From Glandiceps talaboti (Eukaryota; Hemichordata; Enteropneusta; Spengelidae), in the NCBI RefSeq assembly GCF_964340395.1, contig NC_135556.1, positions 26,936,562 to 27,000,561 on the forward strand: DNA of 64,000 nt, written 5' to 3'. The notes under the pieces were generated by a model that did no database searches, was not told the origin of the DNA, and saw only the letters and a program-made list of their open reading frames with translations. Positions 1 through 64,000 of this stretch are shown here, in pieces. The translations under genes and the position numbers were made by a program. Numbering within the stretch: the stretch's first letter is position 1; the number at the start of each line of letters is the position of its first letter.

Positions 1-3000
1 ACACACATTGGGACATGGTGCATCTTTCTAATCTTAGTATTAAATCAATGTCCACATGTCTGACTTGTAACATTCTTCACTAGGTCCTGACTGTAGGGAT
101 GGTTACTATACAAGTACATGAATTATTAGCAGGTCAATTGATATATCATATGTTGTCCCTCTCGTCAGCTATTCCCAAAAGGTTTATTCCTATGGTGAAA
201 GCTGACTAAACTGGGGCAAGGCTAGCCTGGAACTGTGTCCATTTCACGACATTTCAGTTTCAAGACATGTATTAAAGCTTGTAACTTCCAGGAGAGTGTG
301 GATACCAAGCTTGGACAAACTTTATTTATAAATCATGATGAAAAAAACTTTAAATGTTTCAGCCTTAAACGTATAAATAACTATAAAATGTGAATTATTG
401 CACAACATAAGACATTGTCAAACCAGATTGCCAAGTCTCTTGGCTAGTATCACTCAGGCCAGAGTTCATTGTGTTAAAATGTCTTGGTAGTTACAGAAAA
501 CTGATTGCATGCAAGTCGTGAGTGTCATTTAAGGATTACAATCAAAATGATCAGAGCAAAGTATAAAGTGCTGTTAGTGTCAAATTTAGTACGGATCAAC
601 ACATTCCATGCATGCTTGAACTTTCATAGTTACTAACATGAACCACTCCAGGTATGTTTAGGTGGGTATAAATTTACCAGGAGTTTGGGAGATTCAGTGT
701 TTTGTCGTGACAAGCACTGTGTTTAGATGTAACATCATGTCTCTCACAGTGTACTAGCTGGCCTGTATATTTAAGCTCTTCCTAAATTCCAATATTGAAA
801 CACTGTGAACTGGGTCAGCTCTCCTGACAATGTAAATTATGCTATTTTACTGTAATTGTACCTGCACATAAGGTATGGAAACCGTGATACAATTGATAGT
901 ACTCAGAGCTGTAACAATCAGGTACACAAAGACTTCACTTCAAAATAGCAAAATAAACAAGAGCCAGATAATACAGTTGAACAGAGCTGGAAAAAATTGT
1001 GAAAACTTAGGTGTGGCAGTTCTAGCAATGTATGACAAAACACCTTTACAGATAGAAAAGATAATATCAGAAAGAAAGGATAGGGGCACAGTAGTAAGGG
1101 ACTGGAGACACAGAGGGATATTGGGGGACTGGTAGGAGTATAATCATCTCAAATATAAGAAAGCAAATTTAGGTAAAATTTGAATGACCTTAAATCGTTA
1201 AATGAAGTATAGCTAGATGTCAGGACAACTATAGCCTTCAAACAGATCATCATAAAGTTGTCCTTTTCAGGACACAAAGTAAACACAGACACATAGTCTG
1301 GTATTGATTTTGTGTCATGGATTTACTTCCTGGTAGCCTTAGTACACTCAAGATGTGAACCTACTGTTTATGGCCTACAAATTACAATGAAAGAGCTACT
1401 ACCTTACATACACACAGTTGGATTGTATTCTACCCACTGTGCTACTAGTGGCTGGATTTTCTGCATTGCCTTCATTAACTGCCCTGCCATATTTTCAGTG
1501 CAATATAATATCTTTTCTGAAAATGTTGTCAACTTAATGGTACAAAGGGGCAGATAGCTGTCATCTTGCAAAAGGTTTTATAATCTAGCAACAATGAAGG
1601 AGAAATCTGTTAAAATTGATATTATTTCCTGTATATTAACTTTTTAAGAGAGATATTGTTGCTAATTTTAGCAGAATTAATATAGATTTGACATATGTCA
1701 TGTAAATCTAATATTAGAAGTATGGAATTTGCAATAAATATGATAATTTCAAATGACATAAAAATGACATGTTGAACAGTTAGCCTGAAAGATCCAGGCG
1801 TCCCCTCTGCTTATACATATGCACTCATAGTGAGTATGATTATATAATGCAGGCCCAACAACAGCTGAACCTTTCAGACTAGTTGGATGGTATGAACACA
1901 TGTTTATTTTAAACGTAATAGCATTTGAATCCCAATACTGTATCTGAAAACAAATTGTAAGTATGTAGAAGACTAACATTAAATATTAGTAGGAAATCAG
2001 AAGAAAAAAATAGAAGAGCGTTTGTAACTGATTTAATGAAGAAATTGTCTGCCAACTGTCAGAGATTGATACAGTGCCTAATGCTTTGAATAATATCAGC
2101 TTCTTAGTCAAAATTTGATGAACTGTCAGCGTTCCTAGTTGGAGGTGAAAATTTTCAGATTTAAATTTAGTCTAGAATTGATTTGATTTGGAGAAAACCT
2201 TTGACTTACATGTAATGCATTGCTAGTAGTATGTACTTTACTAGACAGGAAAATATTAAATATTATATTATGGTCTTTTTATAAATATGAAGTTGACATA
2301 GATAACCAATATTTACACTCAGCTAGGGTAGCCTTCTGTATATGTTATATTGATTTTGAAATAATTCACAAAAATATGAAAACTGAGTGTAATACATGTA
2401 TTACTAAATTTCAAAACAGTCAATCCAAATTAAGAAAGCATTCAGCATATTGATAGGAAAGCGCTGAGTATATTGAGCGGTACATTGCCTATAAATGTGT
2501 TTGTTGTAATCCATGAATATAATATTTTGATCTGAACATATTTCAACCATGTTGAGGTCATTAAGGTAATACCTTTCATATCAGGTTTATCTGTATACAC
2601 TTATCAAACATTAAAGTTTAGCATTTGAAAACAGTAGTTAAAAGAGACAACGACTATCATTAGTATTTTAACTTGTATTTGGTTAATGACTGTTATCAGA
2701 TAAAATCATTATTTGCATTTTTTGAGCCTCTCCCATAATGATTTTAAAGTACATTGTATATCAGAAACTAGTACATTTGAACAATTTACACTATTCTCTG
2801 GATTAACTTGGTTCTCTCCAAATACCCCATATGTTCAGGGATTCTATGAATGCCTCCTTTGTGTAATGTACATGTAGTACAACTTCAAGGTAAATTCAGT
2901 CTACCTTGAAGATTCATCATTCAACTGTAGCTATATAGTCATGGCCATTTACAAGTAAATTGTTATACTGGTATGAGATGAATAGAGATGTTAATGTCCT

Positions 3001-3148
3001 CCGGCCTGACAACAACTGACTGTGACTGCTAATTACTTGAAAATTTATCGGTCATTGGCACTTGTAGGAAAAGAACGGGACATTGCATGATAGTCAGCTC
3101 AGTGTCACTATTCAGGGACAATGGTATGAGAAATGGAGAAGTTTGAAT

Positions 3149-3150
<2 letters not shown>
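1..3150. other. No gene recognised; possible intron sequence
   Basis: I see no exon that I can support. Open frames are short and AT-rich without family motifs. If the last exon at 4146-4255 is real, this stretch is probably intron of the same + strand gene. No strong tandem repeat is visible here. Confidence 0.4.

Positions 3151-3185
<35 letters not shown>
3151..3185. repeat. Poly-G run (35 G)
   Basis: An uninterrupted run of 35 guanines directly abuts the left end of a dispersed repeat. Runs this long are prone to length error in assemblies, so the exact count is uncertain. Confidence 0.9.
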
Positions 3186-3565
3186 CGTATGGGGGCAGGT
3201 CTGATAGGGGTGTGCGTCCAATGCTGTCAATTACCCAGACCCCATTTTAGACCCATTTTGACCAAAAACCAATTCCCCATTTTAGACCATTCAAGTTTTT
3301 ATAAAACCCCATCTTAGACCAAAATACATAATCGCTTATATGAAAATGTCAACCAGTGAATTAGCTGGGCAAAATTCAGAGCGAAATTTCGAACTAGTTG
3401 AGAATTTATTATGTGGTTCCTTCCAGGATCCCATTTTAGACCAAACAAAATAAAACAATTGTGAAAAGTGGACCCCATTTTAGACTCATTAGCTCTAAAA
3501 AAGACAATACCCATTTTAGACCAAAGGGTGGCACATATACATATATCCCCCCCCCCCCCCTTTGA
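3186..3565. repeat. Dispersed repeat rich in TTTTAGACC, copy 1
   Basis: The motif CCATTTTAGACC or a close variant recurs about six times, with spacers such as GACCAAAAACCAATTCCCC. A related copy lies at 21835-21985, sharing the order of a GTATGGG/GGGGTGTG leader, a 'CCAATNCTGNCAATTA' block and the repeated TTTTAGACC blocks. Here the copy is bounded by a G run on the left and a short C run at about 3547-3560 on the right. The transposon class is unknown. Confidence 0.6.
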
Positions 3566-3888
3566 ATACATTTAGTGTCAACAAACAAATACAAGAAGAA
3601 ACTGGATATAGGTAGCATATTGTTGACTTGGACATTTAAATTGATTCATTCATACACATGATACAAGTAGCTATCTATATTTAGGTCGAAAGCCATTAAT
3701 AATAGTGTCAATTTACAAAGGCAAATACTATATTTTCCATTTTGCATTGGTTACATTTCCTATTTCTTAATTTGCATAAATGTCAAATAACTCACAAGAA
3801 ATAAATGTAATCCAGCCTCTTTTTATTTGAAAGGTACAACATATCATGTTTTTATCACTATTAAATTAACTAGTACTACTATGTTGTT

Positions 3889-3917
3889 GCCATCATCATC
3901 ATCATCATCATCATCAC
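3889..3917. repeat. (CAT)n microsatellite
   Basis: About nine CAT/ATC triplets in a row. Confidence 0.85.
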
Positions 3918-4145
3918 ACATTTATTGTTGTCATGGTAATTTGCTTCATGCTTGTAATTTAATATTTGATCAGTTTATGAGGCGAAGTATAATCAGTCAC
4001 CTAGTAAAGTCATAAACCTGCCATGAACTGGATATTTTTATCAAATATTAATTATATCAATCTGGTTAAACTCTAATGAAGGAATAGACTAGCGGGTCGC
4101 TTTATCTTCTTGTATTGTTATTTGTTTTTGATTTTCTTGTTCCAG

Positions 4146-4255
4146 GAGTGAGTGAGGAAGAAGGCATTCACTCTTGGAACATGAAGAATCGTAAACCAAT
4201 GACAATATATGAAGGAAATCAAGCAATGGAATCATATTCCTACATTGGATTTTAA
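4146..4255 (+). CDS. Candidate terminal coding exon, unidentified gene
   Basis: A pyrimidine-rich tract ending in TTGTTCCAG is followed by a 35-codon open frame (phase 1 entry) that ends at TAA 4253-4255, with AATAAA 58 bases later. The encoded tail reads VSEEEGIHSWNMKNRKPMTI then YEGNQAMESYSYIGF. It is acidic then basic and ends in a hydrophobic YIGF, which could be a PDZ-type C terminus of a membrane protein; that is inference. I do not recognise the family and found no upstream exon in 1-4145. A 35-codon open frame can arise by chance, so this rests on acceptor, frame and polyadenylation signal together. Confidence 0.4.
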
Positions 4256-4313
4256 TCAGAATGGAAATAATAACTAAAATAACTAGAATTTAATAATCTT
4301 TCTGTATATTGTT

Positions 4314-4319
4314 AATAAA
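4314..4319 (+). promoter_or_regulatory. AATAAA polyadenylation signal after the 4146-4255 exon
   Basis: A canonical AATAAA lies 58 bases after the TAA stop of the candidate terminal exon. Confidence 0.45.
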
Positions 4320-5738
4320 ATTTGATCAGTAATGTTATTCAAACTTTAGTGAATACACTGGACCCTTTTTCCTTCCTTTGAATTCCATTGAACACTTTGT
4401 CAAAGGTTGTCTTCAGTAGAAGGCATGTGTATAAAATTTGATATGGGTGGAGTACCCAAACATTCTCTGTTAGTGTAATTGTATATGGTCCTATACATAC
4501 AGTTGAAGTCTATTAACAGTGATAGCACTAGACTAGATCAAGAGAAGTCTTCAAGTGGGTCATCAAATGTCATCTTATCTCAACTTGTCAATGTATAATA
4601 TATAACTTAAGGTCAGGAATGGTGTCAAAACATTGGTTGAATCATACTGCTGCCTGTAGGCTGTGTTTATGTTTTTATAACCAAAATAGAACATTTTATA
4701 ATGTAAAGTTGTAATACTTGTTTCTCATTACTTCACAGTAAAATCATTACAATACAAGAATGTCTTATAACATAAAAAAATGGAATTAAAACCACAACAA
4801 AGAACCCACCCCTTACTTTAACACAATTCTCATGTATAACTTATATATGTATAAGTTATACATGCAATTGTGAGCAGTCAACTTTGTGAGGTCATCAAAT
4901 ATGAATTATAAACATATTGATTTTATTATCTATAATGACACATCCCCTTTTCAATGACACTTCAAACATCTTTCCTCTGCATGCTCTATAGGCCAAGGAC
5001 TTGTGATATATTCAGTTGCCATGGATACCATATGACATCCTGTTTTGTATGAGGACCTTGAACTCAGAATGACTTGTTCTACTATATATATGTATTTATA
5101 AAATAGATCCATTCCAAGTTTATATGTGATGGATTTAAATTTTTACTGGAGTCCACTTTTTAATCACAAAGTCAAAATGAAATGAAAGTCTAGAAAATTT
5201 AATAATAGTATATTTTTGTGTAAATATAAAAGAGCCATTATTAAAGCCTGATGGTAAATCCCTAGTAAAATGTCATATTCACCCTGGAATGCCCAAATTC
5301 AATACAGGTGTCCTTTGTAATAGATTACAACAATATTTTATCAGATCTAAAAACATGGTTGAACAACTTCACATTAATTTTGCATTAAAATGTTTGGATG
5401 ACCTTTATACGAGACAGACAAATAACATTTTCTATGCAACAACTATTAATCGTATTCACTTTAAAATATTCACTCCATTTGCTCATCAAGACAGTGTAGT
5501 TGTTTTATGTGAATGGAAATGTTTGACATGCCACCCAAGTGAGAGTCAGGTCAAAGGTCAACCAAAAACATGTAGTGTCAGTGATGGAGTATAACACATG
5601 TAGAAATTAAGATTCAAGTGAGATCTTTTTTAAAACAGTCACACTAGTGTCTAGTCACATCATGTGTATCACTTTTTTGCAAATTGAAGCTGGACTCATT
5701 CATTTCCAGTCATTTAAGTCCAAAGGGTAATACATGTA
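4320..5738. other. Intergenic; no gene seen apart from a hairpin
   Basis: There are no supported exons. The longest open frame (5289-5594, +) has no family motif and ordinary AT-rich composition, and I treat it as chance. Confidence 0.4.
4822..4873. repeat. Inverted repeat (hairpin) with 15-bp perfect arms
   Basis: CATGTATAACTTATA and its exact reverse complement flank a 4-base loop (4831-4864). The pairing extends outward imperfectly through CACAATT on both sides. It could be the remains of a palindromic transposon or a cruciform-prone site. Confidence 0.8.
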
Positions 5739-6552
5739 CTTGATATTGACATTGACTTTCAACTATTAAACCACTTTAGACATCAACACACCCTCAAGGC
5801 ATTATTTAAACAACAACGATATGGTTTTAGAGGCTGTTGAAAATAGCCTAGTATCAGAATTTACCTATATACCTATTAAGCGATGACTTGATAAACTCTG
5901 GGAAGAATTACCATACAAGTTTGATATTGACTCTCAACTAACCACTTTAAGCATCAACACGCACTCAACGCATTACGTGGACGACAGCAATATGATTTTA
6001 GAGGCTGTTGATTATAGCCTAGTATCAGAATTTACCTATATACCTATTAAGCGACGACTTGATAAACTCTGTGAGGAATTACCATACAAGTTTGATATTG
6101 ACTCTCAACTAACCACTTTAAGCATCAACACGTACTCAACGCATTACGTGGACGACAGCAATATGATTTTAGAGGCTGTTGAAAATAGCCTAGTATCAGA
6201 ATTTACCTATATACTTATTAAGCGATGACTTGATAAACTCTGGGAAGAATTACCATACAAGTTTGATATTGACTCTCAACCAACCACTTTAAGCATCAAC
6301 ACGCACTCAACGCATTACGTGGACGACAGCAATATGATTTTAGAGGCTGTTGATTATAGCCTAGTATCAGAATTTACCTATATACCTATTAAGCGACGAC
6401 TTGATAAACTCTGGGAAGAATTACCATACAAGTTTGATATTGACTCTCAACCAACCACTTTAGACATCAACACGCACTCAACGCATTACGTGGATGACGA
6501 TGATATGATTTTAGAGGCTGTTGATTATAGCCTAGTATCAGAATTTACCTAA
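5739..6552 (+). repeat. 171-bp tandem repeat, about 4.8 copies, coding-like
   Basis: GACGACAGCAATATGATTTT recurs at 5980, 6151 and 6322, exactly 171 bp apart. Because 171 is 57 codons, one + frame runs through the array. It encodes a repeating unit containing LEAV(D/E)(Y/N)SLVSEFTYI, IKRRLDKLWEELPYKFDID and INTHSTHYVDDSNM. Units alternate between a DYSL/KRRL form and an ENSL form in which TGA replaces the second arginine codon, so the true period is a 342-bp dimer. The first copy (5739-5800) is degenerate. No start, splice sites or gene context were found, so this may be a satellite or a broken tandem-repeat gene. Confidence 0.85.
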
Positions 6553-9479
6553 TGTATATGTAACATATTTGTGATGTGTTTTCTTGTCTTTAAGAAGTGA
6601 GTCTTAAGTATGGGAAGGTATTAAGAAGTCTTTGGCCTAATAAGGTTTAAGGAAGATGTGATTTAGTTCAATAAGGCCTATGTTTAGATGCTTAAAATGT
6701 TAAAAGTTTAAAGTTTAAAGGCCAAATTAGGAGAAATAACATGCACATGCAGTACAAACTTTTTCCACCACTTGACATTTCAGTATCTGTAAAGTTTCCT
6801 GATTCAGTAGATTTGTGAATAATACAGAAGTAGACACAGTTGTTCTATTGTAAGGAGGTTTATGTCATACTTTAGTACATTAGGAGTTCAAACATGTAAT
6901 GAGACAACAGAGTATAGTTAAATCAAGGCCTGGCTTACTGTTACAACTCAACTGTGATTAAGGACAACAGTATGACCTCAATTAGTCAAATCAGTTTAGT
7001 CTCAAGGAAAGCTAATCAAGTAGAAAGGAACAAAATTAACATTGCGGACTGTAGTCAAATAACATGAAAATTAACTTGTGGACTGTAATAAAAAATAAAA
7101 ATTCCATTACTATGACAAATGTTTTAGTAATGGATTATTGGGTCATATTGCTGTTTTGTATGCAGTCAAAATGATTTATTGTTTGGATTTATTCATTTCT
7201 TAGGAAAATGTAAGAGAATTGGTCCCATAGACTATTAAAATAGAAACAAATGAAAATAGCTAAAAATGCACTTGTTAGTAGAAACTAAAAAGTTATATAC
7301 TATTATGAGAAACTCATAAAGTGTGATTGTAATACTTGATACTCGGGAAGGGTGGGGGTGGATTGGGTTCTTTTGAAGAATGCTTGCAGTGTTCTCTGTG
7401 GTTGTACTTTATTAGCTTTGAAGAAAGTGCAGCAGAAGACACTGCAGCGGAAAACACTGCAGCAGAAAACACTGCAGCACAAGTGTAAATCATGCCCTGA
7501 GTATCCATGGCTGGCACTCATTCAGTTCTGTTATTATTACATCATTTATCCAAAGCAACAAATTTTGTGAAACGTACGTCACAGGATTTTGTTTAAATGG
7601 AATGCTCACATGCTTATTTGTATACAGGTATGTAATAGTAATGTTTTGGTAATGCACTGCAATGCAGATACAAAGTATGCATAAGTCCCAATGCAAGTAA
7701 TCATTGGATAGTACATAAGGGTGACCCTATTATTTTTTTATGTTTCTCATTACTTTTTCATGGCAAGTATAGGTCGGTCAGTCTATTTAAAAAAAATTGA
7801 AAAGATAAAAAATCATCTTCTTCATGTTTCTCTGCCTTTCCTTTTCCTCCTTTCTATCTTCTTTTTTACTGGTAACAAACCCTTTCCCAGCTTCTCTACA
7901 CAATTGTCATGTTTTCAGCCTCCCTACTTGAATAACTTCTGTTATGGAAAAAAATGTTCTTTTTTGTGAACAAGTGTCATCATTGCTGCCATGACTGTAG
8001 ATGATGTTGACAGTCCAGACACTTGCGTATTCTTGCCAGAGAGGATGCTGTTCTGCAAAATATTAAGGTTGGGCGAAAATGATTTTTTAAAATTTTATTT
8101 TGATGTCAGAGCTGAAAATTTGGGTCGGTCAGGTAATGAGAAAGAGAGAGAAAAAATAAGGTCACACTAATTATTAAATACTGGTACTAGCACTATTCTA
8201 TATTCAATTGTTTTCCTTTACTTTTTGACGGCTCTAAAATACAATCTGTATGAAACATGTAAGTCAGACAACCCTGTTTTATGTATGTGAATCAAAGTCT
8301 GCCAGGAATGGAGAAATGGGTGATGTATATTTACCAGCAGATTAGTAGTAGTATATCAATAATTACAAATACTGATTCATATTGGCTAAGCTAATAAAAC
8401 TTCATTGATGTGTAAATCAAGATTAACATTTTTAACTGACACAAATAATTTACAGTAGCACTTACAAAGTGCTGACGCAGGTGTCAGATTGTAAGAAAGG
8501 ATTAGAGTTGTAGACAAAAAGTCTTTAACACGGTTTATTTGCCAGTTTTTTTTTAATGCTAATGGTTTTCTTAAAAATGTCAGACAGACTAGTACATGGC
8601 ATAATATGCTATGCATACAGATATAATGTTATATGACATTAAAATACAAATTTATCCATTAACATGCTGCTTGTGGCTAAGCTGTCAAAGAACTTGGGGA
8701 TTGATAATGAAAGATGTTTTCATTAGTTTTGTTATTTTGTATGGCTGCCTTTTCTTATATTTTCTTTTCATTAGAAATTTGAAAGTCAAATTGCATTATT
8801 GTTGAATATCTTCATCAACTTGTCTTGTAAACCTTTATGTAAAGGTACATAGGTGGATCTGTATGACCTTTGACATTTTAACTCTGTATGACCTTTGACA
8901 TTTAATAATACTTTATGTATAAAAATACATTCTCGGAAACCAGAGTACTGTTTATTTTGATGACACAATGAAAAATAATCTTGTCGGGTACGTTGGATGT
9001 GCAGAGACCTGTGGTTTATGGCAGTGAAAAACATATTGACCTTTATTTGGATCATCAGCTGTTTTAATTTGAATTTGATTATTAAAATTGTAAATTTGTT
9101 CATGTTTGTTGATAAAAAAGGAAAGTTGTAGTTGAACAATCGACAGTTTAGAAACAACTATATCTATCCATTTATTGATCATGTTGCCATGACTACAACA
9201 AGTGTATTGTAGATCTGCGTCACAGAGCCAATGATACATAGTAGTTGTAGCTTGGCCACAGGGGATCTGAATGACATTTAATCTTTAGCAAAGTTTGAAA
9301 TAGAGTTTGTAGACTGTAAAATGTGTCGTTAATGTTACAGCAGCAGATTTGAAACCATCAAATGCACCATGGTGTACAACACAAATGGTATGTGTTACTT
9401 GTACAGTAGATAACACTAGTATTATCCATGTTAATTATGTGCTTGAGTCATACAGCCATAATTGTGCTCACTCTGGTTT
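6553..9479. other. No gene recognised
   Basis: Short open frames only. A small direct repeat built on GTATGACCTTTGACATTT is at about 8858-8902, and a short run of GCAGCAGAAAACACTGCAG-type repeats is at 7427-7480. No exon with both splice sites and a recognisable product was found. Confidence 0.4.
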
Positions 9480-9780
9480 GACAATATCATGAATATGTTT
9501 GAATGGTCATCTATAGGCTAGAAATTATAGCCATGCTTGAATGGGTCACCTCGGATTAACACGATGGTCATGTTTGAGTGGTCACTTAATATGGTCAGAC
9601 AGACATATTGTCATGGCATGGTTAAGAGATCTTAGGTTGATATGATGGCCGTTTGAGTGGTCACTCTATTATAGCAGTGTTTGAGTGGTCATTGTAGTTC
9701 AACTTTATGATCTGTGTTTGAGTGGTCACCCAGGTCTGACATGTGGCCAGTATTTAAGTGGTCACCATGGTGTTCCTCAG
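9480..9780. repeat. Degenerate repeat of TTTGAGTGGTCA blocks
   Basis: TTTGAGTGGTCA or close variants occur about seven times (TTTGAATGGTCA, CTTGAATGGGTCA, TTTAAGTGGTCA), separated by roughly 30-65 bases of variable sequence. This looks like an old, diverged minisatellite. Confidence 0.6.
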
Positions 9781-11506
9781 AATCAAACACCAAGTGGTGA
9801 TGAATGTTTCTAAAGTTCTAGTGATGCATTCTTTCAACTGAGTGAATCTGACATTAATCAGTTTGCAATGATCCATCCACTTTACAGGTCACTTTGTACA
9901 TAGTAAGCATACATGGAAGGGAATAAAGCAGTTCTGTATTGACCATGTTTATGTATTCAAGTGAGGGTTTCTACAAGGAAGAAGGAACCAACTTGTAGTT
10001 TTTAAGAGATGTTTGAGGTATTGTGTTGTATAGTGGTCAGGCTGGAGGCAGTCTCCCCTGTAATAGGGCGTGTATGTCAAAGTAAAAGTGATCTTACTGT
10101 GTATACTCCTTTGTACTGTGCAGTGTATGGTTCTGTTAGTGGGGACACAGTGTGCAGTGTATTAGGAGTTACAAATTATATAGAAAGACTTCAACAGCGT
10201 GGCTTTAGGCTGTAAAGTTAAAACATGATGTGGTCAAAGGAGAGTGACCCTGGAGTTATGAATCTGGAAAGACTGATAATTTCTAGACTAGGCCTCAAAA
10301 TGAAAACACTGTGTGCTGAAAAGGGGAGCTAGAAATGTGGTATAGCTTAGGATAACAACCATTTATGATATTTTGAGTAGATAGTCTGTTCAGCACAGTT
10401 AGCACTTTACAAAAATATTGAATTCAATGAAAGACAAATCCCATTGTCTAGGTTTAGATAAAACTTGTTTGGGTACCAGTAAAAAGTGAACTATCACATT
10501 TACAAATTAGCTGAAGATACTTTGTTAGTTCCTTCAATTTTCATTTTGCCAAATTTATAATTGTAGAATGACTAAACAATGTGCCCTTTAAATTAATGTC
10601 AGCGATGAAGTAGCTAAGAAAGGAGGACAAAGTAATTGAAAATAATTGTGCAAAGGTTGAAGAATGACCCAACAATAGATTATGCTACATTCATTGAAGA
10701 CAATTCAGATGAAGCCCCAATTATCAAAGGAAGCAATACAGGAAATGTGTATTAATTAATTGAAAACAAGTAGCTTTGTAAGGTTTTGAAAGTTTCAAGC
10801 TTGGGTGATTTTATCCTTGAGACTTGTGTTTATATGAATCAAATTGTGACAAGTATTTCCTGATTGTCAGTGTAGATGTGCATTATTCCAACAGGTTTCA
10901 ATTAATAATTCATGATAATTACTTTTAGTCATAATACTCTAGTGGTCACAGATGTTTTTCTAAAAACTATATTTGTTTAAACGTAATGTATTCATTTCAT
11001 ATGCTGTAGTTAGCTAAAATAGTGATGGTTTCTGGGTTTCTGTAATATAGCCTCATTTACAAGGCCGGTTGTACCATCAATGTCAGCTCATTGATGAAGG
11101 TACTAATGGTGACAGGCACTATGTATGCCAAATACTGAATTCACAAGATATGTACCATATTACCGTACATGTCAAAGTTCATTGATATATAGGTCATAGT
11201 AAATTGACCATGATCAAAATAAACCTAAAATGTATGCAATGTGTCATGCTGGTCCTATTCATAGCATTCCAGGTTCTATAAAAATGTCAGTTTAACTCCA
11301 TAGCTACAACTTGTTGTCATTTTCTGTATAAAATACATCAAACTTTCACTAAAATAATTCAATCTCCTTCTAATTAGCTGAATTACCATTGTCTGCTGGT
11401 AGTGTAATGGTATTGTGTACACTGGCTTGTGTCTGTGTGTAAACAGGGTAAATAAAATGTCTAGACATTTAATAGTTTGTCAACAAATTGTACATGTGTT
11501 AACCTT
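9781..11506. other. No gene recognised
   Basis: I looked here for the missing glutaredoxin-domain exons of the GRXCR-like gene and found none. Only short open frames without motifs are present. Confidence 0.35.
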
Positions 11507-11723
11507 CCTGTAGTCTTGAAGAACTAACACTACTACACTATTTCAGATATCCTAACTGTAGCCTACCTGTAGACTTGAAGGACTAACACTACTACACTAT
11601 TTCAGCTATCCTAATTGTAGCCTACCTGTAGTCTTGAAGGACTAACACAACTACACTATTTCAGCTGTCCTAACTGTAGCCTACCTGTAGTCTTGAAGGA
11701 CTAACACTACTACACTATTTCAG
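11507..11723. repeat. 59-bp tandem repeat, about 3.7 copies
   Basis: The unit begins CCTGTAGTCTTGAAGGACTA and contains CTACACTATTTCAG. Starts at 11507 and 11566 are 59 bp apart. Each unit carries a TTTCAG, a weak splice-acceptor-like element, on the + strand. Confidence 0.85.
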
Positions 11724-11879
11724 AAAATTATCATTATAGTTGTAGCTATATTGTTACATCTATGGGGGGAGGGGGGCGGCTTTACATGTTACAACAAAAC
11801 TGTACAGTCATAATGAAAGTTGATGGTGAACAGCTGTGGAGCACTCAAACCTTGTCACATTATAACCAGTAGTGGCCTT

Positions 11880-13903
11880 TTGATTCAATGTATAAATCTC
11901 ACTGGAGACCTAAAATTACCATTTGATTCATGTATAAATCTCACTGGAGACCTATAATTACCATTTGATTCATGTATAAATCTCACTGGAGACCTATAAT
12001 TACCATTTGATTCAATGTATAAATCTCACTGGAGACCTATAATTACCATTTGATTCAATGTATAAATCTCACTGGAGACCTATAATTACCATTTGATTCA
12101 ATGTATAAATCTCACTGGAGACCTATAATTACTATTTGATTCAATGTATAAATCTCACTGGAGACCTATAATTACCATTTGATTCAATGTATAAATCTCA
12201 CTGGAGACCTATAATTACCATTTGATTCAATGTATAAATCTCACTGGAGACCTATAATTACCATTTGATTCAATGTATAAATCTCACTGGAGACCTATAA
12301 TTACTATTTGATTCAATGTATAAATCTCACTGGAGACCTATAATTACCATTTGATTCAATGTATAAATCTCACTGGAGACCTATAATTACCATTTGATTC
12401 AATGTATAAATCTCACTGGAGACCTATAATTACCATTTGATTCAATGTATAAATCTCACTGGAGACCTATAATTACCATTTGATTCAATGTATAAATCTC
12501 ACTGGAGACCTATAATTACCATTTGATTCAATGTATAAATCTCACTGGAGACCTATAATTACTATTTGGTTCAATGTATAAATCTCACTGGAGACCTATA
12601 ATTACCATTTGATTCAATGTATAAATCTCACTGGAGACCTATAATTACCATTTGATTCAATGTATAAATCTCACTGGAGACCTATAATTACCATTTGATT
12701 CAATGCATAAATCTCACTGGAGACCTATAATTACCATTTGATTCAATGCATAAATCTCACTGGAGACCTATAATTACCATTTGATTCAATGTATAAATCT
12801 CACTGGAGACCTATAATTACCATTTGATTCAATGCATAAATCTCACTGGAGACCTATAATTACCATTTGATTCAATGTATAAATCTCACTGGAGACCTAT
12901 AATTACCATTTGATTCAATGTATAAATCTCACTGGAGACCTATAATTACCATTTGATTCAATGCATAAATCTCACTGGAGACCTATAATTACCATTTGAT
13001 TCAATGTATAAATCTCACTGGAGACCTATAATTACCATTTGATTCAATGTATAAATCTCACTGGAGACCTATAATTACCATTTGATTCATGTATAAATCT
13101 CACTGGAGACCTATAATTACCATTTGATTCAATGTATAAATCTCACTGGAGACCTATAATTACCATTTGATTCAATGTATAAATCTCACTGGAGACCTAT
13201 AATTACTATTTGATTCATGTATAAATCTCACTGGAGACCTATAATTACCATTTGATTCAATGTATAAATCTCACTGGAGACCTATAATTACCATTTGATT
13301 CATGTATAAATCTCACTGGAGACCTATAATTACCATTTGATTCAATGTATAAATCTCACTGGAGACCTATAATTACCATTTGATTCATGTATAAATCTCA
13401 CTGGAGACCTATAATTACCATTTGATTCATGTATAAATCTCACTGGAGACCTATAATTACCATTTGATTCAATGTATAAATCTCACTGGAGACCTATAAT
13501 TACCATTTGATTCAATGTATAAATCTCACTGGAGACCTATAATTACCATTTGATTCAATGTATAAATCTCACTGGAGACCTATAATTACCATTTGATTCA
13601 ATGCATAAATCTCACTGGAGACCTATAATTACCATTTGATTCAATGTATAAATCTCACTGGAGACCTATAATTACCATTTGATTCATGTATAAATCTCAC
13701 TGGAGACCTATAATTACCATTTGATTCAATGTATAAATCTCACTGGAGACCTATAATTACCATTTGATTCAATGTATAAATCTCACTGGAGACCTATAAT
13801 TACCATTTGATTCAATGTATAAATCTCACTGGAGACCTAAAATTACCATTTGATTCAATGTATAAATCTCACTGGAGACCTATAATTACCATTTGATTCA
13901 TGT
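11880..13903. repeat. 43-bp satellite array, about 47 copies, 2.0 kb
   Basis: Near-identical units read GATTCAATGTATAAATCTCA, CTGGAGACCTATAATTACCA, TTT. Length variants of 42 bp (GATTCATG without the second A) and single-base variants (CCATTT/CTATTT, TGTATAAAT/TGCATAAAT) recur in several places, which suggests block duplication. Homogeneity is very high, so the array is probably young. Copy number may be compressed in the assembly. Confidence 0.95.
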
Positions 13904-15566
13904 AGTATTTTGTGTCATCAATGTCAAACAGAAGACTAAATCTGTAATGTAAATAGAGTCCTAAAAAACAAGTAAATCAATCATTTAGAAACATTGAAAA
14001 GTCTCATTTAAACAAACATTTATTTTATATGTTTGTGTATTATGAGAACAAGACTGTAATTTGTACCAAACCACTATAGTAGAAATGACAAACTTGTTTA
14101 ACGAATAGGAAAGAAAAATAAATAGAAAAAACCTACTTGTACAAAAACAAGCTATTAATTTACTAAAAGTTTGAGTTGATTCAGATTAACAGATTCCTTG
14201 AGTTATTCAAAAGTTTTTTGTAGCAAAAAAATATGTTTCTTTCTGATAACATGGTTACAGACAATAGGCTATTATAGGGTAGGTAGGTTGGAATTTTATT
14301 GTATTTTACTTTAGATTTTTAACAATTACTTTGACCCCATGATAAGATATTCTTCGGTCACAATACTTCCGGATGAAAGTTTGATGAGTTGTAAAAGAAG
14401 TAATTGAAGACAATTCTAAGTTAAGTAGACAAAGATGTTATGCAGACTGTACTCTTATAGACTAAAAAAGACCTGGTTTCTCTCTGGAATACAATTCTTT
14501 GACACGGAAATAGAAGTAAATTGTTACCATTTTACCGTTTTGTATGCAAAAATGTTTAGGGTCAGGGCTTTATCGGAAACACTATTTTTTATTTAGCCTA
14601 TCAGTATTGTGCCATCATGTCATTGATAAATGCCAATTCATATTTCTACTAGTTTTCCTCAGTTTATGACATGTAACAGATAATTTTGTATTTATAACAG
14701 TTAGAATTGTTTCAATGTTTGTTGTACTCAAAGTGACATGTACATACCTCAATCTGATATGTGTACAGTGATATCAGAATGGCTAGATAGATTTATGTCA
14801 GCATTTTTGCGTTGCCAGTCTCGATGATGTTTTTTTGTTGAAACTTGTAAGTGTTACAAAATGGGTACATTGTGCAATCGTGTATGCAATAGATTGTACT
14901 TTGAGCAATGTTCTGTGTCACTTTATTGAGAATGTTGGTCAGAATTTTGTTTTGCCCCGAATCCATGTTAAGTACAAAGTATGTGAGACGAGATTTGAAT
15001 TGATTTATGGTGTCTTTGTAAAATGTTTTGTTGAAGAGAACACAGTTTTACTACATTTCACGGACCAGCGTCAACTTTAGTCTGACTTAAGTTAAAGAAA
15101 ACATTATAAGCTTGTACTTGGGCCACATTTAGATTTGATTTTTCTAATGATATGCTACATGTACTTAGACCCAACTTAAAATTGAGAACCAAAATGGAAG
15201 GGCAGTCACTGAGAATATTGTGTCATGAGTCGGCCCAATGCATTCACACTTAAAGCTGGCTTAAAATTATACTAGTCCCGACTTTTAGACATCCTGCAGA
15301 CACTAGAAACTACTCTGACTAGACTCTGGGCCAGTTTAAAGTATTTACACACTTGAATAGTAATGACAGTAATGTAGGATGTGATCAGAGTATATCCGGT
15401 TCATTCAGATGTCAGTGTGTGTGTTTACTATGTGCAAAGGTGACTCCTGTATGATTGTCTCAATCTCCACTTCATGGCCAACTAGCAGCCACCTGTTTGA
15501 GCAATCATGATCTCATCTCTGACCCGATTAATTCAAGTTCTGTTCTTTGTGTCTTTGTCTATACAG
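13904..15566. other. No exon recognised upstream of the GRXCR-like exons
   Basis: This is probably intron of the GRXCR-like gene, since that gene's penultimate exon starts at 15567. The 81-codon open frame at 14835-15080 has no motif and no clear splice context. Confidence 0.35.
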
Positions 15567-16617
15567 GATTTAGAGAAATTGGAGGAATTAAATGAAACTG
15601 GTGAATTGAGGAAAATATTAAGTCGATTTGAGGTAAGTTTGGATTTTGATTGTTTTTGTACATTTTGAATATTTTATAAGGGTATGAAATTAGCAGAGCA
15701 TTGAACTTTTGATGGATGGATGGATGGATGGATGGATGGATGGATGGATGGATGGATGGTTGGTTGGTTGGTTGGATGGATGGATGGTTGGTTGGTTGGT
15801 TGGTTGGTTGGTTGTATGGTTGTATGGAGGAATGGATGGATGGATGGATGGTTGGCTGGCTGATTGGTTGGTTGGTTGTATGGATGGATGGATGGATGGT
15901 TGGTTGGTTGGTTGGTTGGTTGGTTGGTTGGTTGGTTGGTTGGTTGGTTGATTGATTGGTTGGTTGGTTGGTTGGATGGTTGGTTGGTTGTATGGATGGA
16001 TGGATGGTTGGTTGGTTGGTTGGTTGGTTGGTTGGTTGGTTGGTTGGTTGGTTGGATGGATGGTTGGCTGGCTGGTTGGTTGTATGGATGGTTGGTTGGT
16101 TGTATGGATGGATGGATGGTTGGTTGGTTGGTTGGTTGGTTGGTTGGTTGGTTGGATGGATGGTTGGTTGGTTGGTTGGTTGATTGATTGGTTGGTTGGT
16201 TGGTTGGTTGGTTGGTTGGTTGGTTGGATGGATTGTGAATGGGATAGACAAATGACATTTATTTACATGTTTACACAATTAAGTGGAATGGGAAAGGGAA
16301 GAAGTTGAACAACAGAATAACAGGATAGTTGAAATAAACAATGTGGGCAATCTTAGAAATCCTGTTTCAGAACATTTGTTTTGAATGATCTAATCTTGGT
16401 TGAAATCAATGTAAATTTCATTTACATTTTTCAGAAATGTGTCCCAACATCACAGTGTACAGCATGTGGAGGATATCGTTATGTGCCATGTGCTTGGTGT
16501 AATGGCAGTAAGAAATCATCACATAGGAACAATTTTACATATGACTACCAAGCACTGAAGTGTACAAAATGTGACGAGAATGGACTACAAATCTGTCCTG
16601 AATGTGTAGATGAATAA
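15567..16617 (+). CDS. GRXCR1: GRXCR1-like cysteine-rich glutaredoxin-related protein, last two exons (partial)
   Basis: Exons 15567-15632 (phase 0 on both sides, after TATACAG, before GTAAGT) and 16435-16617 (after TTTTTCAG, TAA stop). The first exon encodes [20 protein letters not shown], the end of the glutaredoxin-like fold. The second holds four CxxC pairs (CTAC, CAWC, CTKC, CPEC) in a DnaJ-like cysteine-rich tail with the family block [18 protein letters not shown]. Human GRXCR1 ends with ALKCTACNENGLQ followed by Cys-rich sequence, and the intron falls at the same place, between the glutaredoxin fold and the Cys-rich tail. In vertebrates the protein works in actin-rich stereocilia of hair cells. 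The upstream exons, including the glutaredoxin core, were not found in this window. GRXCR2 or an invertebrate co-orthologue remains possible. Confidence 0.88.
15709..16230. repeat. (GGTT/GGAT)n tetranucleotide array in the GRXCR-like intron
   Basis: About 520 bp of GGTT mixed with GGAT, GGCT and TGTA tetramers lies between the last two exons. It creates long open frames on both strands (Trp/Gly/Leu-rich on +, Asn/Gln/Pro/Thr-rich on -), which are by-products of the repeat and not genes. Confidence 0.95.
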
Positions 16618-16723
16618 CAATGTGTGGAATGGGACAGATTCATTGCAGACTGCCAGAATTTAGCTGCATCAAGAGTTTGAAACAAAAAGTACAAACAAAC
16701 AAATAATAGCAAATCATGCTACA

Positions 16724-16759
16724 AACAGACAGACAGACATACAGACAGACAGACAGACG
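16724..16759. repeat. (ACAG)n microsatellite in the GRXCR-like 3' region
   Basis: About eight imperfect ACAG/CAGA tetramers follow the stop codon by roughly 110 bases. Confidence 0.8.
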
Positions 16760-16824
16760 GATATACTTCAATTCACAGGTAATGGTTACGTCATAGAAAA
16801 CCTAACAACTCCAGACAAACATTC

Positions 16825-16830
16825 AATAAA
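16825..16830 (+). promoter_or_regulatory. AATAAA polyadenylation signal for the GRXCR-like gene
   Basis: A canonical AATAAA lies about 210 bases after the TAA stop at 16615-16617 and is the first one downstream. Confidence 0.6.
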
Positions 16831-19800
16831 TTCATAAAAAACAGTTCCTTTTTTATTGATGCTTTTCACCTTTTTTATGACGGTAAAATGTAGATACGGA
16901 GTACTTTGATTTTGTGTGCTTCAAACTATGTGTAATAATTATAGTTGTGATATATAGCAGATACAGCTATTTATAACGAAGTGGTAGCCATGAAGCAATG
17001 TAGTTGTTGGCAGACACGTGATATAGTAGTCCACATAACTAGTTTGTCCTTGAACGACTTTGAAGGGGTGTAACCCAAATCTGAACATTTCTTGACTGTA
17101 CTTTTGTTTATTTCTGCAATACGTATGAAATTAAATATAGTCAGCGTATAAATTGTATTATGTTTATGTGTGGGCAGTTTCACTACAATTAAAGTGCCAA
17201 CAAAATCTTTGGTTAATACCCAAAAATTATGTTGTCAAACTTTTCATTTGGTTCACCTATTGCTATAGATGAAGTGATGATTAAATTGATTTCAGTTATC
17301 ACAATAACATGAGTACTTCTGAATATGAAACAAAAATATAGTAAAAAAATGTTCAGAGATAAACTATACCCATTTAATTTGTAAGCCAAGAAGACTTCTT
17401 TTGGTTCAGTTCTGTGATACAACTCAAATGATACAACTCTATTTTGTTTGAGGCTCTTAAAATGTAAAAAAAACAAAAAAACAGTGACTAGTGTTCATTA
17501 GGGAATACAAATTCTAAATATGTAGGAAATTATAATTTATTGGAAATCCTGCCAAGATTTGAAGATTTTAATCTAGAGATATAATTTAATTATTCAACCT
17601 TATTTTGCATAGATGTATTCTATGCTATTCTACAGCCGAGTGCTGTGTAGGTAGAATCTTGAAGATCTATTTTTTGTTTTACCACAGTTGTGAGGGAGGT
17701 TTTGTGGGTTATTATCGACAAACATTTTTTCACAATTGGTCATTTACAACATTGGTCACATGAGAGATATAAATTCATACTGTTAACTATTTTTTGCTAC
17801 TTCCTCATTCTCACAAACCAAAGCTTAATTTTTCTTCCGTGACACATCGAAAAATCAAATGGTGCGTCTTGGATGCTGCCGTAAAAGAGGCTGTGGTTTA
17901 CAAAGATGCACTTCTCTCGCAAATAATTTCCTCAAATCTACCATAGCATTGAACCATAAGGCCCCTACTCTGTATATTTATGACAACAATGGGGTTCATT
18001 TACATAACGATACCCCATATTGATATGTAATGAGTCTGTGGTGTGGGGGGTTACTAAAATAATACCGATAATAGATTTTTATATGCCAAATGTTACTACA
18101 TGGTAATCTGACTTGTCAGTTTTATCAGTGCCCAGTTTCTTCTTCCTATTTTTCCTATTTATTAGTTTTCAAACAAGAAAAAAACAGAAGTGAGTATGCT
18201 GCTTAGTGTTGTATTTTGCTAAGCTTCCGCATGGAAGTCTATCTCAGAAGTCAACACAATGTTTGTCTTGCATCACATTCCTTCTACACATTTCTTTGTG
18301 CTACATTCACTAATTTTGTATTAGTGTTTCTAATTGGCCCTTTTGTTACCCATGTAGGTATAATTCACCCAATCAGAAGTCTCCTTTTTACTGGCTTTCC
18401 CAGTATCCAATCCAAATACAACCTTGTTTTTGGATTTTGCAGTTGTTTGACCAATAGAATGTGTTGTTACATTTAGTAGTTTGGAGGTATGAGTGGATTA
18501 ATTTATTTGCATGACAGCTGTGACATGTGAGAATAACAAGTGTGACAAGTTTTTAGAGTAAATCCATAAATTTCATCTAAAATTAATTAATTTCATAGAG
18601 TGACATTATAAATTCTTTTCTTTTGTATAAATGATTTAGTTTTTGTTGATTTATATGAGATATCTCTCTGCTTGTACAAATTACATGCACTGAGGAAAAT
18701 AAATGAAAAAAAGAATTTGTGTTATTCCAGATTCAGTTGTGCTGGACACAGCTTACATGTATTAAAAGAATTAAATTGATAGAGGTGTTCACTTTGTAAA
18801 TAAGCCAATTATGATAGACTTGGAGAGAGGATTTTTGTGATGTATATTTATATATAGAAATTTATTGAGAAATTAATGATTACTGCTAATGATGGGTTGA
18901 ACTGATGTCAGCTGCTTCGTTGATTTAAATATCATGTTTTCATTTATTTCATATACTATTTGAGAATTTGTACTATGTTATTTTTTTTTTGTTATTTCAT
19001 ATACACATAACTTGATAGTTTTGTTTTCCATTTGAAAAATTAAGTTTTACCATTTTATGTAGGTTGTCAATGGGGTGTTTGGAGGGATGGGTCGTATGCA
19101 CTACATAGTTACCATGGTAACCTGATATAGGAATAGTTACACATTATGGAAATAGTGAGAAATTTGATTAATTTGATGTTTGGAATTGATTCAGATTTAC
19201 TTCAAGATTCGCTGTTTTGGTTGCTCCACATTGCGGTCATGTTACCTAGTAAATGTGCAGTGTTATAGTATAAAACCCTACACGTATAAGACCCTACACG
19301 TGCATGTAGGGTCTATGGTTATAGCTCAGACAACTAATATTACAGTGACAGCAATGTGAAGGGCCCACAACGATGAAGCTTTCTGTCAAAGATTTAATCA
19401 ATCAAGTCTACTTGATTGAAGCAAATGACTAAGAAAAGGAGACTCAACCCAAAACACAAATAGCGATTTAAAAATATATGTCTGGGTTTGACCATTGTGT
19501 TGTGTATACCAGATATTATGCCGTATCAAATACATCCATGTCAGCTAAGATAACAAACACTTACCCCCTCCTCACCCCACCCTACTCCAACTCCTTTTCA
19601 TCCCAGTTAAGCTGTACTCAAATATCCAGTACTCGGAAAGTTGAACTCTTATATCAGTTCAAAGCATTAGCTGTTTTAGCTCTTCCTGATTTTGTTTCTT
19701 TTTTTTTTTTTAAGATTTAATACTTTTGTCTGTCTGTTTGGTTTTGGATTAACATCTTGCAAACATCCAGGTGTGTTTCTCATGATTATTTCATCCCTTC

Positions 19801-21282
19801 ACACTATAGACATGACACACAGATCAACAGTGTTGTATTTGATGACAACAAGATTCATTCCTACACTGCTATGATATGTAAGATACATCATGTCATTGTG
19901 GGAAGGGTTGACCGATATACGAGGGCACCCCATCATGGCATACCTGACAGACTGGTATATTTGCAAAAAGATTTCATCATTATGACAGACTTCCTAGTTT
20001 AACTATCACCATGTATAATTAGCAGTACTGCATTCATACCCTGATGTGATATTCTCAGAAAGATTTCATCTGTATCTTATACTCCATTAGTACTATCACC
20101 ATGTATAGTTAAATTAGTAAAGATACACCATCTATCAGTAAACCAACTATATTCAGCATTATAATAGCATTTTGAACTTATTGTATTTGACAATACCCAG
20201 ATGTGCAATTATTCAGCAGTGTTATGTATTTTATACAGATTACTCTGACAGACTGAATTGTTTTTTTTTGCGTACTAAAAGAAAAGATGACATTTGGTTA
20301 ACATCTGATCATGATATTGTTAGCAGAGATCTAGATTTTAAGTTGAGATGTGAAAACTTACAATTGGCTCTGACTTGGATCATGGTCCACCAGAAAAGTG
20401 TGATGAGAAATGTCAAATTAGGCTTGGATGAAAGTTTCTTTCCACCAATTTTATCTATTTTTCTCTGTAAATGTGATATTTGTTGAGTGTACATTTTCAT
20501 CTCAGATAATTTGTATTTGCATTGAAATTAAATACACAAGCTGTTTTTTGTTTACAGTGGATAGGATGTCATATTTATTTTCAATATTATGGAAATACAT
20601 AACCATATTTCCCAGGCCATTGAACTGAAGAACTGTAAAACATGTTATAATTGTGAACACAGCGGATTTCAAAATATGGTTCAACAGTACAGTTTGAAAT
20701 CAATAAGAAACTACACATGGTACACTTTGATACCAAGACTGCAATTTATTGCTACATTTAGTCTGCATGAAATTATACCAACATACTACAACAAGATGCT
20801 GACGCCAATGTTTTGATGTCTGCATAGTGGCACATCAGTTCATTTCATTTAGACAAAATGTCGCAAGAAACTACCATTTTAATCATGCTATTTTCAAGTG
20901 TAGCATAATTTTATATTAGTTTCTTGGTACAAGGAAAACGTATATATTGCCCATGTGTTTTAAAGCCTAGAAGTTTGGCTATTGAGATCCAGAGAAAACA
21001 TGTATTGCCCAGGTGTTTAATAGCCCAGAAACTTGCTATCTAGCTTGACAATGTCATTGTGAAAGCCAGTTTGTTGTGTCAGATAGATAGCCAAGTCAAT
21101 GGGCTACCCATGTGTAGGACTATGATAGAAATGTAATGGTGTACATTGAGACACAGTGTAGATGAAATGAAGCCAGTATACAAGATTTCATTTACTTTAT
21201 CTGTCATTCACATTATGATATGCTGCCATTCTCCTGTCAAGTACTCAAATGTCAATAAAGACTGAATCAGTTTGCTTTCAAA
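16831..21282. other. Intergenic; no gene recognised
   Basis: This is the gap before the convergent MGST2-like gene. Open frames (for example 18216-18476 and 20172-20486, +) have no motif I can name. A short palindrome-bearing element built on AGACCCTACACGTGCATGTAGGGTCT sits at about 19265-19325, split here by its centre: AGACCCTACACG and CATGTAGGGTCT. Confidence 0.4.
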
Positions 21283-21537
21283 TAATATTATTTTGGTCTG
21301 GTATCTGTGTACTTGTGTGAAATTATATTACTTTATAGTGTGATATCTGTGTAGTTGTGTGAAATAATATTACCTTAGTTTGATATGTGTATAGTTGTGT
21401 GAAATAATATTACCTTAGTGTGATATCTGTGTAGTTGTGTGAAATAATATTACCCTATGTGATATCTGTGTAGTTGTGTGAAATAATATTACCCTATGTG
21501 ATATCTGTGTAGTTGTGTGAAATAATATTACCTTAGT
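21283..21537. repeat. 39-42-bp tandem repeat, about six copies
   Basis: The unit is built on GATATCTGTGTAGTTGTGTG followed by AAATAATATTACC. Spacing of GTTGTGTGA between successive copies is 42, 40, 40 and 39 bp. Confidence 0.85.
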
Positions 21538-21834
21538 ACAAGCTGTAACAACATACAACTTGTACAATAATAGTGTCGATCGAAAAACACAGTGTTTGGG
21601 ATGACCGGAGAGGGGGGTGGGGGGGTGTAATGATTCATAGTTGTAGACAAGGATGTCATCTGACACTTACTACCTGAAGGCTATATGTACACTGAAGTAC
21701 ATAATGTACCATTATAACCTTTGGGCAAACTTTGTAAATCCTTGGTTTGAAGATGTATTAAAATGGTGAAGCCTTGCCTACACCAACTCATAAAACTATT
21801 TTTTTAATCACCCAAACGGAAATACACTATTAGT

Positions 21835-21985
21835 AAGGGGGGCATACCAGTGACTAGCTCTGGTATGGGTGTGTGGCCAATACTGCCAATTAACCCCAGA
21901 CCCAATTTTAGACCAAATGCCAATACCCTGTTTTAGACCATTACAGGTTTTTAAAAGATCAAATTTTAGACCAAAATACATTCGT
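21835..21985. repeat. Dispersed repeat rich in TTTTAGACC, copy 2
   Basis: It contains three TTTTAGACCA blocks and shares block order with the copy at 3186-3565, including CCAATACTGCCAATTA. A poly-G-rich stretch (about 21611-21626) lies upstream, as it does for copy 1. Confidence 0.6.
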
Positions 21986-22463
21986 AGTAGTTCCATGGTG
22001 AATCACAAATGTAGGCGGCAACATCTCACAACAGTTAATATTTTCTGGCTGTAGTTTTTGTATTGATTGGTGTTACAGACTAATTTTAAGTATGGTGTTC
22101 CTTGTCAAGGAATTCCCACAGTTTGTAAACTATTCAACTTTATGTAGATGAAGAAGGTACCAAATTCATTAAAATATAATGTAGGAGTAGAGCTTGATTA
22201 ATTTATTTACCTTTATTTACTTGTATCACCTGGGGTTCTAAATATTTACTCACTTCTAAGGCCGTTTTTCTCAGGCGGAAAAAGGGGACCCAAATGGTAT
22301 ACAGAACCAGAATATGATATTCCAGCCGTTGGGGGCGCTATACAAACTCAATCACCCACTACATCACAGATAAATAAGAACCTACTTGTCTGTGACTACA
22401 TCAAGCCCACTACACTGTCTACTATTAAAACTAGACGGTCCATGGTGGACGCTGCACCATGAG

Positions 22464-22964
22464 CACAGGGAGCATAGGAACCATGTTTCAAACAAACAAA
22501 CAAATTAATTAATAAATTTAAAAAAATAAACATGCACAAAAAACAAAAAATAACCGAATAAATGAAAATAGGTGTTCCAAGACAGGAAAACTACCTATAT
22601 ACATACATGTAAGCTTAGTTTGGATACCAACTGTTGTCTAACCACATGTGAGTGAAGGTATTAATCATAACGATACTGTATAGGAACTAGACTAATGTAT
22701 TACAGTTTATACATGTATACATGGGCCTGTATACTACTGAAATATAGTACAATATGTTTCTATACATACTGAGCCATACAAAAACCACTAGAGAAACAGA
22801 GTTTATTATTTCAATAGTATACAGGCCCATAAACACCACCTGTTTATAGACAGATATCCATCAGTTTAAAATGGTATTTTCAGTTACTCATGCATATTTT
22901 GTTTATGTATGTTAATTTTTAATCATTTGTCTTTGTTTTATAACACAGTTCATAGGTTCCCTGT
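22464..22964. mobile_element. Non-autonomous DNA transposon-like element, copy 1
   Basis: The ends form an inverted repeat: CACAGGGAGCATAGGAACC on the left, and GGTTCCCTGTA on the right preceded by TTCATA. Inside is a second inverted repeat: GGGCCTGTATACTACTGAAA near 22721 pairs with TATTTCAATAGTATACAGGCCC near 22811, split here as TATTTCAATAG and TATACAGGCCC. The related copy at 40318-40803 shares both features and an AAAC-rich left part. No coding capacity is seen. Confidence 0.6.
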
Positions 22965-23220
22965 ACTCTAAACCTTACGATAGGAAAAACCCCTTTTTTA
23001 ATGTCATGATAGTTGTTTGTTGAACACTTCTATGCTACATATGAAATAATCTGACTTTCTATATACAGCATGGATAATAGACTAATGTAAAAAATTATAC
23101 TTTATGACACTGTCTCTGTTAAAGACTATTCATCATCATCACAGCTGATATCGTCATGACAACATGATTTCATAACAACATCAATGATCCTGATAGTTAT
23201 TCAATCACTTTTCATGGAAG

Positions 23221-23272
23221 ATAGACTGTAAGATATGTTGTCTCGCCCTCATCAGCCTCCTCTCCTTGTTCT
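23221..23272. repeat. Short dispersed repeat shared with 48176-48228
   Basis: GACTGTAAGATATGTTGTCT plus CCCTCATCAGCCTCCTCTC matches, in reverse complement and with a few changes, the sequence at 48176-48228. The unit type is unknown. Confidence 0.5.
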
Positions 23273-23683
23273 ACGTTCTACATGCTGTCGTGGAGGTATA
23301 AGGGGAGGGGACAGGAGGAACAATATTTGAGAATCTGCAGTTTTCGTTACATTTTTCTATTTTTACTTTTTTCTACTTCACTACACACATACACACCAAA
23401 CTGACAATATGTGACACAACGTACATCCAGTGCATTCATATTAATCTAAGTGTTAAGTACACAGACTTTATTCATGTTTAATGTTTACAAAAGGACACAC
23501 ATAGCAAGATTGCATATACATCATCACAATATCAACAAGACTTGATTGAGTCATCATACAAAGTAAATATTTGATCCTTTTTTTACTAAATATTTCATAC
23601 AAACTATAAATCAGTAAAATTAATTGAACTTTGTAAGTTGGTTTGGTGAAAAACTAACCGCATCATAGACTAATACAAGCCAT

Positions 23684-23896
23684 AGCACCAAAGTAAAGCA
23701 TTTTCTGTATATTCCACAATCGTTTATAGCATCCATATCAAGAGTAAAAGTATACTGTTTCATTTGCTAATTGACCACATTAGAAAGGCCACATGCGAGA
23801 CTTTTAATTAAACCAATTGAAACAGAATACTTTTACACTTGATATGAATGTTATAAAAAAGTGTAACACACATAGAAAGTGCTATACTTCAGTGTT
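23684..23896. mobile_element. Palindromic MITE family A, copy 1
   Basis: The left arm contains AAAGTAAAGCATTTTCTGT and ATAGCATCCATATCAAGAG; the right arm contains the inverse, TACTTTTACACTTGATATGA and GAAAGTGCTATACTT. The whole 213-bp unit can fold on itself. It matches 54969-55191 and a half copy at 32072-32150. It lies just past the 3' end of the MGST2-like coding region. Confidence 0.75.
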
Positions 23897-23914
23897 ACTC
23901 ATTGTAAAAACCAA

Positions 23915-26900
23915 CTAGATTGGCAATTTGAAGGGTAACACACCAACAACTGTTTCTTTCAGATTGAAGCCTGCATATTTAAGCAGAAGACATTGTGTGA
24001 TACCCAGTGAACTTTGAACTAATAACGCTTTCAACATCTGGACACTTCTCTTGAATGGTGGTACTCTGTAAATGTACAAACAGTGAAACATCCATTTTTT
24101 TAACATCTATGAAATGTACAAACACAGAATTCAAAGTTCATTTCATACAATTGAACAATCCAACATTCCTGTCAATGAAAGACTGGATTGTTTGGAGGAA
24201 AAAGTAATAGCAGTGTCTCTGTTGTGCAGCTATAATCATCCTGTGATCAAGATGGTGTAAATATTGGAATTAGAACACATCAAGATCATGAAACCTTAGC
24301 AGAGATCTACTGTGAAACCATAGACCCTCCACCCACAGGATACGCAACCGCGGTAAACATTAAAGGATCTCTAAATGTTTATTGTACAATGTTTGTTTGC
24401 ATACATTAAGCTAAATAAGCATTCCTTGTCCGTTTCCGAGTTGTTCACACTCTCTGTGACTCAGTGATAGTTGCTCGCTATCCGACATGTTTTTGACTAA
24501 ATTTTCCAACCATTTCGAAGTTTACAACTGGTTGAAGACCCCAACAAGATATATAGTATTTTAGGTAAATGCATACATAGTCTTTCATGTATTTTGTTGT
24601 TCTATGGCATGAAAAGAAGCATTGATAGCGTAACTCTGCCAGAGTAGTAAGAGCATTGCAAACTATTTACCTTTTCTCTGCATCTTCAATGTAAGCATAG
24701 AAATACTCATTCCTTGCATGTAGATATACTAAACCAACAATAGATGCTGGTACTAGAGATAAAAACAGATACATTTGTAGACAATATTTGACATTGTTTG
24801 CACATTAACGATATAAAAACTTCACAATGATAGGTGGTATGATGACTAGAAAGACTAGCATCATTTGACACTATGGCATCCTAGTGAAATAATCTACATA
24901 ACCATCACTCTTGTCATATGTATGTTTATTCGTTCAAAAAGTTCCAATTTTTTTTTATATAACCATTAAAGGGAACACCATCCCATGAAATAAAGTCATT
25001 TTTATGAATTTACTTCTGGAGAATCATTTCATTATTTTACATCACCTAAATTACAAACGATTTCAGAGAAACATCAATTTGAAAATGTGCTTGATTTGAC
25101 TATTTTTGCTGTGGGCCACATTGCCTCATGGGAATCAGCAGAAATGTATATACAATAGGTGAACAATGAATATTCATGACTTCTAGGTGCTTATTACCTT
25201 CAATGAAAATGGCAAAATTTCAAAGAAAAAAGTTTAAGTTGAAAAAGAGAAAGAAATGAACAAAGGTAAACATGTTTCAAATTGAAAGAGTCAATGTCAA
25301 AGGTCAATGTCAAAGGTCAATATAAGTTTATATAATGTTGTGTGTTTATGATATTGAACGAAATACATACTTGGGTTGAAGAAGAGTGCATCCATCCACA
25401 GGGCAACCAGGAACATTGGCATAAATTCCACAGTGTTCTGTCTGTTATAATTCAATCAAATACTGTCAGTTACAAATCTCTCATTATAGAGATTCTCAAG
25501 CTATGTAATCACTTTTTTAATACCATAAAAATAAACACCTTGCTACAGTCATCTACAGATTACCAAATCACATACACATTAAGATGAAAATTTAAAACAA
25601 ATGGTTTATTTATTTATTTAGACTCAGAGTTCCTCACTTCTGCACTCATCAGATGGCTAAACTGATATTGCACTCATCAGATGGCTAAACTGATGTAAAC
25701 TATAAGACTAACTTCAGTTCTACTAGTCATATCTACACAAACACACACACTTCTGTACATGTTACACCCAATCCGTGAAACTGCCCAATTCATGAAATGT
25801 GCATGCAACTTTGCCCAGTTCATGAAATGGTCTACCTTATGCAAATGAGAGTATAGATTACAATATAAAAGGGCGAAATTAAATTTTTGGGGCAAGAGTT
25901 TTGAACTGGGGTGTTGATTATCGAACTCTATTAAAAACACAAGCTACACTGAATTATAATACAATAAGAATTGTGAAATGATGAGTTTGTAAATACATGA
26001 TAATAAAGTTGTTTGATTGATATTTATTTTGTGTGTGTCCTATAAAAGATGCTCATTTCATGTACTGGGCATATCTTACCATACCCACTTCATAACCTGG
26101 GCAACACGATTGACTATTTCATGAACTGGGCAAAGTTACCTAGTAGACCCATTTCATGAATTGGGCAATTTCACAGATTGGGTGTAACATATGTATATGT
26201 ATACACATATCAGTGTGTACAAAATGTATACTTCAATATTTTTATTAATATTTTTCTTGGTTCCGGCAAGGAAAATATGAGTGACCTATGGGATGATCGC
26301 ACAATGTCGCACAAGCTCAACAAACAAACATTGTTCGTTTAGGTCCAAACCTCCTCCCCTTTCCCCTAAACAAACATTCACAAGTGCGACATCAAACATT
26401 TATATATGATGTAAACTATGATGAAAACTGTAGTGGTCACATCACTACGATCGATTGTAAACATATTGAAATATTACCAGAAATCCAGCACCATATCTCA
26501 TGTTAGAACTTGAAGTAAACTTTTTATCAACTTATCAACATCTCAGTAGCAAATACAGAAACTGTTTACCATTGAAGGTGTGAAAGTTTTCGAAATTTGG
26601 TTAAAAGCATGAAAATGAAGTTCAGAAATCGCATTGACACCAGACCCCCTTCCCTAAATGAACAAAGTTCACTTATTGAGCTTTTGTGATCGTCCCTAAG
26701 GGGCCTTGTCACTATGAGCCACTAGATGAGTAGTGACGAATATTTTCCAGTTGAATGAAATGACATATTGGGAATGATATGATACCTCCTCAAGAATAAT
26801 TTATTAAAAATCAGGAAAAATAATCAAGGTGACTTGGAACATTTTGACTCATATTTCTAGCATCGCAAAACTAGTGACATAGACACAGCTTGTCATGATG

Positions 26901-28730
26901 TAGAATGACCAGGGTATATACTCCATATTTTCTGTTCAAAGATAATTGGCTTGAGTATGGTATAAATGATTCTACATATCATACTGCACACATATTCATA
27001 AGTTTTACGACAAAAACAAAAACTACTGTAGATACATACTGTGCACGAATGGCTCTTTCAAACATTGGTTCTCCTGTTATTGCTGGTGGGGTGATTTTGT
27101 GTTTCTGTCTCTGCTTACCTACAGCCAGGGCAAAATTACCTGTCAATTTGTAAAAGTTATATGAAATGAATGTTAATATGATATGCAGTGAGTGGAACTC
27201 TATTAGTAGAAGTCTTTTTAAAAAAAACACACATTAAGAAGGATATTATGGGATGGTGTACATGTATTGGAACTATACTTTTTACCACAGGCACTCGAAT
27301 CAATCTGTATGATTTTTTTAAATGTATTAATATACATTTATTTTTTTTAAATCATTTTTTACCAAGAGACTGAGCTAAGTGGTTTCAGTGTCACACATCA
27401 GTAAATTGTAGAGATTACCATTTGATGCATTTATGGTGACAAAGTGATCACAGATCGACAGTAAACAATGGTGATGCCATGGTGACTACAGAATATATCC
27501 TGAGCCATGGAAATTTTTTATGATATACACGTGAATTGAATTGTATTACATATATAGGTGGAGTACCTTTACACACTATTTTACATGTACTATAGACTAT
27601 CTACTTGTGTTTGACTACCTCAAAAATGATGGATTGATTTATACTTTTATGGCATATAAACAATATTGCTCATAGTACTCATGGACTGTTTTAATAGATA
27701 AAAGTTTACTCAGTACAAAGTTGAACTATAGAGTGTCACAATGGAATACACTACTCACAAACCATTGGTAATTATTAACAGAATGTCTGTAATTCAATGA
27801 CCAGCTTTGGTACACACTTTTTTTAACCGTTTCCTTGCTTAGCAATATAGTAATTACAACGACAAATAAAGATGCATACACACACTGTAAAGACACAGGT
27901 ACTCGAATCAATCTGTACGATTTTTAAAAAAAATAAATATGTATGGTGTCTTATTTACCATACATTTTTTTTTTAAACCATACAGATTGATTCAAGTACC
28001 TTTGGTAATAGACAAAGTACTGTACATTTGGCTTGAAATTATCAATCAATGATTGAATGAAACACAACTTTGTTACATGTAATACATTGTCAACTTGCGG
28101 ACATGCACACATTCTCGACCGGTAAACACCCCACCCCACCCCCACCACCACCACCACCACCCCCACCCCAGCCACCACCACCACCACCACCACCACCACC
28201 ACCACCACCACCACCACCACCACCACCATCCTTGACTTCCATGCATGAACACTGAAACTCAGACCACCAAGAGACTTAAGTCTGGGTAGTATTTCAGGGG
28301 ATGATGGTTCACTATGCAAATGCATAATCTCTAGAGACAAGCCAAATCCACAGTACATCTTGATGAGTATCTTGTGGGCTGTGATGATGCCGTCTCGTGG
28401 CAGAAAATTTATCATTTGTCTGCCAATTTTCTTTACATATTCCTACACACATCTAGTTCATAGACCGTGAGTATCAAGTAATTGCCAAATCATGTCTCAG
28501 GCTCATTGGAACCCATACGCGACTGTGGTCGACAGCTGTGTACTGCATTGAGGTCATCGTCAGTGTGTGATGTACAAATAAGGCAGTGATATGCAGGAAC
28601 CGCAAAACTGTGGCGACACATTTTTAAGATCACACCGTCTTTCATCGTAACGTTACTTACCAAGTTGATAGGCTGCCAACAGGGACACTATTGCTGGGAA
28701 AACGATATTTTCTAACTCGATAGCAGTCAT
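23915..28730 (-). CDS. MGST2: MAPEG membrane enzyme, microsomal glutathione S-transferase 2 / LTC4 synthase-like
   Basis: Five exons: 28661-28730 (ATG at 28730), 27040-27139, 25371-25441, 24671-24752 and 23915-24065 (TAG). All junctions are GT-AG with phases 1, 2, 1, 2, giving 157 aa against about 150 for the family. Four hydrophobic segments fit the MAPEG four-helix bundle in ER or nuclear membrane. Family blocks are [31 protein letters not shown] and [20 protein letters not shown]. By a constant offset of +4 to human LTC4 synthase, glutathione-site residues R51, N55, E58, R90, Y93 and Y97 correspond to R55, N59, E62, R94, Y97 and Y101; catalytic R104 corresponds to R108. R31 is Gln35. The family conjugates glutathione to lipid epoxides such as LTA4. 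MGST2 versus LTC4S cannot be separated here; NxVEF resembles MGST2 more. Confidence 0.92.
24317..24335. repeat. CCATAGACCCTCCAC element end, in an MGST2-like intron
   Basis: The same word occurs at about 53721 and, as a perfect palindrome, at 57317-57352. It looks like the terminus of a small inverted-repeat transposon family. Confidence 0.45.
26268..26755. mobile_element. Putative inverted-repeat element in MGST2-like intron 2
   Basis: The left arm has GGAAAATATGAGTGAC, GATGATCGCAC and AAGCTCAACAA; the right arm has the inverse order TTATTGAGCTTTTGTGATCG, GTCACTAT and GAATATTTTCC. The arms are imperfect. There is no coding capacity, and no clear target-site duplication was found. Confidence 0.45.
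26736..26975. repeat. Dispersed repeat B, copy 1
   Basis: Shares TTGAATGAAATGACATATTG, GAATGACCAGGGTATATACT and CCATATTTTCTGTTCAAAGA with copies at 32262-32531 and (3' part only) 29580-29675. It overlaps the right end of the inverted-repeat element beside it, so the two may be parts of one larger repeat. Confidence 0.6.
27288..27372. repeat. Palindromic MITE family C, diverged copy
   Basis: It starts with GCACTCGAATCAATCTGTAT and then poly-T, ATTAATATACAT and poly-T again. It shares its left end with the better copy at 27896-28005. Confidence 0.5.
27896..28005. mobile_element. Palindromic MITE family C in MGST2-like intron 1
   Basis: AGGTACTCGAATCAATCTGT on the left and ACAGATTGATTCAAGTACCT on the right form near-perfect inverted ends around an A/T-rich centre that contains TATGTATGGTGTC and ACCATACA. 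It is about 110 bp long. Confidence 0.7.
28129..28229. repeat. (CCA)n / (CCCCA)n microsatellite
   Basis: About 100 bp of CCACCA triplets in MGST2-like intron 1. It gives poly-Pro, poly-His and poly-Val open frames that are repeat artefacts. Confidence 0.95.
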
Positions 28731-29204
28731 CTTGCTATGGATTAATGGGCACTGGATGATATAAAATAGTCAGTCACCCCGGGTCAGTCACACGCTGCGC
28801 TGATGTGTAAAGAATCAATGGAATATGGTGCAGATCTAATGTCAATCATGTCAATTTGCACCGCCCATTATTAACCTTTAACCCCAGGCCCTGGCAACTC
28901 AGGTGAAACTTAGCATCAGATACACAGGTACGAATCGAATACGGATACACAGTATAGATATCTATTTTAGGCACCTAGTAACATTTCGTATTGTTCAAAG
29001 CTCTTCAAAAAAAATAAAGTTGTCTATCTTTATCATAATGTACAACAGAAATCCTGCAAGTGATTACACTAAACTACTAAATAGACTGTTGAAAGTTACT
29101 TCTGCCCTTGGTGCTCAATATCCCATTAAAGATATACCTAATTATTTCTCGTACTATCATATTTAGTTTGATGACTACTTAAGTTATGTAATATATTAGA
29201 TTAA
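28731..29204. other. Upstream region of the MGST2-like gene
   Basis: The stretch before the MGST2-like ATG. I see no clear TATA box in a fixed place. The sequence CACGCTGCGC near 28790 keeps CpG dinucleotides. No other gene was recognised. Confidence 0.35.
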
Positions 29205-29505
29205 AACAGTACCATTTATCAAAATTTAGGCTATCAAAAGTGATCATAAGTAGAGATCATCAAGGTATAGAAATATGAAGAAAATGTACCCCAAGATTAC
29301 ATTTGAAGAAAAGAGTTTGTCACAGACATGCAATCAATCACAATCATGAAATAGACGATCAGTATCACTTGTTATTTTCATGTAAGGAGCACAGATTTGA
29401 CAGAGTTATATTGTTCCAGAATTGTAATTTAAATACTTCTGCTTTTTCCATTATCTCACAAGTCTGGATGTCAACGTGGTCTTTAAACCACTAATGTTAG
29501 TGGAA
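29205..29505 (+). mobile_element. Non-LTR retrotransposon (LINE) 3' remnant, copy 1
   Basis: The frames spell TKFRLSKVIISRDHQGIEI, then RVCHRHAINHNHEIDDQYH and LLFSCKEHRFDRV. This follows the C-terminal pattern of many invertebrate LINE polymerases: K-F-R-(L/I)-S...(I/V)E...R-(V/I)-C...(D/E)-D-x-x-H-(F/L)-L-F-x-C. Frames shift within the remnant, and one expected Cys of the CxxC pair reads as His. The family name cannot be given from this fragment. Confidence 0.55.
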
Positions 29506-30401
29506 GTGTAAATCGTAATGATTCCATACAGGGACTATAGACTAACAAGTGTGCTGTGCTAAATGGACAAAGAAGACACAGGCTGTTGTGATGTGGATGA
29601 CCAGGGCATATAGCCTTTATTTGCTGTTCAAAGACAATAACATGGCTTGTGCATGGTATAATAAGGTGTATTGTGTTATCATGTAAACTATTTTGTTTAA
29701 AATTAACAGATCAAAGTTTTATTCGATGGTATTTAACCGATAATTTGATTGCAGTACACAAACATTTTTTATGAAGGAATTTCAGGTAAAAATGAGTGTA
29801 ATTCATATTTGTTAGATGCCTTGTATAAAAAGGATCAAAGTACAATACTTGTATATGCATAATTCTTCTAATTTAATGTTATTAATGCTTCATACAAAAG
29901 TGATCAATGCTCTAACTACACTTTGTTTGACAAATTGCTTTCAGTGTTGTATTCAGTCCCTGTACACAAGGGATCCAAGTTAAATCAGTTTGTTCTATGT
30001 ACCAGAGATTACTTGCACTGGTGTGCATGCATACAAGTGGTATTTGCACTGCAGTGCTATACTAAAAACACTATTGCATACCTGCATGCAAATGATTAGC
30101 AGATGAGGATGAGATCTTGTTCATTCTACACAAAATCGTGTGATCACATTATATTATTAGTGTCATTTTTACGGAAATTTGCTGTTTTTGGATAAACATA
30201 TGCAAATAATATGAAGAGAACCGATGACACACGAGTGCAAGTGTGGGTATTAGGGATATATGCTCATGAAAGTACTGCTGCAGAAATTTAACACTGCAAG
30301 CACTTGTGCATGTAAATACCCCAAGTATATGCCATACTTGCACTTGCACATCATAGGGTTGTGTTATATTACTGATATAGGGTTGTGTTATATTACTGAT
30401 T
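29506..30401. other. Between LINE remnant and PRMT9 3' end; no gene
   Basis: Holds a partial copy of dispersed repeat B at 29580-29675 and presumably the PRMT9 3' untranslated region toward 30401. A TTTATT at about 29611 is a distant AATAAA on the - strand. No exon was seen. Confidence 0.4.
29580..29675. repeat. Dispersed repeat B, 3' part
   Basis: GATGACCAGGGCATATAG, TTGCTGTTCAAAGACAAT and GCATGGTATAA match the distal parts of the copies ending at 26975 and 32531. Confidence 0.6.
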
Positions 30402-33400
30402 TCATGATACAATACTGATATCAATACAACTCTTCTGTAGAGTCACTTTCATTTCTACGCTATCTCCTTTGACAACATTGACATTATCCTCTAGAATGAT
30501 AGCTGACTGTTGCCAATGTGTTACATCATCTAATGTTGATATTATGGTGTCTTCATCCATGTGTAAATCATACCAAATTAGAACAGCATGGAGAGTACCA
30601 GTTGTAGATACAGGTACTGTTAGACATGTCTTAGTATCAAGTGGGTGTGAATCAAGGTCAAGGTCAGCTGTCCAGTCTATGTCCATGATATGGAATGATG
30701 GTGTTAGGCTGTGGTGTGGCAAAGTGGATAAGTTGATATCCATATGAGTGCTGGTCTGAAAGAGAAAATAAGACATTCAGAAAAGATTACAAGAGAATGG
30801 TAAGTATAAATACAAAGTGTCTACTGATATGCAGCAATCATCAGCTGAACTTTTGGCTTCTGAAAGTAATCTGAAAGGAGAGGTTAGTTGTGACAATTTG
30901 GATGTGTATTTGTCAAATTTTCACACACTCTATTAAATTGACATGGAATAATTGAATCGGAGTTGCTTGATTTTAACTTGTATATCACTTCTAATGGGAA
31001 ACTTGTTGCCTTGGTCTTATTTTAACAGTTCCCATGGAAATGGACTTCAGACAAGTGAATAGCAAACTTAAGAATCTGACTCCCTAAAGCTTTCACAGTA
31101 GCCATTTTTAGAGACACAGAATGCCATTCACTGAAACCAACTAAACAAATGTACTCAGATGTGTTAAATTTGAAATATAAATACACCACATCAAAATGTA
31201 CAGACAGCCTTCCACTATGTTAGACTAAAGTCAATATTGACTGCCTTCCATGATGACCATTGCATTTGTGTCATTCCATAGCACCAGCCTTCCATTATAA
31301 CTTCCTAAAGGTTTCTTGTATACACTGTTATGTAAAATGCTTACCTTGTACATATTGATGAATGGTGCTATGTGTAAGCCAAGGGTGTTGTCATCATTCA
31401 TAACCCGACTTTCTTCCAGCAATGTGTCCGACTCTATACAAATACCATGTATGCTGACTCCACATGGAATGATACAGGCATTGGGATGTAGATAGCTGGC
31501 TCTATAACACACAAATGATCAACTTTATGTTACATGTACTTACTTCTAAGGAAGCAAAATAATTTGAATATGTGATTTTGATATAATATCTTTCAACATC
31601 AGCTAGAATCAATACTAAACTTTTGAGTAGCTTTAACAAAATATTTCAATTTATACCATTTTCTAGTATTTTTTCTCAAGCTACATAAAAGGTTTAGTCA
31701 ACAGAAAAAAAGTAAATACATGGCCGGGAGGGTGGGGGTGGGTGGCAAACTGCAACTATTCTAAAAATAGACATCTAAACAAAGGCACTGGGCACTTGCC
31801 CATGTGAGGGCGCTAATGCAACTGAATATAGTAGGTTCAGGTAATTGGAACCAACATTTTACTTTCCACAGCCTTATAAATGTTAGCCCAAGGAATGGAA
31901 ATCATGTTTTCCCCTCCCCCTCCCTCCCTCCTCCAATGTTATCATATTCACATACATTATCAAAATTCTGAGAGAATATTTGGATTGCTAGTAGTAATGC
32001 TTTGTACTGGTGTCATTGTTTGATTGAGAGACACAAAATACTGGGCTGATAATTAATAAAGCAAATGTAACAGTATACCTTACACTTGATATGGAAACTA
32101 TCAACAATTATGGCAAGCAGGGAAAATGCTTTAGTTTGGTGGTATGAGTCCAAGATATTTAAAGCAAAGATATTTACACATGTCCAATCCTTAATGTCCA
32201 ACTTTTAGACATTATTCCCAAAATTTTAGATATTCTCCTCCCAGTATTTGTCTACATTCAAAGACTAGTAGTGACTTCATATCATGAGTATTTTCAGCTG
32301 AATGAAGGAACATATTGAGCAATAGTATGATCATACCTACAGGTGCAAGTATAATTTATGCAAAAATAAATAACAACAATGGACATTTTAAAGATTTTAA
32401 CTCGTATTTCATGCACCACAGAACAAACATAGACATATACTATTGTGACATAGAACAACCAGGATATAAATCCCATATTTTCTGTTTTCAAATGTGTACA
32501 ACAATAGCCTGCATGTGCTATATAATAACTTGTGTATCATTTATACTGACCTTGCGATAGCTACATCTTCTACAATCTGTTGTTTTATACTACCAGTCCT
32601 TTCCACTACATCAACAATCAATAGATCCACCTTATCATTGGTTTCTATGTCAGTGTATTCAATCTTATCATCAGCTATATCATTACACTCACATAGACAC
32701 TGTAAAATAGCCTGGCAGTCTAATGATTGGTTAGGATACAACACTTTACTACATCCAGCTTGGGCAGCATACATGCCACCAAGAGAGAAATTATGGCTAA
32801 TATCCATGGCAACAAAGTTTTGACTCGGTGTCTCTTCTTCTTTTGTACCACACTGGGATTTCTCTTGTTTGTCTTTACATCTCTTAGCAACACATCTGGA
32901 TATGGCATTTTGCATGGCAGTTTGATATGTTGAGTCATTTATTGCTGAGATTTCTTCACATGATAGAGTGAAATGCTGAGTTATATCTTTCTTAGAGTCA
33001 GCAACTTGATTTGATTCAGGGGTGATGTTAGCGCATTCTGTGGTATTAGTCATGTCTTTATCACATGGCAAAGTATCAGTCCTGCCTTTATCACATGGCA
33101 CTGTATCAGTCCTGTCTTTATCAGATGGCATGGCATCAGCCCTGTCTTTATCACATGGCACTGTATCAGTCCTGTCTTTATCAGATGGCATGACATCAGC
33201 CCTGTCTTTATCACATGGCACTGCATCAGTTCTATCTTTACGAGATGGCATGGCATCAGTCATGTCTTTATCACATGGCACTGTATCAGTTCTATCTTTA
33301 CCAGATGACATGGTATTAGTCATGTCTTTATCAGATGACACTGTATCAGTCATGTCTTTATCAGATGATACTGTATCGGTCCTGTATTTATAAGATGGCA

Positions 33401-36400
33401 CTGTACCAGTCCTGTCTTTATCACATGGCACTGTATCAGTGCTGTCTTTATCTGATGGCACTGTATCAGTCCTGTCTTTATCTGATGTTACTCTACCAGT
33501 CCTGTCTGTATCACATGGCATGGCATCAGTCCTTACTTTATCAAATGGCACTGTATCAGTACCATCTTTATCTGATGGCACTGTATCAGTGCTGTCTTTA
33601 TCTGATGGCACTGTATCAGTGCTGTCTTTATCTGATGGCACTGTATCAGTCCTGTCTTTATCTGATGGTACTGTACCAGTCCTGTCTTTATCACATGGCA
33701 TGGCATCAGTCCTTACTTTATCAAATGGCACTGTATCAGTCCCTTCTTTATCACATGGCATACTGCCAGTGCCAACTTGTTGTACATCATCCACTCTGCT
33801 TACATCAAAGGATAGGTGGTTTTGCTGGCAAGTTACTTTTACTGTAACTTTGTTTCCTGTCTCTACAGTAGCACTACCTGAATATAAACAAGTGAAGTAT
33901 TCCAGGTGAAGAGAATGTAAATATTCTTAACTCACAACAACAAGTTTTTAACTAGAAACCCAAGACTATCAAGCTCACTAGGATAATCCTCCCTATAGAA
34001 ACCTAGACTTCAAAACTCACCATGGTACTGCTCCCGAAACCCTACAATTCCAAACTCACCATGACACACCTCCATATAGAAACCCTAGAATTCCAAACTC
34101 ACCACGATACACCTCCATATAGAAACCCTACAATTCCAAACTCACCATGACACACATCCATATAGAAACCCTAGAATTCCAAACTCACCATGACACACAT
34201 CCATATAGAAACCCTAGAATTCCAAACTCACCATGACACACCTCCATATAGAAACCCTACAATTCCAAACTCACCATGACACACATCCATATAGAAACCC
34301 TACAATTCCAAACTCACCACGATACACCTCCATATAGAAACCCTACAATTCCAAACTCACCACGATACACCTCCATATAGAAACCCTACAATTCCAAACT
34401 CACCATGACACACCTCCATATAGAAACTCTAGAATTCCAAACTCACCATGACACACATCCATATAGAAACCCTAGAATTCAAAACTCACCATGACACACA
34501 TCCATATAGAAACCCTAGAATTCCAAACTCACCATGACACACCTCCATATAGAAACCCTACAATTCCAAACTCACCATGATACTGCTAATATATAGAAAC
34601 CCTAGAAATCCAAACTCACCATGACACACCTCCATATAGAAACTCTAGAATTCCAAACTCACCATGACACACATCCATATAGAAACCCTACAATTCCAAA
34701 CTCACCATGATACTGCTAATATATAGAAACCCTAGAATTCCAAACTCACCATGACACACATCCATATAGAAACCCTACAATTCCAAACTCACCATGATAA
34801 TGCTAATATATAGAAACTCTAGAATTCCAAACTCACCATGACACACCTCCATATAGAAACCCTACAATTCCAAACTCACCATGACACACATCCATATAGA
34901 AACCCTAGAATTCCAAACTCACCATGATACTGCTAATATATAGAAACCCTAGAATTCCAAACTCACCATGACACACATCCATATAGAAACCCTACAATTC
35001 CAAACTCACCATGATACTGCTAATATATAGAAACTCTAGAATTCCAAACTCACCATGACACTGCTCCATATAGATAGGATATACAGCTTGTTCCCAGCAA
35101 CTTTGACTTTGTGGTGATGTACTCAGATGTGTATGTTGATCCAGCTGTAAAGTAAACCAACACACAACTGCATCAAGCTGACCTGTCTTCACAGTTTGTA
35201 GATGATAGATCTTTGGTGGAGTGTTTGGCGTTGAGGAAAGCATCACCTGGAAAGTGTTAATTAATACACGAAAGTGAATATTTTTGGCAGTGAAATGACA
35301 TGCTAACAAAATCAGAGAAGATGTATTCTACAGCTTGATTTCCTGATTCTTACAGCTTTATGACATTCTTGTAAGATTATGTATCTGACGATGATTGTTG
35401 TAGTTGTTTGAAAAATTATAAAAGGTGTCGATGATAAAAAATATTAAGTTCTTTAACTATGAAATTGACTTTTTGAATAATAGTTATTTTAAGCATTTGA
35501 ACCTAGCTACAGTATGACATTGTTAATACACTATGATAACTTTTGGTACACAGAGTGATGATATCATTTTGCAGCTTTGAACAACCACTATCTTTAGGAA
35601 ATATTTCTAAGCTGAAATAAATTTTCTTCTACATTTTCTTAGACAGCTGAAGAATAGTATGGTGAAATATTAACAACTAACCTGTGGGTGGTTGAAATCT
35701 AATGTTATAACTTGGAAAACTTCAGTCAATGCAGTGTAACCACCTTTCAATCTGTTAAGTACTTCACTGGTATATGGGTCTTCAGTTAGACTAACATCAT
35801 TGAGGTTGGTGGCCATACAATTGCTAATAATTTCACTCTTGCTTAAATCTAAATTACCAATCTTCTTCTGTATCACTCTAGTAGAATGAAATATATGTAT
35901 CACAGAATAGGAGGATTATTGTTATAGAAAATAATATTAAAGGAATCAAACAAAATTACATTGAAAATTATTTTTTCTTGAATTGCTGAATAATAATATG
36001 ACTTCTATGTATAGTATGCAAATAATAAGTTATAATAAAAATACCTAGTTTTTGTTTTCTAGTTTTACATTAAATTGATTCACTCTGAAAAGTCATTTCT
36101 ATTCAATCAATAAATCAATCAATCAAATTTCTACAGCACCAATTTCCAGAGAAATGTTCTGTTTAGTAGCACTGAATGGCTAAAGCACACCATATGCTTT
36201 GGTGAACAAATAAGTCTTCAGTTTTGTTTTGAAACGATCCAGGCTGGAGGCTTGGTGAATGTCAAGTGGCAAAGAGTTTCATTCCTATAAACGTATTTAT
36301 GACTTTTTAGCCTATAAGGACATCGTTTATCTTTGAAAAATTGGAAATAAAGGTGACACAAAATTGGTGGTGTTCAGGAAATGTTTACCTGTGTTGCTGC

Positions 36401-39400
36401 CTTAATTCCTTTGATTCAATGATTTGGGCAAAGACTGTTGCACTTCTTGGAATGACTTGAGTATTCTGAATTACAGTAAAAGGATCAAGATGAAAGTTTT
36501 GGCAGAATGAAACCCTATACTGTGGGAGAGCCAGTATGGCATACTCTGAGAAATTGCACAAGTGCTTGCAATGTTCTCTGAGGTTGTACTTTCATGAGTG
36601 AGGTGAGTGAAAATATAGTAGAAAACACACTACAAGCATATTTGCAAATAACATGAATATACACTCTAGCACTACGACCTCATGGAGTTCTGGATCTGTT
36701 ATTCACATAACAATTATTTCAAAGAATTTCATGAACAATCATGACATGCTCTCACACTCATGTTTTTGGTATTCAATAAATTTCCAAATTCATTTGGACG
36801 AATAAAGATTATTACATGTTTTACATTATGGCATTGCAGTTCTATGGAAAGCCACAGATTTCTTAAGTCCACAGAAGACACCTGTGGCGAGATAGGTTTT
36901 GGTATCCTACAATTCTACAACCAACACAACATACCTTGTTATCTAAAAGATGTTTCCAGGCATGTTGCATTGTCTCCATTATGCCTTCTCCTAGCAACCC
37001 AGCATCCATTGTCTCCGTGACAACCAAGGACACCCTACAAAGTTAAGGTAAGCTGTATCATAAAATCAGCTAGTTTCACTGGATTTACGAAATGTATTTT
37101 CACTAATCTTTTGGGTTCATCCTAAAAATTTGTATTGGTGAATAGTACATACCTTTCAGGGAGATGTGTTGGAACAATAATATCAGTGGATTTGATGTTT
37201 AACAGGTGGATTTTATCTGACATGTGATTGGTGACTAGTACATCTTTGGCAACTCCAAACATAGTTTTTGACATTTCACATCCATAGACACGTTTAGCTC
37301 CAGCCTTGACAGCAAACATACTGTAAAAGTTTGTAATATACAAGGTTACCATATTGATTATGATTTACTATATATATTTCAAAAATGTCGACATTTTGTT
37401 AAATTTACATAAAATTTGGTTTGCACAAAAGTTAACAATATTCTGTAAAAATTGTTCACTCTTAAAAATATACTAGTATCTGACTTGACGTGGCATTTTA
37501 CTAGAATAATACATTAGACCACATCCAAGTAAAGAATTCAAACAAAAATATGGGATGTATTGTCTGGTCATGCTATACCATGAAGACATGCATCTATGTC
37601 ACCATGACAACTACACCATTACAACATGCATCTACACCATTGTTTTGCAGTGCTTGAAATAACGTCAAAACAATCAAATCCGTCATTATTTTCACCAATT
37701 TATCACAAATTGAGCTTGTAAAGGTATAATCATATCAATAGCTGTCTTCATACAGCCAGAAAATATTTTCAACAAAAGGGTTCGTCATTTCTCATTTTTG
37801 ACTCAAAGCGATAGTACAGTGTATGCCCCATTATGTTCCTCATGTGAACAAAGAAACGTAACAGTTATGAATAACAGACACCACATCAAAACATTGACAC
37901 ACTTCAGGATAAGCTGCCATAGTCTTGCAATTGAGAATTAAGGAATGCTACAAACAACTCACAACTCCAATTGAAAAGAGACTATGTACAAATTGTAATA
38001 CAGTAGATGACGAAGAACATTATTTCATACATTGCAAACTAAATATACAAAGTAAAGAGATAAATTATTTACTGTCATGTATAATATTAATTCAGATTTC
38101 AGTAGTATACTGTATAGAAAAGAAAGAGCAATTTAAATCTATAATGCAATCAAAACAAAAAGAGATTATAATTGCTCTCTGTAGGTATCTAAACTCATGT
38201 CAAAATATTTAATCAACAAATCGTAGTGTTCTTTAATACACTTATGTACCAAAATAGAATTCTTGTCAATTTTCGATACGGTTGTAATAAAGCTATATCT
38301 AATCTAATCTAATCCAATCTAATCTAACCTGATCTAATCTAATCTATCTAATTTAATCTAATCTCATCTAATCTAATCCAATCTATAATTGTAAACTATT
38401 GAACTACTATTGATTTTACTGATGGTAGTCTAGTTCCTATACAACACATTACGCGGACTACTACCATCATCTCCACTCCATCTCTGATGTAGTCTAGTTC
38501 CTATCACATTACGATTACTACCATCATCTCCATTCCATCTCTGCTGAGTGGAGATGATGGTAGTAATTGTAACGCGTCGTATAGTAATGAGATTATTGCT
38601 GATGTAGAATACAAAGACTACACTGTACCTTAATATTCCAGTTCCTGTACCAATATCTAGGACAGTATCAAAACCATTCTGTACAGCTTTCTCTATGGCT
38701 ACCTTATAGGCTTGATTTCTGACTTTATCGTTCAACATCTTGAAATGCCATCTTTCAACTAATGCTGATGAGACATTGTTCAGGTTGTCTTTAGCCAATA
38801 CAAAGTCTGGATTGATTGTCAAAGCTTTCCTAAACCATACTGCTGCTTCATCTTTGAATCCTAACCTGGTTGACAAATTACAAAGGGACAAACAGTTAAC
38901 ATTGATTTTATTATCATGCTGGAGGTGGGGATCGATAACATTATTAAAGGCACGACTGCCTGTGCCTGGGACCCTATTTTGCATAGGACTGACTGTATGT
39001 TTGGAGGTGGAGAACTTGTGATGACCCACTGGCAAGTAATCACCAAAATATAAACATTCCCTATCTGGGTTTTTCACATGCAAATGCCACATATTTGAAT
39101 AATCCTGAGTGACACACAATCTAAACAGCTGTTTGCAGGGGAATTTGTCTCATTTTGAAAGTTTTTTTTCATTCTATGAAACAAACAGATTGATTTTCAA
39201 CTAATTTGTGTATCAAGTTACCATCCTACGACATTCACAAACAATTTGTACATGATACAGTTTGTATATTTAACAGGTTCTATTGGGAGAACAATGCTAA
39301 TGCACTGAAATGGTGTCTGTATATGAAAGATTAATAAAATAAAAACAAAAAAATACATGACCTGTGTGTTTCTCGGAGCACAGAAAAATGTTGAAAACAA

Positions 39401-39997
39401 GACCCAGAAGCTAGTGCTCTCTGTACAGCAGTTTCAATTTCCTGCATTTGCATAGATTAGCCATAATCCTCTTTATATAGGGCAGTTCTGTGTTTAACAG
39501 ATCATCAACACCATGCATTAAAAAAAAAAAATTCTTGCTATAGCCCTCTATACTATTCTATGGCTGTGATGGTGCTTTAATGACCTATGCTTCACACACA
39601 CAGCTTAGACTCTTGGAATGTATTTCACAGTTTGTATATGACATAACCTGGTGTCCACTCACCTGAAAAGAACAGATCCCATTTCATTGTGTATAATTTC
39701 ATTATCAGGGTCAACTTCATAAGCTTGTTGATAACATTCCAACATATCATGAATTCTGCCAAGTCTTTCCAATGTCGTTGTCCATTCTGTGAGGGCTAGG
39801 CAGAAATTATGGCGTACATCTACTCTCCACTCTGGTACAAGTTTCAACACTAGTAGAAAGTGTGCAAATGCCTTGCCATAGTTCTTTCTCTCCAGGCATT
39901 CACTACTGCTGTGAAGGGACTGCAACGCTAAAGCTACTTTTACTTCTGTTTGCTCATCCTCAACACCAATTGATGAGGAATGTCTGTTTGTTGCCAT
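30402..39997 (-). CDS. PRMT9: Protein arginine methyltransferase 9
   Basis: Ten exons, all GT-AG and in phase: 39663-39997, 38629-38865, 37153-37320, 36935-37034, 36389-36465, 35682-35877, 35054-35246, 32551-33877, 31345-31501, 30402-30755 (TGA). This gives 1047 aa against 845 in human. Order: TPR-like N terminus (1-150); SAM-binding [11 protein letters not shown] (about 179-190); post-[11 protein letters not shown]; double-E loop [13 protein letters not shown] (about 252-264); [19 protein letters not shown]; then the second, divergent methyltransferase module with [11 protein letters not shown] near the C terminus. Both double-E glutamates are kept, so activity is expected. Human PRMT9 is a type II enzyme that symmetrically dimethylates splicing factor SF3B2. 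The extra length is mainly a 240-residue repeat in exon 8. Confidence 0.95.
32060..32150. repeat. Palindromic MITE family A, half copy, in PRMT9 intron 8
   Basis: TTACACTTGATATGGA and GGAAAATGCTTTAGTTTGGT match the right arm of the copies at 23684-23896 and 54969-55191. The left arm is missing. Confidence 0.55.
32262..32531. repeat. Dispersed repeat B, copy in PRMT9 intron 8
   Basis: AGCTGAATGAAGGAACATATTG, here given as AGCTGAATGAAGG and ACATATTG, with CCCATATTTTCTGTTTTCAA, aligns with the copy ending at 26975. It ends about 20 bp from the 5' splice site of PRMT9 exon 8. Confidence 0.6.
33036..33755 (-). repeat. PRMT9: In-frame 30-bp repeat in PRMT9 exon 8, 24 copies
   Basis: Twenty-four consecutive 10-residue units of consensus (S/C)DKDRTDTVP encode residues about 477-716. 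No unit is interrupted and no stop occurs. Variation is mostly S/C at position 1, R/S/M/G at position 5 and TV/AM at positions 8-9. A four-unit block (starting [10 protein letters not shown]) is duplicated, showing growth by block copying. The tract lies in the linker before the second methyltransferase module, at [15 protein letters not shown], where human PRMT9 has ordinary sequence. It is charged, Thr/Ser/Pro-rich and probably disordered. Confidence 0.95.
33990..35073 (-). repeat. 43-bp satellite in PRMT9 intron 7, about 25 copies, carrying the 5' splice site
   Basis: On the - strand the unit contains CATG|GTGAGTTTGGAATT, then GTAGGGTTTCTATATGGA. The first copy is exon 7's own end: CTATATGGAGCAGTGTCATG is exonic and GTGAGT at 35053-35048 is the real donor. 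All further copies down to about 33990 keep GTGAGT; three have CGTG instead of CATG before it. A 44-bp variant (GCTAATATATAG on +) is interspersed. Confidence 0.95.
37880..38390 (+). mobile_element. LINE 3' remnant, copy 2, with (AATCT)n tail
   Basis: [12 protein letters not shown] is followed, one frame over, by [20 protein letters not shown] and FIHCKLN, the same C-terminal pattern as the remnant at 29205-29505, here with the CxxC kept. An AATAAAG at about 38287 leads into a pentanucleotide (AATCT)n tail at 38296-38387, which is the usual kind of 3' end for such elements. It is inserted in PRMT9 intron 2 on the opposite strand. Confidence 0.65.
38424..38580. repeat. MITE family D remnants in PRMT9 intron 2
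   Basis: ACTACCATCATCTCCACTCC occurs at about 38459 and a near copy at about 38517; the inverse GTGGAGATGATGGTAGTAAT lies at 38550-38570. AGTCTAGTTCCTATA blocks accompany them. The same blocks bound the element at 51906-52300. Confidence 0.6.
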
Positions 39998-40317
39998 GGT
40001 ATTAGGATACTACTACAAAAATCAAAGATTTATAGATCATTTAGTATTTGGGAATGTGATGCTTTTAATACTTTAGTACAAAATTATATACAAAATGTAT
40101 TAGAAGCATATGAAATATGATACTTCCTGGCAGTTATGTATTTATATGAACTGGAAAACGACTAGAAAGGTCATTTTTTATAGTCAACAGAAAATGATAA
40201 CCGAGATCTATTCTGACATAGAGGGCGCTCATCAACTAGAAACTGTTGTTATGTTGCTGAACTACATACATCTACATGAGGCATAGTGAAATATCTTCAA
40301 TTCATGGTTTGTACATC

Positions 40318-40803
40318 CACAGGGAGCCCAGACACTGTGCTACAAAAAAGAAAACAAACAAACAAACAAACAAACAAACAAACAAACAAACAAACACAAA
40401 TATGCATTGGTAAATGAAATATCATTTTAAGCACAGGATTACTACCTATAAACATGTATACATGTCTATACGGGCATGTATACTTTTGAAATACTATACT
40501 ATATATGTTTCTATATATACTCATCCATACAAACAACACTTGTATAGATAGTATATATAGAAATTTTATATTATTTAAATAGTATATAGGCTCGTATATA
40601 CATACATGTTTATAATAACATTATTACACAACTGTATGATCAGCGAAAACAGTAAGGTAAACAACAACAACAACATGATGATAATAATAATAATAATAAT
40701 GACAAAACAATTTTTTATATAAATATAACTATCCACGAGTTTAAAAGTTACCCGTGCATATTTTGTTTGTTGTTTGTAACACGTTTCCAGGGCTCCCTGT
40801 GTG
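40318..40803. mobile_element. Non-autonomous DNA transposon-like element, copy 2
   Basis: Ends CACAGGGAGCCC and GGGCTCCCTGTGTG are inverted, and both are directly flanked by GTACATC (40311-40317 and 40804-40810), a likely 7-bp target-site duplication. Inside are an (AAAC)n run (40336-40396), a subterminal inverted repeat (GGGCATGTATACTTTTGAAA against ATTTAAATAGTATATAGGC) and an (ATA)n run. It is related to 22464-22964. Confidence 0.7.
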
Positions 40804-40934
40804 GTACATCTGTGCATGCAAGTCAAGTCAGTAATATATACTCGTGCACCGTCTGTAAGCAGGACTACAACGAACATTGCAAGGACCCATATTCCCCAGT
40901 AGTACTTAGTATCTACTACTGGTATTCGCTGCAA

Positions 40935-41098
40935 TAATTGTAGCGTTTTGCTGCGATTTTGAGGGTTTCGTCTGTTTTGGCGACATCTTTAAGTTTTGGT
41001 GTTTAGTTTGATGCGGGTTAAACACCAAAACTTAAAAAGTCGCCAAAACAGACGAAAAAACCCTCAAAATCGCAGCAAAACGCTACAATAATTGCAGG
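40935..41098. mobile_element. Near-perfect 165-bp inverted repeat (foldback element)
   Basis: CAATAATTGTAGCGTTTTGC, TGCGATTTTGAGGGTTTCGT and CTGTTTTGGCGAC on the left are matched in reverse complement on the right (GTCGCCAAAACAG, ACCCTCAAAATCGCAGC, AAAACGCTACAATAATTG). The arms are about 75 bp with only small indels around a loop near GTTTGATGCGGG. No coding capacity. The high arm identity suggests a recent insertion or conversion. Confidence 0.85.
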
Positions 41099-41570
41099 TA
41101 TGTATATATACGAGATATGGGTATGTATAATTTATGAACAAAATGAATAAGCAAATACTGAGAGAGGGGGAACATTATTTCATATCAACTGACCGACTGA
41201 CGTCCTGTGTGTATGTTAGTAGGTGCACGAAAAACAGAAGAAGTCAACCATATATATGCGAAGCAGACGCATTGTTTTGTAAACAGGAACTCTAATTTCA
41301 GGTGTATTGTGGGTAAAGCTACGCAGCATCATTGGAAATCTTACTTGAGCCATAAGAAACAATCAAATGTAGACATTTCCCTGTCTATCTTTGATGATTT
41401 ACAATCTTAGAAGTAATTATAAACTCTTTTAAGTGAAATAATAGCCTAAAATAATAATTTTCAAAAATAAATGTTTGACCCTGTCGGGACCCTGTACGGA
41501 ACTGCATATTTTACACTAGGCTACAGGGTCCGTCTGTTTGTCTTTCACCGGTGACGACCCCGTCAGAATT

Positions 41571-43422
41571 ATGGGTGTCCCAGACGATAATCCCGTTTTT
41601 AATCGCCACGTTTTGACATTTTCATATCTTGGATTGTTTACTTCCATTATAAACAATGGAATAACAAGAAGACCAGTGTTTAGTGGTAGGTTTCGATTGT
41701 TTAGTGCATGTATATTGTGCACGTAATCTTCGTGTTGTCACAGACAAAAGTCTGTAGTGTTGTTGACCTCAACCATGGATCTGTTATTGAGATAATAGAT
41801 CCATGCCTTAACCTAGTCCTGCTTGCAGACGGTGTATGAGTCTAGATTGCTGACATGAATCTCAACAGCAAGGGAAAGGAGAGAAGGGAGGGGCAGTTGT
41901 CAGAATCAAGTCCCAAATGACCCCGTTTGCGAGCAGGATCAGGACTAACTTCAACCATGCATTGACAGTGGAGAAGTGTTGTCAATGCCTCAACCTGTCG
42001 ATGTCCTGCTTGCAAACGATGTACGGGACTCGATCATTAATATTTTTGTTTTGTTATTTTTATTAGTTATAAAGAAAAGAAACATTACCTGTTACTTGTA
42101 AAAGGTGTTGATGAAATATCATTGGTAAGTGGTACACAACCACTACTAGACTACCAAGTTTTGCATACCATGTGTATTCCATCAATAGAATTTACAAATG
42201 TAATAGGAAGTGTTTAATGATTTACCTGCTAATACATATCAGATTTCAATGAGACATTTTAAATGTCTATGTCGTATTTGAAAGATGGTAACCTACATGA
42301 GTCTTAAGATATAGTGTGCCCTCTGCAGACTGATCTACTTTGGACCAATGTATTACAGTCTGTATGTTTTTGATTTTGCTTTTTTTGAATGTTTCTGTAC
42401 TTATCCGAGTAGATGTGCTACATTGATGTGACAAACTTGACTTGTGGCAATATTCTCACAATTTGCACCATAATGGGTCAAACAAAGTTAAAAAAAAAAA
42501 ATTAAAAAAAAAGTTAAGAGAAATATGGCTTAACTGAAATCATACGACATTGGCAAGAGATTTAGAACCATCTGATCAATAGAACACTGAGTGTCTCTCT
42601 GGATCTCTAGAGCAGATTCTGGTCAGTGTGTACATAATACATGAACAAATCTTGTAAGTACAGATGTAAGAGTTGTGTATATATGTAGTTCAAGGTATGT
42701 ATGAAATAGACATCACCCACAAGGTGCAGTGCTTAGTAACTGTAACACTTCAGACAACCAACACAATGTCTGGGGTAACATACATGCATGTCTTTATGAT
42801 GTTTCTGTTTCTCACATTTCAGGATTCCACAGACATCTGCTATCAATTGCTCTTGGTGGTGCCTTAGGTTACGCTGTGAGGAAATTCGAACGAAGACATT
42901 GGGCAGAAAGGGACTGGTATATTGCTGAGTACATCAGCAGACATCCTGAAGATTTCAAAGAAGAAAGTAAGTTGTGAAGTAGAATCATAACTTAGGCAGA
43001 AATAGACTTTTTTGTATCAATGTTAAAAGAGTTGATGACATCTAAAACGGTATTTTGGAAGTATTTTAACACTTTCTTGCACAAATGTTTTGTGACTTTC
43101 CATCATCAGATGTCCAAGAACGCTTGTAGTAAGAGTTGCTATGGTTTAAAGTCAGCACTATTGAAGTAAATTTGTGATTGTTTCAAGAGGAAATATCTTT
43201 GTCTATGATCATGAAATGGTGATTCATAAATACAGTTTGATCTTGTTCTTCAACTCTGACATTTGTGTTGAAAGCCTGGCCAATGGATATTTAACATCTG
43301 TGCAGTATTTGATGTGTATTTGATGTGAACATAATAATTTACTATGTGTTGTCTGCTATTACACCTTAACAGAGAAACCGGATCTTCGAGATGTATTTGA
43401 AGCTTGGGTTCCTGTCAAATGA
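41571..43422 (+). CDS. NDUFC2: NADH:ubiquinone oxidoreductase subunit C2 (complex I B14.5b)
   Basis: Three exons: 41571-41685 (ATG, donor GTAGGT), 42823-42966 and 43373-43422 (TGA). All are GT-AG with phases 1 and 1, giving 102 aa against 119 in human. Two hydrophobic segments lie at about residues 13-28 and 43-57. The family signature is clear: RRPVFSGFHRHLL matches human RRRPIATAGLHRQLL, and RHPEDFKEEKKPDLRDVFE matches LHPEDFPEEDKKTYGEIFE. In mammals this accessory subunit sits in the membrane arm of mitochondrial complex I, next to NDUFC1 and the ND2 module, and is needed for assembly. The N terminus before the first membrane segment is shorter than in human. An upstream in-frame TTG (41538) is not a credible start. 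Confidence 0.92.
41760..42040. repeat. Diverged direct repeat in NDUFC2 intron 1
   Basis: TCAACCATG...GTCCTGCTTGCAGACGGTG (41767-41834) recurs as TTCAACCATG...GTCCTGCTTGCAAACGATG (41951-42020). A third relative, GTCCTGCTTACAGACGGTGC, lies in opposite orientation at about 40850-40870 beside the hairpin. Repeat class unknown. Confidence 0.5.
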
Positions 43423-43664
43423 TTCAACAGATGTAATATGAAGATTTTGGTGTTTGTTGTATGCTATGGACTGTTTGTGTTTGCATTATTGACCAATGTA
43501 ATACTAGAAACTTATCAAAGTTGTACAGTAAAAAAAAAATATAACAGACATATTGATTGCTAACTGATTTTTTACTTGCTTTCACCTAAAGGATGTGTTG
43601 AAAATCTCTGTATCCTAATTCTGGCGTTTACTGTACAAATAGAGTTTAGGGGATGTTTTTTGTC

Positions 43665-43670
43665 AATAAA
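43665..43670 (+). promoter_or_regulatory. NDUFC2: AATAAA polyadenylation signal for NDUFC2
   Basis: The first AATAAA after the stop, 243 bases downstream. A second one is at 43769-43774; either could be used. Confidence 0.6.
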
Positions 43671-43774
43671 TATCTGATTGAACATCCAAGTGCATCATGC
43701 TTATATTGATAAAGAGTCTGCAGATTAGACAACTATATTAATGTATAAGTATTGGCAGAACTTTGTAAAATAAA

Positions 43775-44630
43775 GAGGGGTGTTTCCCGATATTATTGAA
43801 GTGCTATTGTTGTGTAATGATTGATTCAAAATTCTCGGTATCTGAAATTAAATTCTACCACCTAGGTGCGTCTCAAAGATAATCATTTGATTTCTTGGTT
43901 CACACCAAAACTTCTGCACCACACTCTACACATGCATTACTATAGGTGCACACAAAAATATGTTGACCTTGTTCTATTTGACCCTATGGCATAAAGGCAT
44001 GATGAGGGAGAATGTTATTGCAGGTACTGAGATTTGGGTGATGTGAATTGTTTGGCATCTGGGCAAATGATGCAACAGTTCAGACATTGCTCAAAAAAGT
44101 GAAGTCAAAAGGTCAAAGTAAGGTAAATGTGACAGCCTCTTACCAAGTTGTGGAAAAAGATATCCATGTAAAAAAAATATGCAATACAAATTCAGTTGTT
44201 CCTCTGAAGTGGTGCTTAATGGAGTGCCACCAACCAAAGAAATTATTACACCCAGTCTCGGCGTACTTGTTTGGTGGTCTGAGACCCAGTACATGTAGAT
44301 GGTGTCTGAGTGAATGTGTTAACATGCATACAGGTATAAAAGTAAGCTTGCAACTAGCAGTATGTATGAATACATTTGTTCTTTATTTAGGTGACAAATA
44401 TACAATCCATGTACACTATAGAAGACATAACAAAGCTTAATACTGTAAAATTGGAAATTGATGCAATTTACGTCAAGTTTTGCCGAGTTGTGTACACTAT
44501 CACTTACTACAGTGTATACTAGTTACTGTTCAGTGATATTGATACATGGATAGATTGTAACATACATCACAGAGAGAATCCTTATCAGCCCTCATAGTTT
44601 GTGGAAAGGGATGAGAGAGCATCAACAACT
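43775..44630. other. Intergenic; no gene recognised
   Basis: The open frame at 44048-44440 (+) starts with a non-ATG codon, has no motif and no splice context; I treat it as chance. Confidence 0.4.
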
Positions 44631-45028
44631 GCTATCATATCAACTGTTCTCATCACTTCAGTCAATCATATCAACTGTTCTCATCACTTCAGTCTACAAT
44701 ATCAACTGTTCTCATCACTTCAGTCAATGATATCAACTGTTCTCATCAATTCAGTCTAAAATATCAACTGTTCTCATCACTTCAGTCAATGATATCAACT
44801 GTTCTCATCACCAGTCTACAATATCAATTGTTCTCATCACTTCAGTCAATGATATCAACTGTTCTCATCACTTCAGTCAATGATATCAACTGTTCTCATC
44901 ACTTCAGTCAATGATATCAACTGTTCTCATCACTTCAGTCAATGATATCAACTGTTCTCATCACTTCAGTCAATGATATCAGCTGTTCTCATCACTTCAA
45001 TCTACGATATCAACTGTTCTCATCACTT
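44631..45028. repeat. 31-bp tandem repeat, 13 copies
   Basis: Unit ATATCAACTGTTCTCATCAC plus TTCAGTCAATG. In the first half, units ending TCAATG alternate with units ending TCTACA/TCTAAA, giving a 62-bp dimer; the second half is made of TCAATG units only. Confidence 0.9.
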
Positions 45029-45417
45029 ACTAGTAAGGGCATTATAAAAATCAATTCTGCATTATCATTCCAATTTTACAGTGTTAATGAACAATATACA
45101 GTGTGAAGACACATCTCTGTATCAATACATTACTTGCATCTATACAATATATATGACAATATTCTAAAAACTCGACTGTCTAAAACATTTAATACATATA
45201 TTTTTGTACACAAACACATTTTATCATATATACATTTTAATATGGTTATCATATTCAAAAACATTTGTTTACATATGTACAAATGTGTATAAGGTTTTTG
45301 AATTCCATGGCTACATTTTGTTTAATGAAATGGCTGTTTGTAAAGGGAGTCTTTCCTTGGTTATTTGAATTGAAAAGTTTATAATTAAAGTATGCTACAT
45401 CAATGGTAGCCATGGCA

Positions 45418-45735
45418 ATACCATCACATGACAGCAATACGATCACATGATAGCAATACCATCACATGACAGCAATACCGTCACATGACAGCAATACCAT
45501 CACATGATAGCAATACCATCATATGACAGCAATACGATCACATGACAGCAATACGATCACATGATAGCAATACCGTCACATGACAGCAATACGATCACAT
45601 GACAGCAATACGATCACATGATAGCAATACCGTCACATGACAGCAATACCGTCACATGACAGCAATACCGTCAAATGACAGCAATACCGTCACATGACAG
45701 CAATACCGTCACATGACAGCAATACCATCACATGT
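45418..45735. repeat. 19-bp tandem repeat, about 17 copies
   Basis: Unit CATCACATGACAGCAATAC, with the first base context varying among CCATC, CCGTC and CGATC, and GACAG/GATAG variants. Confidence 0.9.
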
Positions 45736-46337
45736 GACATATTAAAGATGGATTTATTATACTCATAAACCAGTGACACATATTTTTAGGGAGATAATAT
45801 TTATATCATTGAGTTTTTAAAGTTCTTGTTTAAATAAGAGTTTAAAAGTAACTTGTATTTGTCAGTATGTATATCTTATAAAAACAAACACAGCCATTTT
45901 AGAAAATAACAAACCATGACTTGTTTCTAGTAACAATATTTATATCTAGGGGTTTTTGACATTAGGTGTAATTTGGTATGGACTCTTTCACATACAGTTG
46001 AATAATGATTAAACTTTATACAGAGTACTTTGGCATCACCATGGCAACATCACAAGGATAAACAAGTAGTTGCCATAGTAATGTCATGGAGGTTAATAGC
46101 TAAACAAGTTATAAAAAAGTAAGGGAGGAGATTATGACAGTAATATGTCTAGTCTCACCATGTCATCATCTTTATCTCTTGATTCTGTGATTAATACATC
46201 CTCTACGTTGATTTGTCTGATTTTGATGAAATGATTGTAGACAGACAGATTGGTTTAGATTGAGTTGTGTACACACATCATGCTGTCTTTTCTTAAAGTA
46301 TATTAACATCTAGTGATATCATATATTAATTTACTGC

Positions 46338-46697
46338 TGCTGGTTGGCTTTAAATAAAGCCTCCATTATTGCATATTAAATTCATTTTGCTGGTTGGCCC
46401 AAAGTCAAGCCGCCTCTCACTACTCGTTGGCCCATAGTCAAGCGACCTCTCTCACTACTAGTTGGCCCAAAGTCAAGCCTTCCCTCGCACATATTAAATT
46501 CATTTTGCTGGTTGGCCCAGTCAAACCTTCCTGCCCACATATCAAATTCATTTTGCTGGTTGGCCAAAAGTCAGCCTTCCCTTTCACAAATTATGTTCAT
46601 TTTGGTGGTTGGCCCAAAGTTAGCCTCTCTTCTCATATCCTTAGTTGATTCTGCTGGTTGGCACAAAATTGAGCCACCCCTCTCATTAGTGGTTGGC
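46338..46697. repeat. Degenerate ~60-bp repeat, about six copies
   Basis: ATTCATTTTGCTGGTTGGCC followed by CAAAGTCAAGCC and a C/T-rich stretch recurs with substantial variation. Confidence 0.75.
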
Positions 46698-47271
46698 CAA
46701 TGTAAGAAAAGCTGGATCCATTTAAGCAATTTTTGAAAGTCACAGGCATGCATAGTAGTAGACCCTGGTGAAGGGTTCACAGATCTGAATATATATTTTA
46801 TGTTTTGGTTGACTGCTTGTGAGATTTGACTTGTAACTTTTACATAATGGCTTTCCTAGAATGGTAACAACCCAAGTCCATGGCAAAGTTATTATGATAG
46901 ACTTTGAATGTGTACAAGGAGAGATTAGAGCTGGGTCACAATGGACTCAGACTTGTTGATGTATACCGACTTCATTTCTGCATGTTTGGGTTAAGGCTTG
47001 ACTTTAAACAACCTAAATCTGAAATATATTGGTATGTTAAACCAGTTTTTGTGTCTGCCACTAGAATTACACCATTTATAGACATTGTGGCTGTACTTTG
47101 ATAAGTTGAGGCTACATCAGGTGAACACATATAGGGCGCCCTCTCTATCCTCAATGGTGACATCAAGTAGTGTGTCCACAACACCAACAAGGTTCAATCA
47201 TACAGCTGTATGACACTATCAACGTTGTGTTTGGGGTGTATGGTTGTACATAAGTACATAATCATTAATCA

Positions 47272-50200
47272 TTATATTTTGGGGAGTTTCTTGACTGCTG
47301 CTGTCTTCTTTATAGGACCTTTCCTTGGGTCTAATATTCTTTGATTGTCTGGTACACTGAAATAGCAAAACAAAGAGTTTGTGTCAATTTACACACATTG
47401 TGACAACCTTCTCCCCTGGTTTCCTCCTCCCATTTGTACAACACCTACCCTCTTATCCTCCCATCATTTGTGTGACCCCTCCCCTCTTTTCCAATTTGTA
47501 CAACCCTCCCCTCTTATCCTCTATTTGTTTGCCAACTCCCCTATTACCCTTCCATTTGAGACAACCCCACCTCTTATCCTTGCACCATGTGTGACCCCCT
47601 CTTATCCTCCCACCTTTTGTGCACCCCTCCCTTTTTATCCTCCCACCACTTGTACAAACCCCTCCCCCCTAACACCTTTCATTATCTGTGTCTATCTTTT
47701 TTGGTCAAGTGCAGAACACCTAAATGCTATCTAACAAATGAACAATTTGAGTAATTGAAGAAATCCTATTGACAACAAAGACAATCCCTCTGTCTTACTT
47801 TTGATAGTTCCTTGGACTGCTGCTATAAGACTCTGGTACTCCAGATAAAGCATTTCTCTTCTTCATCTCTTCAAGACTGTACTTTGCCTGATAATACGAA
47901 TGATGACAGAGTTAGTTGCTAAACCTGTAAAACCTACTTCTTTATTTCTAGGATTTACACTACAAAGACTTATAGCTACAAACTATGTATTTGTAGGGAC
48001 GCTAACAGCAACTATACCTTTGCTAATAAACAGATAAAAAAGGCAAAGATCTACTAGTCATCATTTCTATGGTCACAACATACTTATAGGAATATACACA
48101 CTACATACACATTTTGTATTATCTTTGAATGTAGTCTGTAAGGTACAGCCTGACAGGGCGCCCTCACACAACAGTCAGAGAGGAGGCCGATGAGGGCAGA
48201 ACAAGACAACATATCTCACAGTCTACCTTGAATGCAGACCAGTAAATATTGATATCATGCTTTCAATTAAAATCAACCATAAACCCAATGTTGTTACCAT
48301 AGAAATGAATGGAGTGCATCTAGTTATCTTCTTACAGTGCGAGTTGTCAAATTGTAAAATATATTACAGAATGTCTGCAGGTTATACACACATGCTAGCT
48401 ACTCAGGGGAGCAGTAATTGAGTCATACAATATGAAAATGACCCTTTGAGAAAGTGATGAGAGGGCCCTTTTCTGACTCAATTATCACATGATGGTAGCA
48501 TGAATGTATACCTTACAATTGATTGTTTGTCCCATGCTGTACGTAACTCCTCCTTCAAACCTGGAAAACAACATCTTAGACCTGTACACCATCTTGAAAC
48601 CAGCAAGTCAGCAACACTATAGTATAAACCTTTGCATTGTACAATGGACTGCAACATTATAGTGTGGACAATGCTTTGTACAATGGACTGCGGCACTGTA
48701 TTGTGAACCATTAAATTGTACAATACACCGCAACACTACAATATGCATTGTATAATGGACTGTAACACTATAGTATGAACCATTGCATTGTACAATGTGC
48801 TGTAACACTGCAATATGTATTGTAGTATGTTGATCATTGCATTGTGCAATGGAGTACAACACTGTACTATGAACCATTGTACAATGGAATGCCAAACTAT
48901 AGTATGTTGATCTTTGCACAGCCAACTGTACAATGCAGTGACCAACATGCTATACTGTTGCATTGCACTGTCTATGTTAACCTGGATTGAAACCAGTCAA
49001 AATATTACATTGTTACAGGAAAGTAACATATACCTGAATATGCAACATTTGAGTTCCATCGAGTCTATATATACACACACATTTGATTTTATAAATATGC
49101 TTTACAAAGAATTATGTTGACAATTTTCTTTATGGACAGCTTACTCACAGTTACTGGGTGAATTTTTAGTAGCATCGATTATTCAGCCACATGTCTTAAT
49201 ATGAATTCTCAAAACTTTGAAATATAAATTGTATGAACCGTTGTGATGATAACTACTTTGTGATGAGAACCACTCCAGTTAGTGGCCCGATTTCTTCATA
49301 GTGTGTATCTCAATGTGTAGACTTTATGATTCAAATATTACATATAGGTAAATTATATCATTGTCTATATTAAGTAGCTACAATGTTATTTTGGATTAGT
49401 TTGTCTACAGACCTTAGATATACATTGACACATAAATATTAGTTGAGAAACGACAAAATCAAGTGTCTACAACTCCAGGGGTAATTGACACTGGAATGTA
49501 TTTATTAGTTTGAAAACGACAAAATCAAGTGCTACAACTCCAGGGGTAATTGACACTGGAATGTATTTATTAGTTTGAAAACAACAAAATCAAGTGTCTA
49601 CAACTCCAGGTGTAATTGACACTGGAATGTATTTATTAGTTTGAAAATGACAAAATCAGGTGTCAACAAACTCTGTTTTCATGACAACACTGAACTGAAC
49701 ATTAGTTGGAAAACAAAACCTCAAGAAATGACATACTCATTGTTCACTTCATACACTGATATCTCTATAAACTCCCTAAGTTGGTGTTAAATTCTATGTC
49801 AAAACTCCCTAGGTTGGTGTGTTTAATTCTATGTTAATCTATTGTCTTCTCTAGTCTTATCTCAAGGTATAATGGGTTGTAATGTACTCAAGATTATTTT
49901 TTTAATTTCCCCCAGTAGATGATGACTTTGTTTTCATACATAGTTAAACACAGACTTTATATTACATGCCATTAACCACTAATTGTGTTATAAATTACTG
50001 TCTATACAAATTAGTAAATCAAACATTAACCCACCCAACCCCCACCCCCTTCTTTCTATAGTTGCCAGTTGTTTTTGTGTATGTACCTTATATTTTGGCT
50101 GTTTTAGTCTGTTAATCTCTAGTAAAGGTTTATGATTCTTTTTGTCAAATAATGAAATGAATGACCTGTATTTAAACACATCTTAAGTTTATATCATGGT

Positions 50201-53200
50201 TTCTTGCCTCATCAGAAGTTATAGTTTTATGAATAAGAATACAGGAACAACATGTATAAAGAAATTAAAATATTACACAGTATAGAACAAAAGTTGTGAT
50301 GACAAGGTTTGTTTACTGTGTTTGTTTGTTTGTTTAGCAGTTATATCACATGAGATAAAACGTTATCCCCTTTATACCAATCTGTTCTTTATCACCATGG
50401 TAACCATTAACCCTTTATATATACAATATTCAGTTCACACTGATTGGAACTTTACAGAGATAGCAGCAGTGTATGAACTCTTGAGTATATTCATGTGGTA
50501 CACATAAGTATTGTCTGTTTTAATATGATTGATTAATACACCTGTTGTGAGTCTTGTGATACGTAAGTGAAGCTGATAAATATAACAGTCATGTGAAATG
50601 TGATAACATACTATACCACACTTCTATGTTTGTCATATGTGCTTCATGTATTTAGCCAGATCCACAATAGGTGTATTAATGCAGAGTAACGTTGTGGTAT
50701 GGTTGAAACACACTTTAATTGGGACCAGTTACTAGCTAAAACTAGCAATGATACTGGGTACCCTAAATAGTAACTATGAAGTAACTACAGTGGTTTACAG
50801 GAATACACAAAACATTACATATCAACAAGTAAAGAATAAAGATAAGAATTATACCATCAGACGAATTAAATGAAGCAAAGCAAAGCAAAGCCACTCCCAA
50901 ATCTTAAATCTAGTATTAGCGAATATGAAAGTAGCAAATAACACATGATGCTTTAATTAAAAAGCAAAGGGGTGAGTATTGAAGGCATAATAAGTTGTTT
51001 TTTCACCTACATCATCATGTTTGACTCGCATAGCCTGTTGTTGTGGAACATTCAGAGAAACACTATTGAGATCATGCTGGTCATATTAAAGCAGTCCACA
51101 TGCAATCACATATATACCGTAATATATAGTCAAATAAAAACACAGAAAAAAGACAAAAAGTGCATGGTGTGGGTTAGATAGACTCAACACATAACATGAC
51201 AAAAACTGAATGTCAAGTTCAGTTTGCAAACAAAGTGCTAATTACAGACACCGAATTCTGACAAAGTGTTCTTTGGTGGCACGACTTTACGCAGTTAATG
51301 TGTACATCACAACATTACGTGGATGTGCATACAGTGTACATGACTACAAATTACATGGCAGTACTTGCTCTCAGCATCCACTAGATAACACCACATTATG
51401 TGCTTACAGTGTACACCACAAGATTACATCACATTACTTTCATAGATAACACACTAGTAAAGGGGATAGATGTCATATTTTCAACCGGAAAAACAAACAC
51501 AATAATTCTTGACCAAGGTTTATCTACTTTTTCCGATTGAGAGGGGGCATGTGTAGGTTTTGGAAGGACAGTCCTTCACATGCATATTCAGAATAAATGA
51601 CGTGGTCCTCACTTTCAAATTCACTATTGTTTACCTTACTAGTGTACAGTTCTTATAAGTTATATATACAAATGTACATGTACCCACAAATTTATAACTT
51701 TTTCCTCTCCAAATTTTGGACTAACAGTCATTTATTGGGAGCCTTGATGAATTTTTAGTTTCCATCTAAATGTTTTCCTATAAGTTTCACTTCAATACTA
51801 ACCACACCATTTACTTGAAGTAAGAAAACTCATGGCAATCTGATTTGGTTATTATACATATAACAACTTTAGGACATTTATAACTAGTCTACTTTCCTAT
51901 ACACGTTACAATACTACGATCATCTTCACTCACATTTAGTAAAAGTGGCAAAATTAAACGTTAATCTGGCTAAACTCCCTGCTGCACCAAGGGTGAATGG
52001 TGCATGTCAGTAGTAATCCATCACAAACTGACAGGCAGTTGTAATTGGTTACTTCCTTACGACAACAGCTCATTATTATTCAATTAGTACAGCTATTTTG
52101 ACCACCGCGGGAATTTAAAATAATATTTACTATTGAACTGCACCTCCAGTCTGAAACTAAATCACATGAGGACGCAATAACGTTATCATGTTTATATCAA
52201 TGCTGTCTTGGGTAGCACAGACTTCTGTGCTAGAGTAACCACTTTTACTATACATGAGTGGAGATGATCGTAGTTATCATAATGCATATAGGAAACTAGA
52301 CTAATTCATTACAAACAAACACACACATGTACACACATACAATACTCTAGCTGTACAAACACAATTCGTTGACTATACTAGTCAGACAAGGCATGTATAG
52401 TCTCTCATCCATTTTATCTACTGAGCATTATCATAACCTTCAGTTACCATGGCAATGGGAGATAGAACTACAGACAAACTTTTGACCTTATAATTCAGAT
52501 ATAGGTACAGTCAAATACAGTGAATATTAATTTTAATACTGCCTGGCTTCTATACTTTTGGTGACACCATTATTATACAAAATACAACCAATTAGATCCT
52601 ATCAAAGTATTCTGGTTTAATTGACAACCAATCAGAATTGATGTCTGTATTCTATTTCAATAAACAACCAATCAGAATACATGCCTTTATTCTGGATCAA
52701 TTGATAAGCAATCAGAATCTATGTACTCTGAATATTTGTTTCAATTAATTGGTATCCAATCAGAAAGCTTTACTCTGGTTCAAATGATACAATGCAGTTC
52801 TCAGTTTGCTATGTTGTGTAAAGGAAAGGTCAATGCCCTTTAGATAGAATGAATTGAAGACTTGTACATGTAACATAGAGTAGATGATATAGCAACCTAC
52901 ATCCTGATGATCTTTGAGTGCCTGATGTGATGATAACAATAACACCGATCAGAGGGAGATGTGAAGCATTGCGGGTAATATTAGACATGGAAAAATAAAA
53001 CAACACAATGTGAGAAGTTAGTAAGGTCTGGTTGGTGATGATCAGGTATATTGGATGGTTGGCATGGTGATCAGCCATATTGGATGGTTGGTATGGTGAT
53101 CAGCCATATTGGATGGTTGGGATGGTGATCAGCCATATTGGATGGTTGGTATGGTGATTGGCGATATTGAAAGTGTGGTTGGCATGACCAGCCATATTGT

Positions 53201-56200
53201 TAGGTTGGGGTAAGTATACTGCAAAATAAAAACAATGTAAATTGGTGAATATCATATCTTTAAAGATTACTTTGCAAAGTTAGATCAGCAGGTTTTGTTT
53301 GATAGTAGTATGTGCATGATGCATTTTGCTGTATTAGAATCATACCATAATATCTGTTGTGTAATTACATAAACCAATTTTACATAAACCCCCACATCCA
53401 CTTCAAGAGGTTTCCAAATGAATCTAAGTACAACTACAAAATCATAGGTATCTGGCTAGCTATGCAACGTGTATTTCATGACCATATTTTGGTTTAATTC
53501 ATTGTAACAAGAAACACATTTGAACACCCTTCTCAATATCTATTCCATATTGTATTTGATGGTTTGGGTGATGGTAGGGCATTGTATACTGGAAAAGAAT
53601 AAATGTGAAATCATATTGTATTCTGTGATCTATAATTATATGGATGCATCATTGGCAGTGGATTGATTGACAACAATATATACTGGTATAAGACGTAATC
53701 CCTGGTACTTTGTACATGATACCATAGACCCTCCACGTGTGTTACTTACGCTACAGCCAATATCACCAGACCTCACCAAAACAATGGGTGTCACAAATGT
53801 ATTTTCACCTTCAAGTTGGTTCATACACATAAAGACAACACTTCAGACATGCCAACTCAAGGAATTCATTACAAATGAAAACAAAATGGAAAGTGTTGGA
53901 GTGTCTAAAGTGTTGTTCTTACCAACCAGTATTGTACAAACCAAGATAAAAATAGATTTATGACACACTGTTTCTGCAAGGTTAAGTGAAATTGGTTGTG
54001 TAAGCTGTTTATTATAACACAGACCTATATGACATAGCTGATTCTCTCTTGGAAATCACTCACAGAATATAGTAATCTCTGTTGGTACATATATACTTAC
54101 GGTAGCAAAGCATCAACTAATGGCAATGTAAAAAGTAACAATAGTCGGTATGTGACTCTCACAGTGACAAAGTGATGGGAGTGGGGGTTACCCCAGGGAT
54201 GGGGAGAGGAGGGGTTAGAGTATTGAAGGCATGTCACACATTATTCTCCACACACTATGTTTAGACAATGACCAGTGACAGATTTGAGTGATCAAAACCA
54301 GTGATTTTATACAAATGTATGCTGAAATGAAAGTGATTACCAACTTTGATGATAATAATGATGATAACGATGTATTCTTACTGGATGTATGGATCAAGCT
54401 ATGCTTACATTTGCCAAAGCAAAATAAATGAACACTAAATATTGTCGTCTACTTGTTGTAAATATCACTGTCACTTCAGTATGACTTCTCATATGAATAT
54501 TGCATTTTATTGTTTTCACTCGTTTCCAACAACAAAACTGCTCCCCATTGATAAAGCAAGTAATATAATAAACTCACCTGTCCAATTTCTGTCAAATATG
54601 TCTTTCTTTCATCATTAGCTTTGTGAAATGCCTGTTATGTATAAAAACATTCAATAGCATGAATATTGTTCATTGACACATACATAGGCTGGGGTGATGA
54701 CTTAGTGCATCATATGTGTGTTGTCCTACTGGAGATGACGTATATATATTGGTATGCCCTTGCAATATGATCTCAGGTAAGATTTGGTAAACAGGACACT
54801 TTCCCAGAAGTTGGTGAAGGTCAGAATGGGCAATACCTTCTGGAAAAGGAGACATTGATATTTCATAATTTGGAATCTAGAATGATGGCCTCTGGAGTCT
54901 TGTGTTGACTGTCTTGACAGTATTAATGATGTAACAAGAGTTAGCTCAGTTTCCATTTTACAATGGGTAACACTGAAGTAAAGCATTTTTCTCTATGCAT
55001 GAGTAGCACTGCACTCATTTATAGCATTCATATCAAGTGTAAAAGTACACTCTTTCAACTGGTGTATTTACAAGCCTGGCATGTGGCCTTTCCAATGTGG
55101 TCAATTTGCAAATGATACAGTATACTTTTACACTTGATATGGATGCTATAAGTGATTGTGATACAAACAGAAAATGCTTTACTTTGGTGTTGTGGGTTGT
55201 ATTAAGCATGTTGTAAGTGGGTAATTGTAAATCACAAGATATCTATGAATTTCTATTCCCATGTTATGGGAGAACACAACCAGGAAATTTACTTACATGC
55301 AATTAGCTATAGAGTTCTCAAAATGCTATTATTTACCTTTGATTCTTGATCCAATCTCCATTCATAGTCTCTTAGCTGACTCTCTAAACTAGCTTTGTCT
55401 TTGTCTAGCTGCCTCATAAGTTTCTTAAGTCCTGCCTGTCAGACAGAAAATAAAATAAAAACTGTTATTCTCTAAATGTCTGATATTATGATGATAAAGT
55501 ACTGAAGTACAGATGACTTGACTATATTATTTATCTAACTCTTCTTTCATATGACACAGAAAGTATATAACAGGACAAAATATATATGCAAAATTTTGTT
55601 GACATTATGAAATTGACAGTGTATTTACTATGGTATGGGAACCCTTGTTACAGAGAATGAACTGGCATAAATATTTGTGAGGAATCTCTACAGCAAATTG
55701 TTTACTGGTAAGATGACTGGGCATATCTCACTAAAGTGACCAAGATGCTGTCATCAAAGTTTTAAAAAAAAACTTTTTACACTTTGATACCAATTAGGAT
55801 ACCTATAGGAATGTCACAAACCAGTAACTTGACATGTATTTACAATAGTACATTAAATGCAAACATTTTGAAAACAAGAATATAAAAAAAATTATGATCT
55901 ATCAATTATAAGATTACAGTACTTTGAAATTGATATATCAATAAATTTATTTCTCAATAAACAAACTTATTTTCACTGAAAACCAGTGTAACCATATGTA
56001 CTTGTGAAGAATATTCACATCATATCATATCACATCACAACACAACACATCACATCACATCACAACACAACACATCACATCACATCACATCACATATCAC
56101 ATCACATCACATCACATCACATCACATCACAACACAACACAACACAACAAATCACACCACATCACATCACATCACATCACATCACATCGTATCACATCAC

Positions 56201-58868
56201 ATCACATCACATCACATCACATCATAACACATCATATCACATATCACATCACATCACATCACATCACATCACATCACACCACATCACATCGTATCACATC
56301 ACATCACATCACATCACATCACATCACATCACATCACATCATAACACATCATATCACATCACATCACATCACATCACATCACATCACATCACATCACACC
56401 ACAACACATCACATCACATCACATCACATCACATCACATCACATCACAACACATCACATCACATCACATCACATCACAACACATCACATCACATCACATC
56501 ACATCACATCACATCACATCACATCACATCACATCACATCACATCACATCACATCACAACACATCACATCACATCACATCACATCATATCACATCACATC
56601 ACATCACATCACAACATAGTACTGTAAAATATGATAATTACCTCATTGAGTTCATCATATGATTTCATTTCTGTGTTCTGTCCTTTGGCATTTCTTTTGG
56701 CTTCATCTACCTTTTCTCTAAACATTAATATCTGTTTTTCTAATTGTTGGTTAAGTTCTTCTTGTGTTTCAAAACGAGTTTTCCATTCATTGCCTGTAAA
56801 TGAGAAGGATTATAAAAGTGAACATCAGATTTAGATATTTTTAAAATGAAAATGCAAAAATTGAAAATATCTGTTTTTGTAAAAGTTGTCTGTATATTAT
56901 ATGCAAGGGCCTGGATTATATGAACCTTAAAGGCTTTCTTCTGTGTCTCGCCAAGGTTAGCTTGCTATATTATAAATTAGTTCACACTCTGTGTGTATGT
57001 CTGTATAGTGATGTGGCTCACACTGTGTGTGTATGTCTGCATGGTGATGTGGCTCACACTATGTGTGTATGTCTGTATGGTGATGTGGTTCACAACAAAC
57101 CTTGGGTTATAAGCCACCTGGTGGGAAGTACCAGTATATGTATAGCTTGTTCATAATTCACCACGTGAGTTCAAACAATGTCAATATTATAGTTTCAAGT
57201 GTAAACAAGTTTAATACAAAGAGTGTGACTGTATAACAAATATACATAGATTGGGTACTATACTGTCAGTCATAATAGGTGGAACAGAGATCTACAAAAT
57301 GTGCACATAATCTATGCATAGACCCTCCACCAACGTTGGTGGAGGGTCTATGGTCTATGAGATTATATTTTGAATACCTCTATTCATCTCTAACATTTAC
57401 ATACAACTGCAAGTTACTATGACAACTTTAGTTCTGACAAGTCCAGACTCAAACTAAAGTTATTATTATGATTACTGTTGTATGTACATACTAGTAGGTT
57501 CCAGTACAGACAAGAAAAAGCTGTTTCCTTGTCTGTGGTTACAGTGAAAATTAACAAATAGTACAGAGTACGGGGAAAAAAACATTTATACCGCAACCAG
57601 GATATACTTGTATGTGCATTTAAGAAACTATTCCTCTTATTTCTAAACACTTTCTAGTAAGATGGACAATGAAAGGAAAGTTTCTTTGACAGCATCCAGA
57701 ATTACATTTACTTTCTAATAATGAATTGTTCCTGTACAACAAACCTGCAATATAAACCATTTGTAATAATACAACATTTACTAGTAGCATACCTTCCTCT
57801 CCGACTCCATCTAATCTCTTCTCCAATTCAGCAACAGTTATCCTTAATTCTCCTGTTGACTGTTCCAACATTTCCCTGAAAACCAAATATGAATCAATAA
57901 CAATGAATGAACATCTGCATCTGGTCACACAGTCTCTGAACAAAGCTAAAAACAATTTTCATACAGTATGATGATAATAAAGGCATTAGACAACACAACA
58001 AAATTCTAGTTATTGTCACTATAAGTATAAACCCATTGTTAATATTATTGTATATAATTATTTAATGTTGTATAATTTGTTTACTGGCTGTCAAAAAAAT
58101 AACACATTGGTATCATTTTTTTCTTCAAGTCGAAGGGTTCCTGAGTTTACGACTCAGTTTGAAATGGTGCAATTAGTACATTCAGTATTGATAATCAATA
58201 CATGCTAATAAATGGCAAATATTTATGACAAGGCGTGGGAAGTTTGGTAAATACTGCCAGTCTGTATAAAATTGTGACTTTATTGGAATAAATGTTTCAT
58301 ATTTATATATCTCTCGTTTTATTTTAACAACAATACACTGTGGGGTAACTGGAGGGAAGTTGGCACACGTTGTACCAACACTGCACTGACCCCAACTAAC
58401 CCAATCAATATCACTGACACTGTCTTCCTCTTTTCGTTCAGTATGTAAATTTCTAACGACATAACGTGTACGGTGTAGGGTAGTTGAAAAACTCAGCCGG
58501 TTTCCACTCAATAGGTACTAGAAATGCGTCGTTTGGATTATCTCCACTAATGTTATGTCTTAATAAACACTAGCGTTTTATATACTAGTCAATACAAAAC
58601 AACAAAAAGTCACTATCGCCCGTATCGGTTGCTCCCCGTGCACAACCCGGACATGATAACTTAGTTCAAACTGGATTGATTGAATAACGTTTCAGCAGTT
58701 TGCAGCCAATGAACCGTCTCAACTTTCGACTCTCGTGCAGATTACTGCTGCCTTTGAGAAAAATAGACTTTGAAAACATTGTACTTACTTCATTTGGCGT
58801 TCTTGTTGTACCTCAGCCCTCAGGCGATCTACATCGAATTCATCGTCGTCCATGTCTCCTATCGCCAT
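47272..58868 (-). CDS. CCDC169: CCDC169-like coiled-coil protein
   Basis: Seven exons: 58789-58868 (ATG), 57793-57875, 56642-56793, 55337-55435, 54578-54631, 47799-47887 and 47272-47356 (TAA). All are GT-AG with phases 2, 1, 0, 0, 0, 2, giving 213 aa; my recollection of human CCDC169 is 214. Landmarks I associate with the human protein are NEWKTRFETQEELNQQLEKQ, QLRDYEWRLDQESKAFHK, NDERKTYLTEIGQ and the basic end RKGPIKKTAAVKKLPKI. The protein is almost all coiled coil (about residues 14-145) with a basic, proline-containing tail; no signal peptide or membrane segment. Its biochemical role is not established. Intron 5 is about 6.7 kb and full of minisatellites. The start codon is in a CpG-retaining segment and is followed by the acidic MDDDEFDVDRL. 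Confidence 0.88.
47400..47690. repeat. Pyrimidine-rich degenerate minisatellite in CCDC169 intron 6
   Basis: About seven degenerate units of roughly 40 bp containing CCCCTCTTATCCTCC and TTTGTACAACCCC. Strong strand asymmetry (C+T on the + strand). Confidence 0.7.
48176..48228. repeat. Short dispersed repeat shared with 23221-23272
   Basis: GAGGAGGCCGATGAGGGC and GACAACATATCTCACAGTC are the reverse complement, with changes, of the sequence at 23221-23272. Confidence 0.5.
48600..48965. repeat. 39-40-bp degenerate repeat in CCDC169 intron 5
   Basis: TTGTACAATGGACTGCAACA and TATAGTATGAACCATT blocks recur at about 39-40 bp (GTACAATGG at 48639 and 48678), roughly nine copies with drift. Confidence 0.75.
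49445..49665. repeat. 66-bp tandem repeat, about 3.3 copies
   Basis: Units begin ACGACAAAATCAAGTG and contain CTACAACTCCAGG, GTAATTGACACTGGAATGTA and TTTATTAGTTTG. The copies are nearly identical. Confidence 0.85.
49666..51905. other. CCDC169 intron 5; no extra exon accepted
   Basis: A short direct repeat (ACTCCCTAAGTTGGTGT) is at 49769-49826. A possible exon at about 50099-50170 (-) was examined and rejected on reading phase. The rest is unremarkable AT-rich sequence. Confidence 0.4.
51906..52300. mobile_element. MITE family D, fullest copy, in CCDC169 intron 5
   Basis: Left arm ACTACGATCATCTTCACTCA then TTTAGTAAAAGTGG; right arm, inverted, CCACTTTTACTATACATGAG then TGGAGATGATCGTAGTTAT. 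The arms are about 40 bp. ATAGGAAACTAGACTA follows the right arm, as AGTCTAGTTCCTATA does in the remnants at 38424-38580. A similar ATAGGAACTAGACTAATG block is at about 22680. Confidence 0.7.
52577..52770. repeat. 40-bp repeat with recurring CCAATCAG boxes
   Basis: CCAATCAG occurs at 52628, 52668 and 52756, with CCAATTAG at 52588 and GCAATCAG at 52708, so spacing is 40, 40, 40 and 48 bp. TCAATTGACAA/TTTCAATAAACAA precedes each box. CCAAT is the NF-Y core, but position deep in an intron makes function unproven. Confidence 0.75.
53037..53190. repeat. 29-30-bp tandem repeat, about five copies
   Basis: Unit TATTGGATGGTTGGTATGGT then GATCAGCCA, with small variations in the last two copies. Confidence 0.85.
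53716..53735. repeat. CCATAGACCCTCCAC element end in CCDC169 intron 5
   Basis: Same 15-base word as at 24317-24335 and in the palindrome at 57317-57352. Confidence 0.45.
54969..55191. mobile_element. Palindromic MITE family A, copy 2, in CCDC169 intron 4
   Basis: AACACTGAAGTAAAGCATTT at the left and AAATGCTTTACTTTGGTGTT at the right are inverted ends; ATAGCATTCATATCAAGTG and CACTTGATATGGATGCTAT are internal arms. About 223 bp. It is the most complete copy in the window. Confidence 0.8.
56017..56616. repeat. (ATCAC)n pentanucleotide array, 600 bp, in CCDC169 intron 3
   Basis: Tandem CATCACATCA with AACAC, ATAAC, ATATC and CGTATC variants. A block from CATCGTATCAC to CATAACACATCATATCAC appears twice, showing block duplication. 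It ends 25 bp from the 5' splice site of exon 3. The 207-codon His/Ser/Thr open frame through it is a repeat artefact. Confidence 0.95.
56985..57095. repeat. 36-bp tandem repeat, three copies
   Basis: Unit CACACTGTGTGTGTATGTCT then GCATGGTGATGTGGCT, in CCDC169 intron 2. Confidence 0.8.
57317..57352. repeat. Perfect 36-bp palindrome CATAGACCCTCCACCAAC / inverse
   Basis: CATAGACCCTCCACCAAC is followed immediately by its exact reverse complement, with no loop. Weaker pairing continues outward (ATAATCT and AGATTAT). It shares its arm with 24317 and 53716. Confidence 0.85.
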
Positions 58869-59322
58869 TCTGTTTCTCGTCAATATCGACCCTCGACGAT
58901 CACTGCGCAAGCGTGGTTGCTATTAGAAACAGAACACAACAACAACGTCATCGTTCGCCCAAAGCAAAGGAAATCCGAGTTTACTCGCTTTTACTCTACA
59001 TGTACATCCACAATGTGGCACGTAAGAGCTGCTTATTTTAAATGAAACCCCATTTTCCCTAAAACAATTGACTTTTTTTCATTTGGTTGAAATCCAAGAT
59101 GTAAATTGTTACGATAAATGCAATCGTAGGGATATGACCTGCAAAAAGGACGATGGAACAACACCAAAACTTCCGACGTTTCGACTAAGCTTATTATGCA
59201 TATGGTAAGCTTATTTAGTGTAACAAGGTCTATCGAGTAATTCTTAGAATAAAGTTAACAGTCATAGATTGATTACCTGGATGTATGTTAATTTTGTATT
59301 GTTTAAGCAAGAAGTTGGATAT

Positions 59323-59323
<1 letters not shown>
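58869..59323. promoter_or_regulatory. CCDC169 upstream region
   Basis: The sequence before the CCDC169 ATG (58890-58990) is richer in CpG (TCGACCCTCGACGATCACTG region) than most of the window, as expected near an invertebrate promoter. No TATA box could be assigned. Confidence 0.4.
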
Positions 59324-59390
<67 letters not shown>

Positions 59391-59410
59391 TGTATTTATG
59401 TATTCATTTA
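59324..59410. repeat. (TATT)n microsatellite
   Basis: About 18 TATT/TTTA tetramers with ATGT and ATTC variants at the right edge. Confidence 0.9.
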
Positions 59411-61413
59411 TCGTTCTATTATCGTTCAAGGCCTAGGCCCATTGTTTGTACTATGGGTTGTTGTTATTGTTGTGTGCATATCAAAGTTTATTCAGTTAAT
59501 TGATTATCCTTTATATGACATGACATGACTTTATCATATTCCCCGTCATTTTCTATAGATTCTCGTATCTGCTTCTTTTTAGTATAAAAAAATATTGGGA
59601 TGATACGAAATATTTCATTTTTTTATAATCTATGGGCTTCAATTTTTCATAGCGGTCTGTGTAATATGTAAACATCCAATGGGAACTACGGAAAATAAAT
59701 ATGGGTTCTTTTGTCTGCAAGTTATAATAGTATAAGCATACTTCAAGGGAAAGTCGCGATATAACCTTGGTAAGACAAACATTCCGATACACCCTAGCGC
59801 TCTGGAACTGGAATCGCAAATAATTCTGAGTAATGGTTTCTTGTACGATTACATTGACAATTTATCCAACCACGAGATAACATAAGTCCATTATAGATGT
59901 TGGTTGATCACGTGGTATGCATATTACGTCGATAGCGAGCATATGAAAATGACGGATTAGAACTTAATGGTCTGCGATTAGAATACCGACTTACACAAAG
60001 TAGATTTGGCAAAACAACGAAATAGACTTGACTAAAATAATGAAATATAAATTGACAGATCTGAAAAAAAAAGAAATATAAATTTACTGTAGACTTGGTT
60101 GAAATAACGAAACATCAATTTAATGTAAATTTGTAAAATGACGAAATATGATCATGTCACGTGGCCTGCGAAATATAGTGTTTCCCGAAGTAGCTTTGCG
60201 TGTGTATCTGCATATCTGTCTGTACATGTTTTACATTATTCCCGAAAAACGAGGAAATACAAAAGTTCAAGTTCCCGCGAAACAACACACATCAAAACAC
60301 AGTGTAGACAGTCGACATTCACGTACAGAGAAAGACACACACAGGAGAAGAGATGGTATATACACTTTTCGGGGACCATAAAGACTGAAGATGTGTACAG
60401 GAAATGGATAATACGTTTGGCTGCTGAAATTTTACATGTAACGATGCTTTGGTCGTGACCTTCGATTAGTCTGCTCAATGACAAAGAATGTAAATATTGA
60501 ATGTTGACTGTTGACGATGAATAAAAATTGATATCGGGGACGTTTCAGTTTTAAACCTAATGTAACAAACAAAAAACAAATTATCTCTACTCGAAATGTA
60601 GTGGCCTTCCTTCTTTTCAGGGACTGTTATTTAACCACCAACGTTTGCCCTCTTCATCACAACTTGAATTCTAGGATCGTTTTCTTTATGACTTTTCATT
60701 TCATCATGAAATTTCAATGCTTGACATATTTTGGACAGTCAGAATAAAAAGTCAGAATTTACAAGTATCTTTCATGTAATGACTTTGACGCATGTCTATT
60801 CTCTCCTACCAATATCTGCCATAGTCCTTGCAACTTTGTATGTCACAAAGACAGGTAGACAAATAGGTTGACAGACCGGTAGACAGAGACATCACCTATA
60901 CTATACCCCATAATACATGTAAAATAAATATATTCTTACCGAGCGCCTGTACAGGAGCGGCCTTTTGTAAGACAACATTGCAGAGAATGAAATGTACAAT
61001 GTTTTTTCACATTCCCGTATTGCGGTGATACGTACATTCTATTGTGGACTTCAGTGTAATGTCTATAAGACCACTTTAATTACATTTGAAGTAACTATGT
61101 GGAAAACAATGTGAAGTGATACAAGTATAGTGCTATCAAGTAGTACAACCGTACATGTCTTTAGTAGGGTGAAAGATATGACGGATCATGTCATGCTGTG
61201 AAACATTAACGATATATTGACGATGGAGAAAAAATAGAAAAATAAATCTGGAACTGTTGTTTATAATGTTTGGTTTGGATTTACATTAAATGATGTATTA
61301 CTGTATTCTGCTACTCGCATCAATGGAACTTGAGAATAAAGTCATTCAATACAGCAATGTATTAGTTCGGTCTGTTGGTCGACTAATTCACCCACAATCA
61401 ATAGATAATTAAA
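59411..61413. other. No gene recognised
   Basis: I searched both strands for exons that could continue the candidate first exon at 62111-62263 and found none I could support. The 106-codon open frame at 60138-60458 (+) has no motif. Confidence 0.35.
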
Positions 61414-61418
61414 GTGGT

Positions 61419-61453
61419 CTACCTACCTACCTACCTGCCTACCTGCCTACCCA
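61419..61453. repeat. (CTAC/CTGC)n array, left
   Basis: About eight tetramers of CTAC and CTGC. A longer array of the same kind starts at 61608. Confidence 0.85.
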
Positions 61454-61607
61454 CTAGTCTATCAGCTAGCCCTCGGATGTTCTTCCGATAAAATACGACA
61501 CACAGCCGAACAACGCTATCGAGGATGGACGGGCAAGCCCTCACATGCGAACTTCGTTCGCTTATAGTTATAGCATCGAAAGAAAGCCCGAACGTCTAGC
61601 AGCAAGA

Positions 61608-61709
61608 CTACCTACCTACCTGCCTGCCTACATACCTACCTACCTACCTACCCACCTGCCTACCTGCCTGCCTGCCTGCCTGCCTGCCTACCTACCTACC
61701 TACCTACCA
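61608..61709. repeat. (CTAC/CTGC)n array, right
   Basis: About 25 tetramers of CTAC, CTGC and CATAC variants. The 154 bp between the two arrays is non-repetitive and CpG-rich (AACGCTATCGAGGATGGACG region). Confidence 0.85.
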
Positions 61710-62110
61710 CCATACTTGTATTAAATGTAAGGCATCGTTTGACTAGTATACTCAGTGACTGCGGACAATATGAGACTCACACCCACAGACACTCAACTTG
61801 GCCAGTTCGTGTAATTACTCGGTCCTAGAAATCCATGTTATTATACCCCTTTCACCTCACTTATTGTCATCAAATACGTCAATGCTATTGGTATTTTATT
61901 TTATTCTGAATTATCTCTGGTCTATGCTCAAACCTAACTTTTAGGCGACGTAATAACATTTTACTTTAGACGTTCCATGTGACACTTCAAAGATGGTCGG
62001 TTTGGCAGTCTATACCAACAAGTGGTAAAACGGCTGCTTAAAAATACCATCTTTCTTCTTGTACATATGAAACCTTGTCATCTATACATCAACACAATAT
62101 CGAGTCTTAC

Positions 62111-62263
62111 CTCGTCTGATGACACGTCATAAAGGAGAGGTTCCAATGACATATACCTCCTTGCAGATACCGGACGACCTTCGGACCAAGATGCAGCTAA
62201 CACTTTGACAGGTGAATCGAAAGAGTCGCCGTGCCTATCTACAGAGAGTGAGAGTCTCTTCAT
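62111..62263 (-). CDS. Candidate first coding exon, unidentified gene
   Basis: ATG at 62263-62261 opens 51 codons that end at a consensus donor (GACGAG|GTAAGA), phase 0. The peptide starts MKRLSLSVDRHGDSFDSPVK and continues VLAASWSEGRPVSARRYMSL then EPLLYDVSSDE. The segment keeps more CpG than its surroundings. The pattern (basic start, RHGD, then LLYDVSSDE) faintly recalls the beginning of doublecortin-type domains, which is only a guess. No continuation exon was found between here and CCDC169, so the exon may belong to a gene with a long intron, or it may be chance. Confidence 0.4.
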
Positions 62264-63907
62264 GTCTACGATGAGATTTTTCACCACCAGTATAATAGAT
62301 TCAGCTGATCAGACTGTTGATTTGAGAGTATCGCCACCAATATGGTAGATTCAGACTGTTGATTTGAGAGTGTATTAACTATCGGCAACAGTATGGTAGA
62401 TTAAGACTGTTGATTTGAGAGTGTGTTCAGGTACCTATCTCCACCAAGATGGTAGATTTCAATATGTTACCAAGGCCGATACCAACATAACATACAAACT
62501 TGTAGAAAGTGTATAATTGCATATATAAGGTTCTTTTGATAGAATGCTGAGAGAGTAGGGTCAATATTTACACATACATAGGACAATAGAGGCGATTGTC
62601 TACTTTTCGAAATAACATAAATCCGACCCTTTAGAATTCATGTACTGGAAGTCGATTGACTTCTGAAGTAGAAATTTTCAATTTGCAGTAGGCAGCTACA
62701 TTGATGGAATTAATTACATAAAAAGATATACATTATAGGAGAAAACAAGTAAACAATGTTGAAAGTTTCACATTGATCGGTCATATGGTCATACACTATT
62801 ACTTGATATGCTTAGCCTGGGATCCATGCTTTACTCAGGACATTTCGCGTTATTCACCTACAGTGAGACAGAACGTTAACACTATTCACCCAGGCTAATA
62901 CCCGCTGGTGAACTGAAAACTTTTAAACTTTAGCATTTTCAACTCATATTTCAAACGCAGCCCGTCACCATTTTTCAAAAAGAGGAATTCTCATATATGA
63001 AGAATCCAAGTTGTTTGTATTGTGGGTTATGGAATGAAAGGTTCAAGGTATAATAGTATACTAGTATGTCACTTTGTTTCCCAAATGTTATATTTCACAA
63101 CAACTGTAGATATTTTAGTGTGTATCTGAATTACCTATGAACTGACTTGAGTGAAGCTATGTATGACGTGGTATAACACGGTATACATATTAGGTGAACA
63201 TAAAAGCACTCCAAAACTTTGTTCTGTGTACGTACGATTACAGCAACGCCGAATTCATTTCTTTATGAAATTATAGATTAACTTTGTGGCTTGTCTTTTG
63301 TCCAGGGGAGGGGAAGAGGGGGGTTTCAAAGATTAGGATGAAAGTTTGAAAAAGTGCGCTCGCCATGCGTATTGTTTGTGAAGTACATTATTAATATTAT
63401 TAATGCATATCAATCATTAACTAAATTGTTGACACCTACTTTGCATGCTTTGCCTAAGTCCTCAGGTCAAATTCTGAACCATGGTTTAACGATATAAAAT
63501 GGCTTCCAAAATATAATATTGTTGTATGTAAGCCCCAGGGTGTTATCCAAGACAACGATTTCAGTATGGTAAGTTGACTTTCTTGTACGCTGTGACGATT
63601 TGAGCTGCTTAGAATTAATAGGCTTGTCTATTGTATATATAGACACATATGCCTTTACAAGATACTATGGTGTTGAAAATAGCACCAATGGGATATAATA
63701 GACCGAGTCACAAATGGCACTAAGACAGAACATGGGTGCAATGTGAATTCTATTTTAGGACTGTAGCCCTAATGCAACCGTGAAGCATATGGCAAAGTAT
63801 ATCAAGTGTATTCATGTTGTATTGGTAATGACTTGATAACCTGAACACTATGAAACTGTATACACCACATACATACTCACACAAATACTCAGTCAGTCAG
63901 ACAGATC
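62264..63907. other. No gene recognised
   Basis: A threefold short repeat of GTAGATTCAGACTGTTGATT with TGAGAGTGT lies at about 62300-62420, just upstream of the candidate exon. Nothing else is supported. Confidence 0.4.

Positions 63908-63983
<76 letters not shown>
63908..63983. repeat. (AGAC)n followed by (CA)n microsatellite
   Basis: About eight AGAC tetramers run directly into about 22 CA dinucleotides. Confidence 0.95.
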
Positions 63984-63987
<4 letters not shown>

Positions 63988-64000
63988 CTGACTGACGTCA

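Follow-up and report, generated by a model that had tools for sequence, protein, structure and literature searches.

The exon 7 donor of PRMT9 heads a minisatellite that repeats it about 25 times in the acorn worm Glandiceps talaboti

In the hemichordate Glandiceps talaboti (Enteropneusta, Spengelidae), the 5′ splice site at the end of PRMT9 coding exon 7 is only the first of a long series, with 24 further copies of the same donor lying in the intron behind it. Which of these donors is used, and how did such an array arise and persist? We analysed a window of 64,000 nt (contig NC_135556.1, assembly GCF_964340395.1), within which all positions below are counted. Very probably, the array is a mirage-type minisatellite (a tandem duplication of an exon-intron boundary) that grew from the native exon 7/intron 7 boundary and is tolerated, with the first donor winning by exon definition.

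The host gene is PRMT9, and the sequence-only reading of this locus named both the gene and its exon and intron 7 correctly, counting coding exons. Our gene model runs on the minus strand from 39997 to 30402 and joins 10 coding exons into an open frame of 1,047 residues; all nine introns are GT-AG and their phases are compatible. In a protein database search, the best match to this model was an NCBI-sourced PRMT9-like protein from G. talaboti (P0001), with 99% identity over 100%; of the 120 matches listed (613 in all), no other carried a Glandiceps name. P0001, a gene model taken from a database and perhaps derived from this very assembly, joins exon 7 to exon 8 at the same boundary as the 10-exon model, that of the first donor (donor 1). 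Both Pfam (first 481 residues) and solved structures (first 497 residues; PRMT9 entries 6pdm and 7rbq, and chain 8rbk, named MGC151858 protein) point to PRMT9 with an N-terminal TPR segment. The PRMT methyltransferase half was found by Pfam in those 481 residues and the orthologues bear the name PRMT9, while the second methyltransferase-like half is seen by alignment with full-length orthologues only.

Two other features of this gene were observed. P0001 carries 8 additional residues (VCCVGCRI; 36911-36935) after exon 4, which come from a donor ATT/GTAGGA (3.1 bits; the slash marks the cut) located 24 nt past AAG/GTATGT (9.8 bits), and this is either a true alternative donor or a model error. 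Additionally, a 30-bp minisatellite (33043-33760, 23.9 copies by TRF) lies within coding exon 8 and encodes peptide repeats that sit between both methyltransferase-like halves, in Glandiceps only among the 11 aligned proteins.

The intron 7 array begins about 20 nt inside coding exon 7 and fills most of the 1,176-bp intron (Table 1). As the sequence-only reading had proposed, a 43-bp satellite repeats a 5′ splice site about 25 times, and its first unit consists of the last ~20 exonic bases together with the authentic donor. Indeed, unit 1 straddles the coding boundary, with the TRF edge at 35074 and the end of exon 7 at 35054. Other parts of that description needed adjustment. Its extent of 33990-35073 does hold array, although TRF places the limits slightly wider. 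The unit has a period of 43 by TRF but is not strictly 43 bp: of the 26 spacings between GTGAG sites, the first 23 are 43 or 44 nt and the last three are 39, 42 and 43 nt. Likewise, (C)ATG/GTGAGT was said to recur in each unit, which is the case for 22 of 25 donors.

Table 1. Features of the donor array and of the surrounding part of PRMT9 (positions within the window; a slash marks the exon-intron cut).
Feature	Position	Strand	Details
Tandem array	33953..35074	-	TRF: period 43, 26.1 copies, 87% matches
PRMT9 coding exon 7	35054..35246	-	193 nt, ends ...CAT G; 10-exon model and P0001
Exonic half of unit 1	35054-35073	-	Last 20 nt of exon 7; YMEQCH and first base of glycine codon
Authentic 5′ splice site (donor 1), ATG/GTGAGT	35048..35056	-	G of GT at 35053; boundary GTCATG/gtgagtttgg (35054/35053)
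24 further G/GTGAGT donors	34015..35012	-	G of GT in the next two rows
Further donors, first 12	35009, 34966, 34922, 34879, 34836, 34792, 34749, 34705, 34662, 34619, 34575, 34532	-	G of GT
Further donors, last 12	34489, 34446, 34403, 34360, 34317, 34274, 34231, 34188, 34145, 34102, 34059, 34020	-	G of GT
TAGGGT (hnRNP A1-type motif)	34039..34994	-	20 of units 1-24; motif from PMC9634572 (in excerpt)
Decayed last unit	33956..33998	-	CCTA/GTGAGCTT at 33978, within TRF range; 12 differences from exon unit
Intron 7	33878..35053	-	1,176 bp, phase 1
Coding exon 8	32551..33877	-	Acceptor tttatattcag/GTAGTG; 10-exon model

In total, 27 GTGAG sites were counted on the minus strand between 33860 and 35130. 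Twenty-five of these, including the authentic one, are G/GTGAGT donors, with ATG before the cut in 22 (CATG/GTGAGTTT) and GTG in the other three (CGTG/GTGAGTTT, at 34360, 34317 and 34102). The remaining two sites are degenerate; one belongs to the decayed last unit and the other, TGTT/GTGAGTTA at 33935, lies beyond the TRF range. Donor 1 scores 10.0 bits on a generic donor matrix, and 21 other donors match it exactly from -4 to +8, giving 22 identical in all. The 1.27-kb array stretch has 25 GGTGAGT on its sense strand and the remaining window only four (two on each strand), so that the enrichment of donors in the array is beyond doubt.

The units are not uniform. Against the array consensus of 43 positions, the exon unit shows 3 differences, compared with 12 in far unit 25 and 11 in far unit 26. 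By an ungapped count, 18 of units 2-24 differ from the consensus at 0-3 positions and five, all of type A, at 11-13. Within units 1-24, eight of the nine columns of the donor 9-mer are invariant (hypergeometric P 0.038, with linked columns treated as independent), and all of the circular nine-column windows with at least eight invariant columns (8 of 43) overlap the donor. This invariance could be a hint of selection for working copies. However, many of the variable exonic-side columns have one divergent unit type as their source, and because the variable columns are clustered in this way, we do not count the invariance of the donor core as evidence of function. Donor 1 is also not set apart by local RNA folding (unpaired probability of its 9-mer 0.022, within the range of 0.003-0.053 for the 26 donors), and thus no special structure was seen there. 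Additionally, an acceptor-like TTTCTATATATTAGCAG/TATC (6.99 bits) occurs in four units (34582-35016), at a density not above background (4 in 1.15 kb, compared with 4.21 per kb per strand). This TTTCTATATATTAGCAG stands 7 nt ahead of the donor in four of the five type A units, and the array therefore also offers pseudo-exons.

To describe what each donor would do to the mRNA, we computed the joins of all 26 downstream GTGAG donors to exon 8. Every one of them leads to a premature stop, after residue 454 with donor 2 and after residue 455 with the other 25; retention of intron 7 likewise gives a stop after 455. It had been suggested that later donors shift the frame and soon meet stops. The stops are there in all 26 cases, but eight of the 26 donors keep the frame and the stop simply comes first. 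A transcript with such a premature stop and exon junctions downstream is an expected target of nonsense-mediated decay (NMD). When the truncated 455-residue product was used as a query (candidates of about 250-797 aa, of which the 7,995 sharing most words were scored), no such Glandiceps isoform was found; the search returned 64 proteins at E<=1e-100, all with at most 55% identity. The use of donor 1 by P0001 and the failure to find a truncated isoform in this search would fit regular splicing, and we infer that donor 1 is probably the donor used in vivo.

Exon definition offers an explanation for why the first donor should win. According to excerpts of PMC9225289, exon definition governs the recognition of splice sites whose flanking introns exceed about 250 nt, and among near-equal competing donors the upstream one is then preferred. 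In minigenes that had 365-nt introns and a pair of identical strong donors, splicing went exclusively to the upstream donor, whereas larger constructs in which both donors had been weakened mostly skipped the exon (same excerpts). Exon 7 of PRMT9 is 193 nt long and lies between introns of 435 and 1,176 nt, and should thus be recognised across the exon. By analogy, the preference for the upstream site would alone select donor 1 among identical copies; being nearest to the exon 7 acceptor, donor 1 would win despite the 21 exact matches that follow it. The array would be tolerated since, under exon definition, the donor closest to the upstream acceptor is chosen. The minigenes resemble the PRMT9 locus in having identical donors in series after one acceptor under exon definition, but they hold two donors in a human-type construct (PMC9225289, in excerpt) and the PRMT9 array holds 25 in a native gene. 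The rule itself was derived in human cells, and the host here is an acorn worm. Three options had been left open for the cell, namely to prefer the first donor, to tolerate noise or to use the array for regulation. Preference for the first donor is the best supported, by P0001 and by the two-donor minigenes (excerpts of PMC9225289); regulation by the array is possible but less likely.

A regulatory device would work as follows: the 24 decoy donors recruit U1, the UAGGGU copies recruit an hnRNP A1-like repressor, and the balance between them sets the share of PRMT9 mRNA that is destroyed through the premature stop, so that array length tunes dosage. We regard this as unlikely. It would draw on the uniform outcome of the later donors, all 26 of which give an NMD-like arrangement of stop and downstream exon junctions, and on a donor core somewhat more invariant than expected. 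It would also draw on TAGGG, which is dense in intron 7 (21 in 1,176 nt; the remaining PRMT9 introns, 5,276 nt in total, have 4, and both strands of the window elsewhere, 125,648 nt, have 49) and is absent from the authentic unit, where TAGAG replaces TAGGGT as it does in units 6, 10 and 15 (the authentic unit reads UAGAGU). In excerpts of PMC9634572, UAGGGA/U is reported as a high-affinity hnRNP A1 site and an excess of hnRNP A1 over SRSF1 favours distal donors. However, the motif was copied along with the unit; its count is thus one event rather than twenty and is inflated by the copying. Moreover, the authentic unit has a one in six chance of being among the 4 of 24 without the motif, and the Glandiceps protein uses donor 1, with no truncated isoform among the candidates scored. 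Decoy donors silenced through UAGGGU are a possible second layer. That intron 7 is a self-made splicing rheostat, in which a strong donor and a UAGGGU silencer are paired so that nearly each copy would add one more braked decoy, strikes us as decidedly improbable. Were it true, the proportion of productive to NMD-bound PRMT9 mRNA would be set by allele length, and mirages would count as a form of regulation that recurs in non-vertebrate deuterostomes, not as junk.

Growth from the native boundary, the origin that we favour, has to be weighed against an invading satellite and against mis-assembly. In the native case, some 20 nt from the end of PRMT9 exon 7 and the adjoining ~23 nt of intron 7 would together have formed a 43-bp segment that was duplicated in tandem, possibly via TCTA at both segment ends; this tetranucleotide opens the exonic half and recurs in the intron past the array. 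Unequal exchange or slippage would then have expanded the array to ~25 copies. Multi-unit blocks were probably copied too, as the order of unit types by eye in units 2-12, read away from the exon, is A B A B C A B A B C A and suggests the copying of five-unit blocks. The exon unit has AGCAGT, as do type A and far unit 25, together with the TATATGG of types B and C, a mix of features that would be expected of the ancestral form. The alternative, in which a satellite that existed beforehand spread into the end of the exon and brought the donor and the last exonic codons with it, in place of the ancestral ones, appears very improbable, even though many of the array copies agree with the authentic donor and its flanks between -4 and +14. 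The unit-encoded residues speak on both sides. The conserved block CWEQAVYP ends just upstream of unit 1, and what follows is a variable loop with little identity to orthologues; among the six residues encoded wholly in the unit, a single one (C) is identical in Saccoglossus. This loop aligns without gaps to Saccoglossus and Ptychodera (IYMEQCHG against VHPSHCKP in Saccoglossus), whereas against the remaining eight aligned orthologues gaps are needed or the length differs. Since the loop is gapless against two other hemichordates, its frame and length look native, and the exonic half is likely descended from the ancestral exon, a descent that is supported less strongly because this half encodes a variable loop. 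Against an invader also stand the ancestor-like exon unit, which shares features with several unit types, the mere four GGTGAGT of the remaining window, and the other period-43 array of the window (11879-13904), whose unit is by eye unrelated.

An assembly artefact, with the repeat expanded or invented by mis-assembly, is the least probable of these origins, and we give it hardly any weight. Tandem arrays are a classical site of assembly errors and one assembly was examined, but the array combines several distinct unit types in a non-trivial sequence and has decayed units at its far end, both of which argue against such an error, as do the further minisatellites in the window; the copy number itself could be wrong. 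Only the exonic half of unit 1 is coding; all else in the array is intronic, and the protein is thus unchanged while donor 1 is used. For an array grown from the native boundary, we infer neutrality along with this mode of origin and growth: it is probably tolerated rather than selected.

Other features of the window were noted. The second 43-bp array (47.3 copies by TRF) holds, on the minus strand, 43 donor-like sites of at least 5.5 bits, of which the six printed are all ATG/GTAATT. By TRF, this array overlaps by 15 nt a possible exon that ends at 13890, with a good acceptor at 13960 (6.4 bits) and a donor of 6.97 bits. A second mirage here is possible, but we leave it as an unproven candidate: 35 of the 202 donors of the window scoring at least 7 bits have a like open, acceptor-bounded stretch upstream. 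Pfam gave nothing above the cut-off in three frames of 13700-15700, and the minus strand of 1-29990 yielded no more than disordered PT repeats and a single DUF match that stayed under the cut-off; a protein search in the region of this array (candidates of about 220-700 aa) considered two candidates and found no match. A 171-bp array at 5769-6551 has a consensus unit that is, by eye, an open 57-residue repeat on the plus strand. Lastly, exons predicted on the minus strand at 24671-28751 bear a possible resemblance to a MAPEG-family protein (leukotriene C4 synthase-like), a family that Pfam did not report there in the frames scanned.

Splice sites embedded in a minisatellite had been called rarely described, which is right only in part. 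The kind already has a name: "mirages", tandem duplications of exon-intron boundaries, were named by Canestro et al. 2002 for amphioxus Adh3 (as cited in PMC3087553, in excerpt), and the amphioxus reports cited for them date from 2001-2002 on and cover Adh3, globin, PGBD5 and troponin C genes (excerpts of PMC3087553 and PMC3902484). Among the open-licence papers that our literature searches listed (up to 20 per listing), there was no hemichordate mirage. From its sequence, the PRMT9 array looks like a further case of this kind, now in another phylum, and the amphioxus curiosity would extend to an acorn worm. Should mirages prove frequent in hemichordates as well as cephalochordates, one could test for a cause common to both, be it mutational or related to splicing. 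The array is also a clean natural experiment: a single native intron holds 22 competing donors that are identical from -4 to +8 (25 if the three GTG forms are included) and differ chiefly in their distance from the two acceptors; the series would offer a gauge of the proximity rule of exon definition in a non-model animal.

Similar to the PRMT9 array, the amphioxus mirages have a unit that spans a real exon-intron boundary and many copies that carry a splice signal (PMC3087553, in excerpt), and the unit of the Adh3 mirage is 10-72 bp long (same excerpt). They occur in a cephalochordate, a difference of historical range and not of mechanism, whereas the 25 donors of PRMT9 are found in a hemichordate. 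Of the amphioxus globin genes, BflGb6 has 6 or 3 copies of 150-160 bp with a 3′ splice site, in contrast to the 5′ splice site of PRMT9, and in BflGb9 the 3′ boundary of exon 2 is present in a 157-bp duplicate, unlike an array of 25 donors (PMC3087553, in excerpt). In lancelet PGBD5 and troponin C, tandem repeats include splice sites as they do in PRMT9, but the PGBD5 repeats are imperfect units of 60 bp and 108 bp, the latter in three copies, compared with units of 43/44 bp here (PMC3902484, in excerpt). Intron gain by tandem duplication of a splice or proto-splice site (PMC2891723; model in PMC3087553; both in excerpt) likewise multiplies a segment bearing a splice site, yet it creates a new intron, whereas the PRMT9 copies stay inside the existing intron 7. 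Splicing and length instability were examined in amphioxus mirages (PMC3087553, in excerpt), and the PRMT9 array is known from the sequence of one haplotype. As for the outcome in amphioxus, the Adh3 evidence and RT-PCR of globins suggested that splicing is left undisturbed by mirages (PMC3087553), and the mirages of Adh and TnC are said not to generate aberrant mRNAs (PMC3902484).
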